Origin: Asterias amurensis
Lineage: Eukaryota > Echinodermata > Asteroidea > Forcipulatida > Asteriidae
Length of the DNA: 64,000 nt
Direction of reading: 5' to 3'
NCBI RefSeq assembly: GCF_032118995.1
Contig: NC_092662.1
Span: 15,451,701-15,515,700, forward strand
Shown: positions 1 through 64,000 of the stretch, in pieces
Position numbering within the stretch: position 1 is the first letter of the stretch
Layout: every line of letters begins with the position of its first letter
The notes under the pieces: model-generated
What the model was told of the DNA's origin: nothing
Database searches by the model: none
The model's input: the letters and a program-made list of their open reading frames with translations, nothing else
Program-made: the position numbers and the translations under genes

Positions 1-203
1 TGCTCTTAAACACTCAGCCATGTTACCTCAACATAACAGAACATTTACGAAGCACATTTATAAATTCAACAAGATCAAAGCGCTGTAAAGTGTGCAAACC
101 GAACAACAACATACTACATTTTATACTAATAAGTTCTAAGAGATTTCTTGAAAATTGGCAAAGAGTTACAATATCTGATGGATACAGGGAGGTTGTTCCA
201 CAT

Positions 204-530
204 TTAGGGAGCAACATGGGTGACAGTCCTATTGTGATCTGATGAGAGTGTTCTGATGGTTGAGTGTTTGGTTAGGCGTGTGGTGTCGGAAGCTGATCGC
301 AGCATTGAGCTTGGCGGTTGGTAGAGAGCAAGGCAAGATGATAAGTAGCCCGGTGCTATTCCTAGGAGACATTTAAACACAGTAACTAAAACTTTGAAAG
401 TTACTCTCTCTTTGACCGAAAGCCAAAGCAACTGCTGGAGGCAGGGTGTTGTGTGGTTATATTTCATAGCACTGCAAAGTGAAAATGCAAAGCTAACTGG
501 CCCTGCTGGCTCACTTTGCTGGCTAGTCAC
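204..530 (-). mobile_element. LINE reverse-transcriptase C-terminal remnant
   Basis: The minus-strand reading frame contains LWLSVKERVTFKVLVTVFK, then GIAPGYLSSCL and LRSASD, the pattern of the conserved tail of CR1/L2-type non-LTR reverse transcriptases (LHWLPVKxRIxFKxLLxxxK..APxYLxxLL). After a frame change the typical ending WNNLPVSIRYCNSLPIFKK follows at about 120-205. It is a 5'-truncated, decayed copy downstream of TMEM141. Confidence 0.7.
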
Positions 531-666
531 TAGTCACTAAAAAAAGCTCGGGGCGAACCATGTATCGTTCATGAATCGTCCACTTCAAGAAGCCTTCAGT
601 TTGACAGCTCAATAATATTGCTTGATTAAAAAATAAATATCAATATTTTATGTATAATAGTGGCGG

Positions 667-3600
667 TCATCCCATCCGATCACCGTATTTTGTTGTCTTC
701 ATTGGAACCTCATCTGTTGCTTGTGAGGGTGTTTTACTCAGAGCGGGTAGATTTGAGTCTCTGATTTGTAGCGAGTCTTGGTGATGTGCTGTATTCACCC
801 ACAGTTTCTGACACTGTTTACTTGTGATAGATGCCACGGCATACGACGAAACAATAGCGCCACCTGCAATGAAGGCACAAAGAGACCGTTTATGGTTGAA
901 AGATTGTCCCTGCAATAGAACAGGGGTCGAAATTGCCACTAGCCCGCTAGCCCGGGACTACCAGATTTACAGCCGGGCTACTCATTTTTCCAGTTTGATA
1001 GCCCGACGGGCTAGTGGAAAAATAATGCAAAAATCATCATCACAAACAATAAAGAACTATGTTATTGGTGTATTGTAAAGTTTGAGCCGTGACGCGAGAC
1101 ATAATGCGTCTTTCGGGCTACCAAAATCTAATCAGGGCTACTAAAAATTATTGGTCACTAGCCCTGCTGACTACCATGGAAATACACTTAATTTCGACCC
1201 CTGTAGAACCACCTCAAAGAAAAAGAAATTGAAATCGAAATGAAGAAACAATTTCCTCTCAAGCATGCCTGTTAAATATTTTCAGGAACTTTCAAATCAA
1301 TCCAATCTCGTCCAATCTCAGACTTGTGGACAAGTCGTTAATGGTCTGTCGCTGTGATAGTCGAGTCTTGGTGGTGGATTATGATTCAGGTTTCTGCGAT
1401 AAAACACTGCTCTCACGCGAAACTGATGGCTGCTAACTGTAGAGTTGTTATACTGCCCTCTATTGACTGTAGCTGTTAAGTCTATAAGTTAGAATCCAAG
1501 AAGTCTGACCAATAATAAACGTATCATTATGAATCAGTCTAATCTACATGTCTAAGTGTCTCAGTGGTTAAAGCCTAAACACCACACTAACTACTCCCCC
1601 ATTACCTAGTGGGACTGTAGCCGTGAGAGCAGTACTGCCATGGGGGTCAGCAGTGTCGTGAGAATACCGTCAGTGTTGCGGGAATCCGGAGAGTGGGAAT
1701 GCTATCACCGCGACAGACATTTAAAGGAACACGTTGCCTTGGATCGGACGAGTTGGTCAAAACAAAAGCGTTTTTAACCGTTTTTTATAAAATGCATATG
1801 GTTGGAAAGATGTTTTAAAAGTAGAATACAATGATCCACACAAGTTTGCCTCCAAATTGCGTGGTTTTCCTTCTACTGTGCGAACTAACATGGTCGGCCA
1901 TTTATGGGAGTCAAAATTTTGACCCCCATAAATGGCCGACGTATTAGTCGACGAGGTAAAAGGAAAACCACGCAATTTCGAGGTATGTTTGTGTGGATCA
2001 TTGTATTCTACTTTTACAACATCTTTCTACCGATATGCATTTTATAAAAAACGGTTACAAACGCTTTTCAAAGACCAACTCGACCGATCCAAGGCAACGT
2101 GTTCCTTTAACGACTTGTCCACAAGTCTAATCTCATCCCTGGATTACTGTAGTGTACTTACCAGCAATGAAGACTACATTGTAGACTGCAGGAAACTTTG
2201 GATATTTTTGTCTGATTGCAAACCATGCAGTAAAGCCACCAGCTCCTCCTATGAATAAACAAAGAAAAAAATACCTTGTGTAAAGTATTGTAACTCGTAC
2301 ACAATGTGCCCAAACGTGGTCAGTGGTAGGTAGCAGTCCTTCCTCTATGGCCCTTTTTCGAAACGACAGCTTCGGCTTTGGATTCATCTTCAGGCTAGCT
2401 TGGCCCGTGGTTGTTTTGACAGTTGTGCGTGCTGTGCGTACTCACACTCGGTGCTTCAGACGAGAGGACGGAGCCTGAAGCTGAATCTAAAGAGGAAGCC
2501 GTGGTTTCGAAAAAGGGCCAAATGGGCTTAGCAATGAGCTTCGGGCATGTTTTAACATTCTTTGTTTTGTGAAAATCAAAACTGTTGTATGTCTGATTGA
2601 ATCTGAATGTTGGAGACCATTCCAGACCTTCCCTGCTGCCATTCATTCAAACTACTCTATTCCCCAGGGGTTGCCCTTTGGGAATTAGGGCTGGCCTTTT
2701 CACACTATGATAGCTTTACCCCCAGTTTGTCCACAGTCTGCCCCGGCAAATGGGTACCCATCTCTGGAATAGGGGTAAGCGGTAAAACCTTGGGGTATTC
2801 TTGAAATGGAACATCATTGCCAAAGATGGACATGTGGATAAATTCCTAAAGAATGTGGGGGGGGGGGGCTCTACATCAGCTTATCTAAGCTGTCTGCCCC
2901 AGTAACCAGAACCACCGTCTCCTCCCCAGTTGTGTGATGGCGTCGGTGGATTCAAGTAAGTTCAAGTAAGTATGTAAACAAAGGCAAAGGTGACACCAGA
3001 GGGCACTATACAAGCTACTAGCACAAGAAATAGGGACCTAGGCGGGGACAGTGTGAAAACGCGCTAGGGTAACCGCGGGAAAAGACCCTTCTTAGGACTC
3101 CCCATGGTTGCATTCACCTGTTCACCGAAGATAAGAGAGGCAGTGTGATAAAGCTTATACTGTGTGTACCGGTACATACCTGCAAAGAATGCAAACATTC
3201 CCTTGATGAATGCCTTGGACTGGCACTGTCCATACTCATGTATCCCCTACAGAGAAAAAGACAAAAATGAATGAGATATTTTACATTCAAAATGAAACAA
3301 TTGCAGGCATGGAATTTCATTGTAGATTGGGCAAGGCCCTTTGTTATTTCTTAGACTTTGAGGGCACTTAAATATTTCATAAATATTTTATAGCTAAACC
3401 AAAAGTAGTAAATAGCACTAGCAAAATTATGCTTACCAGAATAAGGTTTAAACCAGCCCAACCACTTGTAGGTCACACATAGTACCGTCTTGTCTGTGAT
3501 TCATATCCTGTTTATTTTGGCTTAGCAGAAATTGTTTAGCAATATTTTCTGCCTAAGCTAAGCAGCTAGCTCCATATGGAATCGAACCCTGCTGATATTG

Positions 3601-4647
3601 AGCATCTGATGCAATTGGACTTTTGGCAAAGCAGTCTCGGTACAGGAACCAAAACTTTTATTACACTGTAAGTGTAATTTTTTACAATTTTAGAAGGGCA
3701 TAGAATTTGAATAAAAATAGTATTGACTCAGTCTTATAAGTTATATAATATCACCATTTTAAACGCAAACAAAATATAAAACAAACATTCCACTTGCTCA
3801 ATACATCTTTACATGTCATGTTCTTTAAATAACAAATTAACTTTTTTAGTTTATATGTTTGAAAAGTAATAATAAGCATGCCATTCAATGGCAAAAGATC
3901 AGAAAATTACAATAATTTAAACATTATGGAGTAGGTCTATATAAATATATAACTTTACTTACATTGAATACATCCACAGGAAAGATTTCTTATTCTACCA
4001 ACTACCAAATGAGAGAGCCATCCCTAACACTGGGCTGGGGCTGGGCCATGGCTACTTCTAAGTTCTATACAACTTGTATTACAAGGGCCAAGGCTAGCCT
4101 TAATATTATAGTTTCTAGAAGTGGGCCATGGCTATTCCTTTAACTATTTTAGTTTCGTCCGCTATCGTCTCCTTCGTCGGGAGACGATAGCGGACAAACC
4201 GAAATAGTTGTAGGTCTGGGACTCAGGAGTAGGCCATGCATGGCCAGAAAGATTATGGAGACTACAACTATTTCTATCTCAATAATGCTACGATACAGTA
4301 CACGGGGAAAACTCTTCAGTACAATAACAATCAGCAAGTTGACAATCAGTACTACTATAGCCTACGTCGTCGTGTTATTGGTTTGGGCATAAAAATGCAA
4401 CTGTGTTGTTGTGTAGCCCTGGTAGGTAGGAAACTGGGCTATGTAGTTGTTTACTGTAACTCTACTAAAGCAAAGGAAAAATAACAATCTCACACAATAG
4501 GCCTATTTGTAAAATGATAAATGACAAACATATTGAATGAACTTCCCCAGTTTCAGTTCAGTCTTACTCTTGATCTTCATACACAAATCTTACCGGATAT
4601 TTACTTGCCGTCTCGTCATCAAGATCTGATATTCCAACCAAAACCAT
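667..4647 (-). CDS. TMEM141: TMEM141-like small two-pass membrane protein
   Basis: Four coding exons on the minus strand in transcript order: 4594-4647, 3180-3246, 2162-2248 and 667-863. All have GT donors and AG acceptors and compatible phases (0, 1, 1), giving 134 residues plus TGA. The start is the ATG in MVLVGISDLDDETASKYP, which mirrors the vertebrate TMEM141 N-terminus. The core then reads HEYGQCQSKAFIKG, two hydrophobic segments (about residues 30-52 and 61-82) separated by the basic turn RQKYPKFP, and the C-terminal motif SKQCQKLW. The vertebrate protein has the same order (CQSHAFMKG, QRKFPYP, EKCNNLW) and is about 108 aa; this copy has a longer polar tail. Molecular function of the family is poorly known. 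Introns hold several palindromic transposons. Family identity is by recalled similarity, not a database search. Confidence 0.9.
917..1204. mobile_element. Foldback element with ends CAGGGGTCGAAATT
   Basis: Terminal inverted repeats CAGGGGTCGAAATT (left) and AATTTCGACCCCTG (right) enclose repeated GGGCTAGT/ACTAGCCC modules. It lies in the third TMEM141 intron, immediately after the acceptor of the last exon. No coding capacity is seen. Confidence 0.6.
1320..2128. mobile_element. Family F inverted-repeat element, copy 1, interrupted by family B
   Basis: Left end AGACTTGTGGACAAGTCGTTAA at 1320 is matched by its reverse complement ending at 2128. Family B copy 1 (1721-2110) is inserted at the TTAA of the right arm, which splits the terminal repeat. 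The whole nest lies in TMEM141 intron 3. No clean 9-bp target duplication is visible here, unlike copy 2 at 31347-31568. Confidence 0.65.
1721..2110. mobile_element. Family B TTAA-flanked palindromic MITE, copy 1
   Basis: Begins TTAAAGGAACACGTTGCC and ends GGCAACGTGTTCCTTTAA. The two arms are near-complete inverted copies meeting at a GGGAGTCAAAATTTTGACCCCC centre around 1905-1930. Length about 390 bp with no reading frame of its own. The TTAA target fits piggyBac- or Kolobok-mobilised elements. Confidence 0.8.
2348..2520. mobile_element. Short foldback MITE with ends TGGCCCTTTTTCGAAAC
   Basis: A 173-bp element with arms TGGCCCTTTTTCGAAAC and GTTTCGAAAAAGGGCCA, followed inward by imperfect inverted copies of the CAGCTTCGGCTTTGGATTCA and CTTCAGGCT stretch. 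It sits in TMEM141 intron 2. A related GGCCCTTTTCGAAACCATGG fragment occurs near 20773. Confidence 0.65.
4147..4207. repeat. Near-perfect hairpin in TMEM141 intron 1
   Basis: Arms GTCCGCTATCGTCTCC and GGGAGACGATAGCGGAC flank a TTCGTC loop, and outer ACTATTT/AAATAGT bases extend the pairing. It could be a tiny foldback element or a structured RNA. Nothing else supports a function. Confidence 0.6.
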
Positions 4648-5229
4648 TATGCTGATAAAAATGACGGAGCGCGTTTGTAATTACTAAAGTTAGAGACAAA
4701 ATTCTCCGGCGTCTTTTACGTTACATAATCGGCACAACACAGACACATACTTATGAAACTACAGAGCCGTGTATAAATATTGTATACGGGCAGCAAGTAG
4801 GGCGCCACCCATTGACCAATAATTTTATCCTGGATTTAAGCCATTGCATGGCGCGCGAGGATTGGTGGGTTGCGGTTGCGGTCGAACACCATGTAATTTT
4901 GTGTAAACTTGCCAGGTAGATGTTCTTAATCATAATCTACCTGGCAATGAGATCTATACACACATTGTGATAACGCAAACGAAATTATAAAGTTGCATCA
5001 TCATAAAAATACCCCAAAGTTTGCCTAACCCCATCTAGCGGAATTAACTGTTTTTTATTTGAGTTATCACAATGGCCCTGACATACAAGCCTTTGAAAAT
5101 CATATTGGATGTGCCCCAAATCAGTATGTTAACTGCAAAACAAAATATCCTGCAATTGCTGTCATTAAAGGACAACAATAATTCATAAACGAAAGATTAT
5201 TTATCAATAAAGCCGTGACGACACGTGTT

Positions 5230-5722
5230 TTGGGTTATGTGGGATTTGAGGCCGGTGTCAGATGCAATTGTGTCCGCCATGCAATACTGTCCTCTCCGGA
5301 CACTTTTGCATATGCAATCGTGTCCGGGGCTATGCAAGAACCGTCCGCCCGACATAACATGACTCACATGTACATATATGTGCGTGCGTAAGCGACCTTG
5401 CATGCGCTGAAATGCTGCATGAATATTCACGTATTTGCAGCGAATACCCAACGGCCGAACATTTCCCATGTCATGACATGCACTTCTAAAAATGGCGAAC
5501 GTGTTCCGTCGACCAAGGGCGTTTAATTTGGACGGTTTTGCACGGGGGCGGACACAACTACATGCAAATGTGTCCGGGCGGACACAATAATTGCATTATG
5601 CAGCAGCGTCCGGGCGGACACGATTGCATATGCAAAACCGTCCGGCGGACATTATTGCATATGCAATAATGTCCTCCGGATAGTATTGCATAGAGGACAT
5701 AATTGCATGCGACACCGGGCTT
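5230..5722. repeat. Cluster of GTCCGG/TGCATATGCA palindromes with foldback symmetry
   Basis: Between TMEM141 and the Cys-loop gene, GTCCGGGCGGAC-like and TGCATATGCA-like palindromes alternate roughly every 25-40 bp. The left end (GCCGGTGTCAGATGCAATTGTG) is roughly inverted at the right end (TAATTGCATGCGACACCGGGC). It is locally GC-rich against an AT-rich background. Probably a foldback transposon made of short palindromic modules. Confidence 0.55.
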
Positions 5723-6552
5723 CCGAAAAACCATAAGAATTACTTATATTTTGGTCGTTTCCACACTAAGAACTAATAGGTCGGCTAACAGGTAGGCCTA
5801 CACCAACCTAATGGCTCAATTTCATTATGATAAATATTTTCGTTGCTTGCACAACAATGCATGTAGAAAAAATGTCTACGTCCATATGCTTCATGCACAT
5901 ACTGTGAACCACTCTGTGAAAATGAGTAAGATATTGACAATATTAAAAAAAAAATGAGTTATAGGCATTGCTGGAAAGAACACACCAGCAGCAGTTATTT
6001 GGTATGTCTAAGCTTTGTGGTGCATCGCATTAATTGCTGAGTTACTCATATTTGAAATTAGCCAGTATATCAGTTTTGGTTAAACACAAATATTATTACA
6101 GGTAAAGAGATGTTTTAAACTACCATTTCGCGCAAAAGGATACAAATTAGACTAAAGTATGATCCCAAAAATCATAAGCTTTAAAAATAAAATAAAAATT
6201 AAAAAAAAAGTGTTTTTTTATATTATCCACATTAAACTGTCTATAACTCAATAACGCATTAGGCGACGTCTGACTCATAAGTGAGTGTCATTAGCTATGA
6301 TAGAATAATTAATAATACTCTGTACAAATTCTCAATTTTACATTATATGACAAAATACTTGTACACAAACCTCAGTCAATACCCTTTCCAGCTCACCAAA
6401 CACGCATAATACAAAAAGATATGAATAATAATAATAGTCGCCAATAATTCATCAAACATTTTTTTCTAGCTACTATTACAACAACGAATGGTTAGTTGTT
6501 GTATAATTTTATCCACGAATTTTGCCGATGATTTCGACGGTTGTCAGGGAAT
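5723..6552. other. AT-rich intergenic stretch, nothing recognised
   Basis: Intergenic DNA downstream of the Cys-loop receptor stop codon. Only simple AT-rich runs and short open frames without recognisable homology are visible. Confidence 0.5.
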
Positions 6553-9500
6553 TTAATTAGTCGCAGACATTACGAAAATGATTATGTTCACGAAAAAGCC
6601 GCCGACATACAAAACAAACCCAAGCATATCGAGACGATGTGCAATCCTCTTCCAGTTAGTGGCGACTGTTTCCTGTCGAAGAAAACGAAAACAAAAAAAT
6701 GCAAACAGTTTTAAGGGCAACCATTATACAAACCTAAAATCATTTCAAAGAGCCATTAGGGCGGACAAATATATCTTTCTTTTTTCTAGATTTTAGTGTG
6801 AAAGACGGATACTTAAGTGAAGTTTCCAATTTCACTCAAAAAGAATGACAGAGATTGACTTTCAATCTTAAAAGAGCGAAACTGACGCCACATTAATAAG
6901 AGTAAAATGTTCACTCAAAAGAGAGTGGTGCTATAATAGGTGCCTGGGACACTTCTTACCTTTTTAAGGTACGAAGTGTCCCATGCAGGGAGTGGCCACT
7001 CAGTGTATTTGCCACTTTGCCTACAGTGTACCTTTGCCACTCCCTGATGGGACACTTCGTACCTTTTTAAGGTACGACGAAGTGTCCCAGGGAGTGGCAA
7101 AGGTACGAAGTGTCCGACATCCCTGTATATGTATTTTGTTTGTTCACCTTTGATATCTCATCTTCCAAAGCGTCTCCATCACGCCCCAAGTCGTAATTGT
7201 TCTCTTCTTGTGAGATCGTACTGCCGAGATTCACACAAAAAACTTTGTTGTTGTTCTTCTTCTTCTCGGGGACCTCCCAGTTGTGTAAGATGAGCGTCAC
7301 GGCAGTCAACAGCACAGAGCAACCACACAAGAAGAAGTTAATGACAATGAAAGACAGCGCGGCCGGAGGCTCCCCGTTGCCGCCTTCCGGAAGCGCTTCC
7401 TGGACCAGCGTCTGAAACACCACGAAGCCTAAAAGTAAAGACACGCCAAAGGAAAGCTTCTCACCGCAGTCCGGCGGAAGCCAAAAGATGGCGGCTGCGA
7501 TGATGCCCAGCAAGGCGGATGGACCTATCACTGAATATGTATACGCCACCCATTCGCGTTGGAGAGATATACTTATCCTGATATCGATTGTAAACATGCA
7601 TCTTGGATCACCAATCACAGGTGATGTTACCCACTCGACTGATGTAACATCTGAGTGGTCTACCTCGAAATTGGCGCATTTTAATTTGAATGGTTCGATT
7701 GTTACGTCAAGCAGCTTCCAATCATTAACAATGTTGAGCTGGTAGTCCTTAGTCAGGCGAGGTAACAACCTCACCAGGGAATCGGGTGTGGTTGTGAGTC
7801 CAACTAATACATCACAAGTTTGACTATCGAACGGGAATTTACCCTGCTTTAAGAAACAGGATGAGTGATACTCGATCATGTTCATCGTGTTCACCTTACC
7901 GTTGTACATGAGCAAGGATTCTGTCGAATCTCCGATAACTCCAATTCGTGCACCACTATCGTGAAAAAAAAGACATAACCAAAGACTTCAAAAAACTTTC
8001 AGGCTTCTTCAGGTTAATAATTAATAGAGAGGTTTAGCTGCACGTTCGCGAGCATAATAATACGTTTTTAACATAGGAAAGTTACATTTTCCACTTCAGG
8101 TACGTACATGTGCACGCGTACGTGGGCATGAAATCGGCCCAAAGTGAGGACGTCACACAACACAATTTGTTTACGTTTACGTTCAACCTCCCTAAATGAC
8201 TGTATAATAATACGCAAACTTGAATAGCTGAATACACTTTTTTGTTACAGTAGGCCTACTGCAATACCAAATTATTACTATACATTATTAGTATCTTACA
8301 AACTTGCTTAGTAACGCGCAACAGAGAGCTGTTGATAGTATAACACGTATTGTGAGAAACAACGGCTCCCTCTGAAGTAACGTAGTTTTTGAGAAAGAGG
8401 TAGTTTCTCAGTCAGATATTAAAAGAAAGCACATACAGTTTGGGCAACAACGATGTTTTTCTTTCACTATTTTCTTGCAACTTCAATGACCAATTGAGTT
8501 CAAATGTTCACAGATTGTTGTTTTATGCATGGGGTGGCCTGTCTTTGAAAATATTACCAAAGGAGTGGATTTCACAAAGACTATAGTCTTATCTCGAGTA
8601 AGAACAAGTTACTTGTCCTATCTTAGGACTAGCCATACGTTTTTAATATCTCCTAGGACTAGTCCTAAGTTAGGACTTGGCCCAACTCTTTGTGAAATCG
8701 ACCCCAGTGTCTTTAAATGCACTGGCAGGACACGTTACGTAATTATTAACGTACCGCGCCTCGATCCGGCTTGGCCCGTTAACAGCGGCCAACCACCAAC
8801 CCGGATATTACCACGGAATGGAGACCGGTGTGGCGGTTTCAGTCTTCCGCCGTGTTCAGTTTTCCGGGTGACGGAGTCGGACATATCAGCACGTTGTTCG
8901 AACGGTTTAAGCTTTCCTGCATGTTCAGTTTTCCGGGTGACCTGTCAGATACCGCCGCGAGTACCCTGGCGAGTACTGTAGTTCTCTCAGCAGTGACCCC
9001 AAATTGTTTATATTACGATTCTTTCCTGTGTAGTCACATAATCTCTTGCCCCATCTTTACATGTATTCATGGGTACAACTTTAGGCAGGTCACACTCTGC
9101 TTGCATAAAAAACCAACTCATACGATCCACGCGCCATGACAGCTACCGGGGGGGGGGGGGGGGGGGGGTCACGGATGACTCAATACGCCACTAAAAATGG
9201 ACTACTTTCGCTTGCTGTGCGCAGGCATCGCATGACGTAATGCTACCGTATTTGGTCATTCGGAAAACTGAACACAGCGGAAAGTTGAAACCGCCACACC
9301 GGTCATGAACACGTAGTGGAGACCGGAACATCACTTAGTCCCTAATCATTATTGAGCACCAAAATGTTGCAAATTAAACAAAATATACAATAATGTGAAT
9401 ACATACTCTTTGCGCATGATCAGTCTGGGGTACCATATCTCATTTGTGTTCACGATCATGTACTCAACACCACCGTAGTCGTCAGGGTTCCAGCTCAGTC

Positions 9501-12500
9501 TCTCATCCTCCCATTGCTATAGGTTACAACAACAAACATTTAAAAAAACTCGAGTAAAGTTATAACCATAAAGTTAATGTTTTTGGACTTTGCAGGGTGG
9601 AAGTATAAGATGTTTGCAGTAACACCATGTGGAAATCTCTTTTGAGTAGTGTTGATTCTGAAAAGAACCGGTGGTTATAACGAATTGAGTGTGGAGTTGT
9701 TAACCACAGCTCAGGGCCTCAAAATGTTTCATCTGCTCAATAGAATTACAAAAATCGAACAGCTCCTTAAAGATATACTTTGCCGCTAAGTAGGATATCG
9801 TTGCTTTCATGCATTAAACATGCTAGGCCCTATTTTGGGGCAACTGAACTACCAAACTTAGCTTTAAATTTTTAGAGGCAGTGGACACTATATTGGTAAT
9901 TACTCAAAATAATTATTAGCATAAAACTTTTCTTGGTGACGAGTAATGGGGAGAGGTTGATGGTATAAAACATTGTGAAGTGCCATAGTTACCGAGAGAA
10001 AGAAGTAATTTCCATGAATTTGATTTCGAGACCTCAGATTTAGAATTTGAGGTCTCTAAATCAAGCATCTGAAAGCACACAACTTTGGATGACAAGGTGT
10101 TTTTTCTTTCATTATTATCTCGCAAGTTCGATGACCGATTGAGCTCAAATTTTCACAGGCTTGTTTTTTTATGCATATGTTGAGATACACCGACTGTGAA
10201 GGCTAGTCTTTGACAATTACCAAAAGTGTCCACCGCTTTTAATAGTCGTGGAAATAAAAGGTATTTTGATCACTGTAAATCTTACTAATACACCCACATT
10301 TCAATCTTATTGAACAAATTGATTAATGGCGTAGGTCAGATAACCTCTGCGTTTTATAGCTTTATTTAAAAGTAATTGTGCGTGACAAGATTGAGTACGG
10401 AAGACAATGCAAGGTCTATTCTGAAGGTAACATTAAAGGCACTGCACACGTTTAGAAATTAAAAACATTTACATGTGTTAGCATAAAAACTTCATTGGTA
10501 ACGAGCAATGGAGAGCTGTTGATAAAAAAAAAAAAACTGTGAGACACGACTCCCTCTGAAGTAACGTAGTTTTTGAGAAAACGATAATTTCTCACTAAAT
10601 CTGAGAAAGACTTCAGGCCTGAAGCCCTTCTTATAGGCATTTCAAAGTTCACCAATTTGAGCAACAATGGTGTTTTATTATTTTCTTGCAACTTCGAAGA
10701 CCAAGCGCCAAATCTGTGCAATGTTTGTTATTTTAATATGCATAATGTTGGGATACCGTAGGTGAGAATCATGGTCTTTGACAATCTACTACCAAAACGT
10801 GTCTTTAAAGGCAGTGGACACTACTGGTAATTACTCAAAATAATTGTCAGCATAAAACCTTACTTGGTAATGAGTAATGGGGAGAGGTTGATAGTATAAA
10901 ACATTGTGAGAAACGGCTCCCTCTGAAGTGCCATTAGTTTTCGAGAAAGAAGTAATTTTCCACGAAGTTGATTTCGAGACCTCAGATTTAGAACTTGAGG
11001 TCTCGAAATCAACCATCTAAACGCACACAACTTCGTGTGAGAAGGGTGTTTTGGTCTTTCATAGTTATCTCGCAACTCCGACGACCAATCGAGCTCAAAT
11101 TTTCACAGGTTTGTTATTTTATGCATATGTTGAGATACACCAAGTGAGAAGACTGGTATTTGACAATTACCAACAGTGTCCACTGTCTTTAAAGCTTTTG
11201 TTTCCCGTATAATTACAAACTACATCACTGTTTCAACTTAAGAATTAAGAGTGACTATAAACAACATGAATAGTAAACTTGCGGGTACAACCATGAGTAA
11301 AATCTCTTTTAAAGGAGTGGTGGCTCTGAAAAGAGCCGTTTTGGTCTCGAGGTTTCGAACAATAATACACTCTGCTCGTCCTCAGACCTACTGTTCAAAA
11401 CGTCGAGACCAAACCGGCTCTTTTCAGAGCCACCACTCCTTCAAAAGATATTTTACTCATGGTTGTACCCGCAAGTTTACTATTCATAATATTTATATGT
11501 ATAGTATACCCGCATTCTCCACACCATGCAAAGCTTCAAACACCATAAACATAATTGTCTATAGCTTTCAGGAAAAAAATAAACAAATTAATACTCACCA
11601 CTGAGAAGGAAGCAGCGGAATACAGACTTTGTTGTCTTGAATCCTAAATGGAAAGAAAAATATGTCCAATTATTTTTATAAACTAATTTTGTGATCGAAA
11701 AACTTGCTGTGAATGGCCAAAATCGAATGTTTGTTGTGAGTTAGAGACTAATATCTGTTAAAATTTGGTCAAATTCTAAGTGGTAATAGTGTTCAGAACC
11801 TACATAAGCTGCATGCAAATATACCGGGTTGTGCAACTTGAAGTCATGTATGGGTGTTGTCATTATTATACCGGAGAGGAGAAAATTTAAAATTAACATC
11901 ATGGTGTTCAAATAATCCACATGGGAAGAAATTAGTGCTATTAAAGGCACTGGACACTATTGATAATTACTCAAAATAATTATTAGCATAACACCATTCT
12001 TGATTACGAGTAATGGGGAGAGGTCGATAGCAGCTCCCTCTTAAGTGACGTAGTTTTCGAGAAAGAAGTAATTTTCCACGAATTTGATTTCGAGACCTCA
12101 CATTTCGAAATTTGAGGTCGCGAAATCAAGCATCTGAAAGCACACAACTTCGTGTGACAAGGGTGTTTTTTCTTCCATTATTATCTCGCAACTTCAACGA
12201 CCAATTGAGTTCAAATTTTCACAGGTTTGTTATCTTGTGCATGTTAAGATACACCAAGTGAGAAGATTATTCTTTGACAATAACTAAAGGTGTCCAGTGT
12301 CTTTAAACCGATATTATTCTTCAGTTACGTTCAGATTCATTCAGGTATACCTACCAAGCTCAAAATAGCAATGCGTTCTTGACCGACAATGACGTGGACA
12401 TCGATGGGATGTGTGGCGTTTTTGACGGGTCGAACGCGCCGATCGTACCGGCCCGGGGCGTCCAGCAGACCCTCCAAAAGCCGCTGCTCGTCGTTCCAGG

Positions 12501-12564
12501 GTGGACCAGCCTGAGAAAACACAACACGGCACATGAGCCCTAGCCAAAGTACAGCTCGATTCAT
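6553..12564 (-). CDS. Cys-loop ligand-gated ion channel subunit, nicotinic acetylcholine receptor-like, divergent
   Basis: Five coding exons in transcript order: 12355-12564, 11599-11643, 9407-9516, 7148-7955 and 6553-6672, encoding 430 residues and TAA. Exon 1 supplies a signal peptide (MNRAVLWLGLMCRVVFSQ). The 45-bp second exon and 110-bp third exon match the classical nicotinic receptor exon plan. Visible marks are WEDERLSWNPDDYGG, a Cys-loop with cysteines at about 155 and 169 and 13 residues between, TM1 (257-281), TM2 beginning GEKLSFGVSLLLG (289-309), TM3 (321-345), a short cytoplasmic loop, and TM4 in the last exon (NWKRIAHRLDMLGF onward). TM2 keeps E at -1', L at 9' and E at 20', the cation-channel pattern. 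There is no vicinal CC of alpha subunits, loop A reads WYPRL rather than WxPD, and the loop B tryptophan is absent, so acetylcholine binding by this subunit alone is doubtful. It probably acts in the plasma membrane as a non-alpha or orphan subunit. Confidence 0.9.
6946..7088. repeat. Paired palindromes of GGGACACTTCGTACCTT
   Basis: Two near-perfect palindromes lie at 6946-6982 and 7049-7088, each pairing GGGACACTTC..TACC with GGTA..GAAGTGTCCC around a TTTTTAA centre. They are separated by inverted copies of an AGGGAGTGGC module. They sit in the last intron of the Cys-loop receptor gene, about 60 bp from the exon 4 donor. This is probably a short foldback transposon cluster. Confidence 0.6.
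8295..8563. mobile_element. Family A MITE, 5'-truncated copy
   Basis: The family A body is recognisable (GAGAGCTGTTGATAGTATAA, GGCTCCCTCTGAAGTAACG, TTTTCTTGCAACTTC, TTGAGTTCAAATGTTCACAG), but the left end is missing. It lies in intron 3 of the Cys-loop receptor gene. Confidence 0.6.
8565..8706. mobile_element. Family E palindromic element, copy 1
   Basis: Ends GTGGATTTCACAAAGA and TCTTTGTGAAATCGACCCC enclose alternating CTAGGACTAGTCCTAAG palindromes. About 140 bp, in intron 3 of the Cys-loop gene and directly abutting a family A fragment. Confidence 0.65.
8822..9306. mobile_element. Foldback element with ends GACCGGTGTGGCGGTTTCA
   Basis: The left arm (GACCGGTGTGGCGGTTTCA then CCGTGTTCAGTTTTCCG) is inverted on the right (CGGAAAACTGAACACAGCGG then TGAAACCGCCACACCGGTC). 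The interior carries a second copy of the TGTTCAGTTTTCCGGGTGAC module and a 21-base G run at 9148-9168. Intron of the Cys-loop gene. Confidence 0.55.
9870..10242. mobile_element. Family A TTAA MITE
   Basis: Terminal repeats AGGCAGTGGACACTATATTGG and CCAAAAGTGTCCACCGCTTT, with the family's central GATTTCGAGACCTCAGATTT inverted repeat near 10020-10060. Non-coding, in Cys-loop gene intron 2. Confidence 0.75.
10433..10808. mobile_element. Family A TTAA MITE, diverged subtype
   Basis: Starts TTAAAGGCACTGCACACG and ends CGTGTCTTTAA. The body shares GTAACGAGCAATGGAGAGC and CTCCCTCTGAAGTAACGTAG with family A, but the central palindrome reads ACTTCAGGCCTGAAG. It shares the TTAA at 10805-10808 with the next copy. 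Confidence 0.75.
10805..11192. mobile_element. Family A TTAA MITE, near-complete copy
   Basis: TTAAAGGCAGTGGACACTAC on the left and AACAGTGTCCACTGTCTTTAA on the right, 388 bp. A central hairpin at about 10970-11015 pairs GATTTCGAGACCTCAGATTT with the reverse motif. This is one of the best reference copies of the family in the window. Confidence 0.85.
11270..11480. mobile_element. Family H palindromic element, copy 1
   Basis: An almost full palindrome. The left arm AACTTGCGGGTACAACCATG, AGGAGTGGTGGCTC and TGAAAAGAGCC is inverted on the right as GGCTCTTTTCAGAGCCACC and CATGGTTGTACCCGCAAG. The centre carries CAAAACGTCGAGACC. In Cys-loop intron 2. The same family supplies sequence at 37271-37382 and about 46583. 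Confidence 0.7.
11941..12306. mobile_element. Family A TTAA MITE in intron 1 of the Cys-loop gene
   Basis: TTAAAGGCACTGGACACTAT to AGGTGTCCAGTGTCTTTAA, 366 bp, inserted about 50 bp from the exon 1 donor at 12354. The central hairpin is present. No coding capacity. Confidence 0.8.
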
Positions 12565-12932
12565 GATGAAATCTCAAAATGAAACTGCTCGAAGAAATCA
12601 GATGGTGGTTCTGTCTGATTTATTTAGAATAGCGAGATGTTATAGATGATGGTAGCCCGACGCAGTCTAACATACGGACTCCTATATGGACTTGAACGGT
12701 TAAGCGCAAACCATTGTCACCAGACTACGATACACATTAGCGAATGAAAGTACTCTGACATTATACCAGGCCTAAATCAAACAACTTAATTGGCTAGAAA
12801 CCATTAGTGACTATGCCTCATTATAATTACCATTAGAGATTTATATTGTGATATTTATCTTTTAGCGCTTTGTAAAATCGAGCACTAAAACGTCTTCAAA
12901 ATATAGTAGGCCTGGGTGGATTTCACAAAGAG

Positions 12933-13280
12933 TTGAAGGCAGTGGACACTTTTGGTAATTACTCAAAATAATTATTATCATAAAACCTTTCTTGGTTACG
13001 AGTAATGGTGAGAGCTGTTGATAGTATTAAACGTTGTGAGGTACGGCTCCCTCTGAAGTGACGTAGTTTTCGAGAAGGAAGTAATTTTCCACGAATTTGA
13101 TTTTGATCTGAAAGCACACAACTTCGTGTGACAAGGGTCATTTTTATTTCATAGTTATCTCGCAACTCCGACGACCAATCCAGCTTAAATTTTCACAGGT
13201 TTGTTATTTTATGCATATGTTGAGATACATAAGTGAGAAGACTTGTCTTTGGCAATTACCAATAGTCTCCAGTGTCTTAT
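12933..13280. mobile_element. Family A MITE upstream of the Cys-loop gene
   Basis: Starts GAAGGCAGTGGACACTTTTGG and ends AATAGTCTCCAGTGTCTTA. The central hairpin is shortened to a single arm. It lies about 370 bp beyond the start codon, on the promoter side of the receptor gene. Confidence 0.7.
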
Positions 13281-13390
13281 GAATAGTATTATCTCTACTT
13301 AGGACGAGTTACTCGTAGGAATGCTCCCTCCAAGTACACCCGTACCCCAATACATTTTGCAAACCCCTATACGGAAGAATCGCAACCACC

Positions 13391-13424
13391 AAGCGGGTGA
13401 AACGCGAAGCGCGGCATCCCGCTA
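13391..13424 (+). mobile_element. Helitron-like 3' terminus, isolated
   Basis: A GC-rich hairpin (CGCGAAGCGCGGCATCCCGC) followed by CTAG and T matches the 3' terminus of the larger element at 43057-43091 almost base for base. No matching TC start was found nearby, so this is probably a truncated relic. Confidence 0.55.
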
Positions 13425-13644
13425 GTTTTTATAAAAACACCGTCCACATTTAAATTATTTATAAGTATAGCCAAGCTTAAACGATTAAACTGTAAGCCAA
13501 TTTCATCTAAGTGAATGTCAAACCATATTTGTCACAAATCTCCGTTGTATATTTTATCAGCATACTTTGAATTCTCAAATCCGATTGAAGGCTGAACGAG
13601 AGAACAAGGTTGTCAATGTAGGGCTACAACCTCGTTACCTATTC

Positions 13645-14012
13645 ATTGTTCAATTACAAATACCGTAACTCTAAAAACGTACAACCTCTTGTATATTCTT
13701 CTGATCCTAAAACGATCAAGCTTCTTTTTGTTAATAAAATAGTCAAGCGGATTTTTGAAGGAAAACGAACACGTAAATTCAAACATTAACAATATTAAAC
13801 ACTGACACAGCAGCATACAACTTAATTGTTCAATTACAAATACCGTAACTCTAAAAACGTACAACCTCTTGTATATTCTTCTGATCCTAAAACGATCAAG
13901 CTTCTTTTTGTTAATCCTAAGAAAAATAGTCAAGCGGATTTTTGAAGGAAAACGAACACGTGAATTCAAACATTAACAATATTAAACACTGACACAGCAG
14001 CATACAACTCTC
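13645..14012. repeat. Tandem duplication, two units of about 180 bp
   Basis: The block beginning ATTGTTCAATTACAAATACC at 13645 recurs at 13825 and runs through CACTGACACAGCAGCATACAA. Units are almost identical apart from a short extra CCTAAGAA stretch in the second. The similarity suggests a recent duplication. Non-coding. Confidence 0.85.
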
Positions 14013-14029
14013 ATGCAATTAATATACGA

Positions 14030-14190
14030 TTTTGGGTTGAACAAAGAAAATTGACTAGAGCGGGATTTGAACCAACGACGTCCGGTTTAACGTGCCGGCG
14101 CTCTACCAACTGATTTATCTAGCCCTATGTTGGTGGTCTCACAATTTTGTCAATATCTTTGTTCGGGGGTGCCTGTCAGAAGCCATTCAA
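14030..14190 (-). mobile_element. SINE with tRNA-like head, type 2
   Basis: On the minus strand a tRNA-like promoter is visible: box A CAGTTGGTAGAGCGCCGG and box B GGTTCAAATCCC, with an anticodon-loop-like CACGTTAA. It is followed by TAGTCAATTTTCTTTGTTCAA. The same tRNA-like segment and tail recur at about 56648-56712, so this is a dispersed SINE and not a functional tRNA. Confidence 0.6.
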
Positions 14191-15000
14191 CCAATATTTA
14201 ATATACCAAATATTGTGACAAAGAAATCCTCATACGGGTAGTCGTATTTTATTTCATATTTTACTCGGTACAACAATTACCAAGAGCTACCAGTAAAAAA
14301 GGTCAACATGTAATAAAAATCAGGCGTAAATCCATTCAAGAAAAGAAAACTAGAAAGTGCAAAACACTTTAGGCTTAAAGGGGCTATGTCGTCCCTATGT
14401 TTACATTCAAACCGCCCTCTGTTGAAAAAAAACCCACTGTATACGTCATGTTTCGCCGGGGCAAAAAGACACGGAGTCATGGTAAGATTGCATACACTTT
14501 CTAGCTGGCTGCCAAAACACAAAAGTTTTGCCCGGCGGTATGCGCGCGAATCATGTTATGGTTTTCGTGTGACGTCAGAGGTCACATCGTCTATACATTG
14601 GTGAGTTAATTATTCCATGTAAAGCCGAAATCCTGCTTTGATCGTGACGACACGGCCCTTCAATGTGTGTTCAGTTTGTCTAAAACCTACATTGTGATGT
14701 TTCAAAATGTTGATTTATTGAATTGATCTTTCAAATCGATCTTTAATATCGATCTTTGCAAGTATATTGATCTTACATCAATCTTTGAAATCGAAACAAT
14801 CCAAACGAGGCTGATGCAACGAATAAATAGACTGGTCACTTATCACACCACGAACACTATAATAGTGTATCTATACATAATATACGAGACAGGGAAACCG
14901 ACTGGGCTCATTTTCTTAAAGCTGTTAAAGCAGAAAATTTACCAATTGGACAAACCTCTTTGCTTGAAAAATTGAGTCGGGCACAACAATGGTATTCAAT

Positions 15001-15601
15001 ATTCAATATATATTTATTTCCACAAAACATTTCCACAATATTATTATAGTAATACATACAGGTATATAAATGACAGGAAAAAAAACCTGCCGGACAACGC
15101 GTGGAGGCAAGGCCCAAGATAAGCCAGGTAGCTTGTAGCGGCTTGCCTTTTACATAACAAAATAGATAAACTAAAGGTTAATGCGTAGAACAAAACACAG
15201 ACGAAACAGACAGATAGACAGACCGTCAGACAAACAGACAGACGGACAAACAGACATACATACATACGAACAAACTACTAGAGAAAATGACAATGTCAAA
15301 GTAAGCAAAAACTACAATGAGAATATAGGTATAGAAACTATGTCACATACTGGGAAACAAGGAACTTTTTATAAGATATTTTGAACCTAGCCACAGAGGA
15401 TGAGGTTTGGATAGTCTGGTCAACCGAATTCCAAAGACGAGGACCCAGACGGAGAGTATTTGATGTGTATGATGTGCGTGTGAAAGGGACATGCATGTTG
15501 TTACTAGATCTAGTGTTGTGGTTATAGACGTCTTTATTAAAGGTGAAGTAAGACCAAAAGCTTAATGTAATTTGGGCTGGTAATCTGATTCTGATAAGCA
15601 A
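15001..15601 (-). mobile_element. LINE 3' end: reverse-transcriptase tail plus 3' region
   Basis: On the minus strand 15338-15601 encodes HNTRSSNNMHVPFTRTS, LGPRLWNSVDQ and a terminal FKISYKKFL, typical of the last conserved block of non-LTR reverse transcriptases. The region down to 15001 contains GGGCCTTGCCTCCACACG-type 3' sequence (here in reverse) that recurs in the sense direction at 44575-44700. 5'-truncated. Confidence 0.7.
15200..15269. repeat. CAGA-rich microsatellite
   Basis: Degenerate (CAGA)n and (CATA)n run inside the LINE 3' region. Confidence 0.8.
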
Positions 15602-15944
15602 TACTTTTCTGTGCTTAGCGAGTTTTTGTGCTTACAGGCTTTATGAAAGTGGGCCCAGGGTGATTACTCATTCAGATTCTAAATTCAAGTAATTTTGTTG
15701 TTCTAAAAAACAACCTTTATTGTAAACTACCAGGAATAATTAGCTTTAACCTTGACTGCCACCATTGACGGGATAAGGAATGAAAAAGTGCACGACGGAA
15801 AAGGCTAAATAAATAAAGAAGCATGCCATAAACAGGGTTTATGTGACAAGGCCAAGCTAATAAATATTGTTGAACTAACGTTAAAGGGAAGGTCTACCTT
15901 GAATAATTACTCAAAATAATAATGACCATAAAAACTTACTTGGT

Positions 15945-16331
15945 TTAAAGGCAGTGGACACTATTGGTAATTACTTAAAATAATTATCAGCATAAAACCT
16001 CAATTGGTAACGAGTAATTGGGAGAGGTTGATGGTATAAAACATTGTGAGAAACGGCTCCCTCCGAAGTGACGTAGTTTTCGAGAAAGAAGTAATTTTCC
16101 ACGAATTTGATTTCGAGACCTCAAGTTTAGAATTTGAGGTATCGAAATCAACCATTTAAAAGCACACAACTTCGTGTGACCAGGGTGTTTTTTCTTTCAT
16201 AGTTATCTCGCAACACCGTCGAGCAATCAAGCTCAAATTTTCACAGGTTTGTTATTTTGTGCATCTTGTTAATATACACTAAGTGATAAGACTTGTCTTT
16301 GACAATTACCAATTGTGTCCACTGTCTTTAA
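15945..16331. mobile_element. Family A TTAA MITE inserted in an older TTAA element
   Basis: TTAAAGGCAGTGGACACTAT to GTGTCCACTGTCTTTAA. The preceding 15884-15944 stretch (TTAAAGGGAAGGTCTACC then TACTCAAAATAATAATGACC) looks like the beginning of another TTAA element that this copy entered. Confidence 0.8.
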
Positions 16332-16793
16332 AAAGGAGAAACAACTCACTTTAAAGGATTCGGGTACTTTTTCTAAATGTCCACAGATTTACATTTAACT
16401 TACAGAGTTTGAAGATAATGACAGTGGAAAGCTTCCCTTCAAATATTACTAACTGGGGTTGTGTAGTTTTTGAAAAATTAGTAAAACGAGTCAAAAAATA
16501 ATTTTCGTTGTAAAATGTAAAAAAAATTGAAAGTTGAAAGAAATGTTGAATTTGGTCACAACTGTTTAAACACGATTGAATATTTTGCCAACACTTGGCC
16601 GTCCATACCAACCGGAAGGTTTGTTCATCAACAACAGAAAGGTAACGAAACCGAGGCTAAAGGTGCAAAAAAACTTGTTGGTGTAGTGAAAGTCAAATAA
16701 CTATAGTGTGGCCTTTAATAACAGGGAGAGAGTCATGGTAACACAGTGATGATGGTCCACTGTACCTTCTTTCTTTGTACAAGGTAGGTTTGA

Positions 16794-17184
16794 TTAAAGG
16801 AACACGTTGCCTTGGATCGGTCGATTTGGTCTTTGAAAAGCGTTCTGTAACCATTTGTTATAAAATGCATATGGGTAGAACGATGTTGTAAAAGTAGAAT
16901 ACAATGATCTACACAAATATGCCTCGAAATTGCATGGTTTTCTTTTCACCTCGTCTACTAACACGGTCGGCTATTTATGGGAGTCAAAATTTTGACTCCC
17001 ATAAATGGCCGACCGTGGTAGTTCGCAACGTAAAAGGAAAACCGTGCAATTTTGAGTGATACTTATGTGGATCGTTATATTCTACTTTTAAAACATCTTT
17101 CTAACCATATGCATTTCATAACAAACGGTTTCAACCGCTTTTTATAGACCAACTCGTCCGATCCAAGGCAACGTGTTGTCTAAA
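16794..17184. mobile_element. Family B palindromic MITE, copy 2
   Basis: TTAAAGGAACACGTTGCCTT on the left and ATCCAAGGCAACGTGTT on the right, with the GGGAGTCAAAATTTTGACTCCC centre at about 16979-17000. The arms are long inverted repeats. The right-hand TTAA has decayed. Confidence 0.8.
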
Positions 17185-17606
17185 TTTATTTTGAGCCAAA
17201 ATTTTTTAATCTTGTCAAATCAAAACTTATTCAAAATAATTTATAAAAACACAGATTACGAACAAAATTGTGAAATATCGATTTGTTGATGGCAGTAATA
17301 TCAAAAGATAAATAACATTTACATATGTTTAGTTTAAAAAAAATTATAATAATTTGTGTAGTATAATTAACAATATAATTATTAAATGAATACCTTCACC
17401 ATAAACCTTGACGAAACTGAGTCTGGTTCCTTTTTGTGTTTACTATAAAACTAAGTATCATTGTATGGTGTATACAGGGAACCTAACACGGAATCATCAT
17501 GGCCTATATAATTAAAAGGCAATTTTTCGAGAAGGAATCAAATCTATGAGTGATAAAAAAAAAAACACTGAAAAAGGCAACTTATGTTTTTCTTCTTGGT
17601 ACTGTC

Positions 17607-17985
17607 AGGGCCCAATTTCATAAAGACTAAGCACAAAAAACTTGCTAAGCACAAAAAGGTGTTACTTTACAGAAAGTGGTTACCGGCCATAATAACATAA
17701 AATGTACATTGTTGTGACAGGTGCCCCAATCAATTTTTGCTTAGCAAAGATATTTGTCAGGCAGTATTTTCTGCTGAACAGCTTTATGCATCGAGTTCTG
17801 GGCTCAATTTCACAGAGCTGCTTAAGCAGAAAATATTGCTAAGCAGTAATGAGCAGGACACACCAGTTACAAATTGTACATGTGACTTGGTATTTTGGCT
17901 GGTAACCTTAATCTGGTAAGCATTTATGTTGCTGTGCTTAGCTAATTTGTGTGCTTAAGCAGCTCCATGAAATTGGACCCTGGTA
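17607..17985. mobile_element. Family D inverted-repeat element
   Basis: Begins GGGCCCAATTTCATAAAG and ends TCCATGAAATTGGACCCTGG, with multiple TGCTTAGC/GCTAAGCA modules inside. It ends about 20 bp before the last GLRX2 exon, so it may be part of that gene's 3' region. Confidence 0.65.
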
Positions 17986-18005
17986 GTAAAAGAGGTTCAA
18001 GGATC

Positions 18006-18968
18006 TTAGATAGCATTAGCTTCTCTAAGCATCCCTTCCAGTTTTCCTTCGTCGTTTAGTTTCTTGATCTCACTTCCTCCTCCGATAAACTTCCCCATGA
18101 TGAAAACTCTTGGAACCTACAAAACAAAAAAGGGAAAGAAAAACAAATCTTTATTTGCTTCGTCCTTTGGATGAGATGTGAATTCATAGGCCCTGTGTGT
18201 TGTGTAATGTCCACAACCAAAACAGCACCCAGTTAAGATTGATCACTAAAGAGAAGAGGTTTGCCCCGGTGTTTCTGTAAGTTGCTGATGAAAGCACCAC
18301 AGTATTCTGCAAGTCGCTGATGAAGGCTGATGAAAGCACCACAGTAAAACTGTTGTGCTTTCATCAGTGACTTGCAGAATCACGGGGGCAACAGTATTCT
18401 ATGAACAATTATAAAGGTGCTATAAAATCAAAGGTCTCACCACTCAACAAAATTTAAACAAAAACTGTCTTAAGGCCGAGTCACACTGTCACAGCGATAA
18501 CGAAAACGATATAACGATCACAACGCAAAGAGAAAGCACTCTATTGGTTGAATTGCTCCACGAAGAATATGCACACGCTCATTCAACCAATAGAATGCGT
18601 TCTCTTTGCATTGTGATCTTTATCGTTTTCGTTATCGCTGCAGTGTGACTCAGCCTTTAGAATGCTTCTGTTTGTTCTAGAAACTGATAAAGAGAAACTT
18701 GGTCCCAAAGCCAGACTTCACTCACCGTTGTTGCTCCAGTCATCCTCCCAAGTACTCCCTGGATACGCGTCCCATCCTCGCGTTGGTTAAGTTCAATCAA
18801 TTCATAGTTTGCATTGTGTTCGTCCAGCGCCCTCTTGGCCATAGCGCAGTATGGACACGTCGTCTTTGAGAATACGACGACTGTTTTGTCGTGGATGATG
18901 TCTTGCACTAACTTTCCTTCTGGTGAGTCTAAAGAGACTTGAGTGACGGGCGAGAACAAATTACCCAT
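18006..18968 (-). CDS. GLRX2: Glutaredoxin-2-like dithiol glutaredoxin
   Basis: Two coding exons in transcript order, 18726-18968 and 18006-18116, joined in phase 0, encode 117 residues and TAA. The protein is a single glutaredoxin fold: FSKTTCPYC with active-site cysteines at 38 and 41, the cis-proline motif TVP at 81-83, and the glutathione-binding GGG at 93-95 in FIGGGSEIKKL. It should reduce glutathione-mixed disulfides using GSH. Closest remembered family is GLRX2, although vertebrate mitochondrial GLRX2 has CSYC rather than CPYC. The start at MGNLFSPV follows an acceptor (CTTTTCCAG), so a non-coding 5' exon exists upstream. MGNLFS fits an N-myristoylation signal, and no mitochondrial presequence is visible. 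A second isoform with another first exon cannot be excluded. Confidence 0.95.
18465..18660. repeat. Inverted repeat in the GLRX2 intron
   Basis: The left arm (CCGAGTCACACTGTCACAGCG, ATAACGAAAACGAT, GATCACAACGCAAAGAG) is inverted on the right (CTCTTTGCATTGTGATC, ATCGTTTTCGTTATCGCTG, CAGTGTGACTCAGCC). A foldback transposon of about 190 bp, next to the donor of the first coding exon. Confidence 0.7.
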
Positions 18969-19764
18969 TCTGATGCTGGAAAAGATTGTAAAAAAGGATA
19001 GCTGCTTATACTAGAATAGTAAAACAAAAAAAATAGCTCACTGAGTTACCATGTATGTAAATCTACCTTAGGGAACGTTTTGGTCCAGCAATTTGACATA
19101 GCACAATATTTAGACTGAACTTCTTTTGTGCAAACAGAATGGTAATTATTGAGTAGCAAATGGTGATTTTTTAGTTGCATTTTGCTCTGCTGCACATAAC
19201 AAGGGAAATCGTTTGAAACGTCCAGACCACACACCAGGTCTTTTCACTGAGCTAAAAATCCTCCAAAAGAGATTTATTCATGATTGTACCTGCAAGTGCA
19301 AGTTACTCGATTAGTTAGTTAGGCCTAATGCCTACTTCTTATTCTAGCTCACAAATTGGTATTTATTATAATGAACTGTTCATGTCTCCTGTACAATCTT
19401 TATATATTATTTTTCATAAACAGGATGACATATTTGGTTGGAATTTAATCTAGCTAGTGGTGTACATTATTTACTGAAAAAGTAGTATGATTGCTAAGTT
19501 TTAATTTTTATCAATTAATGATACAATTAAGTTGTAAAAAAAAAATGTAAAAAATCTGAAAAAGTATGAAAGCATCGACTGTATGAGCAGCCATCAAACA
19601 AAGTATAGGATAAAAACTACGGACAACTTTCCGTATGGCCACTTTTTCACTCATTTTTACAAAAAGGGATATCTCATTGAGGAAAATTAGATACTATTTT
19701 TATTTAATATCGAATGAAAAAGTGGTGGCGCCATACGGAAACTTTTCCAAAACTACTACTAGCC

Positions 19765-19858
19765 AACCAACTGGCTCTCTTATAACATCGCTCTCATCAC
19801 AGTCTTGTTTTGTAATGGCGACTGTGATGAGACCGATGTTTATGATAAAAGAGAGCCA
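19765..19858. repeat. Short palindrome GGCTCTCTTATAACATCG
   Basis: Arms TGGCTCTCTTATAACATCG and CATGATAAAAGAGAGCCA-like sequence flank CTCATCACAGTC/GACTGTGATGAG. It directly abuts the next family A copy. Confidence 0.55.
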
Positions 19859-20245
19859 TTAAAGGCCGTGGACACTTTTGGTAATTGTCAAAGACTAGCC
19901 TCCACAGTTGGTGTATCTCAACATATGCATAAAATAATGAACCTGTGAAAATTTGAGCTCAATCGGTCATCGAACTTGCGAGATATGAATGAAAGAAAAA
20001 AACACCCTTGTCACACGAAGGTGTGTGCGTTTAGATGGTTGATTTCGAGACCTCAAGTTCTAAATCTGAGGTCTCGAAATCAAACTCAGGGAAAATTACT
20101 TCTTTCTCGAAAACTATGGCACTTCAGAGGGTGCCGTTTCTCACAATGTTTTATACCATCAACCTCTCCCCATTACTCGTAATCAAGATAGGTTTTATGC
20201 TAATAATTATTTTGAGTAATTACCAATAGTGTCCACTGCCTTTAA
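19859..20245 (-). mobile_element. Family A TTAA MITE, reverse orientation
   Basis: TTAAAGGCCGTGGACACTTT to AGTGTCCACTGCCTTTAA, with the body inverted relative to the copies at 10805 and 25216. Central hairpin present. Upstream of GLRX2. Confidence 0.8.
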
Positions 20246-20297
20246 CAGCTCAACAGGGTGTGCTAAAAAAAGGTAATAAAACAATAAAACTACATAC

Positions 20298-20352
20298 CTG
20301 TTTCTGGTTCTGCTGTAGAAGACAAACAAAACGGCAGTTGTAAAACATACAG
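20298..20352 (-). other. Possible GLRX2 non-coding first exon
   Basis: On the minus strand CAGAACCAGAAACAG is followed by a strong GTATGT donor at 20292-20297. Joined to the acceptor before the GLRX2 start codon it gives a 5' leader. An ATG inside it is out of frame and soon terminated. The exon's 5' limit is not determinable; the end given is approximate. Confidence 0.3.
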
Positions 20353-20675
20353 CAAGGTAAATGTTCTACCATATGTTGCTAATAAAACACACCGTCATGT
20401 GACTATCACAGTATCAGGTAGTATCGTTATCGCAACTAAATATCAGGAAGACCACAACACACAATGCAAGCAATGCTGATGTATATTGTATTGCAGGACG
20501 GCACTCGACCTCGCGACAGTCAAAGTTGTACTAGAGCTGACTATGAAGTGTCAAACCAAACGATGGTGGAATTGAAGGGTTTTGCGTGAATGGTCTAAAT
20601 ACCATTCCAAGGTGAATATGTAGAATTAATGAATGTCTAAATAAAGGATGAAAAGATAGTTGTGAAGGTCGGTTA

Positions 20676-20702
20676 CACTCACACTCACACTCACACTCAC
20701 AG
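20676..20702. repeat. CTCACA microsatellite
   Basis: About four tandem CACACT units. Confidence 0.8.
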
Positions 20703-21378
20703 CTGATTCTGCTGGGATTCTGGAGTTTTTGGTTGTAAACATTAGGACGCCCTCAAGAGGGCCTATACATAGGCCCTTTTCGAAACCATGGATATGTACA
20801 CACGTGGTGGACACAGCAGGTAGAAGACGACCGTGTTTTGATTGGCAAGTGATGATACTGCAATCCAAAGACTGTCCAATGAAATCACTGGATCTGAAAA
20901 GCAGGTACCTGTCCTCATCCTTGCGGATAATACAGGGGCCCAGTCTAGCCTATACTCAACATTTAAAAATCGACAAAGGAACTCTTATAGTTCTTAATGC
21001 TTTCAACTTTTTCAATAATTATAATATACAGGTTGAATTTGATGCGGATTTAGCCAAATAAATTATTTAGCCTAATTTTGATGAGATTGTTCATTGCACA
21101 CGTGACACGAAGAATATTCAAATTATAATCTGTGCCATTTTATCGGATATTTCAATGGAGGTCTAGTATGAAGAGTATTGCAAAACAAATTCCAAGTTGA
21201 CCCTCCAAGTTGAGTCAAAATCTCATGTCAAATAGTGTATACTATAGCTCTGAAAATGGCTACATAACTTATCAATCACTGACATTATTATCATTTCAAC
21301 AACTTATTCCCCAAAATTCAGAATGTAATGTAATAACTTCTTGTTAAGAGCCCATCTAGCAGTGATGCATTGAAGACC

Positions 21379-21580
21379 AGGGCCCAATTTCGTTGAGCTG
21401 CTAAGTACGAACATTTGCTTAAGTGAAATTTCTTCATTGTTGGTTGCATTTCCTTGTTACTGGTATTCAACTGTTGTATGCTTATCTTGAAAATGACACC
21501 GAAATTTGGTTGGGAAATCAAGGCGAACATTTCATGCCAAGCAAATTTGGTTGCTTAGCAGCTCCATGAAATTGGACCTT
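21379..21580. mobile_element. Family D inverted-repeat element
   Basis: GGGCCCAATTTCGTTGAGCTG on the left, CAGCTCCATGAAATTGGACC on the right, with AAGCAAAT/ATTTGCTT modules inside. Confidence 0.65.
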
Positions 21581-21589
21581 GATGAGCAC

Positions 21590-22812
21590 ATAATTATCTC
21601 GGAGCCTTCTCGAGTTGCCATCATCAAGGCATCACCGCTCATCAAAGAGGGGTACAGGGCACCGAGTAGATCTGAACCACGACAATGTGCTTAGTTTAGG
21701 AATTTTGTCAAATGAAATTGATTTATTATAATTAAAAAGCATTTCTTCAAACAGTGTTGCCGCTTTGACATTCACATTGCTCCGTGAGAAGTTCAAAATT
21801 AATAGTCTTTAACGGAAATTGTTTTTCATGATGTTTGCATAGCTGGATTGCATAGCTGGATTGTCCAGGATATGAAACCTTTTTTTGGCACCGTCTTTCA
21901 TATACAATCTCAACAAGGAAATTTGATTTTTTTTAAACGTCTGTGAATTATTAAGAGAAAGCCAAGAAAAAAACAAAACATTATTATTGGCATTAGCCTT
22001 GTATATAGAGGAATAAAATTGGCAACTAGCCTATGTTATTTTAAGTGACAACAAATGTTAAGTTTCAAATGGACGTTTGAATTATAAAAAAGGGGTGAAG
22101 GTTTAAACAAAAGTTTCGTAACTCCTTTTTTAAGTGAGTTTGTCATACAATAGTTTCTTCTCTGAACTTGGAGCTCTGAAATTGAAAAAAAAAACATTTC
22201 CAAAGACAAAAACAAATTTTAATCGAGTAAACTGTCCATTAATTGTAAATTCCATAGATTCTTCTCAAACCCACCAACCGCTCAAGAGAGATCTATTTAA
22301 AAGTGAGTGTTACTATACTCCAAATTTCGTATGTTTAGTACATTTCCACCATGCAAACCTTCAATACAAACTTCAAGGCTTATAAATTGTCTAGTTAATT
22401 GAGATTTCCTTCGATTTCACATCTTAAGATTCACTTCTCAAAAATAGTGTGAATTAATATTTTATAAAATAAGTTAGGAAGTTTCTTATTGGCTACTTTC
22501 TTTGATGGGGTTTGCGTGATGAATATTAAAACATGTTCTTGTATGTATTTCTTTTACATATATAGTTTTACATATCTTGTATTTTATTTTGTATCTTCTC
22601 AGTGTTTTTGGAGGTTTTGTGGAAATAAATAAATAAACAAATAACACTGTATGGTTTCCCTAACTTGTCCGTGCTGACAATAACACACTGGTGTTTGATT
22701 TGTGTGTTTGATTATCCATCCCATGTAGTTTTGCTTTGAGGAAGTAATCACAGTTATAGTGTATTGTATAATATTACCGAATCAATAACTTCTATTGTTC
22801 TTGAGTTTCACC
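21590..22812. other. AT-rich intergenic stretch, nothing recognised
   Basis: No supported exon, repeat family or RNA was identified between the family D copy and the foldback element. Confidence 0.5.
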
Positions 22813-22818
22813 CAAAAC

Positions 22819-23713
22819 TATGGTGGCCCTGAAGGGACATCGCATATCGCAAACATGTGCGCATACGTATGCAATGTCGTAAAACAATTCGCAAATATGT
22901 GCGCACACGAATGCAATGTCGTGAAACAAATCGCGAATATGTGCGCACACGTATGCAATGTCGTGAAACAATTCGCAAATATGTGCGCACACGTATGCAA
23001 TGTCGTGAAACAATTCGCGAATATGTGCGCACACGTATGCAATGTCGTGAAACAATTCGCGAATATGTGCGCACACGTCTCCGAATATTATTTGCGATGT
23101 CGTGAATTTTATTGCATACCATGTTGCATACCTTTGAATAAAATGTCTAATGATCTGGGGGGTTTCTTTCCAACAGTGAGATAAGCGGTCGTCATTGCAG
23201 CAGTAGTCTTTGTTGTGAGGCAAGCGAGGCGTGTGGTCGTCCTTGGCCTGGTGCCAAGTTCCTGGGTATACACATGCTTTACAGAGGGAGCCTGCTGTAG
23301 CGCCACAGTACTCCCTAGATCGGTAACAAATTATCCACAACTATGACATCATCCTAATGGTATGCAACATGGTATGCAATAAAATTCACGACATTGCAAA
23401 ACAAATCGCACTCGTGTGCGCACATATTCACGATTTGGTTCACGAAATTGCATACGTGTGCGCACATATTCACGATTTGGTTCACGAGATTGCATACGTG
23501 TGCGCACATATTCGCGATTTGTTTCACGACATTGCATACGTGTGCGCACATATTCGCGAATTGTTTTACGACATTGCATACGTGTGCGCACATATTCGCG
23601 AATTGTTTCACGATATTGTATACGTGTGCGCATATATTCGCGATTTGTTTCACGACATTGCATACGTGTGCGCACACGTTTGCGTTATGCGATGTCCCTT
23701 CGGGGCCACCATA
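22819..23713. mobile_element. Foldback element with 42-bp tandem repeats in its arms
   Basis: The 895-bp element begins TATGGTGGCCCTGAAGGGAC and ends GTCCCTTCGGGGCCACCATA, flanked by a 6-bp direct repeat CAAAAC (22813-22818 and 23714-23719). Each arm holds about six units of a 42-bp repeat containing GTGCGCACACGTATGCAATG and CGTGAAACAATTCGCGAATA. The arrays are inverted relative to each other. The central 23110-23360 part is unique. This layout resembles FB/Galileo-type foldback transposons. Because 42 is a multiple of three, several frames stay open, but no real protein is indicated. Confidence 0.85.
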
Positions 23714-24078
23714 CAAAACCAAAAAACATCAGAGTTTCCGCACTTATGTTCAGAAGTTCACCCAGGGATAGATTTCACAAACAGACAAGATTGATCACTA
23801 GAGTGCAATTCACACGACAGAAATTTAACTGGGGTCCTTTGCTTAATTATAGCATGGTTGTAAAAGGTTAGCAATGCCTTGACAAGATTTTGCAAGAAAA
23901 CTTGGACAGTAGAACACATTGTTGTCTTTTCACACGAGATAAACTTATTGTAAAAATGTACATCTAGGCCTATGCTACAATTTAACAAGGGACACATGCT
24001 AAGTTGCTCTCGTCTGAAAAGCCCTTTTTGTGGGGGTGACGGCGCATTACAAATAACTGCCAATAATGGCAAATCATC

Positions 24079-24165
24079 TTAAAGGAACTGGACACTACTG
24101 GTAGTAACTCTAGCATAAAACCTTACTTGGTAATGAGTAATAGGGAGCTGTTGATAGTATAAGGA
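24079..24165. mobile_element. Family A MITE left-end fragment
   Basis: TTAAAGGAACTGGACACTAC then CTTACTTGGTAATGAGTAAT, ending at GTTGATAGTATAAGG. It is followed by about 28 bp matching family B (AAAACCATGCAATTTCGAGGC), so two element fragments are joined here. Confidence 0.6.
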
Positions 24166-24382
24166 AAACCATGCAATTTCGAGGCATATGTTAAACAAAC
24201 AAAAACTGCACGATCGTTTTTCTCTCTTCAAAACAAAACTGAAAGAACTTGAGGAAGGAAGGAAGAACAATGAACAACCGGACCTTATTAAACGTGACTG
24301 GCTATACAACTGTTCATATGAAAAACAGATGTGGGTTTTCCCTTTTAACTATATACCGCAGGGCCCATTTTCATGGCCCTGC

Positions 24383-24732
24383 TTAAACGTGGGCACTATC
24401 GGTAAATACTCAAAATAATTTTTAACATAAAACTAACTTGGTAACAAGCAATGGAGAGCCGTTGATAGTAAACATTGTGAGAATCGGCTCCATCGGAAGT
24501 AACGTAGTTTTCGGAATTTGATTTCGAGACCTCAGAGTTAGATTTTGAGGCCCCGAAATCAAGCATCTGAACATACACTTCGTGTGACCATAGTGCTCTA
24601 TGGTGTGACAAGGATTTTTTTTCTTTTATCTCGCAACTTCGACGACCAATTGAGTTCAAGTTTTGACAGGTTTGTTATTTTGTGCATTATAAAGATACAC
24701 CAAGTGAGTAGAAAAGTGTCCAGTGTCTTTAA
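24383..24732. mobile_element. Family A TTAA MITE, diverged
   Basis: TTAAACGTGGGCACTATCGG to AAAGTGTCCAGTGTCTTTAA with a central hairpin (TTTCGAGACCTCAG and CTGAGG-related arms). Preceded by half of a family D end (GGGCCCATTTTCATGG). Confidence 0.7.
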
Positions 24733-25215
24733 ACAGCCAAAAAAGGACGATCTCAAATATATAGATGTTACAGTTTTCTAATAGCTGCAGTCCATCCAGG
24801 AAACATAAAAAAATTAACGAGTCTCTTACCTCACGTTTAACATGGTAAAAATGGGTTTTTCTCCAGAACGCTCCAAGCCAAATTTCTGAAAAACGTGGGG
24901 TCAAACAAACCCGCGCGTAAAAGGAATCGTGACGTCAGTGGCAGCTATTTGGTGTGGAAATGCCAAAGCTGGAGAACTGTGTTCAAAACCAATGGGGGAA
25001 ATTCGTCACTGGCGTCCAGGGTCTTTGTAATAGATAAGCCGTTTTTGACTCTCGGCTGAAAAAGCTGCGCGGCCTGGTGCATTTTTGACTCGAGTTATTT
25101 ATTACTTAATGCAAATTTTGAGGGTAAAATGGTTATTAACTGGTATCTGCGATGTCTATTTGGCCATAAAAAGGTAATAGTTGACATATTATTGAGATCA
25201 TCCTTTATTGGCTCT

Positions 25216-25599
25216 TTAAAGGTAGTGGACACTATTGGTAGTTACTCAAAATAATTATTAGCGTAAAACTTTTCTTGCTGACGAGTAATGGGGAGAGATT
25301 GATGGTATAAAACATTGTGAGAAACGGCTCCCTCTGAAGTGCCATAGTTTTCGAGAAAGAAGTAATTTTCCATGAATTTGATTTCGAGACCTCAGATTTA
25401 GAACTTGAGGTCTCGAAATCAACCATCTAAACGCACACAACTTCGTGTTACTAGGGTGTTTTTTCTTTCATTATTATCTCGCAAGTTCGATGACCGATTG
25501 AGCTCAAATTTTCACAGGTTTGTTATTTTATTCATTATGTTGAGATACACCAAGTGAGAAGACTGGTCTTTGACAATTACCACTGTCCACTGCCTTTAA
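25216..25599. mobile_element. Family A TTAA MITE, near-complete copy
   Basis: TTAAAGGTAGTGGACACTAT to ACTGTCCACTGCCTTTAA with the central hairpin at 25378-25422. Intergenic. Confidence 0.8.
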
Positions 25600-26442
25600 G
25601 CACAAAATAGCTGGCATCCTGTTCACTTTGCTTATAACAGGAAACCATCTAGCAATATTTTCTGCTTTATATAAAAGCAGCTTGTTCAAATTGGGTTCAT
25701 ATTACGGCGACAATGCAGCAGTAGCAACACACTCGTATGCCATAAACGCACAAAGCAACAGTGAGCGCCAATTTTTTTGTCAAATGGATATTACGCACGT
25801 CTAGTCTATAAGGCTTTATTCATTAAAGGTGTCTTATAAAAGTAAGTTGATGTTTCAATTGTTTCAATTTGGTTAGAGCAAAACTGTATTGCATACTTGA
25901 CACAAACTAATAATTATAGTGACGAACCATTTTCGCAATGTCCATAATTATTGACTGTGACACTTGTTCAATACAAGCTGGGGTATGTGCTCATAATTAT
26001 TCAGCTCGCATCTTTTTTTTAAGTTATTATTAAGCACTCTCCTTTTTCACTCCCCTTGTTGGTAATAGTACACTTTTGGTCAATACAAAACACTTAGACC
26101 GCGTTTACACTAGATCCTAAAAGGTGGATTTATATCCGGCTTTTTGTTACGACCGCGGATCATGGATCCACTGTCGCGTTTACACCAAAAATCCGGCTCC
26201 GAGCCCTTTGTTGAGCCGGATGTTTATTTGTCATGACGTCCCCGGGAGCACAAGGGTTACATGACTAAGTTCACAAGTCACGATACAGCGCGCCATTTTC
26301 CCCTGCTCTTCGACGACGACGCGACCTTTTAAGTTTTTTTGTTGAATGACAATGGATAGCTTTGTTTTGCTTTCGATTATTCCCATAATACGAAGGCGTT
26401 TTGCTTCAATTCGGGTATCCCCCTTATGATGAGTCACCCGAG

Positions 26443-26471
26443 GAGGTAGAATTAGATCTAATTCTACCTCC
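26443..26471. repeat. Perfect palindrome GAGGTAGAATTAGATC
   Basis: GAGGTAGAATTAGATC is followed directly by its mirror to TCTACCTC, 28 bp without mismatch. Inverted GAGTCA/TGACTC bases flank it. Confidence 0.7.
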
Positions 26472-26547
26472 ATGAGTCACCTTACCAAAATGTTGTCACA
26501 ATCAAAATCACTCATGGCTGACTTGTTCTTTCAAAGGCATGTTTCTG

Positions 26548-27028
26548 TTAAAGGCATGTGGACAGTATTAGTAGTTGCTCAAAAAAATGTTTAGCATAAA
26601 AACTTACTTGGTAACGAGTGCTTTCCGATGGCCCCCATAAACCCCATCTGAAGTAACATAGTTTTTGAGAAAGAGGTAATTTCTCACTCAAATAATAAAA
26701 GACTTACTTGGTAACGAGCAGAGAGGCCTAGTATACATAATGTGAAAAATGGCCCCATAAACCCCATCTGAAGTAACCTAGTTTTTGACAAAGAGGTAAT
26801 TTCTCACTCACGTAATAAAGGCTTCAGCTGAAGTCTTGTGCATCTGAAAGCACACAAAGTATAACGCAACAAGGGTGTCCTCTCTTTCATTATTCTCTTG
26901 TAAATTCGATGACCATAATGAGCCCAAATTTACACAGGTTTGTTATTTTATGCATATGTTTGGATACAGCAAGTGAGAATACTGGTCTTTGAAAATATTA
27001 CCAAATGTGATGTCCAGTGCACCTTTAA
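26548..27028. mobile_element. Family A TTAA MITE with an internal duplication
   Basis: TTAAAGGCATGTGGACAGTA to GTCCAGTGCACCTTTAA, 481 bp, longer than its relatives. The TTACTTGGTAACGAG...CCCCATAAACCCCATCTGAAG segment occurs twice in tandem inside. Confidence 0.7.
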
Positions 27029-27352
27029 CTGAAATGCGGCTGCATCATGTGCGGATGACCTTTGTGGATGCATGGTGACATGAAAATGTGTAATGTGCAT
27101 GCGTTTACACAGGGTTCGAACATTCAGCAATGGCATAGAGCTTGACATCTGAAGTGTCTACTCCATTGGCAGTGAAGGGATAAGTTTATTCATACGGAAT
27201 TTAGAAGATGCTTTTACTGAATGCTTCTACTTAGAAGTTGATGTTTTTACGTTTTGCTAATACTTGTCAGTACTTTTTATTCATATGACATATTGATCCA
27301 GCCAAGTTTAAAGTCACTGTTCTCTGATCTAAAAGAAGCAATTCGTAAAAAG

Positions 27353-30300
27353 ATGTCATCGTCATCCGTCAGTGCAGCAGCCATCATCATTGTTGTCACT
27401 GTCACTGTGTCGTTGTCACCGATTGTGTCATCGGGTAACCAACTTAATGAGCCACAGCACAATGACTATGACAGGTCATGTTTTGTCCCTCCTTCCCAAC
27501 ACGACGACTCAAAGCCGGTAAATATTACATCAATATTCTCTAACTCTTTAAACTTTTTTTGGCTAATGGACCGTAAACGAGGCAACGGAAGCGATTGCCT
27601 CAAAGTACCCTGCCGTCGATTTCGCCAAACTCTTCATAACTTATTATTAATATTAAAGCCATTATACACTTTCGGTAAACAGTATTGTCCAAGTCCCACA
27701 CTTCGTGTATCACAACTTATATATAAAATAACAAACCTCTGAAAATTTAGGTTCATGCGGTCATCGAAGTCGGGAGAAAACAACGGGAAAACCCATTCTT
27801 GTTTCCGCGCGTTTCGCCGTGTCATGAAATGTGCTTAAAATAAATCCGTTATTCTCGCTAACGAGAATTTATATTGTTTTAATGTTTCTCAAAAAGTAAA
27901 GCATTTCATGGAACAATATTTCAAGAGAAGTCTTTTACCATTACCTTCTGTAAACCCTGTAAATTATTTGTAAATCTGTGAACTTTAATTTTTTCTGTAC
28001 CGAAAGTGTATAATGGCTTTAAAGGCAGTGATGGACACTATTGGTAATTACTCAACATAATTATAACCATAAAACCGTTGGAACGAGTACATGGGGAGCT
28101 GATTGATGGTATAAAACTCTGTGAGAAACGGCTCCCTCTGAAGTAACGTAGTTTCGAGAAAGCATTAATTTTCCACGAATTTGATTTCGAGACCTCAAAA
28201 TTAGACTTTGAAATCAAGCATCTGAAATCATTACAATTTTCCTCATCAAGCCTACATCCGTATGGACTGTAAAGGGGTTAACCCTGTTTCAGCCCTAGGA
28301 ATAGGTGTCTACGGCCTCTGGAAAAAATAATTGTAGCCCACACCTTGAAGTGGCCTTCAGGCCTTGTGTGTCAGGCGACTTGCATAACACAAAAAAGAGG
28401 TTTCGGTACCCTTTTTAAAGGAGAAAATGCCCTGGTGCCCTATACGTGCCCTTTCAAACACGAAGCACGACAGGCTTGGTATGATAATATTTATCAGGGC
28501 TAACGAGCGCTGAACAGATTCAACCCGGAAATGGAGCGAAAATCAAGGTTTCAGCTCTGCAGCCAAAATGAAAGGGAATAAGCCATTTGCGAGTTAGATT
28601 TGAATAATTGCTGGTGCAATTATGACTTGTTTATAGTCACAAGAAACCGCTTACATTTGAATTGTTCAGACTATAGAGACCGTTGCTATGTCAAATGACG
28701 TTGGCAAGCTTTTGTATAGCAACCGCCAGAAGAGCTGACCCTAACCATTGTGAGTTGTGACCTATGGGACAATGGATGGACACATTGACGCGGTAACGTT
28801 TTTCAGATACAAATGTTGGGGCATAGCCCTGTAACCACTCTTCATAAATTGAAATGTTTCTCAAAAGGCTTTTCAAATGCTGCTGTATGCTTCTTAGTGC
28901 CATGAATGTTAAAGACAGTGGACACTATTGGTAATTGTCAAAGACTCGTCTTCACAGTTGGTGTATCTCAACATAAGCATAAAATAACAAACCTGTGAAT
29001 TTTTAGCTCAATCGATCGTCGAATTTGCGATATAATAATGAAAGAAAAAACACCCTTGTCACACGAAGTTGTGTGCTTTCTGATGCTTGATTTCGAGACC
29101 TCAAATTCTAAGCTTGAGGTCTCGAAATCAAATTCGTGGAAAATTACTTCTGTCTCGAAACTACGTCATTTCAGAGGGAGCTGTTTCTCACAATGTTTTA
29201 TACCATCAACATCTCCCCATTACTTGTAATCAAGTTTTATGATGATAAATATTTTGAGTAATTACCAATAGTTTCCACTGCCTTTAAGATTCAAACCTAT
29301 ACCAATTCCCTTTATAAGACGAGTTCTTTTGTTGGTGTTTGTTCCAACAGTTTTTGTCCACAGACATTTCTTATCCCCGTATGGACCCACAACAGCAATA
29401 TGTCTTTCAGGACTATGAAATATTGGCAATTCCTAATGGGACATGTAAGTATATTTACCGTACACACACATTATACATACATAGGCCTGTCAGCATGGGT
29501 CGATTTCACAAAGGTAGTCCTAACTTAGGACTAGTCCTAAGCAACGCTAAGAGATAGGACTGGTCCTAAGTTAGGACCAGTAACTGATCCTTACTTAGGA
29601 CTGGTCCTATCTCTTAGTATTGCCTAGGACTGGTCCTAAGTTAGGACTACCTTTGTCAAATCCACCCTAGTGCCTTTTTCTTAAGGTTAACGCCTATAAC
29701 AGAAGGTGCAACAAAAAGTCCGAACTCAAGATGCTCCTATGTAAAATCAAATAAAACAATATTTCTGTGTAATAATTCGTCTTACGTACAGCTTTTGTAA
29801 TTGTCCAAGTGTAGTTGTATGACGAAGATGTGATGGTAATAAGTTCCATACATTTTGGAGCAGCATCAGAAAATGTACGTTCGCAGCTCGTATGTTCGGC
29901 CAAGAGGTTCTCTGAGGAAGAGCGTAGGGAACGCGGTTGTACGTAATACTATTGATGATGTACCGTGGTTGAGTTTTAAAAATCTCAGCAAGTTTCCGAA
30001 CACCCTATTTTGTCGCGTGTCGTGGCCGAATGGTTAAGAACACCAGACTCAAGCTCTGGTGTTTCTGGTCAGTAGCGTGTGGGTTCAGGTCCCATTCATA
30101 CCGCCTGTGCCTTTGAGCAATATTTAACACACATTGCTTTGTCCTTCGGGTGGGACATTAAGCCAAAGGTCCCGTGTACTGGGATTGGTAGTGTACGTTA
30201 AACACTTATCGTGGAAGAGTAGGTGTTTCTGGTTTATTGCAAGCACCCGTAATTTACCAGGTCAATCCATCAATCTCGGTAATGTGCGCATGCTCGTAAC

Positions 30301-33300
30301 TACGCAATGGAAATTTACCTGGTGAGTCTGCTGCCACCTAGCGTTCATAAAACGTCCATTATAATTTAGACTCCGATGGGTCTGTTCTTGTTTTGCATTG
30401 TAACAGGTGGACTTGATGTGTATTACTGCAATTACAATTTATGGTTAGCACCAGAATACAAGAACGTCATACAACAAGTGGAACAGCTGCTTACTCAAAC
30501 TTGTTTAGTCTCACCTGAAACAAGCTGGTACATAAAGGTCCTCACAACAGGTTTGTTTTTTTTATTTAAAACACGGTATGAGCAAAAAACAAAACAAAAA
30601 AAAACAAACTATAAAGTCAAACTTTGGTCATGACCCCGAAACATGTAACTTTTGAGTCGAAAGCCTACTTGTTATAAAGATGATACATGACAGTTGCTAT
30701 GTCAAATGACCCGGGAATGCTTTTGTATAGCAACATCCAGAAGAGCACCCCTCTGATTTATTGGAACCTTGCCCAATTTCATAGAGCTGCTAAGCACAAA
30801 CATTTGCTTAGCATGACATTTCTGCCTCGATAAAAACTGCATATAACCATGCAACAACATTTCCACATGATGTTCAGGATGAGCTGAATAACAAGCAATA
30901 TGCAACAAATGGCAATTTGGATGGAAATCCTGTTTTTGTCCAGGAAGAAATTTCATGCCACACACCGGGGTCGACCCAGGGGAGCTAAACGAACGCACCC
31001 TACACGTACATCTTCATTTGCGTGGCAGTGTGTAGGTATTCATGTCGTGGCCCAAAACCTGATCTACAAAAGGTATCAAATCCCTTCATTAACGTAAAAG
31101 TAGTTATGATTTTCCCCTTTTCTTTTACACACAGGAAGACATTATGTTAATCATGGAAACAGTGTAAAACTTGTACCAGACGAGGAGTTGCGTCATCTGC
31201 CGCCCGAGTGGTTGCACGGTCTTACCATTCAAATGCACATTGACCATTTCCCAGCTACATCACTGACGTATCGCTGCGACGTAGCTCTCTTAAAAAGACT
31301 CCCAAACGAAAAGTACAACCTGAACATGACTGCACAACTTAATGGTTAGACTTGTGGACAAGTCGTTAAATCGACCCCACGCGCTGAGATAGTCGAGTTG
31401 TGGCGGAGCTCTCTCGCGAGATCACTGCTCTCGCGCGAACTGATGGCTCCCCGATTTCTACTCCTAGGAGCCATCAGTTCGCGCGAGAGCAGTGATCTCG
31501 CGAGAGCTCCGCCACAACTCGACTATCTCAGCGCGTGGAGCCGATTTAATGACTTGTCCACAAGTCTACTTAATGGTAACTATTTGTAGTTAAATAGTTT
31601 ACATGTATTTGTCGAGAAAGAAATAACTTGTAAAGGACATAGATCAAAATAATGGAATTGCTCTTTTCGCAGCGCCCCCCCCCCAAAAAAAACCAGCTAC
31701 ATGTACATCAATAAATTGAAATATTATATCAACATAGGTACTCTAATGAACCTGCCACTAATTCTATCTTTTTAAAGGGAGGATACTATGTTTCGTAACC
31801 GCTCTTAAAATTAATGGCAATAATTATATATATAAAAAAATGGTTAGGAGTACAGCAGATTTCGATAGAGCATTTGGAGAATAATTTAACTTAAAAGTTA
31901 TGGACAATAAGGTTTTCTGACAGGTCATCGGAGGGTTAAATGTGGTGATGTACTTTTATTACTCTCCACAGGTTGCCCATCAGGCCGATATGGGGGCAAA
32001 TGTGACCAAACATGTTCCTGTATTCAGGGAGTTGAGTGCCATAGCTTCAATGGGATCTGTATGTGTCCCCCTGGACTTGAAGGAACGCGTTGTGAACACA
32101 GTAAGTACATCCAAAGACTTAGGCCGTGTCCGAATTAGCGGCTACAGCTACGGCTACGGCTAGATGTCCGCGTCATCATGCTTTACTTTGAGGTATAGGA
32201 CGTCCTTAGCAACACATTTAGCAACAACCGTAGCCGGAGCTGTAGACGCCGATTCGGGTACGGCTTATATAAACCCACACACAAACTGTTACTCTTATTT
32301 CATTTCATTTATTCAGTGCCAAATGTAGAGCTGCTTAAGCAGCTATTATAACTATTGCTTAAACAATGTTCTGTTCAGCACAAACGCGCACTGGATACCA
32401 GTCACTATTTGTAACTGTCACTAGGCAGTTTGGGTGGTGACCTTGTTCTGGTAAGCGTCGTTTTGTTTTGTTGAGCTACTGTATGCGTTGAAGCAGAAAT
32501 TGTGAGTGAAGCCAATGACTCCTATAAAAGCCTTACGCCCTACCAGCCATGACCCAAAACTTGAGAGAAGACAAAGAAAGGAAGTTTATGTTTAGATGTG
32601 GGAGGAAAAACCACAACTATTTATTCCAGGAAAAACCGCACACAGTCTGATAGGGACAACACCCTGGCGGACACCCTGGCGGACACCCTGGCGGACACCC
32701 TGGCAGAAGCGTCCAATAGGGTTAACGGGTCCGAGAACCCACGTATCATGTTCCCGGCGTGATTCGAACTGGGGTCATAGAGGTGAAAGGCGAAGATACC
32801 ACTACACCAACCCAATCCTTATTATCAGTTATAAATGAACCCTTTAAAAGAAAGCAATGCATGTATTGTATTGGTATAAGTTTAATATTACAGCCAGTTG
32901 TTTAGATTCAATGATATGACGGGGTCTTTAGATCCACATCATCCCCAGACTGGTTTGTTATTCATTCCCGAAGAAATTAGGATACTCATATCAAAGTTGC
33001 TGGTATTTCCTCGATACTTGATAATTTGAAATAAAAACACATGTTTTCTGATTGACCTGTACATCTGACGTCACACTTCGAGGCTCGTGAATTGTGCCAG
33101 ATACCAGTCTTGCGCTTATGTCCGGATTCGTACATGGAGATTCGCAGTCGAATCCTACATAGACCTGTGTATAAAACAACGCTACATGCCCATTCGTGAC
33201 GTCGTCAAACATTATGCTCATCACCTCAAACCAAATGTAACACAGATATGTAAAGCTTCGTCACTGCATGTTTATCAAATGACGTCATCGTACCCAATGA

Positions 33301-36300
33301 AATCAACGGGCCCGTAAAGACCAGCGACTATAACTGCGGAAAAAGACAGGAGACCACTCCAGTCTTGTAACAACAAAATGTTTTTAAACTAACATGTGCA
33401 TGTGCTTTCTACTGTCATTCCATTTGTACCATATAGTTTACCCTAGACTCAGTGTACAACAGCAACATGTTTATGTACCGTATGGAACATCATACAACCT
33501 AACCTGTAATGGAGACGGGATGATACCTGCAAACTTTTCTTGGATCAAAGAGAGTACATCAACGCGCCTAGTCACTGAATCCAGAGAGAAAGCAGTCCCT
33601 TATAAACCAAGGTAGTCTAATCCTTCAAGGTTCTTAAAGACATGCGCGAGGAAGATCAATAAGCTTAATAAATATCCTTTGTGACTCTGACAACTTACAC
33701 AAAAAAGAACATCAGAGAGTGGTTGGGTGATGACAATCCAACATTGCAATAGTTACAAACGAAAAATCTTTTCCTGATCAATTTCAACATAAATCCACTT
33801 TTATCAACTCATTGGGTTTTAAAACAAGATTGTCAAAGTGTTTTGAGGATTATTTGATTACAAACTCCAATACTCTGTTAAACAATATGTTTTTGAATTT
33901 TGCTTTTACAATATAGCCCTGTTGTTTTTACAAGCACATTGGAAGTTAACAGCACAACCGTCAATGGTGGATATCTTTGCGAAGTCTATGACGGAAATGG
34001 AACAGAGTACAGGCAATATGTGAACGTCACCGTCATAGGTATTATAATGTCTAAATATAATAATGTTATTGGGTTCTTATATATAGCGCTCTACCAAAAC
34101 CGATGGGCGCATCAAAGCGCTTAGTATTTTTCCTGCATATATGGAGCTACGTTTTTTTTATTGTTTTTTTTTTAAGTATGACTATTGAGACCTACTCCTT
34201 TATATCACCAGGTAACGGTTTACGAGGTGATGTGGCGCAATATGCTGCCAATCAGACCAGGAACACGAGGGCAAGCCAATTTTTTTACGATACGTGCCCT
34301 GAGTTCGTTTTGTTACACACACGAAGGAAAGGGCAATATTGGCCACTTGCTTAAGGACACAATAGTGCCACGACCATTTTACACTTAGAACCCATCTCAT
34401 TGGCTGATGTTCCTTCACTCGGGTTGAGTACTTGTGGTAGCCACATTTCTCATATAATTATCTCAATATTATTACAAGCATTTTATTGCTCATTTTGTTA
34501 AGTTATTTTTATATTTGACAGCCGTCCCAGATCCCTTCATGCAAGTTCCTCAGAACCAAACCGCCCTCATCGACAGGAATGTTGTCTTCACATGTAAGAC
34601 CAAGAAGGCAGCTGGGACCATCAAATGGGTCAAAGGTCACAACCCACCATCCTCAGAGATCAAGGATGATGTTGGCCATTACGGGGTACGCCATCTCTCT
34701 GATGGTGTTTCTGAACTTCATATCTATGGTGTACAATTCTCACATGAGGATGTGTACAGATGCTATGTTGGGTTCACCTTCAAGGAACCAGACTTGAACT
34801 ATGCAGAGGCAAAGCTTATTGTCCAATGTGAGTTTTGTATACATTTCACTAGCTCTAAATTAAGATCAATGAGTACTCTTAGTTTTGCAGGAAATATCGT
34901 ATGAAAAATCACTTCAACTGACATGACTTCACGGAACTAAAAAGACTAAAACAACTTGCATGACTTTTGCAATATGACTTGTAGACGAAACCATTGAAAT
35001 CGAAACTGATTCGTTTGATTTCTCGATTAGAGTATCTTTACATTAAGGAAACATGAAACCTGGGGTGTCGTTTTACTTTCAGTTTTATATTTGTTTTCCA
35101 TGTCATTAAAGATGTTTGTTTATGGCATTAAAGGTGTTTGTTGTATGTTTTTGTTTTGTTTTGTTTTTTAAATGCGATCGATGAAATGAATAATTGAATA
35201 AGTTTCTTGAATTTCCCCTCAAGCTGATCCCCAGCCTAAGTGTTCCTTCCAAGACGTGGTGAATGCCACATCGGGTCAGGAGGTGACCCTTTGGTGCCAG
35301 ATGGAGAAAGTCAAACCGGCTCCATCACTGACTTGGTCCGTAGAGGGCCGACAAATCACCCCGCAACCCACAACAGTCACCACTCTATCAGATGATCAGT
35401 ATTCATTTGATGTCAACACCACGATGACCTTTGACCCTGCCCCTGAAGATGATGGACGGAGAGTCTCTGTTGCCATGGAAAGCCCAGCTTGGGAGGGGAG
35501 TAGAGAAATGTCAACCTCTTTGAATGTACAGTGTAAGTTTGGTTTAGAAAAGAATATGAAGTACAGTGTGGCACACATCACTGAGAAGGGCTTCTGATTA
35601 ATGGACATTGGATTCATCGGTAATTACCTGAAATAATTCAGGTCAATAATAATAATAATAATATCGAAGTCTTATATAGCGCACGTATCTACCAAACAAG
35701 GTACTCAAGGCGCTGAGTATATACAAACTTTCAGAAAGATAGGTTATTGCAGTGATGAATTCTGAGACCCAATTATTTAGCACCTTATAAGGGTTTACAA
35801 GGTGATACGGCGCATTAAGCAGCCACAACCAGGAACACCGGGGCGAACCCCTTCTCTTTTCGATAAGTGCACTGGGTTCTTTTACATGCGTTACACAACA
35901 CATGGGACCAACGGCTTTACGTCCCATCCGAAGGACGAAGCAATGGTTAAGTGTCTTGCTCAAGGACACAGTGTCACGATACACCTATGTGAATTTCACG
36001 GAACCACAAAATATTTCGATGTAACAAAAATATTTTGATGTAAGAAAATTAATGATTTTGAGGAAACTTAATAGTGTTTCACTTTTTCAGGGAACGAAGT
36101 AATTTTGACATTTTGTTAACCTTTTCTCTATTTTGTTTTTACCTTTTTCCATTGTTTGTACCTGTCCTTACCCTGTAGGGTCTCCGTAAGAACTTGAAAA
36201 CAAAACTGCAAACACAATTTGACTCATTGTAAGCTGAACCAGCAACAGGTTTTATTTTTTACTTCATCAAATTAACAGATGCACCCATTGTGGAGATCAA

Positions 36301-38497
36301 TCCAGACCCAATCTCGCTTGCCTCAGGACAGGATGCTGTCATCTCCTGTTTGACCAAAGCCAACCCACGTCCAACCAGCTACGACTGGATCCTCAGTCGA
36401 CCTGACAAAACACCACAGATTGATTCCTCGACAGGTGACACCTACCATCTTATGAATATTGATATGACCTATGACCTGGCAAGCTTGACCTGTAGAGCTG
36501 GGAATGAGGTTGGGGAGACGAATGATACAGTGAGGATGAAAGTGACAGGTGAGGATTTAAGAGAAGGAAGTAGTCTGTAATTAGTGCTCAATGTTCCTTG
36601 AAATTCTCCTCTTGATCTTGATCTTTAGATATTGAGATGTGGATTAGTCGTGTGTTTTGGACGCAGCAGATAATTTTACAAGAACTTCATGAAACTTTGA
36701 GTTGAGAGTCTGTGATCCTGGCGGCGGAGTATATAGCTGGTTCCAGTCTCTTGCCGTGTGGGGACAATTTCTTCTGCAAGTGGTCCCTGGGCCGTGGGTT
36801 TCTCTTCTGAATGTTATCTTATTTTCTTGTGTTTTTTGTGTGTTTGCTTTCAAGAGAATGGCTTCACACCGGCTGCAACTACGGCATTCTCCGTCTTGGG
36901 AGGAATGTGCCTCTTGGTGTTGGTCGTCTCAAGTGTTCTAGTTTATTGTTTCCGTAAAGAAGTTATCCTCTGGTGGTCTGCAAAGACTGGCAAGAATAAA
37001 GGTAAGAGTTCACAGCTTGTCCGAAGTGGTTGTGGGGTTTATATAGCTAAGCATGCAAGAAATCAATCAATCAATCAATCAACAATCCATCCATATATCA
37101 GAAGTCATTTATGTAGCGCCCGCAGAGTCAACAGAAATTGTTCAAAGGCGCTCAAGACATGCAGTTACATGAAATTAATTACAATGCACTTGTGGAAAAA
37201 GATAAAATTTAGCAGTTTCTGAGCATATACTTGATGTGATTTACAAGAGTGTTCCATTCTTCTGGTCCATAATGAACTTGCGGGTACAAACATGTGTAAA
37301 ACTCTGTTGTGTGGTTGGCTCTGAAAAGAGCCGGTTGGGTCTCGACGTTTCAAACAGTATACTCTTCTCTTCTTCAGGAGAGTTTATTTCTGTTATGATT
37401 TTGATTCAGATGACAAAGACTTTGACGTCTTCATCTCGTACAAGAGTGGAACACCCGATGAAGAGTTTGTTGTCCAGGAGCTCATTCCAAGATTAGAGCA
37501 AGATGGTTACCGTGTCTGTGTCCATTTTCGATTCTTCTTGCCAGGGAGAAGTAAGTAGAACCAAGTTTCCTTAAAGCAACATCTATTAAAGTCACTAGAC
37601 ACATTTATAATTACTCCAAAATAATTGTTAGCATAATATAAAAACTTACTTGGTAACGAGCAAAGGATAGCTGTTGGAGATAAAACATTGTGAGAAACGG
37701 CTTCCTCTGACTTGAGTAACGTAGTTATCTACAAAGAGATAATATCTTTCTTCCTTAAAAGACTTCAAGCCTGAAGCATTTTAAGGCACCTGCAAGCAAA
37801 CAAGACGTGCAACAGGGCCGGGCGTGTTTTTTCCTTTCATTTTTCTCTTGCAACTTCGATGACCAACATTGAGTCCAAATTACCACAGATTTGTTATTGG
37901 ATGCATAATGTTGGGATACGTGAGAATACTGGTCTTTGACAATATTACCTAATTGTCCAATCTCTTAAAGAAGCATGATGCTAAGATGTTGACACTTGAA
38001 GATGTATTTCAAATTTCTTGTTTCCGACAGGTATCATCGACAACATCTCTGATGCAGTTCGTCGGTCCCGCAAGACTCTTCTCCTCCTGACCCCTGGCTT
38101 TGTCGAGAGCGAATGGTGTCGATATGAATTTCAAGCAGCTCTCCTTCAGATGCTGCGCCGTCAAATGGACATCATCCCGGTCATCTTTGAGGATCTCGGT
38201 AACCCGGCAAACCTCTCCGAAGACATCCAGACCGTCCTCCGTTCTCTCTCCTACATCACCTGGCCCGGTGCCGTCTTGGACGGCAGGGGTCCGCAGAGGG
38301 AGGGCGACAATGATCGGTTCTGGAAACTGCTTTGGGAATCCTTGCCCGACAACCCCCTGGGATTGGAAGAGCAGCTGCCTGATTTGGACGGGATGGGAGA
38401 AGATGAAGTTGACACTGAAGGAAATGAAGATGTAAAAGTTGACGAAAATGCAATGTTACTAGTGATTAATGTCGAAGAACAAGTTGACAGGGAATGA
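27353..38497 (+). CDS. Type I membrane receptor: EGF-like, four Ig domains, TM and TIR domain
   Basis: Thirteen exons with matching phases encode 901 residues: 27353-27517, 29351-29444, 30407-30550, 31135-31344, 31972-32100, 33437-33611, 33917-34038, 34522-34827, 35224-35532, 36279-36548, 36855-37001, 37383-37550 and 38031-38497. Order: signal peptide (about 1-30); an unrecognised Cys-containing N-terminal region; an eight-cysteine laminin/Tie-type EGF module (205-247); Ig domains at 248-347, 348-449, 449-551 and 552-641; TM helix (about 650-672); TIR domain (703-855); acidic tail. TIR marks are box 1 DFDVFISYK, box 2 FRFFLPG (the usual RD acidic residue is F, proline 744 kept), SEWCRYE, and box 3 FW at 843-844. 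IL-1R/SIGIRR receptors share Ig plus TIR but lack EGF. Likely an innate or developmental signalling receptor using MyD88-type adaptors (inference). The exon 1 join is the least certain. Confidence 0.86.
27653..28022. mobile_element. Family C TTAA MITE, copy 1
   Basis: TTAAAGCCATTATACACTTT on the left and AAAGTGTATAATGGCTTTAA on the right, 370 bp, in intron 1 of the TIR receptor. A central inverted TTCTCGCTAACGAGAA motif is visible. Its right TTAA is shared with the following family A fragment. Confidence 0.8.
28019..28232. mobile_element. Family A MITE, 3'-truncated copy
   Basis: TTAAAGGCAGTGATGGACAC through GATTTCGAGACCTCAAAATT, then the copy stops within its central hairpin. It abuts family C copy 1 and is followed by a SINE-like fragment (28240-28390). 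Confidence 0.7.
28240..28390. mobile_element. SINE-like fragment, type 3
   Basis: GGACTGTAAAGGGGTTAACCC, CAGCCCTAGG and CCTTGAAGTGGCCTTC match the body of the elements at 47510-47790 and, inverted, 61190-61440. Confidence 0.5.
28909..29287 (-). mobile_element. Family A TTAA MITE, reverse orientation
   Basis: TTAAAGACAGTGGACACTAT to AGTTTCCACTGCCTTTAA with central hairpin. It ends 64 bp before the acceptor of TIR-receptor exon 2. Confidence 0.8.
29497..29669. mobile_element. Family E palindromic element, copy 2
   Basis: Ends GGGTCGATTTCACAAAGG and CTTTGTCAAATCCACCC enclose a run of TTAGGACTAGTCCTAAG and GGACTGGTCCTA palindromes. It starts about 50 bp into intron 2 of the TIR receptor. Confidence 0.7.
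29700..29905 (-). mobile_element. LINE reverse-transcriptase tail fragment
   Basis: The minus strand reads ERTFSDAAPKCMELI, a decayed form of the RTFxxxAPxLWNxLP block at the end of LINE reverse transcriptases. Confidence 0.5.
30017..30130 (+). mobile_element. tRNA-Leu-derived SINE head, partial
   Basis: GTGGCCGAATGGTTAAGAAC (box A) and GGGTTCAGGTCCC (box B), with an ACTCAAGCTCT anticodon-like loop, followed by part of the SINE body (CTTCGGGTGGGACATTAAGCC). A decayed relative of the full SINE at 53047-53457. Confidence 0.65.
30245..30345. mobile_element. Family J palindrome relic
   Basis: TTTACCTGGTGAGTCTGCTGC and upstream TTTACCAGGTCAA match the centre of the larger palindrome at 50766-51120. 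Confidence 0.5.
30772..30972. mobile_element. Family D element fragment
   Basis: GCCCAATTTCATAGAGCTGCT and CATTTGCTTAGCATGAC inside intron 3 of the TIR receptor. The right end is not clean. Confidence 0.5.
31338..31577. mobile_element. Family F foldback MITE at the exon 4 splice donor of the TIR receptor
   Basis: The element proper is 31347-31568 (222 bp). Ends are TAGACTTGTGGACAAGTC and GACTTGTCCACAAGTCTA, and the interior is a near-perfect palindrome around CTCCTAGGAG. It is flanked by a 9-bp direct repeat CTTAATGGT (31338-31346 and 31569-31577), as expected for Mutator-like mobilisation. The duplicated bases include the exon-intron junction, so two candidate donors now exist. Confidence 0.88.
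31345..31350 (+). promoter_or_regulatory. Splice donor (upstream copy) GTTAGA of TIR-receptor exon 4
   Basis: Using this donor keeps the reading frame (phase 1) into the EGF exon at 31972. The competing copy GTAACT at 31576-31581 is closer to the donor consensus. Its use would add 231 nt, beginning with an in-frame TAG straight after the junction codon. Confidence 0.6.
32120..32268. mobile_element. Family G palindromic element, copy 1
   Basis: GGCCGTGTCCGAATTAGCGGC on the left, inverted as GCCGATTCGGGTACGGCTT on the right, with GCTACGGCTACGGCTAG and CCGTAGCCGGAGCTGTAG arms. It starts 20 bp past the EGF exon donor. Confidence 0.65.
32590..32830. mobile_element. SINE-like element, type 4, with a 12-bp minisatellite
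   Basis: GATGTGGGAGGAAAAACC, TTATTCCAGG and a reverse tRNA-like GTGATTCGAACTGGGGTC segment match the element at 54915-55110. Four tandem ACACCCTGGCGG units lie at 32661-32703. Confidence 0.6.
34055..34390 (-). mobile_element. Leu-SINE body relic, minus orientation
   Basis: TATATAGCGCTCTACC, GAGACCTACTCC, GTTTACGAGGTGATGTGGCG and CTTGCTTAAGGACAC follow the order of the full SINE in reverse. Intron 7 of the TIR receptor. Confidence 0.6.
35645..35982 (-). mobile_element. Leu-SINE, minus orientation, 5'-truncated
   Basis: A reversed tail (AAT)n at 35644-35662 followed by the body nearly identical to 53130-53450 in reverse complement, ending in GTGTCACGAT. The tRNA-like head is missing. The high identity suggests recent SINE activity. 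Intron 9 of the TIR receptor. Confidence 0.85.
37271..37382. mobile_element. Family H fragment carrying the acceptor of the first TIR exon
   Basis: GAACTTGCGGGTACAAACATG, GGCTCTGAAAAGAGCCGG and GGTCTCGACGTTTCAAACAG follow the arm of the family H palindrome at 11270-11480. The fragment continues through a CTCTTCTCTTCTTCAGGAGAG tract. The only phase-compatible acceptor for exon 12 is the AG at 37381-37382. Confidence 0.65.
37586..37968. mobile_element. Family A TTAA MITE in the intron splitting the TIR domain
   Basis: TTAAAGTCACTAGACACATT to TTGTCCAATCTCTTAA, diverged subtype with an ACTTCAAGCCTGAAG centre. It fills most of the 480-bp intron between the two TIR exons. Confidence 0.75.
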
Positions 38498-38589
38498 AGA
38501 TGTAAAGATCGAGGAGAACGCGATGTTATTGATTAATGTTCAGGCTTGATTTTTTTAATTCTGTGTAGAGTCCTATATAGTGCTGATGG

Positions 38590-38752
38590 CTACTTCGTGT
38601 GACAAGGGTGTTTTTTCCGCTATTATCTCGCAACTTCGACGACCAATTGAGTTCAAATTTTCACACATATTTGTTATTTTATGCATTTGTTGAGATACAC
38701 CAAGTGAGAACACTGGTCTTTGATAATTACCAATAGTGTCCAGTGTCTTTAA
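38590..38752. mobile_element. Family A MITE right half in the TIR-receptor 3' region
   Basis: CTACTTCGTGTGACAAGGGTG to AGTGTCCAGTGTCTTTAA. The left half is absent. It starts about 90 bp after the stop codon. Confidence 0.7.
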
Positions 38753-38813
38753 GACACATGACCATAATGTAAAACAACCGCTGTGCTGATATATCCATAT
38801 ATAAAGATCTTGA

Positions 38814-38819
38814 AATAAA
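38814..38819 (+). other. Candidate polyadenylation signal AATAAA for the TIR receptor
   Basis: First AATAAA after the stop codon at 38497. Sequence motif only. Confidence 0.3.
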
Positions 38820-38944
38820 AATAGATAGATAAATAAACATTAATTTTTATAAGATCTGAAATGGAGCTCAAATATATATTAGTGTGCGTGTAAATAGAAA
38901 CACAGATTTCTAAATATTGAGTAATACTAAACTGTTTAAATTTT

Positions 38945-39764
38945 AAATTTTGTGAATTTAGCAACTAAAAATTTAATTTGCATGCTGGCGTTTTGTAGGC
39001 CTAAGTGAGAAAAATGGCGTTTGACTTTTAACTGTGCGTTCAATAGTGTCAGAGTTGTATATTCTCTGTCTTTTACTCTGTTATCTACTTATTTAATTAG
39101 TTATTTACTTAACATGTACACAGAGAGAGGTATTCGATACATGAGTTATGGACCACATGTCAGGTTCAGTGTTTTGCGGATTTGTTGCCGACATCCCGAA
39201 AATTTTGCTTTTTTAGCTCCCCCTCGATTTGAAGGGTGCTTCAATGCAAAAACAAATCTGCCAATGAAATAGTAATAACAAAAATTACTGTTACAGTCCA
39301 ATGTTTGTTTTTTGTGCATTGTCCAAAGATGCATAATTTATAAAAGAAATATGCAAATTTTGTGAATTTAGCAACTAAAAATTTAATTTGCATGCTGGCG
39401 TTTTGTAGGCGTAAGTGAGAAAAATGGCGTTTGACTTTTAACTGTGCGTTCAATAGTGTCAGAGTTGTATATTCTCTGTCTTTTACTCTGTTATCTACTT
39501 ATTTAATTAGTTAGTTACTTAACATGTACACAGAGAGAGGTATTCGATACATGAGTTATGGACCACATGTCAGGTTCAGTGTTTTGCGGATTTGTTGCCG
39601 ACATCCCGAAAATTTTGCTTTTTTAGCTCCCCCTCGATTTGAAGGGTGCTTCAATGCAAAAACAAATCTGCCAATGAAATAGTAATAACAAAAATTACTG
39701 TTACAGTCCAATGTTTGTTTTTTGTGCATTGTCCAAAGATGCATAATTTATAAAAGAAATATGC
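38945..39764. repeat. Tandem duplication, two 410-bp units
   Basis: AAATTTTGTGAATTTAGCAAC at 38945 recurs at 39355, and both units end in TATAAAAGAAATATGC. The units differ at only a few bases (for example TAGGCCTAAG versus TAGGCGTAAG), so the duplication is recent or homogenised. Non-coding. Confidence 0.9.
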
Positions 39765-40163
39765 CAATGAAACAAGCGCAATGGTAATTAATTAAGTTGT
39801 ATAATATGATTGTCTGAGTCTCCCATGTTAGATGTATTTTGTGCATTGTCCATGATGAAATATTTGTTGTAGGCCCAAGTTTTGATACAGCATCGTCTGT
39901 CAGAAATCAGAGCAGTATACTTAGGGTATATTTTTTTATTTTTTTTAGGATAAAAATCGGGGCACGCTCTGTGTGATATCAACGAATAACTGCAATAAAT
40001 TATCCTACCTTTGACTGCTAAACCTGTGTTTCGTCTTTCTTTCATAAACAGGTGTATATCCATTTACCGAGTAGATACACAATTGTCCCCCCCCCCCCCT
40101 TCATCACAAGGTTTAGATTGACAACACAAAACACGTCACACAAACAACAATTGTGTTCGTTTA
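39765..40163. other. Intergenic stretch, nothing recognised
   Basis: AT-rich sequence with a C run at 40088-40099. No exon or repeat family was identified. Confidence 0.45.
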
Positions 40164-43091
40164 TCTATACTATTAAAAGCGTAACCTGCGCCATCTTGGA
40201 TTGAAAATTAGAAGGTCCAGTGGTATGGCATCCTTGTGGAATCCAACACGGTTGTTTGTGTGGAATTCAATACGTTTGTGTGGTTTCAGACGTCGGGTTG
40301 CAAGTCTGCAAAACCCGGATCCAAACTCGCACTTACAAGTCATGTGATTGGAGGAAGTTTGGGCGGCGACCGTGCGTCAACCACTGGTCGATGTTGTTAC
40401 CAGACTTCCTAGAAATCTTTCTGACAGGTGACTCATTGGACAGTGTTTCGCAGATGGTGCTCCGGATTGGTTCATTCATTGCCCCTTGACCGCCCACCCG
40501 CCATTCGATCCGCCCTTTTTGGTCAGGTTACTTTCGTGTTGTACTAAGCATGGTTCTCCGGATTGGTTCATTCATTGTCGCGCAGGGTCGAAAGGGTCGA
40601 AGAGGCTGGGTGCCAGGACAAACCCGAAACAATCTCACGAATTTGACCGAATTTGCATTGAATGGATGAAGTACCGTAGATTGATGTTTCGCAGGCGACC
40701 ATGTGTCAACCACTGGTCGACGTTGTTATCAGACTTCCTAGAAATCCTTCTGCGGGTGACTCATTTGTTGAAAAGATTAAATGGATAATATTTATAAAAA
40801 AGCATTCACTTCCAAACGGCGTGAGAATTATCATGATAAACAAGGTTGGGATCAAACGGAAGCTTAATAATTTGGAAACATTGGGTAGGGCCGGCTATAG
40901 GTTGGAAGGTGTCTAAGGGAACTTTACAATTAATAACATTTTGGGGTTGGAGGGGGGGGGGGCCTTACACAAAGAGCCATTCTGGTCAGTGTATTGTGAG
41001 TGGTGTGTTGTCTGGTTTGAGACAGGCCACCTGTTGCTTGGTGAAGAAGGTCGCCGTGGGACCACTTTAGGTTGACAGTGGGTGGCGACCTTGGACCTTT
41101 TGCCAGTAAACTCAAATGTGTACATGAATTACGTTTTAGAATACGGTCTGTTCATGGAGGTATAATGTTGCAGTTTCAGAGTTTAACCATGGAGGTAGAA
41201 TTGTGAAACCATTCCTTACTCTATGGTGAAACTTATACACGTACGTCAAAGGCATGTTTTGAAGCTGTAAAAAAAGAACTTTGCTTTGCATTTGGTCAAA
41301 GTTGTTAAGCAAAACGACATTAAGTTTCCTTTTGAATAAGTCCATTCACAAAATTGGTTAGAGCAGTGTGTCGGTCAGGTCTCAGAATGTACATTTTGCC
41401 AAATCCATTTTGAAGCCTAATTTAGCCATCGGCCCGTCGGGTTGGTTACTCATGGAGATAATATTAACAAAAGAGACCCTTGTGCGGCTGAATGGGGTAC
41501 ATTTTTAGGAGTTTGTCTATTGACCCAAACTGGACGCAACAAACCTTAAACATGACTTGACATGCTTTCTGAAAGTGAAATAAGTTAGAGAAAATGGAGT
41601 GGGGACGAGTTTATCGTTTTTATTTAGTTTGTACGATATAGGGTTCCAGAGATATGGGATGTATGGAGGTTTGTTCCTAGAGCAGCGTGAACATGAACGC
41701 GGTCAGAAATTGTGTCGTTTGTCGTTCAAATTTCGCGAGATGCAATAAGCCCAAAGTGACAATAAAAAAATAGAAAAAAACCAGACCTCCCAAGTCTCAC
41801 GCATTAGGAGTGAGACTCACGCATTTGGGCTCTGTCTCACGCTCACACGCACATCAACCATTATTGGGGCGAGATCGGGGAAAAAAATTAACGACATTTT
41901 TTGTACAAAATTTGTACAAACAGAGCGCAAATATGCAGATTGCGCACGCTTTTGCTCATCCAGTAGGTTCAGCTCAAATTCGGCAGAGCGCAAAACGCTT
42001 ATTGCGCACAAGTTTGTTCCGATTCTTTTAGCAAATTCGTTGAAATGCGCTCCACTAGCGAAGACACAACAGGCAGAAGAAGTGAGCGATTGATTTTGGA
42101 CATCATTTTTAGTCTATTTTTTTCAAGTTTGGAAGGATATAATCTGACACAATCGAACCTCCACATTAACCATCAACATCTCCTGTGTACCTCAAGTGAG
42201 TTTTAATTATTCTGAGGAGGTTTTTGATGCATTTTGAAACACCTTTTGTCCACATTCACATTGTTTTATTTATTGATAAAAAAAAAAAGTTGGGCGGCGA
42301 TTTAAAAAGGCCTTCTTAAACTGGCAATTTTTTTTTCCGGGGGGATGGGGGTTGAGCTTTGAAAAATCTCACACATAGCTGGCCTCTGGACTTGGCATCT
42401 CTGCCTGCAAAACACTTTTTTGACGTTCACGTTAAGTGCTCCCGTTATACATGCAGCCTATTGACCAGAAAGTTTACAAGACCAATTCAGATGAGAATAA
42501 ACTAAAAAGAGGCCTACGCTCTTACCGCCCCCGCCCCCCCCCCGAAAAAAAAGAAAAAAAACAGTAGATAAATTAGATTTGTGGCACACAGCATGTTCCA
42601 AAAACTCGCTTTACTTATAGTGCTGTAGCAACGCTATGTATCGTGGGACGTAAAAATGTCATTTTTGACGAAATTTTTAAAAAGGAAATCAAGCATTATG
42701 AATGTATATTGAGTGTGTGGAGACAGTTTTGGTGGTGTAGTACAAAAGAAACTTTAGTTATTGCTGGCTAACGGTCAGTTTCACCTATCAACGCTGATTT
42801 GAAAAACGTGTAACGTTAGGGAGGCCCAACTTATTAGACCCCTATAAGGCTCACGGGGGAGCCTTATAGTTTCTAGATGCATAAGGTACGTCGTCTAACC
42901 CAACACGAGGTGGGTACAGCCACTGCAAGTAGTGGTGGACGTGCGAAATAGCTTCATTTTGGGTTAGAATTATGACGCCATGCATAAATATTGAGAGAGG
43001 CGTATAACACCCTCACCCACATTTCGAAATATTTGTGTAAAGGATTTTTATATCCTAGCGGGGTGCCGCGCGAAGCGCGGCATCCCGCTAG
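40164..43091 (+). mobile_element. Helitron-like non-autonomous element
   Basis: Starts with TC in TCTATACTATTAAAAGCG directly after an A. Ends with the hairpin 43057-43089 (GGTGCCGCGCGAAGCGCGGC core) and CTAG directly before a T. TC start, 3' hairpin, CTAG end and A/T insertion site without target duplication are the Helitron hallmarks. No Rep/helicase reading frame was seen in 2.9 kb, so it is non-autonomous. The interior carries a duplicated module (GTGCGTCAACCACTGGTCGA near 40372 and 40702). Confidence 0.75.
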
Positions 43092-43196
43092 TCTATTTTT
43101 ATTTGAGATGTAACAGTGCTAGTCTTACATTTTTCATGTGTCCCTAAAACTTTGGTAGATATTGCGAGGCCAAAATTGCGAACAGAAACTGTGTTA

Positions 43197-43223
43197 CCCC
43201 CCCCCCCCCCCCCCCCCCCCCCC
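43197..43223. repeat. Poly-C run of 27 bases
   Basis: Uninterrupted C tract upstream of ODF2. Confidence 0.9.
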
Positions 43224-43364
43224 TCGCCCCAACCACTTTCCACACTCCAGCCAGGCCCCACTATGCCCTCAAAGGTGTAAAATACACGCATGGTTGGTGC
43301 AACGAACTTTGAATATTGCGTATGAACTCTGTTTGCCCCTGGAAAAAAAAATCTGACCAATGGC

Positions 43365-43477
43365 AGAGCTCGTTTGAGCGTGGCGTCACGTTTCTTTTGT
43401 AAACAACAACAAATGCAATTTTTTTCAATCAGTGGGGCGTCCGCTTCTTCGAAGACGAAGAAAAATCATCAAAACAG
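43365..43477 (+). other. Possible ODF2 non-coding first exon and promoter region
   Basis: A non-repetitive segment with TGGCGTCACG and CTTCTTCGAAGACGAAG ends in AAAACAG followed by a good donor GTGCGT at 43478. The next acceptor that starts the ODF2 reading frame is at 44315. Its 5' limit is not known. Confidence 0.3.
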
Positions 43478-43499
43478 GTGCGTTTCTTGTTTTATAAAA

Positions 43500-44310
43500 A
43501 CCTGTCATGCATAATTAATAATCCCAAAGTTGTATTTATTTCCGTTTTATTCATTTGGATTCATCTATGCTCAGTTGGCCCTGTTTATTTCGAAATTATA
43601 AGCGTTGAAATAATGTCGTCTGCCCAACTACGACTAAGTGTACAGTACGTGATCTGTAAGTCGTCCATTTCCGACAGTACATTGTCGAGAAAGAAAAAAA
43701 GAGGTAGACAAAAATATATTTCGTATATTTTTTTATATGATGTGTTCTCATAGACTCTTAGTCTTACTAAGATGTACATCATGAAGTGAACCAAAATAAT
43801 GAACAAATGTTTAAAAATTAAAAACTTGAAAGCTGATTTGAATCAAATTCAAATTCAAAATTCAAACATGAAATTAATTATTTTATTTTAATTCAGCTTT
43901 TTTGAAGGTGTGTAATGTAAAAGTTGAGATGATGGATACATGGTTTGATACATAACAATTATAATCAAATTATTGTCTTTAATTTTTTTTTTTTATATTT
44001 CTAATAACTTAATTTAAAAATAAATAAACATTTGAGTCTGACTCCATTCCTCCAAGTCAAATACAGGCCTGTATGCTTGTTTTTTTTTTTTTTTCAAAGG
44101 GCAAGGGTACCAAGGCATTTTCTCCTTGGATTGGTATTGAAAGGGAACCCTACTTTATAGTATATGAGGAAATTGCAAATTTCTACTGGACTTTTCAAGG
44201 GCACCAAGGCGATGACCAGGGGGCACGGAGGCAATCACCTTCGTTGTCTACATGTATGTGAAGTATCCGACCTGCAAATATTGTTTTCATTCAATTTGTT
44301 TTCATTTCTT
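43500..44310. other. AT-rich stretch, probable ODF2 5' intron
   Basis: No conserved coding sequence or repeat family recognised. Confidence 0.4.
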
Positions 44311-44336
44311 GTCAGGCAGTTTGACACCTTGTGAGG

Positions 44337-47300
44337 ATGACAATAGACAAGGGGCGTGGCCCTCCCTCACCCCCTCTTCATGTTCACGTTGATGAGGTTA
44401 CACCGGTCCATGTTCACATTAAGAAAGGAGCGCTAAAGAAATCCGCAACCGCTAGGGCTGTTGAGGTACTGATGATCTGATAATTGTTAATTTCTTTTCA
44501 AAAAACAATATTTTTGATTTATGTTTCTTAATGATAATAATAATAAATTATGCTTATAAAGCGGCCAGGACCCCAAGGCGCCGTACAAATTTAAAATATC
44601 ACCAAACAAGAGGATCAATATTCAACAAGGCAAGCTGCTACAAGTTACCTGGCTTATTTTGGGCCTTGCCTCCACACGCTTTCCTGCTCGCTTAGTTCTT
44701 TTTCTGTGTTTTAAAATGCAATCAAACTGTGTAGTTCTGTAATTTATGGAAATGTTTTACTGTAAATAAATGTGAATGAATTCAATTGAATTATTTACTT
44801 GAAGGAAAAGTTAAAAGACACTAAGGCTCGTACCAATCGCAGTTTTGGACTCGGTAACCTCCGACCCACCTCTTCTGCAAGGGAACCGTGGGTCCCAGCC
44901 CCTGGAAAGTCGACCAAAGGGAAAAAATTCTCATGGCAGGTGAGTTCCTTCTGTACATCAATCAGTGTATTTTTTTTTTGTTAATTAACTCGCTTGTTTT
45001 AAAGGAAAATTTTCCTATTGCACAAAACCAGTTTCCATAGTTGTAAAACAACTTTAAAGGGTTTTGATACCTTTTGTAGATAAAGTTTTTGGCCATGACA
45101 TGGATCCCTACTCACTGTGAGTGAAGGTGTAGTATAATTTAGAAGTATCAGCTTAATAAGTCGTCAAGTTTTTTTAAAGGAAAAACAAAATCACGCAATA
45201 ATGTTTTACAGGAGAGTCACATGAATCCGTTGTACACGCTTAACTAATTTGTTTTGTTTTTTCGCTGAGACAAAAATTTTAATGATTTTTTGTTACTCAT
45301 TTCTCAAAAACTACAGCATTATGACAAGTAATATTTTTGGGGAAGCTTTCTACCATCATTATCTTTAAACCGTTTAAGTTTAATGTAAATCTGTGGACCA
45401 TCAGACATGTCAGATAAGGCCATTAATTACTACTTTTTGCATTCATACCATTACACAATTTTCGTGCACCCACAGGGAGCAAATCACATGCTGGACATTA
45501 ACCCCCCAGAGCGAGACACAGTACACGCCACTATGAGAATGGAAGATCTCGATGAGGATTATAACGACAATAAATTCAGTAATTATGAGAAGAAGATAGA
45601 CAGTCTCATGACTGAGGTGGGATCTTTGAAGACTGAGGTACGTAATAGCAGTTTTGTCCAAATTAATCCAGGACAGGTATTCGGATTAAACAATTCTCTG
45701 ATGTCAAATTTGTTGTTGGGTTAACACTGGACTTTATTTCTATGAGAGACATGGATTTAATAATACGTAATATTAATAATAGCGGCTTCTTATAACACGC
45801 ATATGCGCCACTTAGTGATGCTAAATGGAATTTAACTCAGTATTTTCCTGCAAGGTATGTGGGACTACGTTTGAATTATGAGACCTACTCCTTTTTAAAT
45901 AGCACCATGTAACGGGTTAAAAAGTGCTTTGGTGCAATATGTCAAGAAGGTCACCTAAAAATAGTTTGAAAACTTCAAACTCAATTTTAATGGTTCATTA
46001 TCAAGGGGCACAATTGAATTTGAAGAAAATTTAGTTTAATACAAAATACTTTGCACATTGACGCTCCTTGTTTTGGCTTCATCCACTAGAGGGAGCTCCA
46101 GCGCAAAAAGCGTGAAGCGGAAAAAGCTAAAGAAGACCTTAGTGTTTCCAGACGACTTCTTGAGAACCAGGAAGAAGAGATACTGGACTACCGGGAGGAG
46201 TTGAAGATGACAGAACGAGAGAATGAACATCTTAGACGATCCGTGGATAAACTCAAGTATGATACGGACTTCTCAAGGTAAGCCATAAAGAATAATTCAA
46301 GTACTGGGCCCAGTTTCATAGAGCTGCTTAACAGCCTATTTTGTGCTTACTGTGCGATTTATATTTCATAAAAGTGCTAAACGTAAGCACAAGACATGTT
46401 AACCTATCCATTGCTTACTTTTTATACAGCAAAGTCGTTCTGTTGAAAGCGTGGTTAACGGGGCGCAGTTCCATCGAGATTTTAGCTTGTCGACCTAATT
46501 TTGTTTCATTATCATAGGACTGTCGGACTTGTCCTGTTGTAAGTGTACCGGCCCCAACTCTAAATTCTAACTCTAGGGTTAGAGTCCAGCATTCTCCAGA
46601 AGACGATCAGAGCATACTGATCGAAACGTCGAGTTAAACCAACGGTTCTTTTCAGAACCACCCCAACTCATTTAGAGAATAGTCATTACATGGTGTTACC
46701 GCAAACTCTTCTATATCTTATTTCCACCATGCAAAGTTTCAAATCCTACTTAACTCTAGGGTGTTATTTTTATAACTGCGTTATATATGCATTCTCTGCT
46801 CTTGAAGCCAGTGCAGAAATTTTGCACTCACCCCACAGGCAGATAGTGGTGACAACAAACAAACAAATACATGCCCTGAATCCTAAATATTAAAATAAAG
46901 ATAATATTACACAACATTTATTAGGCCCTTAATATGGTTGTTTCAAAGCGCACTATTGTCTGTCTACACAAAAATAACCAACCAAATCTTATGGTGAACA
47001 CACAAATTATAAACCGGTTCTTTTTTCAATAAATCGTACACGATATGAAATAATGATACTCAAGCAATATTGAGTAAAGCGTTTTATGAACTTACCTTTG
47101 CTGTCTTCTTCTTAGGTCTGAGAGAGTAGTGGTTAGCACAGAGCGAGAACGCCTGCTCAAGAAGCTTGTTGAGGTGGAGTTAGACGCAGAGGCAGCTTCC
47201 AAACAGGTCACTCAACTCAGGGATGCTGTATACAAACTGAGAGAGGTAGTCTCAATGTCAATTTAAGTTTTCAATATTTGAATGTGGCGTGTTGTGGCCA

Positions 47301-50300
47301 AACGGTCTAGTTTTTTTCAATTCAATTTATTAAGGTTTATTAAAAATATCACAAAATACACGACAGAAGTTAAAAAGACTTAAATTGGCGTGTTTACATT
47401 CATTATTGTTAACAATGACAAAAAAACAAAAAACACAGACTTAAAAGAAGAGAAGAAATGCTCCAGACATGAATGCACAAAAAAAGATAAAAACTTGATT
47501 AGTTCACTCTGGTGTTGTCAGCAGCAGAGAGTGGGTACGATCATCGGTCATGACACTTGTTCCCTTGAGCAAGGCACTTAAAACCATAATTGTTTTGTAA
47601 TTAGTTGGGAAGGTAGTGCGTTCTGCTCTACCAGCCAGGCTTCTAGTGGATGATACCCATACCTACGGACTGTGAAGGGGGGTAACCCTGTTACAGCCCC
47701 AGGGAAAGGTTGCATCGTGCCCTTGGTGGCAGTTGATTTGGGCTATGTAGCCCTAACCTTGAAGTGGCCTTCCGACCTTGAGATGATATACGTTCTCTAT
47801 TTTTTATGACGTTGTATACATCGTGATGGTATTAGAATTAACACAACTCAATGTATTTTATATATAACCACCAATTTAAAGCATAACTGGAAACGCGAAT
47901 GGAGGAAGAATCTTGATTCAATGATTCCATTTTCAATTTTTCTCACAGACAACTTAAACCTCAAATAATCTGATTTTGTTTCAGGAGAAGCGGATGTCAT
48001 CCCATGACAGCAAGATCCTTGGGAAGCAGCGAGAGTTGCTTTTACAGAAACTGGAGGATTTTGAGCGGACTAACTCAACACTAAGACAAATGTTACGGGA
48101 CCAGCACAAATCAGAGGTAACTTAAGCGTATCAATGAAAATTGTGCACCCTACAATGTAGTAATAATAATACTTATTATCCCTAGGGGCGTATCAAGCGC
48201 TCAGTATTATTTCCTGCAAGGTATGTGAAGCTACTTATTGAGGTACGAGACCTATTCCTTAATAGCACCATGGAATGGTTTACAAGAGTGTTGTGGCGCA
48301 ATATGCTGCCAATGTATGTAGTTGAGTTCTGGGAGAGGTTTACAGTTTCATCAGGTAGTGTTCAGTACGATGTAAAAGTGATTTGTTTTGTAAGAAAGAT
48401 ATTACAAATGGTTTACCTCTGTTAAAGGCAAAACGTGAACAGACGCAAGAACAGCGTGACGTACTTCTACGTAAGCTCACCCAATCGGACGCGGACAATC
48501 AACGCTTCCGTATGCTCACCCTGGAGAAAGAACAAGAAATTCAAATGTTAAAGGTACTGTACATCATCATTATTTGTCTCTAAAATAATATCAACATGCT
48601 CTTCAATAATATCAACATGCTCTTCAATAATATCAACATGCTCTTCAATAATATCAACATGCTCTTCAATAATATCAACATGCTCTTCAATAATATCAAC
48701 ATGCTCTTCAATAATATCAACATGCTCTTCAATAATATCAACATGCTCTTCAATAATATCAACATGCTCTTCAATAATATCAACATGCTCTTCAATAATA
48801 TCAACATGCTCTTCAATAATATCAACATGCTCTTCAATAATATCAACATGCTCTTCAATAATATCAACATGCTCTTCAATAATATCAACATGCTCTTCAA
48901 TAATATCAACATGCTCTTCAATAATATCAACATGCTCTTCAATAATATCAACATGCTCTTCAATAATATCAACATGCTCTTCAATAATATCAACATAACA
49001 AATTTTTGGTAACACCATGTCTGGCCTTGAGCTTTGCTCGCGAAGGAGCACAGCAACCAAAACAACCTATGGTAGAAAGGAAACAAAAAGTTCATGGCCG
49101 GATGTTTTGACCCTCAGACAGCCGAGAAAGACTATGCTCGGGTTGAAACGTCGAGCCATTAACAATTTCAGTTCAAGTCCATTAGCCCCTATATCGATTG
49201 GCAACTCCATCAATGTTGTACTATAAAATTCTTCTGAAAGGATTCACTAGTGTCAGAGAGGGAGCAACTGCAATCCATGACCGACCTCCAGACCTCTGTT
49301 TCCGCCACACGAGGGCATCTGCAAAACCAGCTGCGTAAACGGGAGGGTGACTGCAACCGAATGGCCGTGCAGCTGCGCAAGATGGAGAACCAGCTAGAGC
49401 AGCAGCAGATTGAGGTTGATCACGCGCAGGGATTGTTGGGTGCAGCGAAGGAGAAGGCGGCATCGGATAAAGAGGCACTGAAGAGAGCCACAAGGTACAG
49501 GGTCATATCATTGGTTATTGATTATTGTTGTTTCACCCGTCTTGCTGGGGCTATTTGAGCAAATTGTCAATCAAAATATCCATACACCCTGATCAGGGTG
49601 TGTGGATATTTTTATTCAGAGTGCTCAGTGTCACCATAAGATTCGTTTAATAAGAATTATGTATAGTCTTGAGTGTATCTACCAATGAGGTACTCAAAGT
49701 GCCTGAACGAACGAACAAACAAACATTTTGAGACAGGTTTTTAAATTTGTTTTAATTATGAGAACAATTTATATCGCAGCTTACAAGAGTTTACAAGGTA
49801 CTGCGGCACACTCAGCAGCTACTGCCAGAAACATTGGGGCGAAATTCTTATTTTAGCGAAAAGTGAAACTGTGTTCATTTATGTGCTTTATATTACACAT
49901 AAACTAGGGCTTTACATCCCATCAACAACAGGCGCTGCTGATAAACAAACTGGGCTTGAGTCAAGTACTCTTACTGCTCAGCCACCACAGAGGTTGTTTA
50001 TTTCCCAGAAGATGGTAACAAAATTACTAATGAATTATGCTAGCTTAGGCACAAGCTTTTGATTCACGGATATGAGTTGGTATGTCTTTGAAGGTCCATA
50101 TCGAGCAAGTTTGATTAATTTGTTTGCCTTTTCGACAATTCTTTGTCGCCCTGAAAAAACACGACAGGGTGCAGAAAGATCGAGCCACACGCAGCGAAGA
50201 CGCCGTGGAGAAAATGAACATGCAGCTGTTGGAGAAAGAGACGCAGCTTGCAGATTCTGCCATGGTTATGGATCAGTGGAAAGCTAAAGCAGAGAAGTCC

Positions 50301-53300
50301 ATGAGAGAGAAGGTCCAACTTGAATCTCAGAACGCTAATCTTACACGGTGAGGAAATAAATACTGGATCCTAAAGCGTTAAGACTTTTATAGGGTTTGGG
50401 TACTTTTCTTGCGGCATAAAACACAAGAGTTCACAGATTTACATTAAATTTACACGGCTTAAAGATAAGGGTAGTAGAAAGTTTCCCCAAACATATTACT
50501 TGCTGAGGTGCTGTAGTTTTTTTTAAGAATGGGTAAAACAAATGTTTTAAAGATTTTCAAGTCGGCTCTTTTTTTGCTCTGTTTAAATTTCAGGGGAATT
50601 GAGGAGTTGGAAGAAAAGCTGAGAGAAGTTGAGATGAACTCTAGAGTCAAGGCAGATGAGATGCAGCATCAATTACACAGCAAGTCCACTGAGAGAACTG
50701 CCGTTAAACTGGAAAATGATAGACTTAAGGTGTGTTTAACAGATGTTAAATTTGCATCGGGGATAAAAAATATTAATTTGGTTATACCCATGTACACCAA
50801 AGTGTGTGTTAGCACTGTATACTCGGTACTTTCCCGAGTTCTGTGAAAAAAATCACAGGCAATCAAAAGCAATAGGAGACTTTGGGACGCTAGGTGGCAG
50901 CAGACTTACCAGGTAAATTTCCATTGTTTACGTAGTTCTGAGCGTGCGCACATGATTGAGAACAGTGGATTTTACCTGGTAAGTCTGCTGCCACCAAGTG
51001 TCCCAAAAGTCTTCCATTCAATATGCCTGTGATTTTGTTCACAGAACTCGGGAAAGTACTGAGTGTACAGTGCTAACACACATCGGTGTACATATATATG
51101 GGTAAAACCAAAATTAATAAAGGTGTGTTGTTTTTATATGAAGAAATCCTCTCTATTTGCTTTGAAGACATTCTTAAATTTTGGTCGAGTAAATATACTA
51201 CCCCTGTCCCAAGTTCTTGGGTTAGATGCTTTTCACTTTTGTAAGTTATATTAATGATAGTGGCTTCTTATATAGTGTTCAAATCCATCACTCAATGGTG
51301 CTCCAACATTGCATGTTTTTCTTGCAAGATATGTGGAGCTACTCCTGTACAAAGCGTCAAAAGGTGGTTTACAAGGTGCGGTGCACAATATGCAGCCATT
51401 CAAACCATGAACACAGGGGCAAACCCCTTTCTCTTTACACAACAAACAGGACCTACTACTGCCTCACTCTCATCTAAAGGATTCAGTATAAATGGTTAAG
51501 TGTCTTGCTTAAAGGAACATGTTGCCTTGTTGGATCAGTCGAGTTGGTCTATAAAAGCATTTGTAACCGTTTGTTATGAAATGCATATGGGTGAAAAAAA
51601 AAATTTAAAAGTAGAATACAATGATCCACACAAGTTTGCATCGAAATTGAGTGGTTTTCCTTTTACTGTGCGAACAAACACGGTCGGCCGATTATGTTGA
51701 CTCCCATAAATGGCCGACCGTGTTAGTCGACGAGGGAAAAGAAAAACCGTGCAATTTCGAGGCATGTTTGTGTGGATCATTGTATTCTACTTTTACAGCA
51801 TCTTTCTACCCATATGCATATTATATATAACAAACGCTTTTCAAAGACCAACTCGACGGATCCAAGGCAACGTGTTCCTTTAAGGACAGATGTATCAGGA
51901 CTGGGACTCAAACCCACACTCTGCTGATCAGAAACACAAGAGCTTGAGTCCAGTGCTCTTATCCACTAGGCCACGATAGTTTTTTGTTTTTTTTTCATAA
52001 ATTCTTTAATTCACTTTTCCATCAGGCAACACTCAACACCGTTCAAGACAAATTGACCTTTGCAACGAGCGAGGTGGAGCAACTAAGGACAAGTATCCAT
52101 GAGTATGAGTCACTGGTTGGCGAGTACAAATCCCAGGTGAGTTTTGCCGATTTATTGCATCTTTAAAATGGTGCAGACTCAACATCTGCGTTAATAAAAA
52201 TCAGCAGATATCTATTCTTAGTTGTATATTGTGTTTTTGCTTTATTGAGAAAGTAATTGATGTCCCATTCCTTCCCATTTATATAGAGCTCCTTTCCTAG
52301 GTCCAGTTTAAGGGTACGTTTCATCAAACTCTGTCAAGTTTTAAGCTCACGCTTTCTGATTTTGCAATTTGCTTTTGGTGGCACGGGTGATATTTTTTAC
52401 TTTACGACTACAATAATTTCTTTGCTGTGCTGCAAATTCTGGTGCTGTGACGCTTACTTTACTTTCAATGCTAGCAATATTTCCCTTTGATTTGTAGGTT
52501 GAATATAAAACTGGTTTTTATAGAAACGGTTTAATGCGGCAATTGTAAACACTACAACGCTTACTTCTCTTTCGGCTGGCAAGAGAAATGTTTACTTTTC
52601 AAACTAGAAGAATTGATTAAAGGCACTGGATATCTTTGGTGATTGTCAAAAACCAGTATTCTCACTTGGTGTATCCCAACATATGCATAAAATAACAAAC
52701 CTGTGAAAATTTGAGCTCAATTGGTCATCAAAGTTGCAAGAGAGAAATGAAAGAAAAACAACCTTTTTGTACAAATCTGTGTGCTTTCAGATGCATAGTA
52801 AAAGGCATCAGGTATGAAGTCTTTTAATATTTGAGTGAGAAATTACCTCTTTCTCATAAACTATGTTACTTCAGAGGGAGCCGTTTCTCACAATGTTTTA
52901 TACTATCAACAGCTCTCCATTGCTCATTACCAGATAAGTTTTTATGTTAAAAGTTATTTTGAGTAATTACCAATAGTGTCCAGTGCCTTTAACATGAGAT
53001 GTATTACCTGAAATGATGTTTATCATGTGATAAATGATATATAGAAGTGTCGTGGCCGAGCGGTTAAGAGCACCGAATTCAAACTCTGGTGTTTCTGATC
53101 AGCAGAGTGTGGGTTCGAATCCCCAGCCGTGACACTGTGTCCTTGAGCAAGACACTTAACCATTGCTTCGTCCTTCGGATGGGACGTAAAGCCGTTGGTC
53201 CCATGTGTTGTGTAACGCATGTAAAGAACCCAGTGCACTTATCGAAAAGAGAAGGGGTTCGCCCCGGTGTTCCTGGTTGTGGCTGCTTAATGCGCCGTAG

Positions 53301-56300
53301 CACCTTGTAAACCCTTATAAGGTGCTAAATAATTGGGTCTCAGAATTCATCACTGCAATGACCTATCTTTCTGAAAGTTTGTATATACTCAGCGCCTTGA
53401 GTACCTTGTTTGGTAGATACGTGCGCTATATAAGACTTTGATATTATTATTATTATATATGTGTGAGTTGATGAGTCATTTCTTGTCATATTTCTGATGT
53501 TTCTTTGATTTCTGATTACAGATGAGTAAGTCTCGTCGTGAAGCTCTTGATGCATCGTTCCAGCTGGAGCAACACCAACAAGACAGATCACGTAGAGAGC
53601 AAGAAACTATGAAGGAAATGGACATTGTAAGTCGGGTCTTAACTAATTTGATTTCGCTCAATTGTGTTTTGGTTTACTGTCCTGTTTTTTCAGTGAAGTC
53701 AAATTGCTACAAATCTATAATCTAGGCTCATTCCGAGAACACACTTTATATATTATGCATTGTTACAGATATTTTGACAACCACACTCAATCTCAGATCT
53801 CCTTTGTCATGTTTGAGTCAATGTGGCTGGCTGCAAAGTGCCCCTCTGCATGCCTGCGGCTTCGAACACATTGTAGCCGTGGCCTTCAAATTTCTGCTTC
53901 TCAGCTGCGAGTAAGGATGATTAGCCTTCCAAACTGTTGTTTTTATTATAACTTCCCTTTCTAAACAATGGGACTTTTTTTACTTTTTAGCTGAGGAACC
54001 ATCTTGAGAAGAGACTACAAGAGCTGGAACCACTCCCCGAGCAACTACGGAACTCAGAGCAGAGACTCCTAGAAGCCACAGAGAACCTCCTGACTCAGGA
54101 GAGACGATTCTCTGAACAGACCAAGGTCATCTCAGACATGTCCACCAAGGTAGGTCATGTTCCCTGTGTCATATAGTCATCTTACATACTGATTCTAAAA
54201 ACCCCAAGATGGACACCAGGCTATTTTTCCCTACCAGCCTCACTTTGATTACATGGATTTCATTGGGGGGGGGGGACACACAAAATAGCTGAACTATTTG
54301 CGGAAGCGCCAAAGAAGGTGAAACAAGAAGAGGATCCGGAAGGACCCAGCAATAATGGTTTCAAAATGTACTGCTTGAGGACAGAAGTGTTCATAAAACT
54401 GCTTAACGGTCGATTTTGTGCTCAATGGGCGCACCTAGCAAATTTTTCATTTCATAGCCTTGGTTAAGCAATGTTGCTTATAGCGGAAAGCAAGCAAGCA
54501 AAAAGGGTCCTTAAAGACCCATTTCTGCTTAAGCTGCCTGTGCAGGGCCCAATTTCATAGAGCTGCCGTAATGGTTGATTTTGTGCTATGAATTAATAAA
54601 TTTCTTTATACATTTTTCTTAATGCTAGGTTGACCATCAGGCAGAGCAGCTTGAGTTGATGAGAGAGAAGTGGCACGTAGCTCAGGACGAGAACAGATCC
54701 TTCACTGGCAGAATGGAATCCATTCAAAGGTCAGATAAACAACGTCCTACTTCAATTTCATTTCGTTTCTTCTGGTTGTCAAGCGAAAGACTCTCAGAAA
54801 AGCAAACTTAATAACTGTACTAGCCAAGAACCCAATGGAGAGTAGCCAAGGAAGAAAGTTTCAGTTTTTAGATGTGGATAAATATTCTAAACGCTCTAGT
54901 TAAAGCCAAACGAGAAGAGAAGATGATGAAGAAATTTCAGTTTTAGATGTGGGAGGAATACCTGAGAGAATTATTCCAGGGGAAAACCCACGTAGTCCTC
55001 AGGTAGGGACTGAAAACCCATTCTATGTAGTTCCCCAGTGTGATTCGAACCGGGGTCCGAAGCGTGGAAGGCAAGGAAAGATGCCACTATACCAACCTGA
55101 CCTTCAATAAAGATGCAGCCAATTATTGTCTACTCGACATGACAAACGAGTGTGGTGTTGTTGTTTTTTTGTCAGTCGCACCCATTGATGGCACCAGTCT
55201 AAATGCAGACCTCGAAATAACCCACGGCACCCACAGCAATTGCCAGGGTGCCCTCAGCTGTTGCTGTGGTGCCCTTTGCAAGTTCAAATACAAATTAACA
55301 ATATCCTCAAAGAAATGCTCCCTTAAAAGAGTTAAAATTGCTGTGCCCTTTTAAGAGCAAAGTCCAAGGCCTGTAAATGATTGAATTTTTGTTTTCATTC
55401 TAGGAGGCTTCAAGAGACAGAAGACCAGAACAAAGAGCTGCATTCCATCGTAGCAAAGAGGGAGGAGACGATTCATCAGAATCAGGTAGGCTTCTAGATT
55501 GCCCCCCTCTCGTTAAGGTTTGCCACGCCCTCCATCTCAGCTCCCTGGGGAGTATTTGGCCTGTGTAACAAATATCAATCACTACAAAAATCAATCACAA
55601 GAACCATCTCTGCCCCATCTCTAGATTGCCCCCTCTCATTAAGGTTTGCCACGGCTTCCATCTCGGCTCCCTGGGGAGTATTTGGCCTTTGTAACAAATA
55701 TCAATCACAACAAAAATCAATCACAAGAACCATCTCTGCCCCATCTCTAGATTGCCACCTCTCATTTAGGTTTGCCATGGCCTCCATCTCGGCTCCCTGG
55801 GGAGTATTTGGCCTTCAGAAACAAATATCAATCACAACAAAAATCAATCACAAGAACCGTCCCTGCCCTAACAGGTACCCATTTACCCCTGGGTGACGAG
55901 AAGCAATTATAGTATAAGTGCCTTGCTCTGAGACACAAGTGTCACAACCGGGAACTCGAACCCACAATCGTCTGAACAGAAAAGCCAGAGCTTGAGTTTG
56001 GTGCTCTCATCCACTTAGCCACGACATCCCTTGTAAAAAAGATCCCCCCTCCTAAACTGACAATCTCTTTCTCTTTTTTGTGACACCCAGTTGCGACTCG
56101 AGGATAAGACCAGAGAGAATGCCAGTCTGACTCGGCAGCTGGAGCAAGCCATCAGCGATAGCAGGCACCTCGAGGAAGAGGTACGGGAGAAGGCGATTCA
56201 ACGGGAGCGCAACACCCAGGCCAGGATCTTAGATCTGGAATCACAGTTGAATCGCATCAAGACGGAAACGATACAGATCAAACGCGCCAAAGAAGACGTG

Positions 56301-57114
56301 AGTAGGCTTTGCTTGTTTTTGTGTCATTTGTTCTGATAAATTGGATTATTGCGTTTTCATGACTTTTGGTTTTTATGATTGGACAATAATGGTCACACAA
56401 AGTAATCAGTGGGAGAAGAAGAAAAAAGATGATTGATGATACATACTGTAATAAGAAAAGCAACTTCTACAGTCTCACAAGGTTTGTTCGTGGCAATTGA
56501 CTGTATTTTTAGCGCTAATTTCCATGCATCACAATTACAGTTTTTATTTTGTTTTTTTCCCAACTACCTTTATTTTGTTTTCTTGCATCACAATTATAGT
56601 TTTGTCTTGTTTTGACTGATTGTATGTTAGTAAATAATAATTTTTGGGGGTTGAACAAAGAATTGACTAGAGTGGGATTCGAACCAACGACCTCCAGAAC
56701 GGAAGCAACGAAGGCAATGCCCCCAGCCCTGGTCATTGCCTTGCTGCCCTTGAAATGCTCTCGTAAAATTTTACAATTTCCTCATAGGGTGCCAATTACC
56801 AAAGAGAAAACACGTTGGTGCCCTTGCCCTTTCAAAAGCTAAGCATACAGGCCTGCTTCAGAGATCCCTTTTCGTACAATCGGAAGTAACAATCACCCTT
56901 GACTAATTCCCGGTTTAATATTCATCTCTTTCAGACGGAGCGTAAATTCAACTCTCAGCTCTACGACCTGAAAGATCGCCTGGAGCAATCCCACAGCACC
57001 AACCGCAGCATGCAGAACTATGTTCAGTTCCTTAAGAGCTCCTATGCAAACGTCTTTGGTGATACCTCCCTCTCAGGATCACCTTTAAGAGGTCACACCC
57101 CATTAAGGACATGA
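44337..57114 (+). CDS. ODF2: Outer dense fibre protein 2 / cenexin
   Basis: Seventeen coding exons: 44337-44465, 44805-44939, 45476-45637, 46090-46277, 47116-47245, 47985-48116, 48428-48553, 49259-49494, 50168-50347, 50594-50729, 52026-52136, 53522-53626, 53991-54149, 54629-54729, 55404-55485, 56091-56297 and 56935-57114. They total 2499 nt, 832 residues, against about 829 in human. The start is set by PPLHVHVDEVTPVHVHIKK, nearly identical to the vertebrate cenexin N-terminus. YEKKIDSLMTEVGSLKTE follows, then an almost continuous coiled coil (about 125-790) including VAKREETIHQNQ, and the diagnostic C-terminus NYVQFLKSSYANVFGD (801-816). ODF2 scaffolds sperm tail outer dense fibres and the distal/subdistal appendages of the mother centriole, which are needed for cilium formation. 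The exon 8 acceptor (AG at 49257-49258) is the least certain junction. Confidence 0.95.
44530..44720 (+). mobile_element. LINE 3' tail in ODF2 intron 1
   Basis: AAAGCGGCCAGGACCCCAAGG, GGCAAGCTGCTACAAGTTACC and GGGCCTTGCCTCCACACG match, in reverse, the 3' region of the LINE at 15001-15170. Confidence 0.55.
45055..45415. mobile_element. TTAA-type MITE relic, unnamed family
   Basis: TTAAAGGGTTTTGATACC, TTTCTCAAAAACTACAGCAT, GGGGAAGCTTTCTACC and AAATCTGTGGACC are shared with 16350-16560 (reverse) and 50385-50530. The ends are decayed. Confidence 0.5.
45770..45935 (-). mobile_element. Leu-SINE body relic, minus orientation
   Basis: GCGGCTTCTTATAACACGCA, TTTCCTGCAAGGTATGTGGG, GAGACCTACTCC and GGTGCAATATG follow the order seen at 34055-34270. 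Intron 3 of ODF2. Confidence 0.5.
46304..46450. mobile_element. Family D fragment
   Basis: GGGCCCAGTTTCATAGAGCTGC followed by TGCTTA modules. Right end unclear. ODF2 intron 4. Confidence 0.5.
46583..46705. mobile_element. Family H fragment with hammerhead-like core
   Basis: CTCCAGAAGACGATCAG, loop AGCATA, CTGATCGAAACGTCGAG, then GGTTCTTTTCAGAACC. A 7-bp stem is followed by AAACGTC. The same arrangement is found at 37338-37378 on the minus strand, and a similar one at about 49119-49156. Confidence 0.5.
47510..47790 (+). mobile_element. SINE-like element, type 3
   Basis: AGAGAGTGGGTACGATCATCG, CTTGAGCAAGGCACTTAA, GTAACCCTGTTACAGCCCC and CCTTGAAGTGGCCTTCCGACC. It recurs inverted at 61190-61440. 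ODF2 intron 5. Confidence 0.6.
48165..48325 (-). mobile_element. Leu-SINE body relic, minus orientation
   Basis: CGTATCAAGCGCTCAGTATT, CCTGCAAGGTATGTGAAGC, GTTTACAAGAGTGTTGTGGCG. It ends about 100 bp before ODF2 exon 7. Confidence 0.5.
48585..48996. repeat. 21-bp minisatellite, about 19 units, in ODF2 intron 7
   Basis: Unit CATGCTCTTCAATAATATCAA repeated without visible mismatch from about 48585 to 48996. Being 21 bp, it leaves frames open on both strands. It starts 30 bp after the exon 7 donor. Perfect homogeneity suggests recent expansion. Confidence 0.97.
49665..50060 (-). mobile_element. Leu-SINE relic, minus orientation
   Basis: GTATCTACCAATGAGGTACTC, AGAGTTTACAAGGTACTGCGG, CACTCAGCAGCTACTGCCAG and GCTTGAGTCAAGTACTCTTAC follow the SINE order in reverse, with many substitutions. 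ODF2 intron 8. Confidence 0.6.
50766..51120. mobile_element. Family J palindromic element, about 355 bp
   Basis: Arms run inward from AATATTAATTTGGTTATACCC on the left and GGGTAAAACCAAAATTAAT on the right, through CTTTCCCGAGTTCTGTGA/TCACAGAACTCGGGAAAG-like arms and GGTGGCAGCAGACTTACC/GGTAAGTCTGCTGCCACC. Nearly the whole element can fold into one hairpin. It starts 37 bp after ODF2 exon 10. Confidence 0.8.
51245..51975 (-). mobile_element. Leu-SINE split by a family B element
   Basis: SINE body in reverse at 51245-51508 and its tRNA-like head at 51883-51975 (GGGACTCAAACCCACACTCT, then CTCTTATCCACTAGGCCACG) are separated by family B copy 3. Removing the insertion restores CTTGCTTAAGGACA, equivalent to CTTGCTCAAGGACA of intact SINEs. 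Confidence 0.8.
51509..51882. mobile_element. Family B palindromic MITE, copy 3
   Basis: TTAAAGGAACATGTTGCCTT to AAGGCAACGTGTTCCTTTAA, 374 bp including both TTAA, with GACTCCCATAAATGGCCGACC near the centre. Inserted in a SINE in ODF2 intron 10. Confidence 0.88.
52617..52992 (-). mobile_element. Family A TTAA MITE, reverse orientation, in ODF2 intron 11
   Basis: TTAAAGGCACTGGATATCTT to AGTGTCCAGTGCCTTTAA. Diverged subtype, with AAGGCATCAGGTATGAAGTC in the centre. Confidence 0.8.
53047..53457 (+). mobile_element. Full-length tRNA-Leu-derived SINE
   Basis: The head is a type II tRNA-like sequence: box A GTGGCCGAGCGGTTAAGAGC, a TTCAAAC loop with CAA anticodon, and box B GGGTTCGAATCCCC. The body contains CTTGAGCAAGACACTTAACC and CCTTCGGATGGGACGTAAAGC. 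The tail ends GCGCTATATAAGACTTTG and (ATT)n. About 410 bp in ODF2 intron 11. Best copy in the window. Not a functional tRNA gene. Confidence 0.9.
54400..54565. mobile_element. Family D fragments
   Basis: AAACTGCTTAACGGTCGATTT, CTGCTTAAGCTGCC and GGGCCCAATTTCATAGAGCTG in ODF2 intron 13. Two partial ends adjoin. Confidence 0.5.
54915..55110. mobile_element. SINE-like element, type 4
   Basis: GATGTGGGAGGAATACCTGAG, ATTATTCCAGGGGAAAACCC and a reverse tRNA-like GTGATTCGAACCGGGGTCCG with CCACTATACCAACC. Homologous to 32590-32830. ODF2 intron 14. Confidence 0.6.
55490..55868. repeat. Three tandem units of 126-127 bp next to an ODF2 exon
   Basis: TCTAGATTGCC starts units at about 55493, 55620 and 55746. 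Each continues through TTTGCCACG, CTCCCTGGGGAGTATTTGGCC and ATCAATCACAAGAACC. The array begins within ten bases of the exon 15 donor (exon ends 55485). Confidence 0.9.
55880..56030 (-). mobile_element. Leu-SINE head relic, minus orientation
   Basis: AACTCGAACCCACAATCG (box B in reverse) and GGTGCTCTCATCCACTTAGCC (box A in reverse). ODF2 intron 15. Confidence 0.55.
56640..56712 (-). mobile_element. SINE type 2 fragment
   Basis: GGGTTGAACAAAGAATTGAC, GTGGGATTCGAACCAACGACC match the element at 14030-14190. Confidence 0.5.
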
Positions 57115-57246
57115 CAAAGTGGACCATAGTATTATCAGAAATAGGGTAGGTTTAGTATTATTTAGGTGAGGGACAGGGCTTGCCAGTATTTATTAATGCC
57201 TCAGTTACGATGTAGTAATGGCAGTAAACTGTGATAGCAACAACAT

Positions 57247-57252
57247 AATAAA
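57247..57252 (+). other. Candidate polyadenylation signal AATAAA for ODF2
   Basis: AATAAA 133 bp after the ODF2 stop codon. Motif only. Confidence 0.45.
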
Positions 57253-57317
57253 TAGCATGTTATTCAACATATTAAGGGAACCTGTGATTCTCACCTGCAT
57301 TACTTTATATTGTTAAC

Positions 57318-58054
57318 TTAAAGGCAAGGTATACCTTTGGTTTGGGACACGTTTGGTTGTTTGAATCCTAATTTTATGATACAATAAAAGTAACTTGTGA
57401 AATTTTCATTTTTGAGAGCTGGTAGCAATTTGGAGATGTTGCCGAAAATCTTATGGGGATGTGCATGCAGGGAGCTCGGATGATTCGTAATTGGAATACA
57501 CAATCTGAGAGCCGATTCATGCAGAACATTTCTCAGATTGAGATGTTTTAGAATCCCTCTCACATTTCTTTTAAAGCCATTATACACTTTCGGAACAGAA
57601 AAAAACAAAAAAAGTTCACAGATTTACAAATAACTTACAGGGTTTACAGAAGGTAATGGTGAAAGACTTCTCTTGAAGTATTATTCCATGAAATGCTTTA
57701 CTTTTTGAGAAAACATTAAAACACTATCAATTCTCGATGTCGAGAATTACAAATTTATTTTAAACACATGTTATGACACGGCAAAACGTGCGGAAACAAG
57801 GGTGGGTTTTCCTGTTATTTTCTCTCGACTCCGATGACCAATTGAGCCTAAACTCTCATAGGTTTGTTATTTTATATTTTAGTTGTGATACACGAAGTGT
57901 GGGCCTCGGACAATACTGTTTACCGAAAGTGTCCAATGGCTTTAAGGGATTTGCTTCTCAAAATGTTCTCTGTTATCAACAGCTGCAGTGCTTCTTAGCA
58001 AGTAAGTTTTCTTATGGTCATTTAATAATAACGAAAGGTATACCCTCCCTTTAA
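57318..58054. mobile_element. TTAA element interrupted by family C copy 2
   Basis: Outer ends TTAAAGGCAAGGTATACC (57318) and GGTATACCCTCCCTTTAA (58054). Its interior is broken at 57571-57945 by a family C element. A fragment with a similar start (TTAAAGGGAAGGTCTACC) lies at 15884. Confidence 0.7.
57571..57945. mobile_element. Family C TTAA MITE, copy 2 (nested)
   Basis: TTAAAGCCATTATACACTTT to GAAAGTGTCCAATGGCTTTAA, 375 bp, with central TTCTCGATGTCGAGAA. The counterpart of 27653-28022. Confidence 0.8.
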
Positions 58055-59455
58055 GGCAACTAAAATTATGCCCAATAGTCAGGTAAACTTGAGACTTCAT
58101 TTGTCTGTTTGAAAGAAATCCATTTTCATATGCAAATATCAGTGAATAAAATTTGCTAGGGTTTCAAATCTTTACATAAGCGGATTTTCAAGAAGATTAT
58201 CTTGAAGTTTGATATATGTAGGCCTTAAGTTTCTTCTTAGAGAGGGCGAGGCCTTTTTCTGCAAAAGGGCACTTCCGTCAGAAACTCTAAGTATGGAAAA
58301 CTAAGGGGCACCAAGGCCAAGACGGGGGGCAGCAGAGGCCATGACCTCCTTGATTTCAAGCTTGCATGTTCAACTTTGATATTCCAGTGAGAAGTCGTTT
58401 GTCTAGGCATCATTTCAGGTATATTATAATCAAACTTGCCAGTCGATGCAGCAATGCTGTATTATATGTTCAGGAATCATTTTGTAGATTCAGTCTTTTT
58501 CTGTAGAAAGCTTTTTATTTTTTGAAAAAAAAAAAAAACCTTAGAAAGATCATTTTAGTCCTCAAAGTTATGCTTAGGTCGTCAGCAAAGAAATGTAGTC
58601 GGTAGAAAAAAAACTTACTTTTTCATGGATTCTATCAAATGTTGAACAATTTAAATTATTTTGAATCGCAATATCATGTATTTTTGGTCCATTGCTGTAA
58701 ATTTGTTGTATCTGTAATTGAGATGGAATGAAATAACAGGCCTCAGTTTTTTTTTTTTTAAACTCATCTTATTTTGCATGAACTGAGAAAGGCTTGAAAT
58801 TGAACAATCTGAAAGGGGAAACTTTTTTTTTCTTAAAGAATTTATTTTATGTTTTAAAATGTGTTTATTGTCTCTATATCCCTCTTTTTCATTATATACA
58901 AACAATAATCTTCTTTTGCTTTTAGTGTGTAATAATTTCGACATGCCACTTAAGATGGGATGGCAATATTTAAAACATGACAAATTGAAAACCAAAACTC
59001 GATCTTGTCTTTGCACCAGCTTGAAAAGAAAATGGAGAGGAGTTTGGTTTAATTTTACAGTATATAACCAACTAAAATACTGCTTTCATGTTCCTGTTCA
59101 GTTTTAAAAGCAATAAAAGCAAACATCATTTTGTTAATAGAACAGTTTATCTAAAGGTATGCCAGACCATGTGAACAATGTCAGAACAAACAATGTGGAT
59201 CACATATTTTTCCGTTTTCCAAATTCGTAATAAAAACAAGAATTGACTCAGTAATTCATAAATTGTTGTGAACATTTATTTCAAATGTAAAAGTTTGTCT
59301 ATACAGCAATTTCTTCCCCATAATAACTTTTCTTCTAAAAGATAAGGATGTGACGCACTCTAAACCAATCACAAGTGTTGGTGTTCGGCTCCATTATGAC
59401 TTTAATTTTCAGCAGAAAGCTGAATGAGCTACAACCACTGTCCATTTTGAAGGAG
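58055..59455. other. Intergenic stretch between ODF2 and EXOSC2, nothing recognised
   Basis: AT-rich sequence with A runs; may include long 3' UTR sequence of ODF2. No supported exon or repeat family. Confidence 0.4.
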
Positions 59456-59458
59456 TAA

Positions 59459-59588
59459 GGCCGTGTCCGAATTGGCGGCTTCGGCTAAAGCTACGGCTAG
59501 GGCGCGCGCGTCTGCTATTCTTCAACACTGACAGACGCGCTGATCTAGCCGTAGCTGTAGCCAAAGTGGCCAATTCGGACACGGCTTT
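59459..59588. mobile_element. Family G palindromic element, copy 2
   Basis: GGCCGTGTCCGAATTGGCGGC on the left, GGCCAATTCGGACACGGC on the right, with AGCTACGGCTAG/CTAGCCGTAGCT arms. About 130 bp, cleaner than copy 1. Confidence 0.75.
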
Positions 59589-59706
59589 ATTGCTCTGTCT
59601 ACCATTCCAACATGGCAATGACCCTACTCACGAACTTCAGCAACTCGGCTTACTTCAGTGATTACAGGATTCAGAATACAGGTATAAAATCTTTGTTGGC
59701 CATCAG

Positions 59707-59941
59707 GGCCCAATTTCATGGCTCTGCTTACCGTAAGCACAGAATCGGCGCTTACGGAAGCAGGGAATTATGTGCTTACGGCAAGCGTATTTCACGGGTA
59801 AGCGGTGAATTTTGGCTTCTGCGCGTGCGTACTCCTTGTAACTATGCATACTATGCTTACGAGGCTAGCGACGAAATTTCGGCGGAATCGTGATCGCAGG
59901 CGCAGAATTCGGCGGTACGCAGAGCCATGAAATTGGGCCCA
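59707..59941. mobile_element. Family D inverted-repeat element
   Basis: GGGCCCAATTTCATGGCTCTG on the left and CAGAGCCATGAAATTGGGCCC on the right, with CTTACGG/CCGTAAG modules. About 235 bp, the cleanest copy of this family. Confidence 0.75.
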
Positions 59942-60219
59942 GGGGTGGGTTCCACAAAGAGTTAGGACTAGTCTTATCTCGAGTTAGGACCAGTTACTCG
60001 TCCTAACTTAGGACCATCCATGCAATTTGTATATCTCCTAGAACTAGTCCTAAGTTAGGACTAGTGCTTACAGGGGTTGATTTCACAAAGAGTTAAGACT
60101 AGTCTTATCTTGAGTTTCACTTTAGGACTAGCCACACTTTTTTTTATATCTCCTAGGACTAGTCCTAACTTAGAACTAGTCCTAACTCTAGTCCTAACTC
60201 TTTGTGAAATCGACCCCTG
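59942..60219. mobile_element. Family E palindromic element, two tandem units
   Basis: Units at about 59942-60072 and 60073-60219, each opening with a TTCCACAAAGAGTTAGG or GATTTCACAAAGAGTTAAG end. The second unit closes with CTCTTTGTGAAATCGACCCC. They directly abut the family D copy. Confidence 0.7.
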
Positions 60220-60337
60220 GCTTAATTAAACTGGGCCCAGGTCCACTGCTAGTCTGTCTCTCAAGGTATATTATTCTCTCATCTCAGACAGCATCTTTAA
60301 GACATGATCTTCAGTCTGCTTCCACTTTTAGACTTCA

Positions 60338-63300
60338 CTATTTTTCTTGCTCCAGTCTCTTGCGGGTTTCTTCAACAATTTCCTCAATCACTTCAGATCT
60401 CAAAAGCTCCTCCGGCTGCATAAAAAAAACATAAGAACAATAGCTTTGAGGCATCTCACTACTTGCAAACAATGGAAGACTTTTTGAGATGATGGTGGGT
60501 GTCGCAATCACCGCACCTTTTTCATTGTTCTCGGTTATAAGAACTATTGTTTCAAAAGTCTCCTGTGTGAAGACAATTTTTAAGACAATTTTTAAGACAA
60601 TTTTCATTGTGGTCTACTGATCAGGACGTGCAATCACAAGGATGTGGGTTCGAATCCTACCAAGCTACCTGATTTCACAATGACTAGATTAAGTACTGCA
60701 GTCTAGTTCTGAATCATAATTTCTTGATTTGAGCACTTCCTAATCAGAGATTTAAACCAATGAGAGAGATCGGCTGTTTCCGGCTCGGTGTTTATATCCC
60801 TTTGTGGGAGTTTGCCGAGTTCCAAAATAGTCCCCTATAAAGTGAAAAAAAAACCACATTAATAAAGTGAATATTCTTACCGTGTATTTCAAGGAAGCTT
60901 CATATGTGTAGAGAATACTTGTATCATACAACATCATTCGGTGCTCTGCCATACCAACAATGCAGTTCCGCAATCTGGCAATAACTTCCCTATCAGAGTA
61001 TAGAACAGGCTGAAACAAAAAGAAAAGAGCATAAATTGGACTACTCCATTTACCATAGAGGGGTAATATCGTGACAATAAACAGTTTTATTCCTTGTATT
61101 GCATGTCTTTGAAATTCTTAGCCAAGTGCATTTTTTTCTCCATCCTAAAATCTAGCCTGTTTTTAAAGTAGTGGAATTTTAACTCCAACCTTCAGCTCCC
61201 GTGGGGCTGAAACAGGGTTACCCCATTCATAGTTCGTAAGGATATGGGCATGGATGTCATTTACTAGGAGCCTGGCTGGTAGAGCAGAATAAACAACCTA
61301 CCTAACTTTTAGAAAGCAATTATGGTTATGTGCCTTGCTCAGGGACGCAAGTTTCATGACCGGGTACCAAACCCACTGCTGCTGGCAACACTAGAGCTTT
61401 GGTCCGGTGAACTAGACCACTCGGCGACACCCTACCACAAGGCTTTGGAACTAGGCAAGATTGGGATATGATCAGGTCCAATGATAAGTTACTGTTATCT
61501 CGGCCTACACTACCATAGGACAACTTCCTGCAGAGGATTTTGGAGGACTTGATTTTGTTTGGGTTTTACTTACCTCTAGATTCTGGACAAATCCACCACC
61601 TTCCTCCCCTTCGTCAATAGCTGTTGGACTGATCCACACGTATCCATTGTTACCCAAGATGACACTTGCTCCACAAGTAAGATTATGAAAGTGAGTCTTC
61701 CGTCTCTTGATCAAGGATGGGGAGACGGTTACGAGGAGGCCCTGTCCAAGCTGTTGATAAATTATTATTATTTTTAGTTTTTTATTTTTTTTATTTTTGT
61801 ACTATTACTTATTCGGCATAACAAGAAGAACAACACAAAATACAGGAAAAAAATAAAACAAAACAGCAAGGACAATAAGCCAATGGCGCCAGCCTGGAAT
61901 TTAAAAAGTTTACTAAATATTTGTGACTAAAAGCCTTTATGTCCAATGCTACTGGCTTGCAGTTGCATCTTATCACACCATGGTTCTTATCCAGCGCTCA
62001 CATCTGTCACTCAGTGACGCTCAACATTTAGTATTTTGTTCCTGCAAACTATGTGGGACTACATTCGAATAATGAGACCAATCTTTAGCACCATGTTAAG
62101 CTTTACAAGGTGCTGTGGCGCAATATGCAGCCAATGAAAAAGAGAAGAAACATTTTCCCTTGTGCTGGTAACTCCTTCACATGTACGTCCTGTAGCCTTA
62201 GAGGGTCTTTCTCAGGATTTTTCGCTGTTTGTAAAAAGAAACCTTAGTCACAAAACACTTACCTTCCCATATTTCAAACTTCTTGTGTGTATTGACAAAG
62301 CACCGTCATTAAATACAGACTGCACCTCCGCCTGGTAAGTATAGTTAAGGCAAAACAACTGAACGACAAATAAATCCCAATATAATGGATTGTTTGAAAG
62401 ACAAAACTGAGCTATTTCATTTAATTTCAAACAGTTTGTTTATCTTAAAAGAACTTGAGGTTATAATGATTGGTCAATTCATTGGGGTCAAAGTTGAAAG
62501 GATACACTGACGAGGTCACCCTCAGCGAGATACTCTCTCATCAACAATTCATCTTCCGCAGATCGTCGTCTCAACTCCCCACCTGGCAGATTGACGGCAG
62601 AGAGCATCAGGGCGGAATTAAGTCTAGAGTTGGTGTCAACTTTCCATCTTTTTTGGGCAACCTGAAATTGAGCAAAGTTAGATTTTCCTTTTTAGTAATA
62701 AAAATACAGAGTATTGTCAGTTATGCAAACTAATTGCACAAAAAAGAGGAAATGGCCGAACTTTTTGTCCAGTTTTCTGTGGCACCATTTTGAAAAGAAA
62801 AAGAGCTGAAAAAGAGCTGATCAGCTGACAAGTGGCAAGCCTGTATTCAACTGCACCAAATGTTGGTGAATAGGCACACAACATAGAACCTTCACACAGT
62901 AAAGAAAGACAACAATTACAAAAAGCCCTATTGTACAAGTGAGTTTTCAAACTAATTTTAAAAGTTTCAATACAATAAATATTACAAGTTTGTCGTGGTA
63001 ACTCATTCCAGAGAGTGGGTCCAACACGCAAAAATTACCTATCTATCACCCCATGATTTTCTGCTCAATTTTAAGGAACAATAAGGTGATTTTTTACAAT
63101 TGATTCTTGACTTTGTTTCTAAAAAGGCATGCCTTTTATTAAACATTGTTAGACGATACCTTAATAAATAAAAATCATTTGTAAGAAGTTATATTTTACC
63201 TCTGTTATTCTACCAACCACAACGTCACCAACTTCACCATTGTATCTGAAATAGAACAAATGAAACAAATACCATGATTTTCCAAATCAGAATAAAACAA

Positions 63301-63782
63301 ACAAACTTTGTAGGAACACTTAATAATAGCTATTTTTAGAAAATATCTTGCTTGTTATACATCTACCCTGTTATCCTATTGTAATAACAAAACACAAATC
63401 CTTACAATGAAACTTAGAAAGATATTCCAAACATCTCAGGATAAACTCAATGCAATTCAATGTAAATCATAACCAAGCTCACCTTGTTGGGCAGTTGTGG
63501 CCGTCTTTTAACAAAGTCGCGACTATGATAAGACTGATGTTAAAATGTAGCCACAACAGCCCAACAAGGCTGGCTAGTCATAACCCCCAAGTCTTGTATT
63601 AAAACAAAAATTAAATTGTATCCCTTACAATGGAAAGTTGACAATTGTGTGACAAACATTTTAAAGAGACATATTTTTACCTTGTTTTCAATGGCTTGAC
63701 ACAAATGAGTTTATTGACTGTTTCCACGACGCCAGCAACAGAAGCATGAAGTTGATCGTCATCAAGGTAGGTTCCATGTCCT
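60338..63782 (-). CDS. EXOSC2: Exosome complex component RRP4 (EXOSC2), 5' end outside window
   Basis: Seven exons on the minus strand in transcript order: 63681-63782, 63200-63245, 62506-62661, 62263-62331, 61574-61750, 60881-61009 and 60338-60415, ending in TAG. They encode about 251 residues; human RRP4 has 293, so roughly 40 N-terminal residues lie beyond 64000. Recognisable blocks: GHGTY, SVAG, the S1 RNA-binding part (EVGDVVVGRITE, RWKVDTNSRL, LPGGELRRRSAEDELLMREY, DGALSIHTRSLKYGK), the KH part (CGASVILGNNGYVWISPT), DREVIARLRNCI, and the C-terminal helix EIVEETRKRLEQEK. RRP4 is a cap subunit of the nine-subunit RNA exosome, guiding RNA into the channel for 3'-5' decay and rRNA processing in nucleus and cytoplasm. 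The upstream edge at 63782 could shift by two bases. Confidence 0.97.
61190..61440 (-). mobile_element. SINE-like element, type 3, minus orientation
   Basis: GTGGGGCTGAAACAGGGTTACC, GCCTGGCTGGTAGAGCAGAA, GTGCCTTGCTCAGGGACGC and a reversed tRNA-like GACCGGGTACCAAACCCACTG. It corresponds to 47510-47790 in reverse. EXOSC2 intron. Confidence 0.6.
61975..62180 (-). mobile_element. Leu-SINE body relic, minus orientation
   Basis: GCGCTCACATCTGTCACTCAG, CCTGCAAACTATGTGGGAC, AAGGTGCTGTGGCGCAATATG in the SINE order. EXOSC2 intron. Confidence 0.55.
62740..63035 (-). mobile_element. LINE reverse-transcriptase tail fragment
   Basis: The minus strand reads RVGPTLWNELPRQTC, then FKISLKTHLYNRAF, the conserved end of non-LTR reverse transcriptases. 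It lies in an EXOSC2 intron. Confidence 0.65.
63484..63572. repeat. Inverted repeat CCTTGTTGGGCAGTTGTGGC
   Basis: Arms CCTTGTTGGGCAGTTGTGGC and GCCACAACAGCCCAACAAGG around TCTTTTAACAAAGTCGCGACT. A roughly 90-bp foldback in an EXOSC2 intron. Confidence 0.75.
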
Positions 63783-64000
63783 CTGTTGAATTGTCAAATT
63801 ATCACTCAATTAAAAGTAACATTTATTACAATAACTTGTGCCCCATTATTCTAACTGTTTATTAAGAACAAACAAGCGGTTTCATCTTATTCACTCGCTG
63901 CAATGTAACGGTTATTTAATTTAAAATTGGTGACAAAGAACAAGAGGTTTAATTTTTTTTTAACGGGAATAACGGCAATGTAATGTTTACTATAAAAAGT

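Follow-up and report, generated by a model that had tools for sequence, protein, structure and literature searches.

Analysis of a 64,000-nt stretch of the Asterias amurensis genome (GCF_032118995.1, contig NC_092662.1, positions 15,451,701-15,515,700 of the forward strand, labelled C15:15451701-15515700), hereafter the window, revealed what by its sequence is a real starfish gene for a single-pass receptor, one of three paralogues found. The predicted protein contained, in order, a signal-peptide-like start, about 175 residues with no assigned family (the head), an EGF module, four Ig domains, a membrane span and a TIR domain; the signal peptide and the membrane span were judged by eye. The first-pass annotation had placed an EGF module, four Ig domains and a TIR domain in one phase-consistent receptor gene, and this layout was recovered by Pfam, the cysteine count and the splice model together. 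The three genes are read as a real gene family of unusual layout, a variant of the Ig-TIR kind, and the window gene as a candidate immune receptor. It probably acts as an IL-1R-like (Ig-TIR) immune receptor, in which the head and the EGF/Ig1 region would read a ligand and the TIR domain would recruit a MyD88-type adaptor.

The gene was rebuilt from splice signals, and all positions within it are given in the numbering of the window. It spans 27353-38497 on the plus strand in 13 exons, and all 12 introns had GT-AG borders in the splice-signal model. The exon phases (0,0,1,1,1,1,2,1,1,1,1,1,1) were consistent, leaving the frame open from the ATG at 27353 to the stop codon ending at 38497, which bears out the thirteen phase-consistent exons first proposed. 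Exon 1 (27353-27517) contained the start codon, the signal-peptide-like stretch and the beginning of the N-terminal region (residues 1-55), and exon 2 (29351-29444) continued that region (residues 56-87). The N-terminal domain followed in exon 3 (30407-30550), which had no Pfam match, and its second half in exon 4 (31135-31344). The single eight-cysteine EGF module (residues 205-248) was encoded by exon 5 (31972-32100, phase 1-1). Ig1 was divided between exon 6 (33437-33611, first half) and exon 7 (33917-34038, second half), while Ig2, Ig3 and Ig4 each had one exon (exon 8, 34522-34827; exon 9, 35224-35532; exon 10, 36279-36548). Exon 11 (36855-37001), conserved in the paralogues, encoded the membrane span (residues 652-674, by eye) followed by RK. 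The first part of the TIR domain, with box 1 and the BB loop, lay in exon 12 (37410-37550), and the second part in exon 13 (38031-38497) together with an acidic tail and the stop codon. Two polyadenylation-signal hexamers (38814-38837, plus strand) were found downstream of the stop codon.

The junction of exons 1 and 2 allowed three in-frame variants of 892 (model A), 906 (model B) and 901 (model C) residues. An exon 2 start at 29351, giving 892 residues, was favoured because a CCAACAG acceptor at the corresponding place, with unchanged phase, opens exon 2 of a paralogue on contig C18. On the same ground the 906-residue variant, in which exon 1 runs to 27572 and exon 2 starts at 29364, and the 901-residue variant (exon 2 starting at 29324) were set aside. 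The latter is the model of the first-pass annotation; it exists as an in-frame variant, but the paralogue supports the shorter protein.

Other features of the window were also observed. A motif like GGACACTATTGGTAATTACT recurred in both orientations near 28030, 28917, 29250, 37590 and 38710 (by eye), in introns of the gene and just outside it, and is perhaps a dispersed repeat. A neighbouring gene was represented by a 306-aa open frame on the minus strand (7067-7987) with Pfam matches to the ligand-binding and transmembrane parts of neurotransmitter-gated ion channels. Short repeats that were open in several frames occurred at 22789-23871 and at 48548-49066, the second with a repeated VDIIEEH.

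The domain search proposed with the first-pass annotation was run with Pfam, which identified four Ig_3 stretches, with 84.5 bits over the full-length protein, and a TIR domain at residues 695-841 (75.1 bits). All of these were above the cut-offs and were found again in both paralogues. At the EGF exon, where eight cysteines were counted by eye, Pfam gave only a sub-threshold EGF_laminin match (11.0 bits; cut-off, 21). No Pfam family was matched in residues 1-200, in agreement with the initial remark that about the first 200 residues have no recognised family, and the head was likewise unmatched in the paralogue scans. Alignment of the head with hhalign to the receptor's own Ig domains and to Ig and FN3 pieces of starfish Tie gave no signal, in a comparison where two Ig-Ig controls were also weak. 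A likeness of the head to CatSper-gamma, seen with a two-row profile against the PDB (2 sequences, best E 0.064), was weak and was treated as chance.

The whole genome (491.5 Mb, 23 contigs) was searched with two halves of the window protein. A paralogue on the minus strand of C18 contained all 13 exons of the window gene, a homologous exon 1 among them, with order and phases unchanged, and these exons encode 875 residues without a stop. Identity between the two copies was 0.62-0.90 in the exons and 0.44-0.67 in the 80-base flanks, against a baseline of 200 random pairs with a mean of 0.50 and a maximum of 0.64 (the downstream flank of exon 4 was taken to the right of a transposon described below). 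Only 2 of the 26 flanks, those upstream of exons 1 and 10, exceeded the baseline maximum. Identity thus fell at the modelled exon borders, and by these alignments the recurrence of the exons on C18 is not due to chance. Near 20-34 kb on C15, a third and divergent copy contained the EGF module, four Ig domains, the membrane span and the TIR domain, its Ig3 and its Ig4 each being split by an additional intron. Pieces like exon 1 and exon 4 were present in this copy, together with an exon 3-like stretch without a GT donor.

These copies bear on whether two neighbouring genes, a secreted one made of exons 1-5 and a receptor gene made of exons 6-13, had been fused in error by the first-pass annotation. 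The EGF exon and the phase-1 junction between exons 5 and 6 were kept in all three copies, which argues against such a fusion. The exon order was kept on another contig, no stop ended exon 5, and exon 6 had neither a start nor a signal peptide (by eye). Two fused neighbours are hence a most improbable explanation.

The window and C18 proteins were 71% identical, with a dN/dS of 0.31 over 868 aligned codons (Nei-Gojobori, custom script). Because dS differed widely between exons, from 0.26 (Ig4) and 0.29 (Ig2) to 1.0 (EGF), with 0.53 to 1.0 in the parts other than Ig2 and Ig4, gene conversion is possible and the dN/dS values by part are only rough: 0.12 for EGF, 0.13 for TIR, 0.19 for Ig3, 0.23 for Ig2, 0.27 for the exon of the membrane span, 0.34 for Ig1, 0.35 for exon 1, 0.40 for the tail, 0.50 for Ig4 and 0.55 for the head (exons 2-4). 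The low dS of exons 8 and 10 is as gene conversion between the window and C18 copies could give. The head also had the highest dN between the two copies (0.44) and an identity of 43%, compared with 88% for the TIR domain. The fast divergence of the head fits ligand reading, and relaxed constraint too.

The donor of exon 4 was found to be occupied by a transposon. A MITE-like palindromic hairpin element of 222 bases (31347-31568), recognised by its dispersed copies and its hairpin fold, was flanked on the plus strand by two copies of a 9-bp target-site duplication, CTTAATGGT. The left copy (31338-31346) covers the exon 4 donor, and the right copy (31569-31577) forms a second one. Since the element and its duplication sit exactly on the donor, each duplicate carries a GT donor, ATG|GTTAGA on the left and ATG|GTAACT on the right; the C18 gene has ATG|GTAATT. 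The insert and one duplicate amount to 231 bases and are in frame, and reading through them meets a TAG directly after ...AQLNG. A search with 31354-31566 gave at least 82 match rows genome-wide from the best 40 of 643 candidates, and most sites of the element appear on both strands because it is a palindrome. The RNA fold of 31325-31595 had an energy of -212.7 kcal/mol (z -27.6). Use of the left donor would give the receptor, and use of the right donor a head-only product, presumably secreted, that counts about 205 residues with its signal peptide.

The transposon interrupts the exon 4 donor, so the window allele may be mis-spliced. It could be losing its function and yielding mostly truncated protein, with the C18 gene as the working copy. 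The overlap of the duplication with the donor, the immediate TAG beyond it, the strong fold of the region and the dispersal of the element family all speak for such a loss. Set against them, an in-frame GT donor is still present at 31344, the frame is open through all 13 exons, and the dN/dS to the C18 copy is 0.31, though that value is averaged over time before the insertion. Loss of function in the window allele is judged rather unlikely.

The first-pass annotation had further proposed that domain shuffling joined a Tie-like ectodomain to MyD88-type signalling. Against the PDB, the EGF module matched Tie2 best (31.1 bits for the chain; 21.3 and 21.4 bits for EGF1 and EGF3 singly), followed by SCARF1 (24.0 bits for the chain). 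Within the starfish genome, it matched a multi-EGF protein on C5, MEGF/SCARF-like by eye, with 36.4 bits, compared with 29.3 and 27.2 bits for the Tie EGFs. As the C5 match exceeds the Tie matches, the module appears to be of a widespread type. A starfish Tie-type gene was located on C13 at 18.81-18.85 Mb (18810001-18850000), where an Ig_Tie2_1 match (36.8 bits, Pfam) was followed by an Ig domain, EGFs, a further Ig domain, FN3 domains, a membrane span and kinase exons (by eye). A second Tie-like locus on C13 near 19.52 Mb (19515001-19555000) had an Ig_Tie2_1 match of 24.8 bits, and its domain sets were apparently repeated. Neither C13 locus was among the best 132 of 954 candidates of a kinase search at E 1e-15.

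Compared with Tie, the window receptor has one EGF rather than three, placed before all the Ig domains, and a TIR domain where Tie has a kinase. Neither Ig_Tie2_1 nor FN3 was listed by Pfam in the three receptor copies, the third of which was scanned in part. An ectodomain taken from a Tie receptor and joined to a TIR domain would account for Tie2 being the best PDB match of the module and for the phase 1-1 exon of starfish Tie EGF1 (by eye). The same origin is at odds with the closer match to the C5 protein, with the single EGF, the other domain order and the missing Ig_Tie2_1 and FN3, and with the matches of exons 1-4 in the Tie loci, which were at chance level only (E 0.27 or worse). The module is, on its sequence, of the Tie/SCARF/MEGF kind, in an ectodomain otherwise without Tie-like parts found. 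Derivation of the receptor from Tie thus appears unlikely, and in the specific form of an ectodomain taken over from Tie it is very unlikely. Of the earlier proposal, the joining of EGF, Ig and TIR in one gene is supported, and the symmetric phase 1-1 exons fit exon shuffling; the Tie-like ectodomain is not supported.

A three-row TIR profile of the receptor family scored highest with TLR1 (91.4 bits), TLR6 (86.8), TLR15/2 (86.7), TLR10 (75.5) and TLR2 (74.3). Matches to IL-1RAP (66.1 bits), SIGIRR (53.1) and IL-18RAP (51.2) were also obtained. By score, the TIR domain appears nearer to TLR1/2/6/10 than to the IL-1R members, as a similarity ranking and not as phylogeny. In a tree of 13 TIR rows, with no IL-1R rows, none of the 10 inner branches was starred and the branches were long. 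Residues invariant in all three copies included F-I-Y-K, a Pro-Gly in what we take to be the BB loop, a W-C at the presumed middle box, and the final F-W. Recruitment of MyD88 by this domain is plausible, the conserved BB-loop Pro-Gly being compatible with it only.

The receptor could instead serve as a SIGIRR-like brake or decoy that absorbs ligand or TIR adaptors and does not signal. SIGIRR was among the profile matches, and the right-hand exon 4 donor would yield a secreted head-only protein. The strong purifying selection on the TIR domain (dN/dS 0.13), its top scores with the TIR domains of signalling TLRs and the retained BB-loop Pro-Gly are on the opposite side, and a role as brake or decoy is considered unlikely. 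Signalling by the window receptor is likely. For the immune receptor favoured here, the head with the EGF/Ig1 region would, on coelomocyte or epithelial surfaces, bind a ligand that is either a protein or microbial, and the Ig2-Ig4 stalk would position two or more chains. Ligand-driven pairing would then bring the TIR domains together, and the conserved Pro-Gly of their BB loops might let the clustered domains recruit a MyD88-type adaptor and switch on NF-kB. The steps of clustering, TIR-TIR contact, MyD88 and NF-kB are taken from how TIR receptors generally behave.

A total of 21 PF01582 matches were found in the genome, of which 3 were the window receptor family. At 12 of the 18 other loci, no Ig domain was seen in the longest frames of 2.5 to 4 kb stretches, a search that Ig domains on distant exons would escape. 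Pfam on 4 of these 12 loci showed two LRR-TIR and two TPR-TIR proteins. The genome-wide Ig_3 search covered 150 of 913 candidates. A cluster of TIR genes at C15:3.40-3.46 Mb had open frames near 800 aa, and the one scanned with Pfam contained TPR and TIR_2. A Death domain followed by TIR_2 was seen at C9:19775502-19776447 and at C12:9359872-9361380; this TIR_2 is of another type, unlike the TIR of the window receptors, and the two genes are not claimed as MyD88. No gene of the genome was identified as a canonical MyD88, which weighs against the mechanism favoured here. In Pycnopodia helianthoides with wasting disease, the available text of one study lists Myd88, TRAF6 and NF-kB contigs among the differentially expressed genes of coelomocytes (PMC4503460).

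The family offers a testable example of a TIR domain gaining a new sensor, as its three genes carry an EGF module and an unassigned head. With a transposon seated on its exon 4 donor, the window gene offers a natural test of splice-switch evolution. Beck et al., known to us through reference lists, reportedly described an 'IL-1 receptor' on Asterias coelomocytes; any link between it and the window family is speculation, and the family provides genes for the old question in the title of that work. Under a bolder reading, the family would form a class of receptors not described before, whose head, fast-evolving and of new fold, is carried on an EGF-Ig stalk and senses for the TIR domain. The same reading would equate this class with the Asterias coelomocyte 'IL-1 receptor' and take the window transposon as a splice switch between membrane receptor and secreted head decoy. 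This combined reading is regarded as distinctly unlikely.

Among known systems, Toll-like receptors have the closest TIR domain by profile score, and the window receptor differs from them in having no leucine-rich repeats, as no LRR match was given by Pfam on the window protein. With Tie2/TEK, it shares the type of eight-cysteine EGF module and the presence of Ig domains; it differs in having one EGF, no Ig_Tie2_1, no FN3 and a TIR domain instead of a kinase, and the Tie-type genes lie apart from it, on C13. With the vertebrate IL-1 receptor family (IL-1R1, IL-1RAP, IL-1RAPL, SIGIRR), it shares an Ig ectodomain, one membrane span and a cytoplasmic TIR domain. In that family, the ectodomain is made up solely of Ig domains, one to three in number. 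The window receptor has the TIR domain after one span, but its ectodomain has four Ig domains, an EGF module and about 175 unassigned residues, and its TIR domain scores nearer to TLR1/2/6/10 than to IL-1R. Members of the IL-1 receptor family with three Ig domains and with one are named in the accessible part of PMC9020223.

All features of the invertebrate Ig-TIR (IL-1R-like) architectural class, namely several Ig domains, a span and a C-terminal TIR domain, were present in the window receptor. The available passages of one study regard cnidarian Ig-TIR (IL-1R-like) proteins as not orthologous to vertebrate IL-1R and hypothesise an independent origin of the combination in cnidarians and vertebrates (PMC5094078), and those of a 2025 paper (PMC12108812) mention IL-1R-like orthologues for Cnidaria, Protostomia and Deuterostomia alike. 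In the portion consulted of an amphioxus study (PMC2575513), the number of TIR combinations is put at about six for sea urchin and at 28 for amphioxus, and Ig-TIR is noted in sea urchin by SMART definitions. Echinoderm Ig-TIR receptors are therefore not new in themselves. No echinoderm EGF-Ig-TIR protein was found in the accessible portions of the open-licence literature searched, and annotated database entries may exist. In the excerpts available for oyster (PMC4346834) and Aplysia (PMC9334734), IG-TIR and EGF-TIR are given as separate classes, whereas the window receptor would unite both in one chain and add a further head domain.
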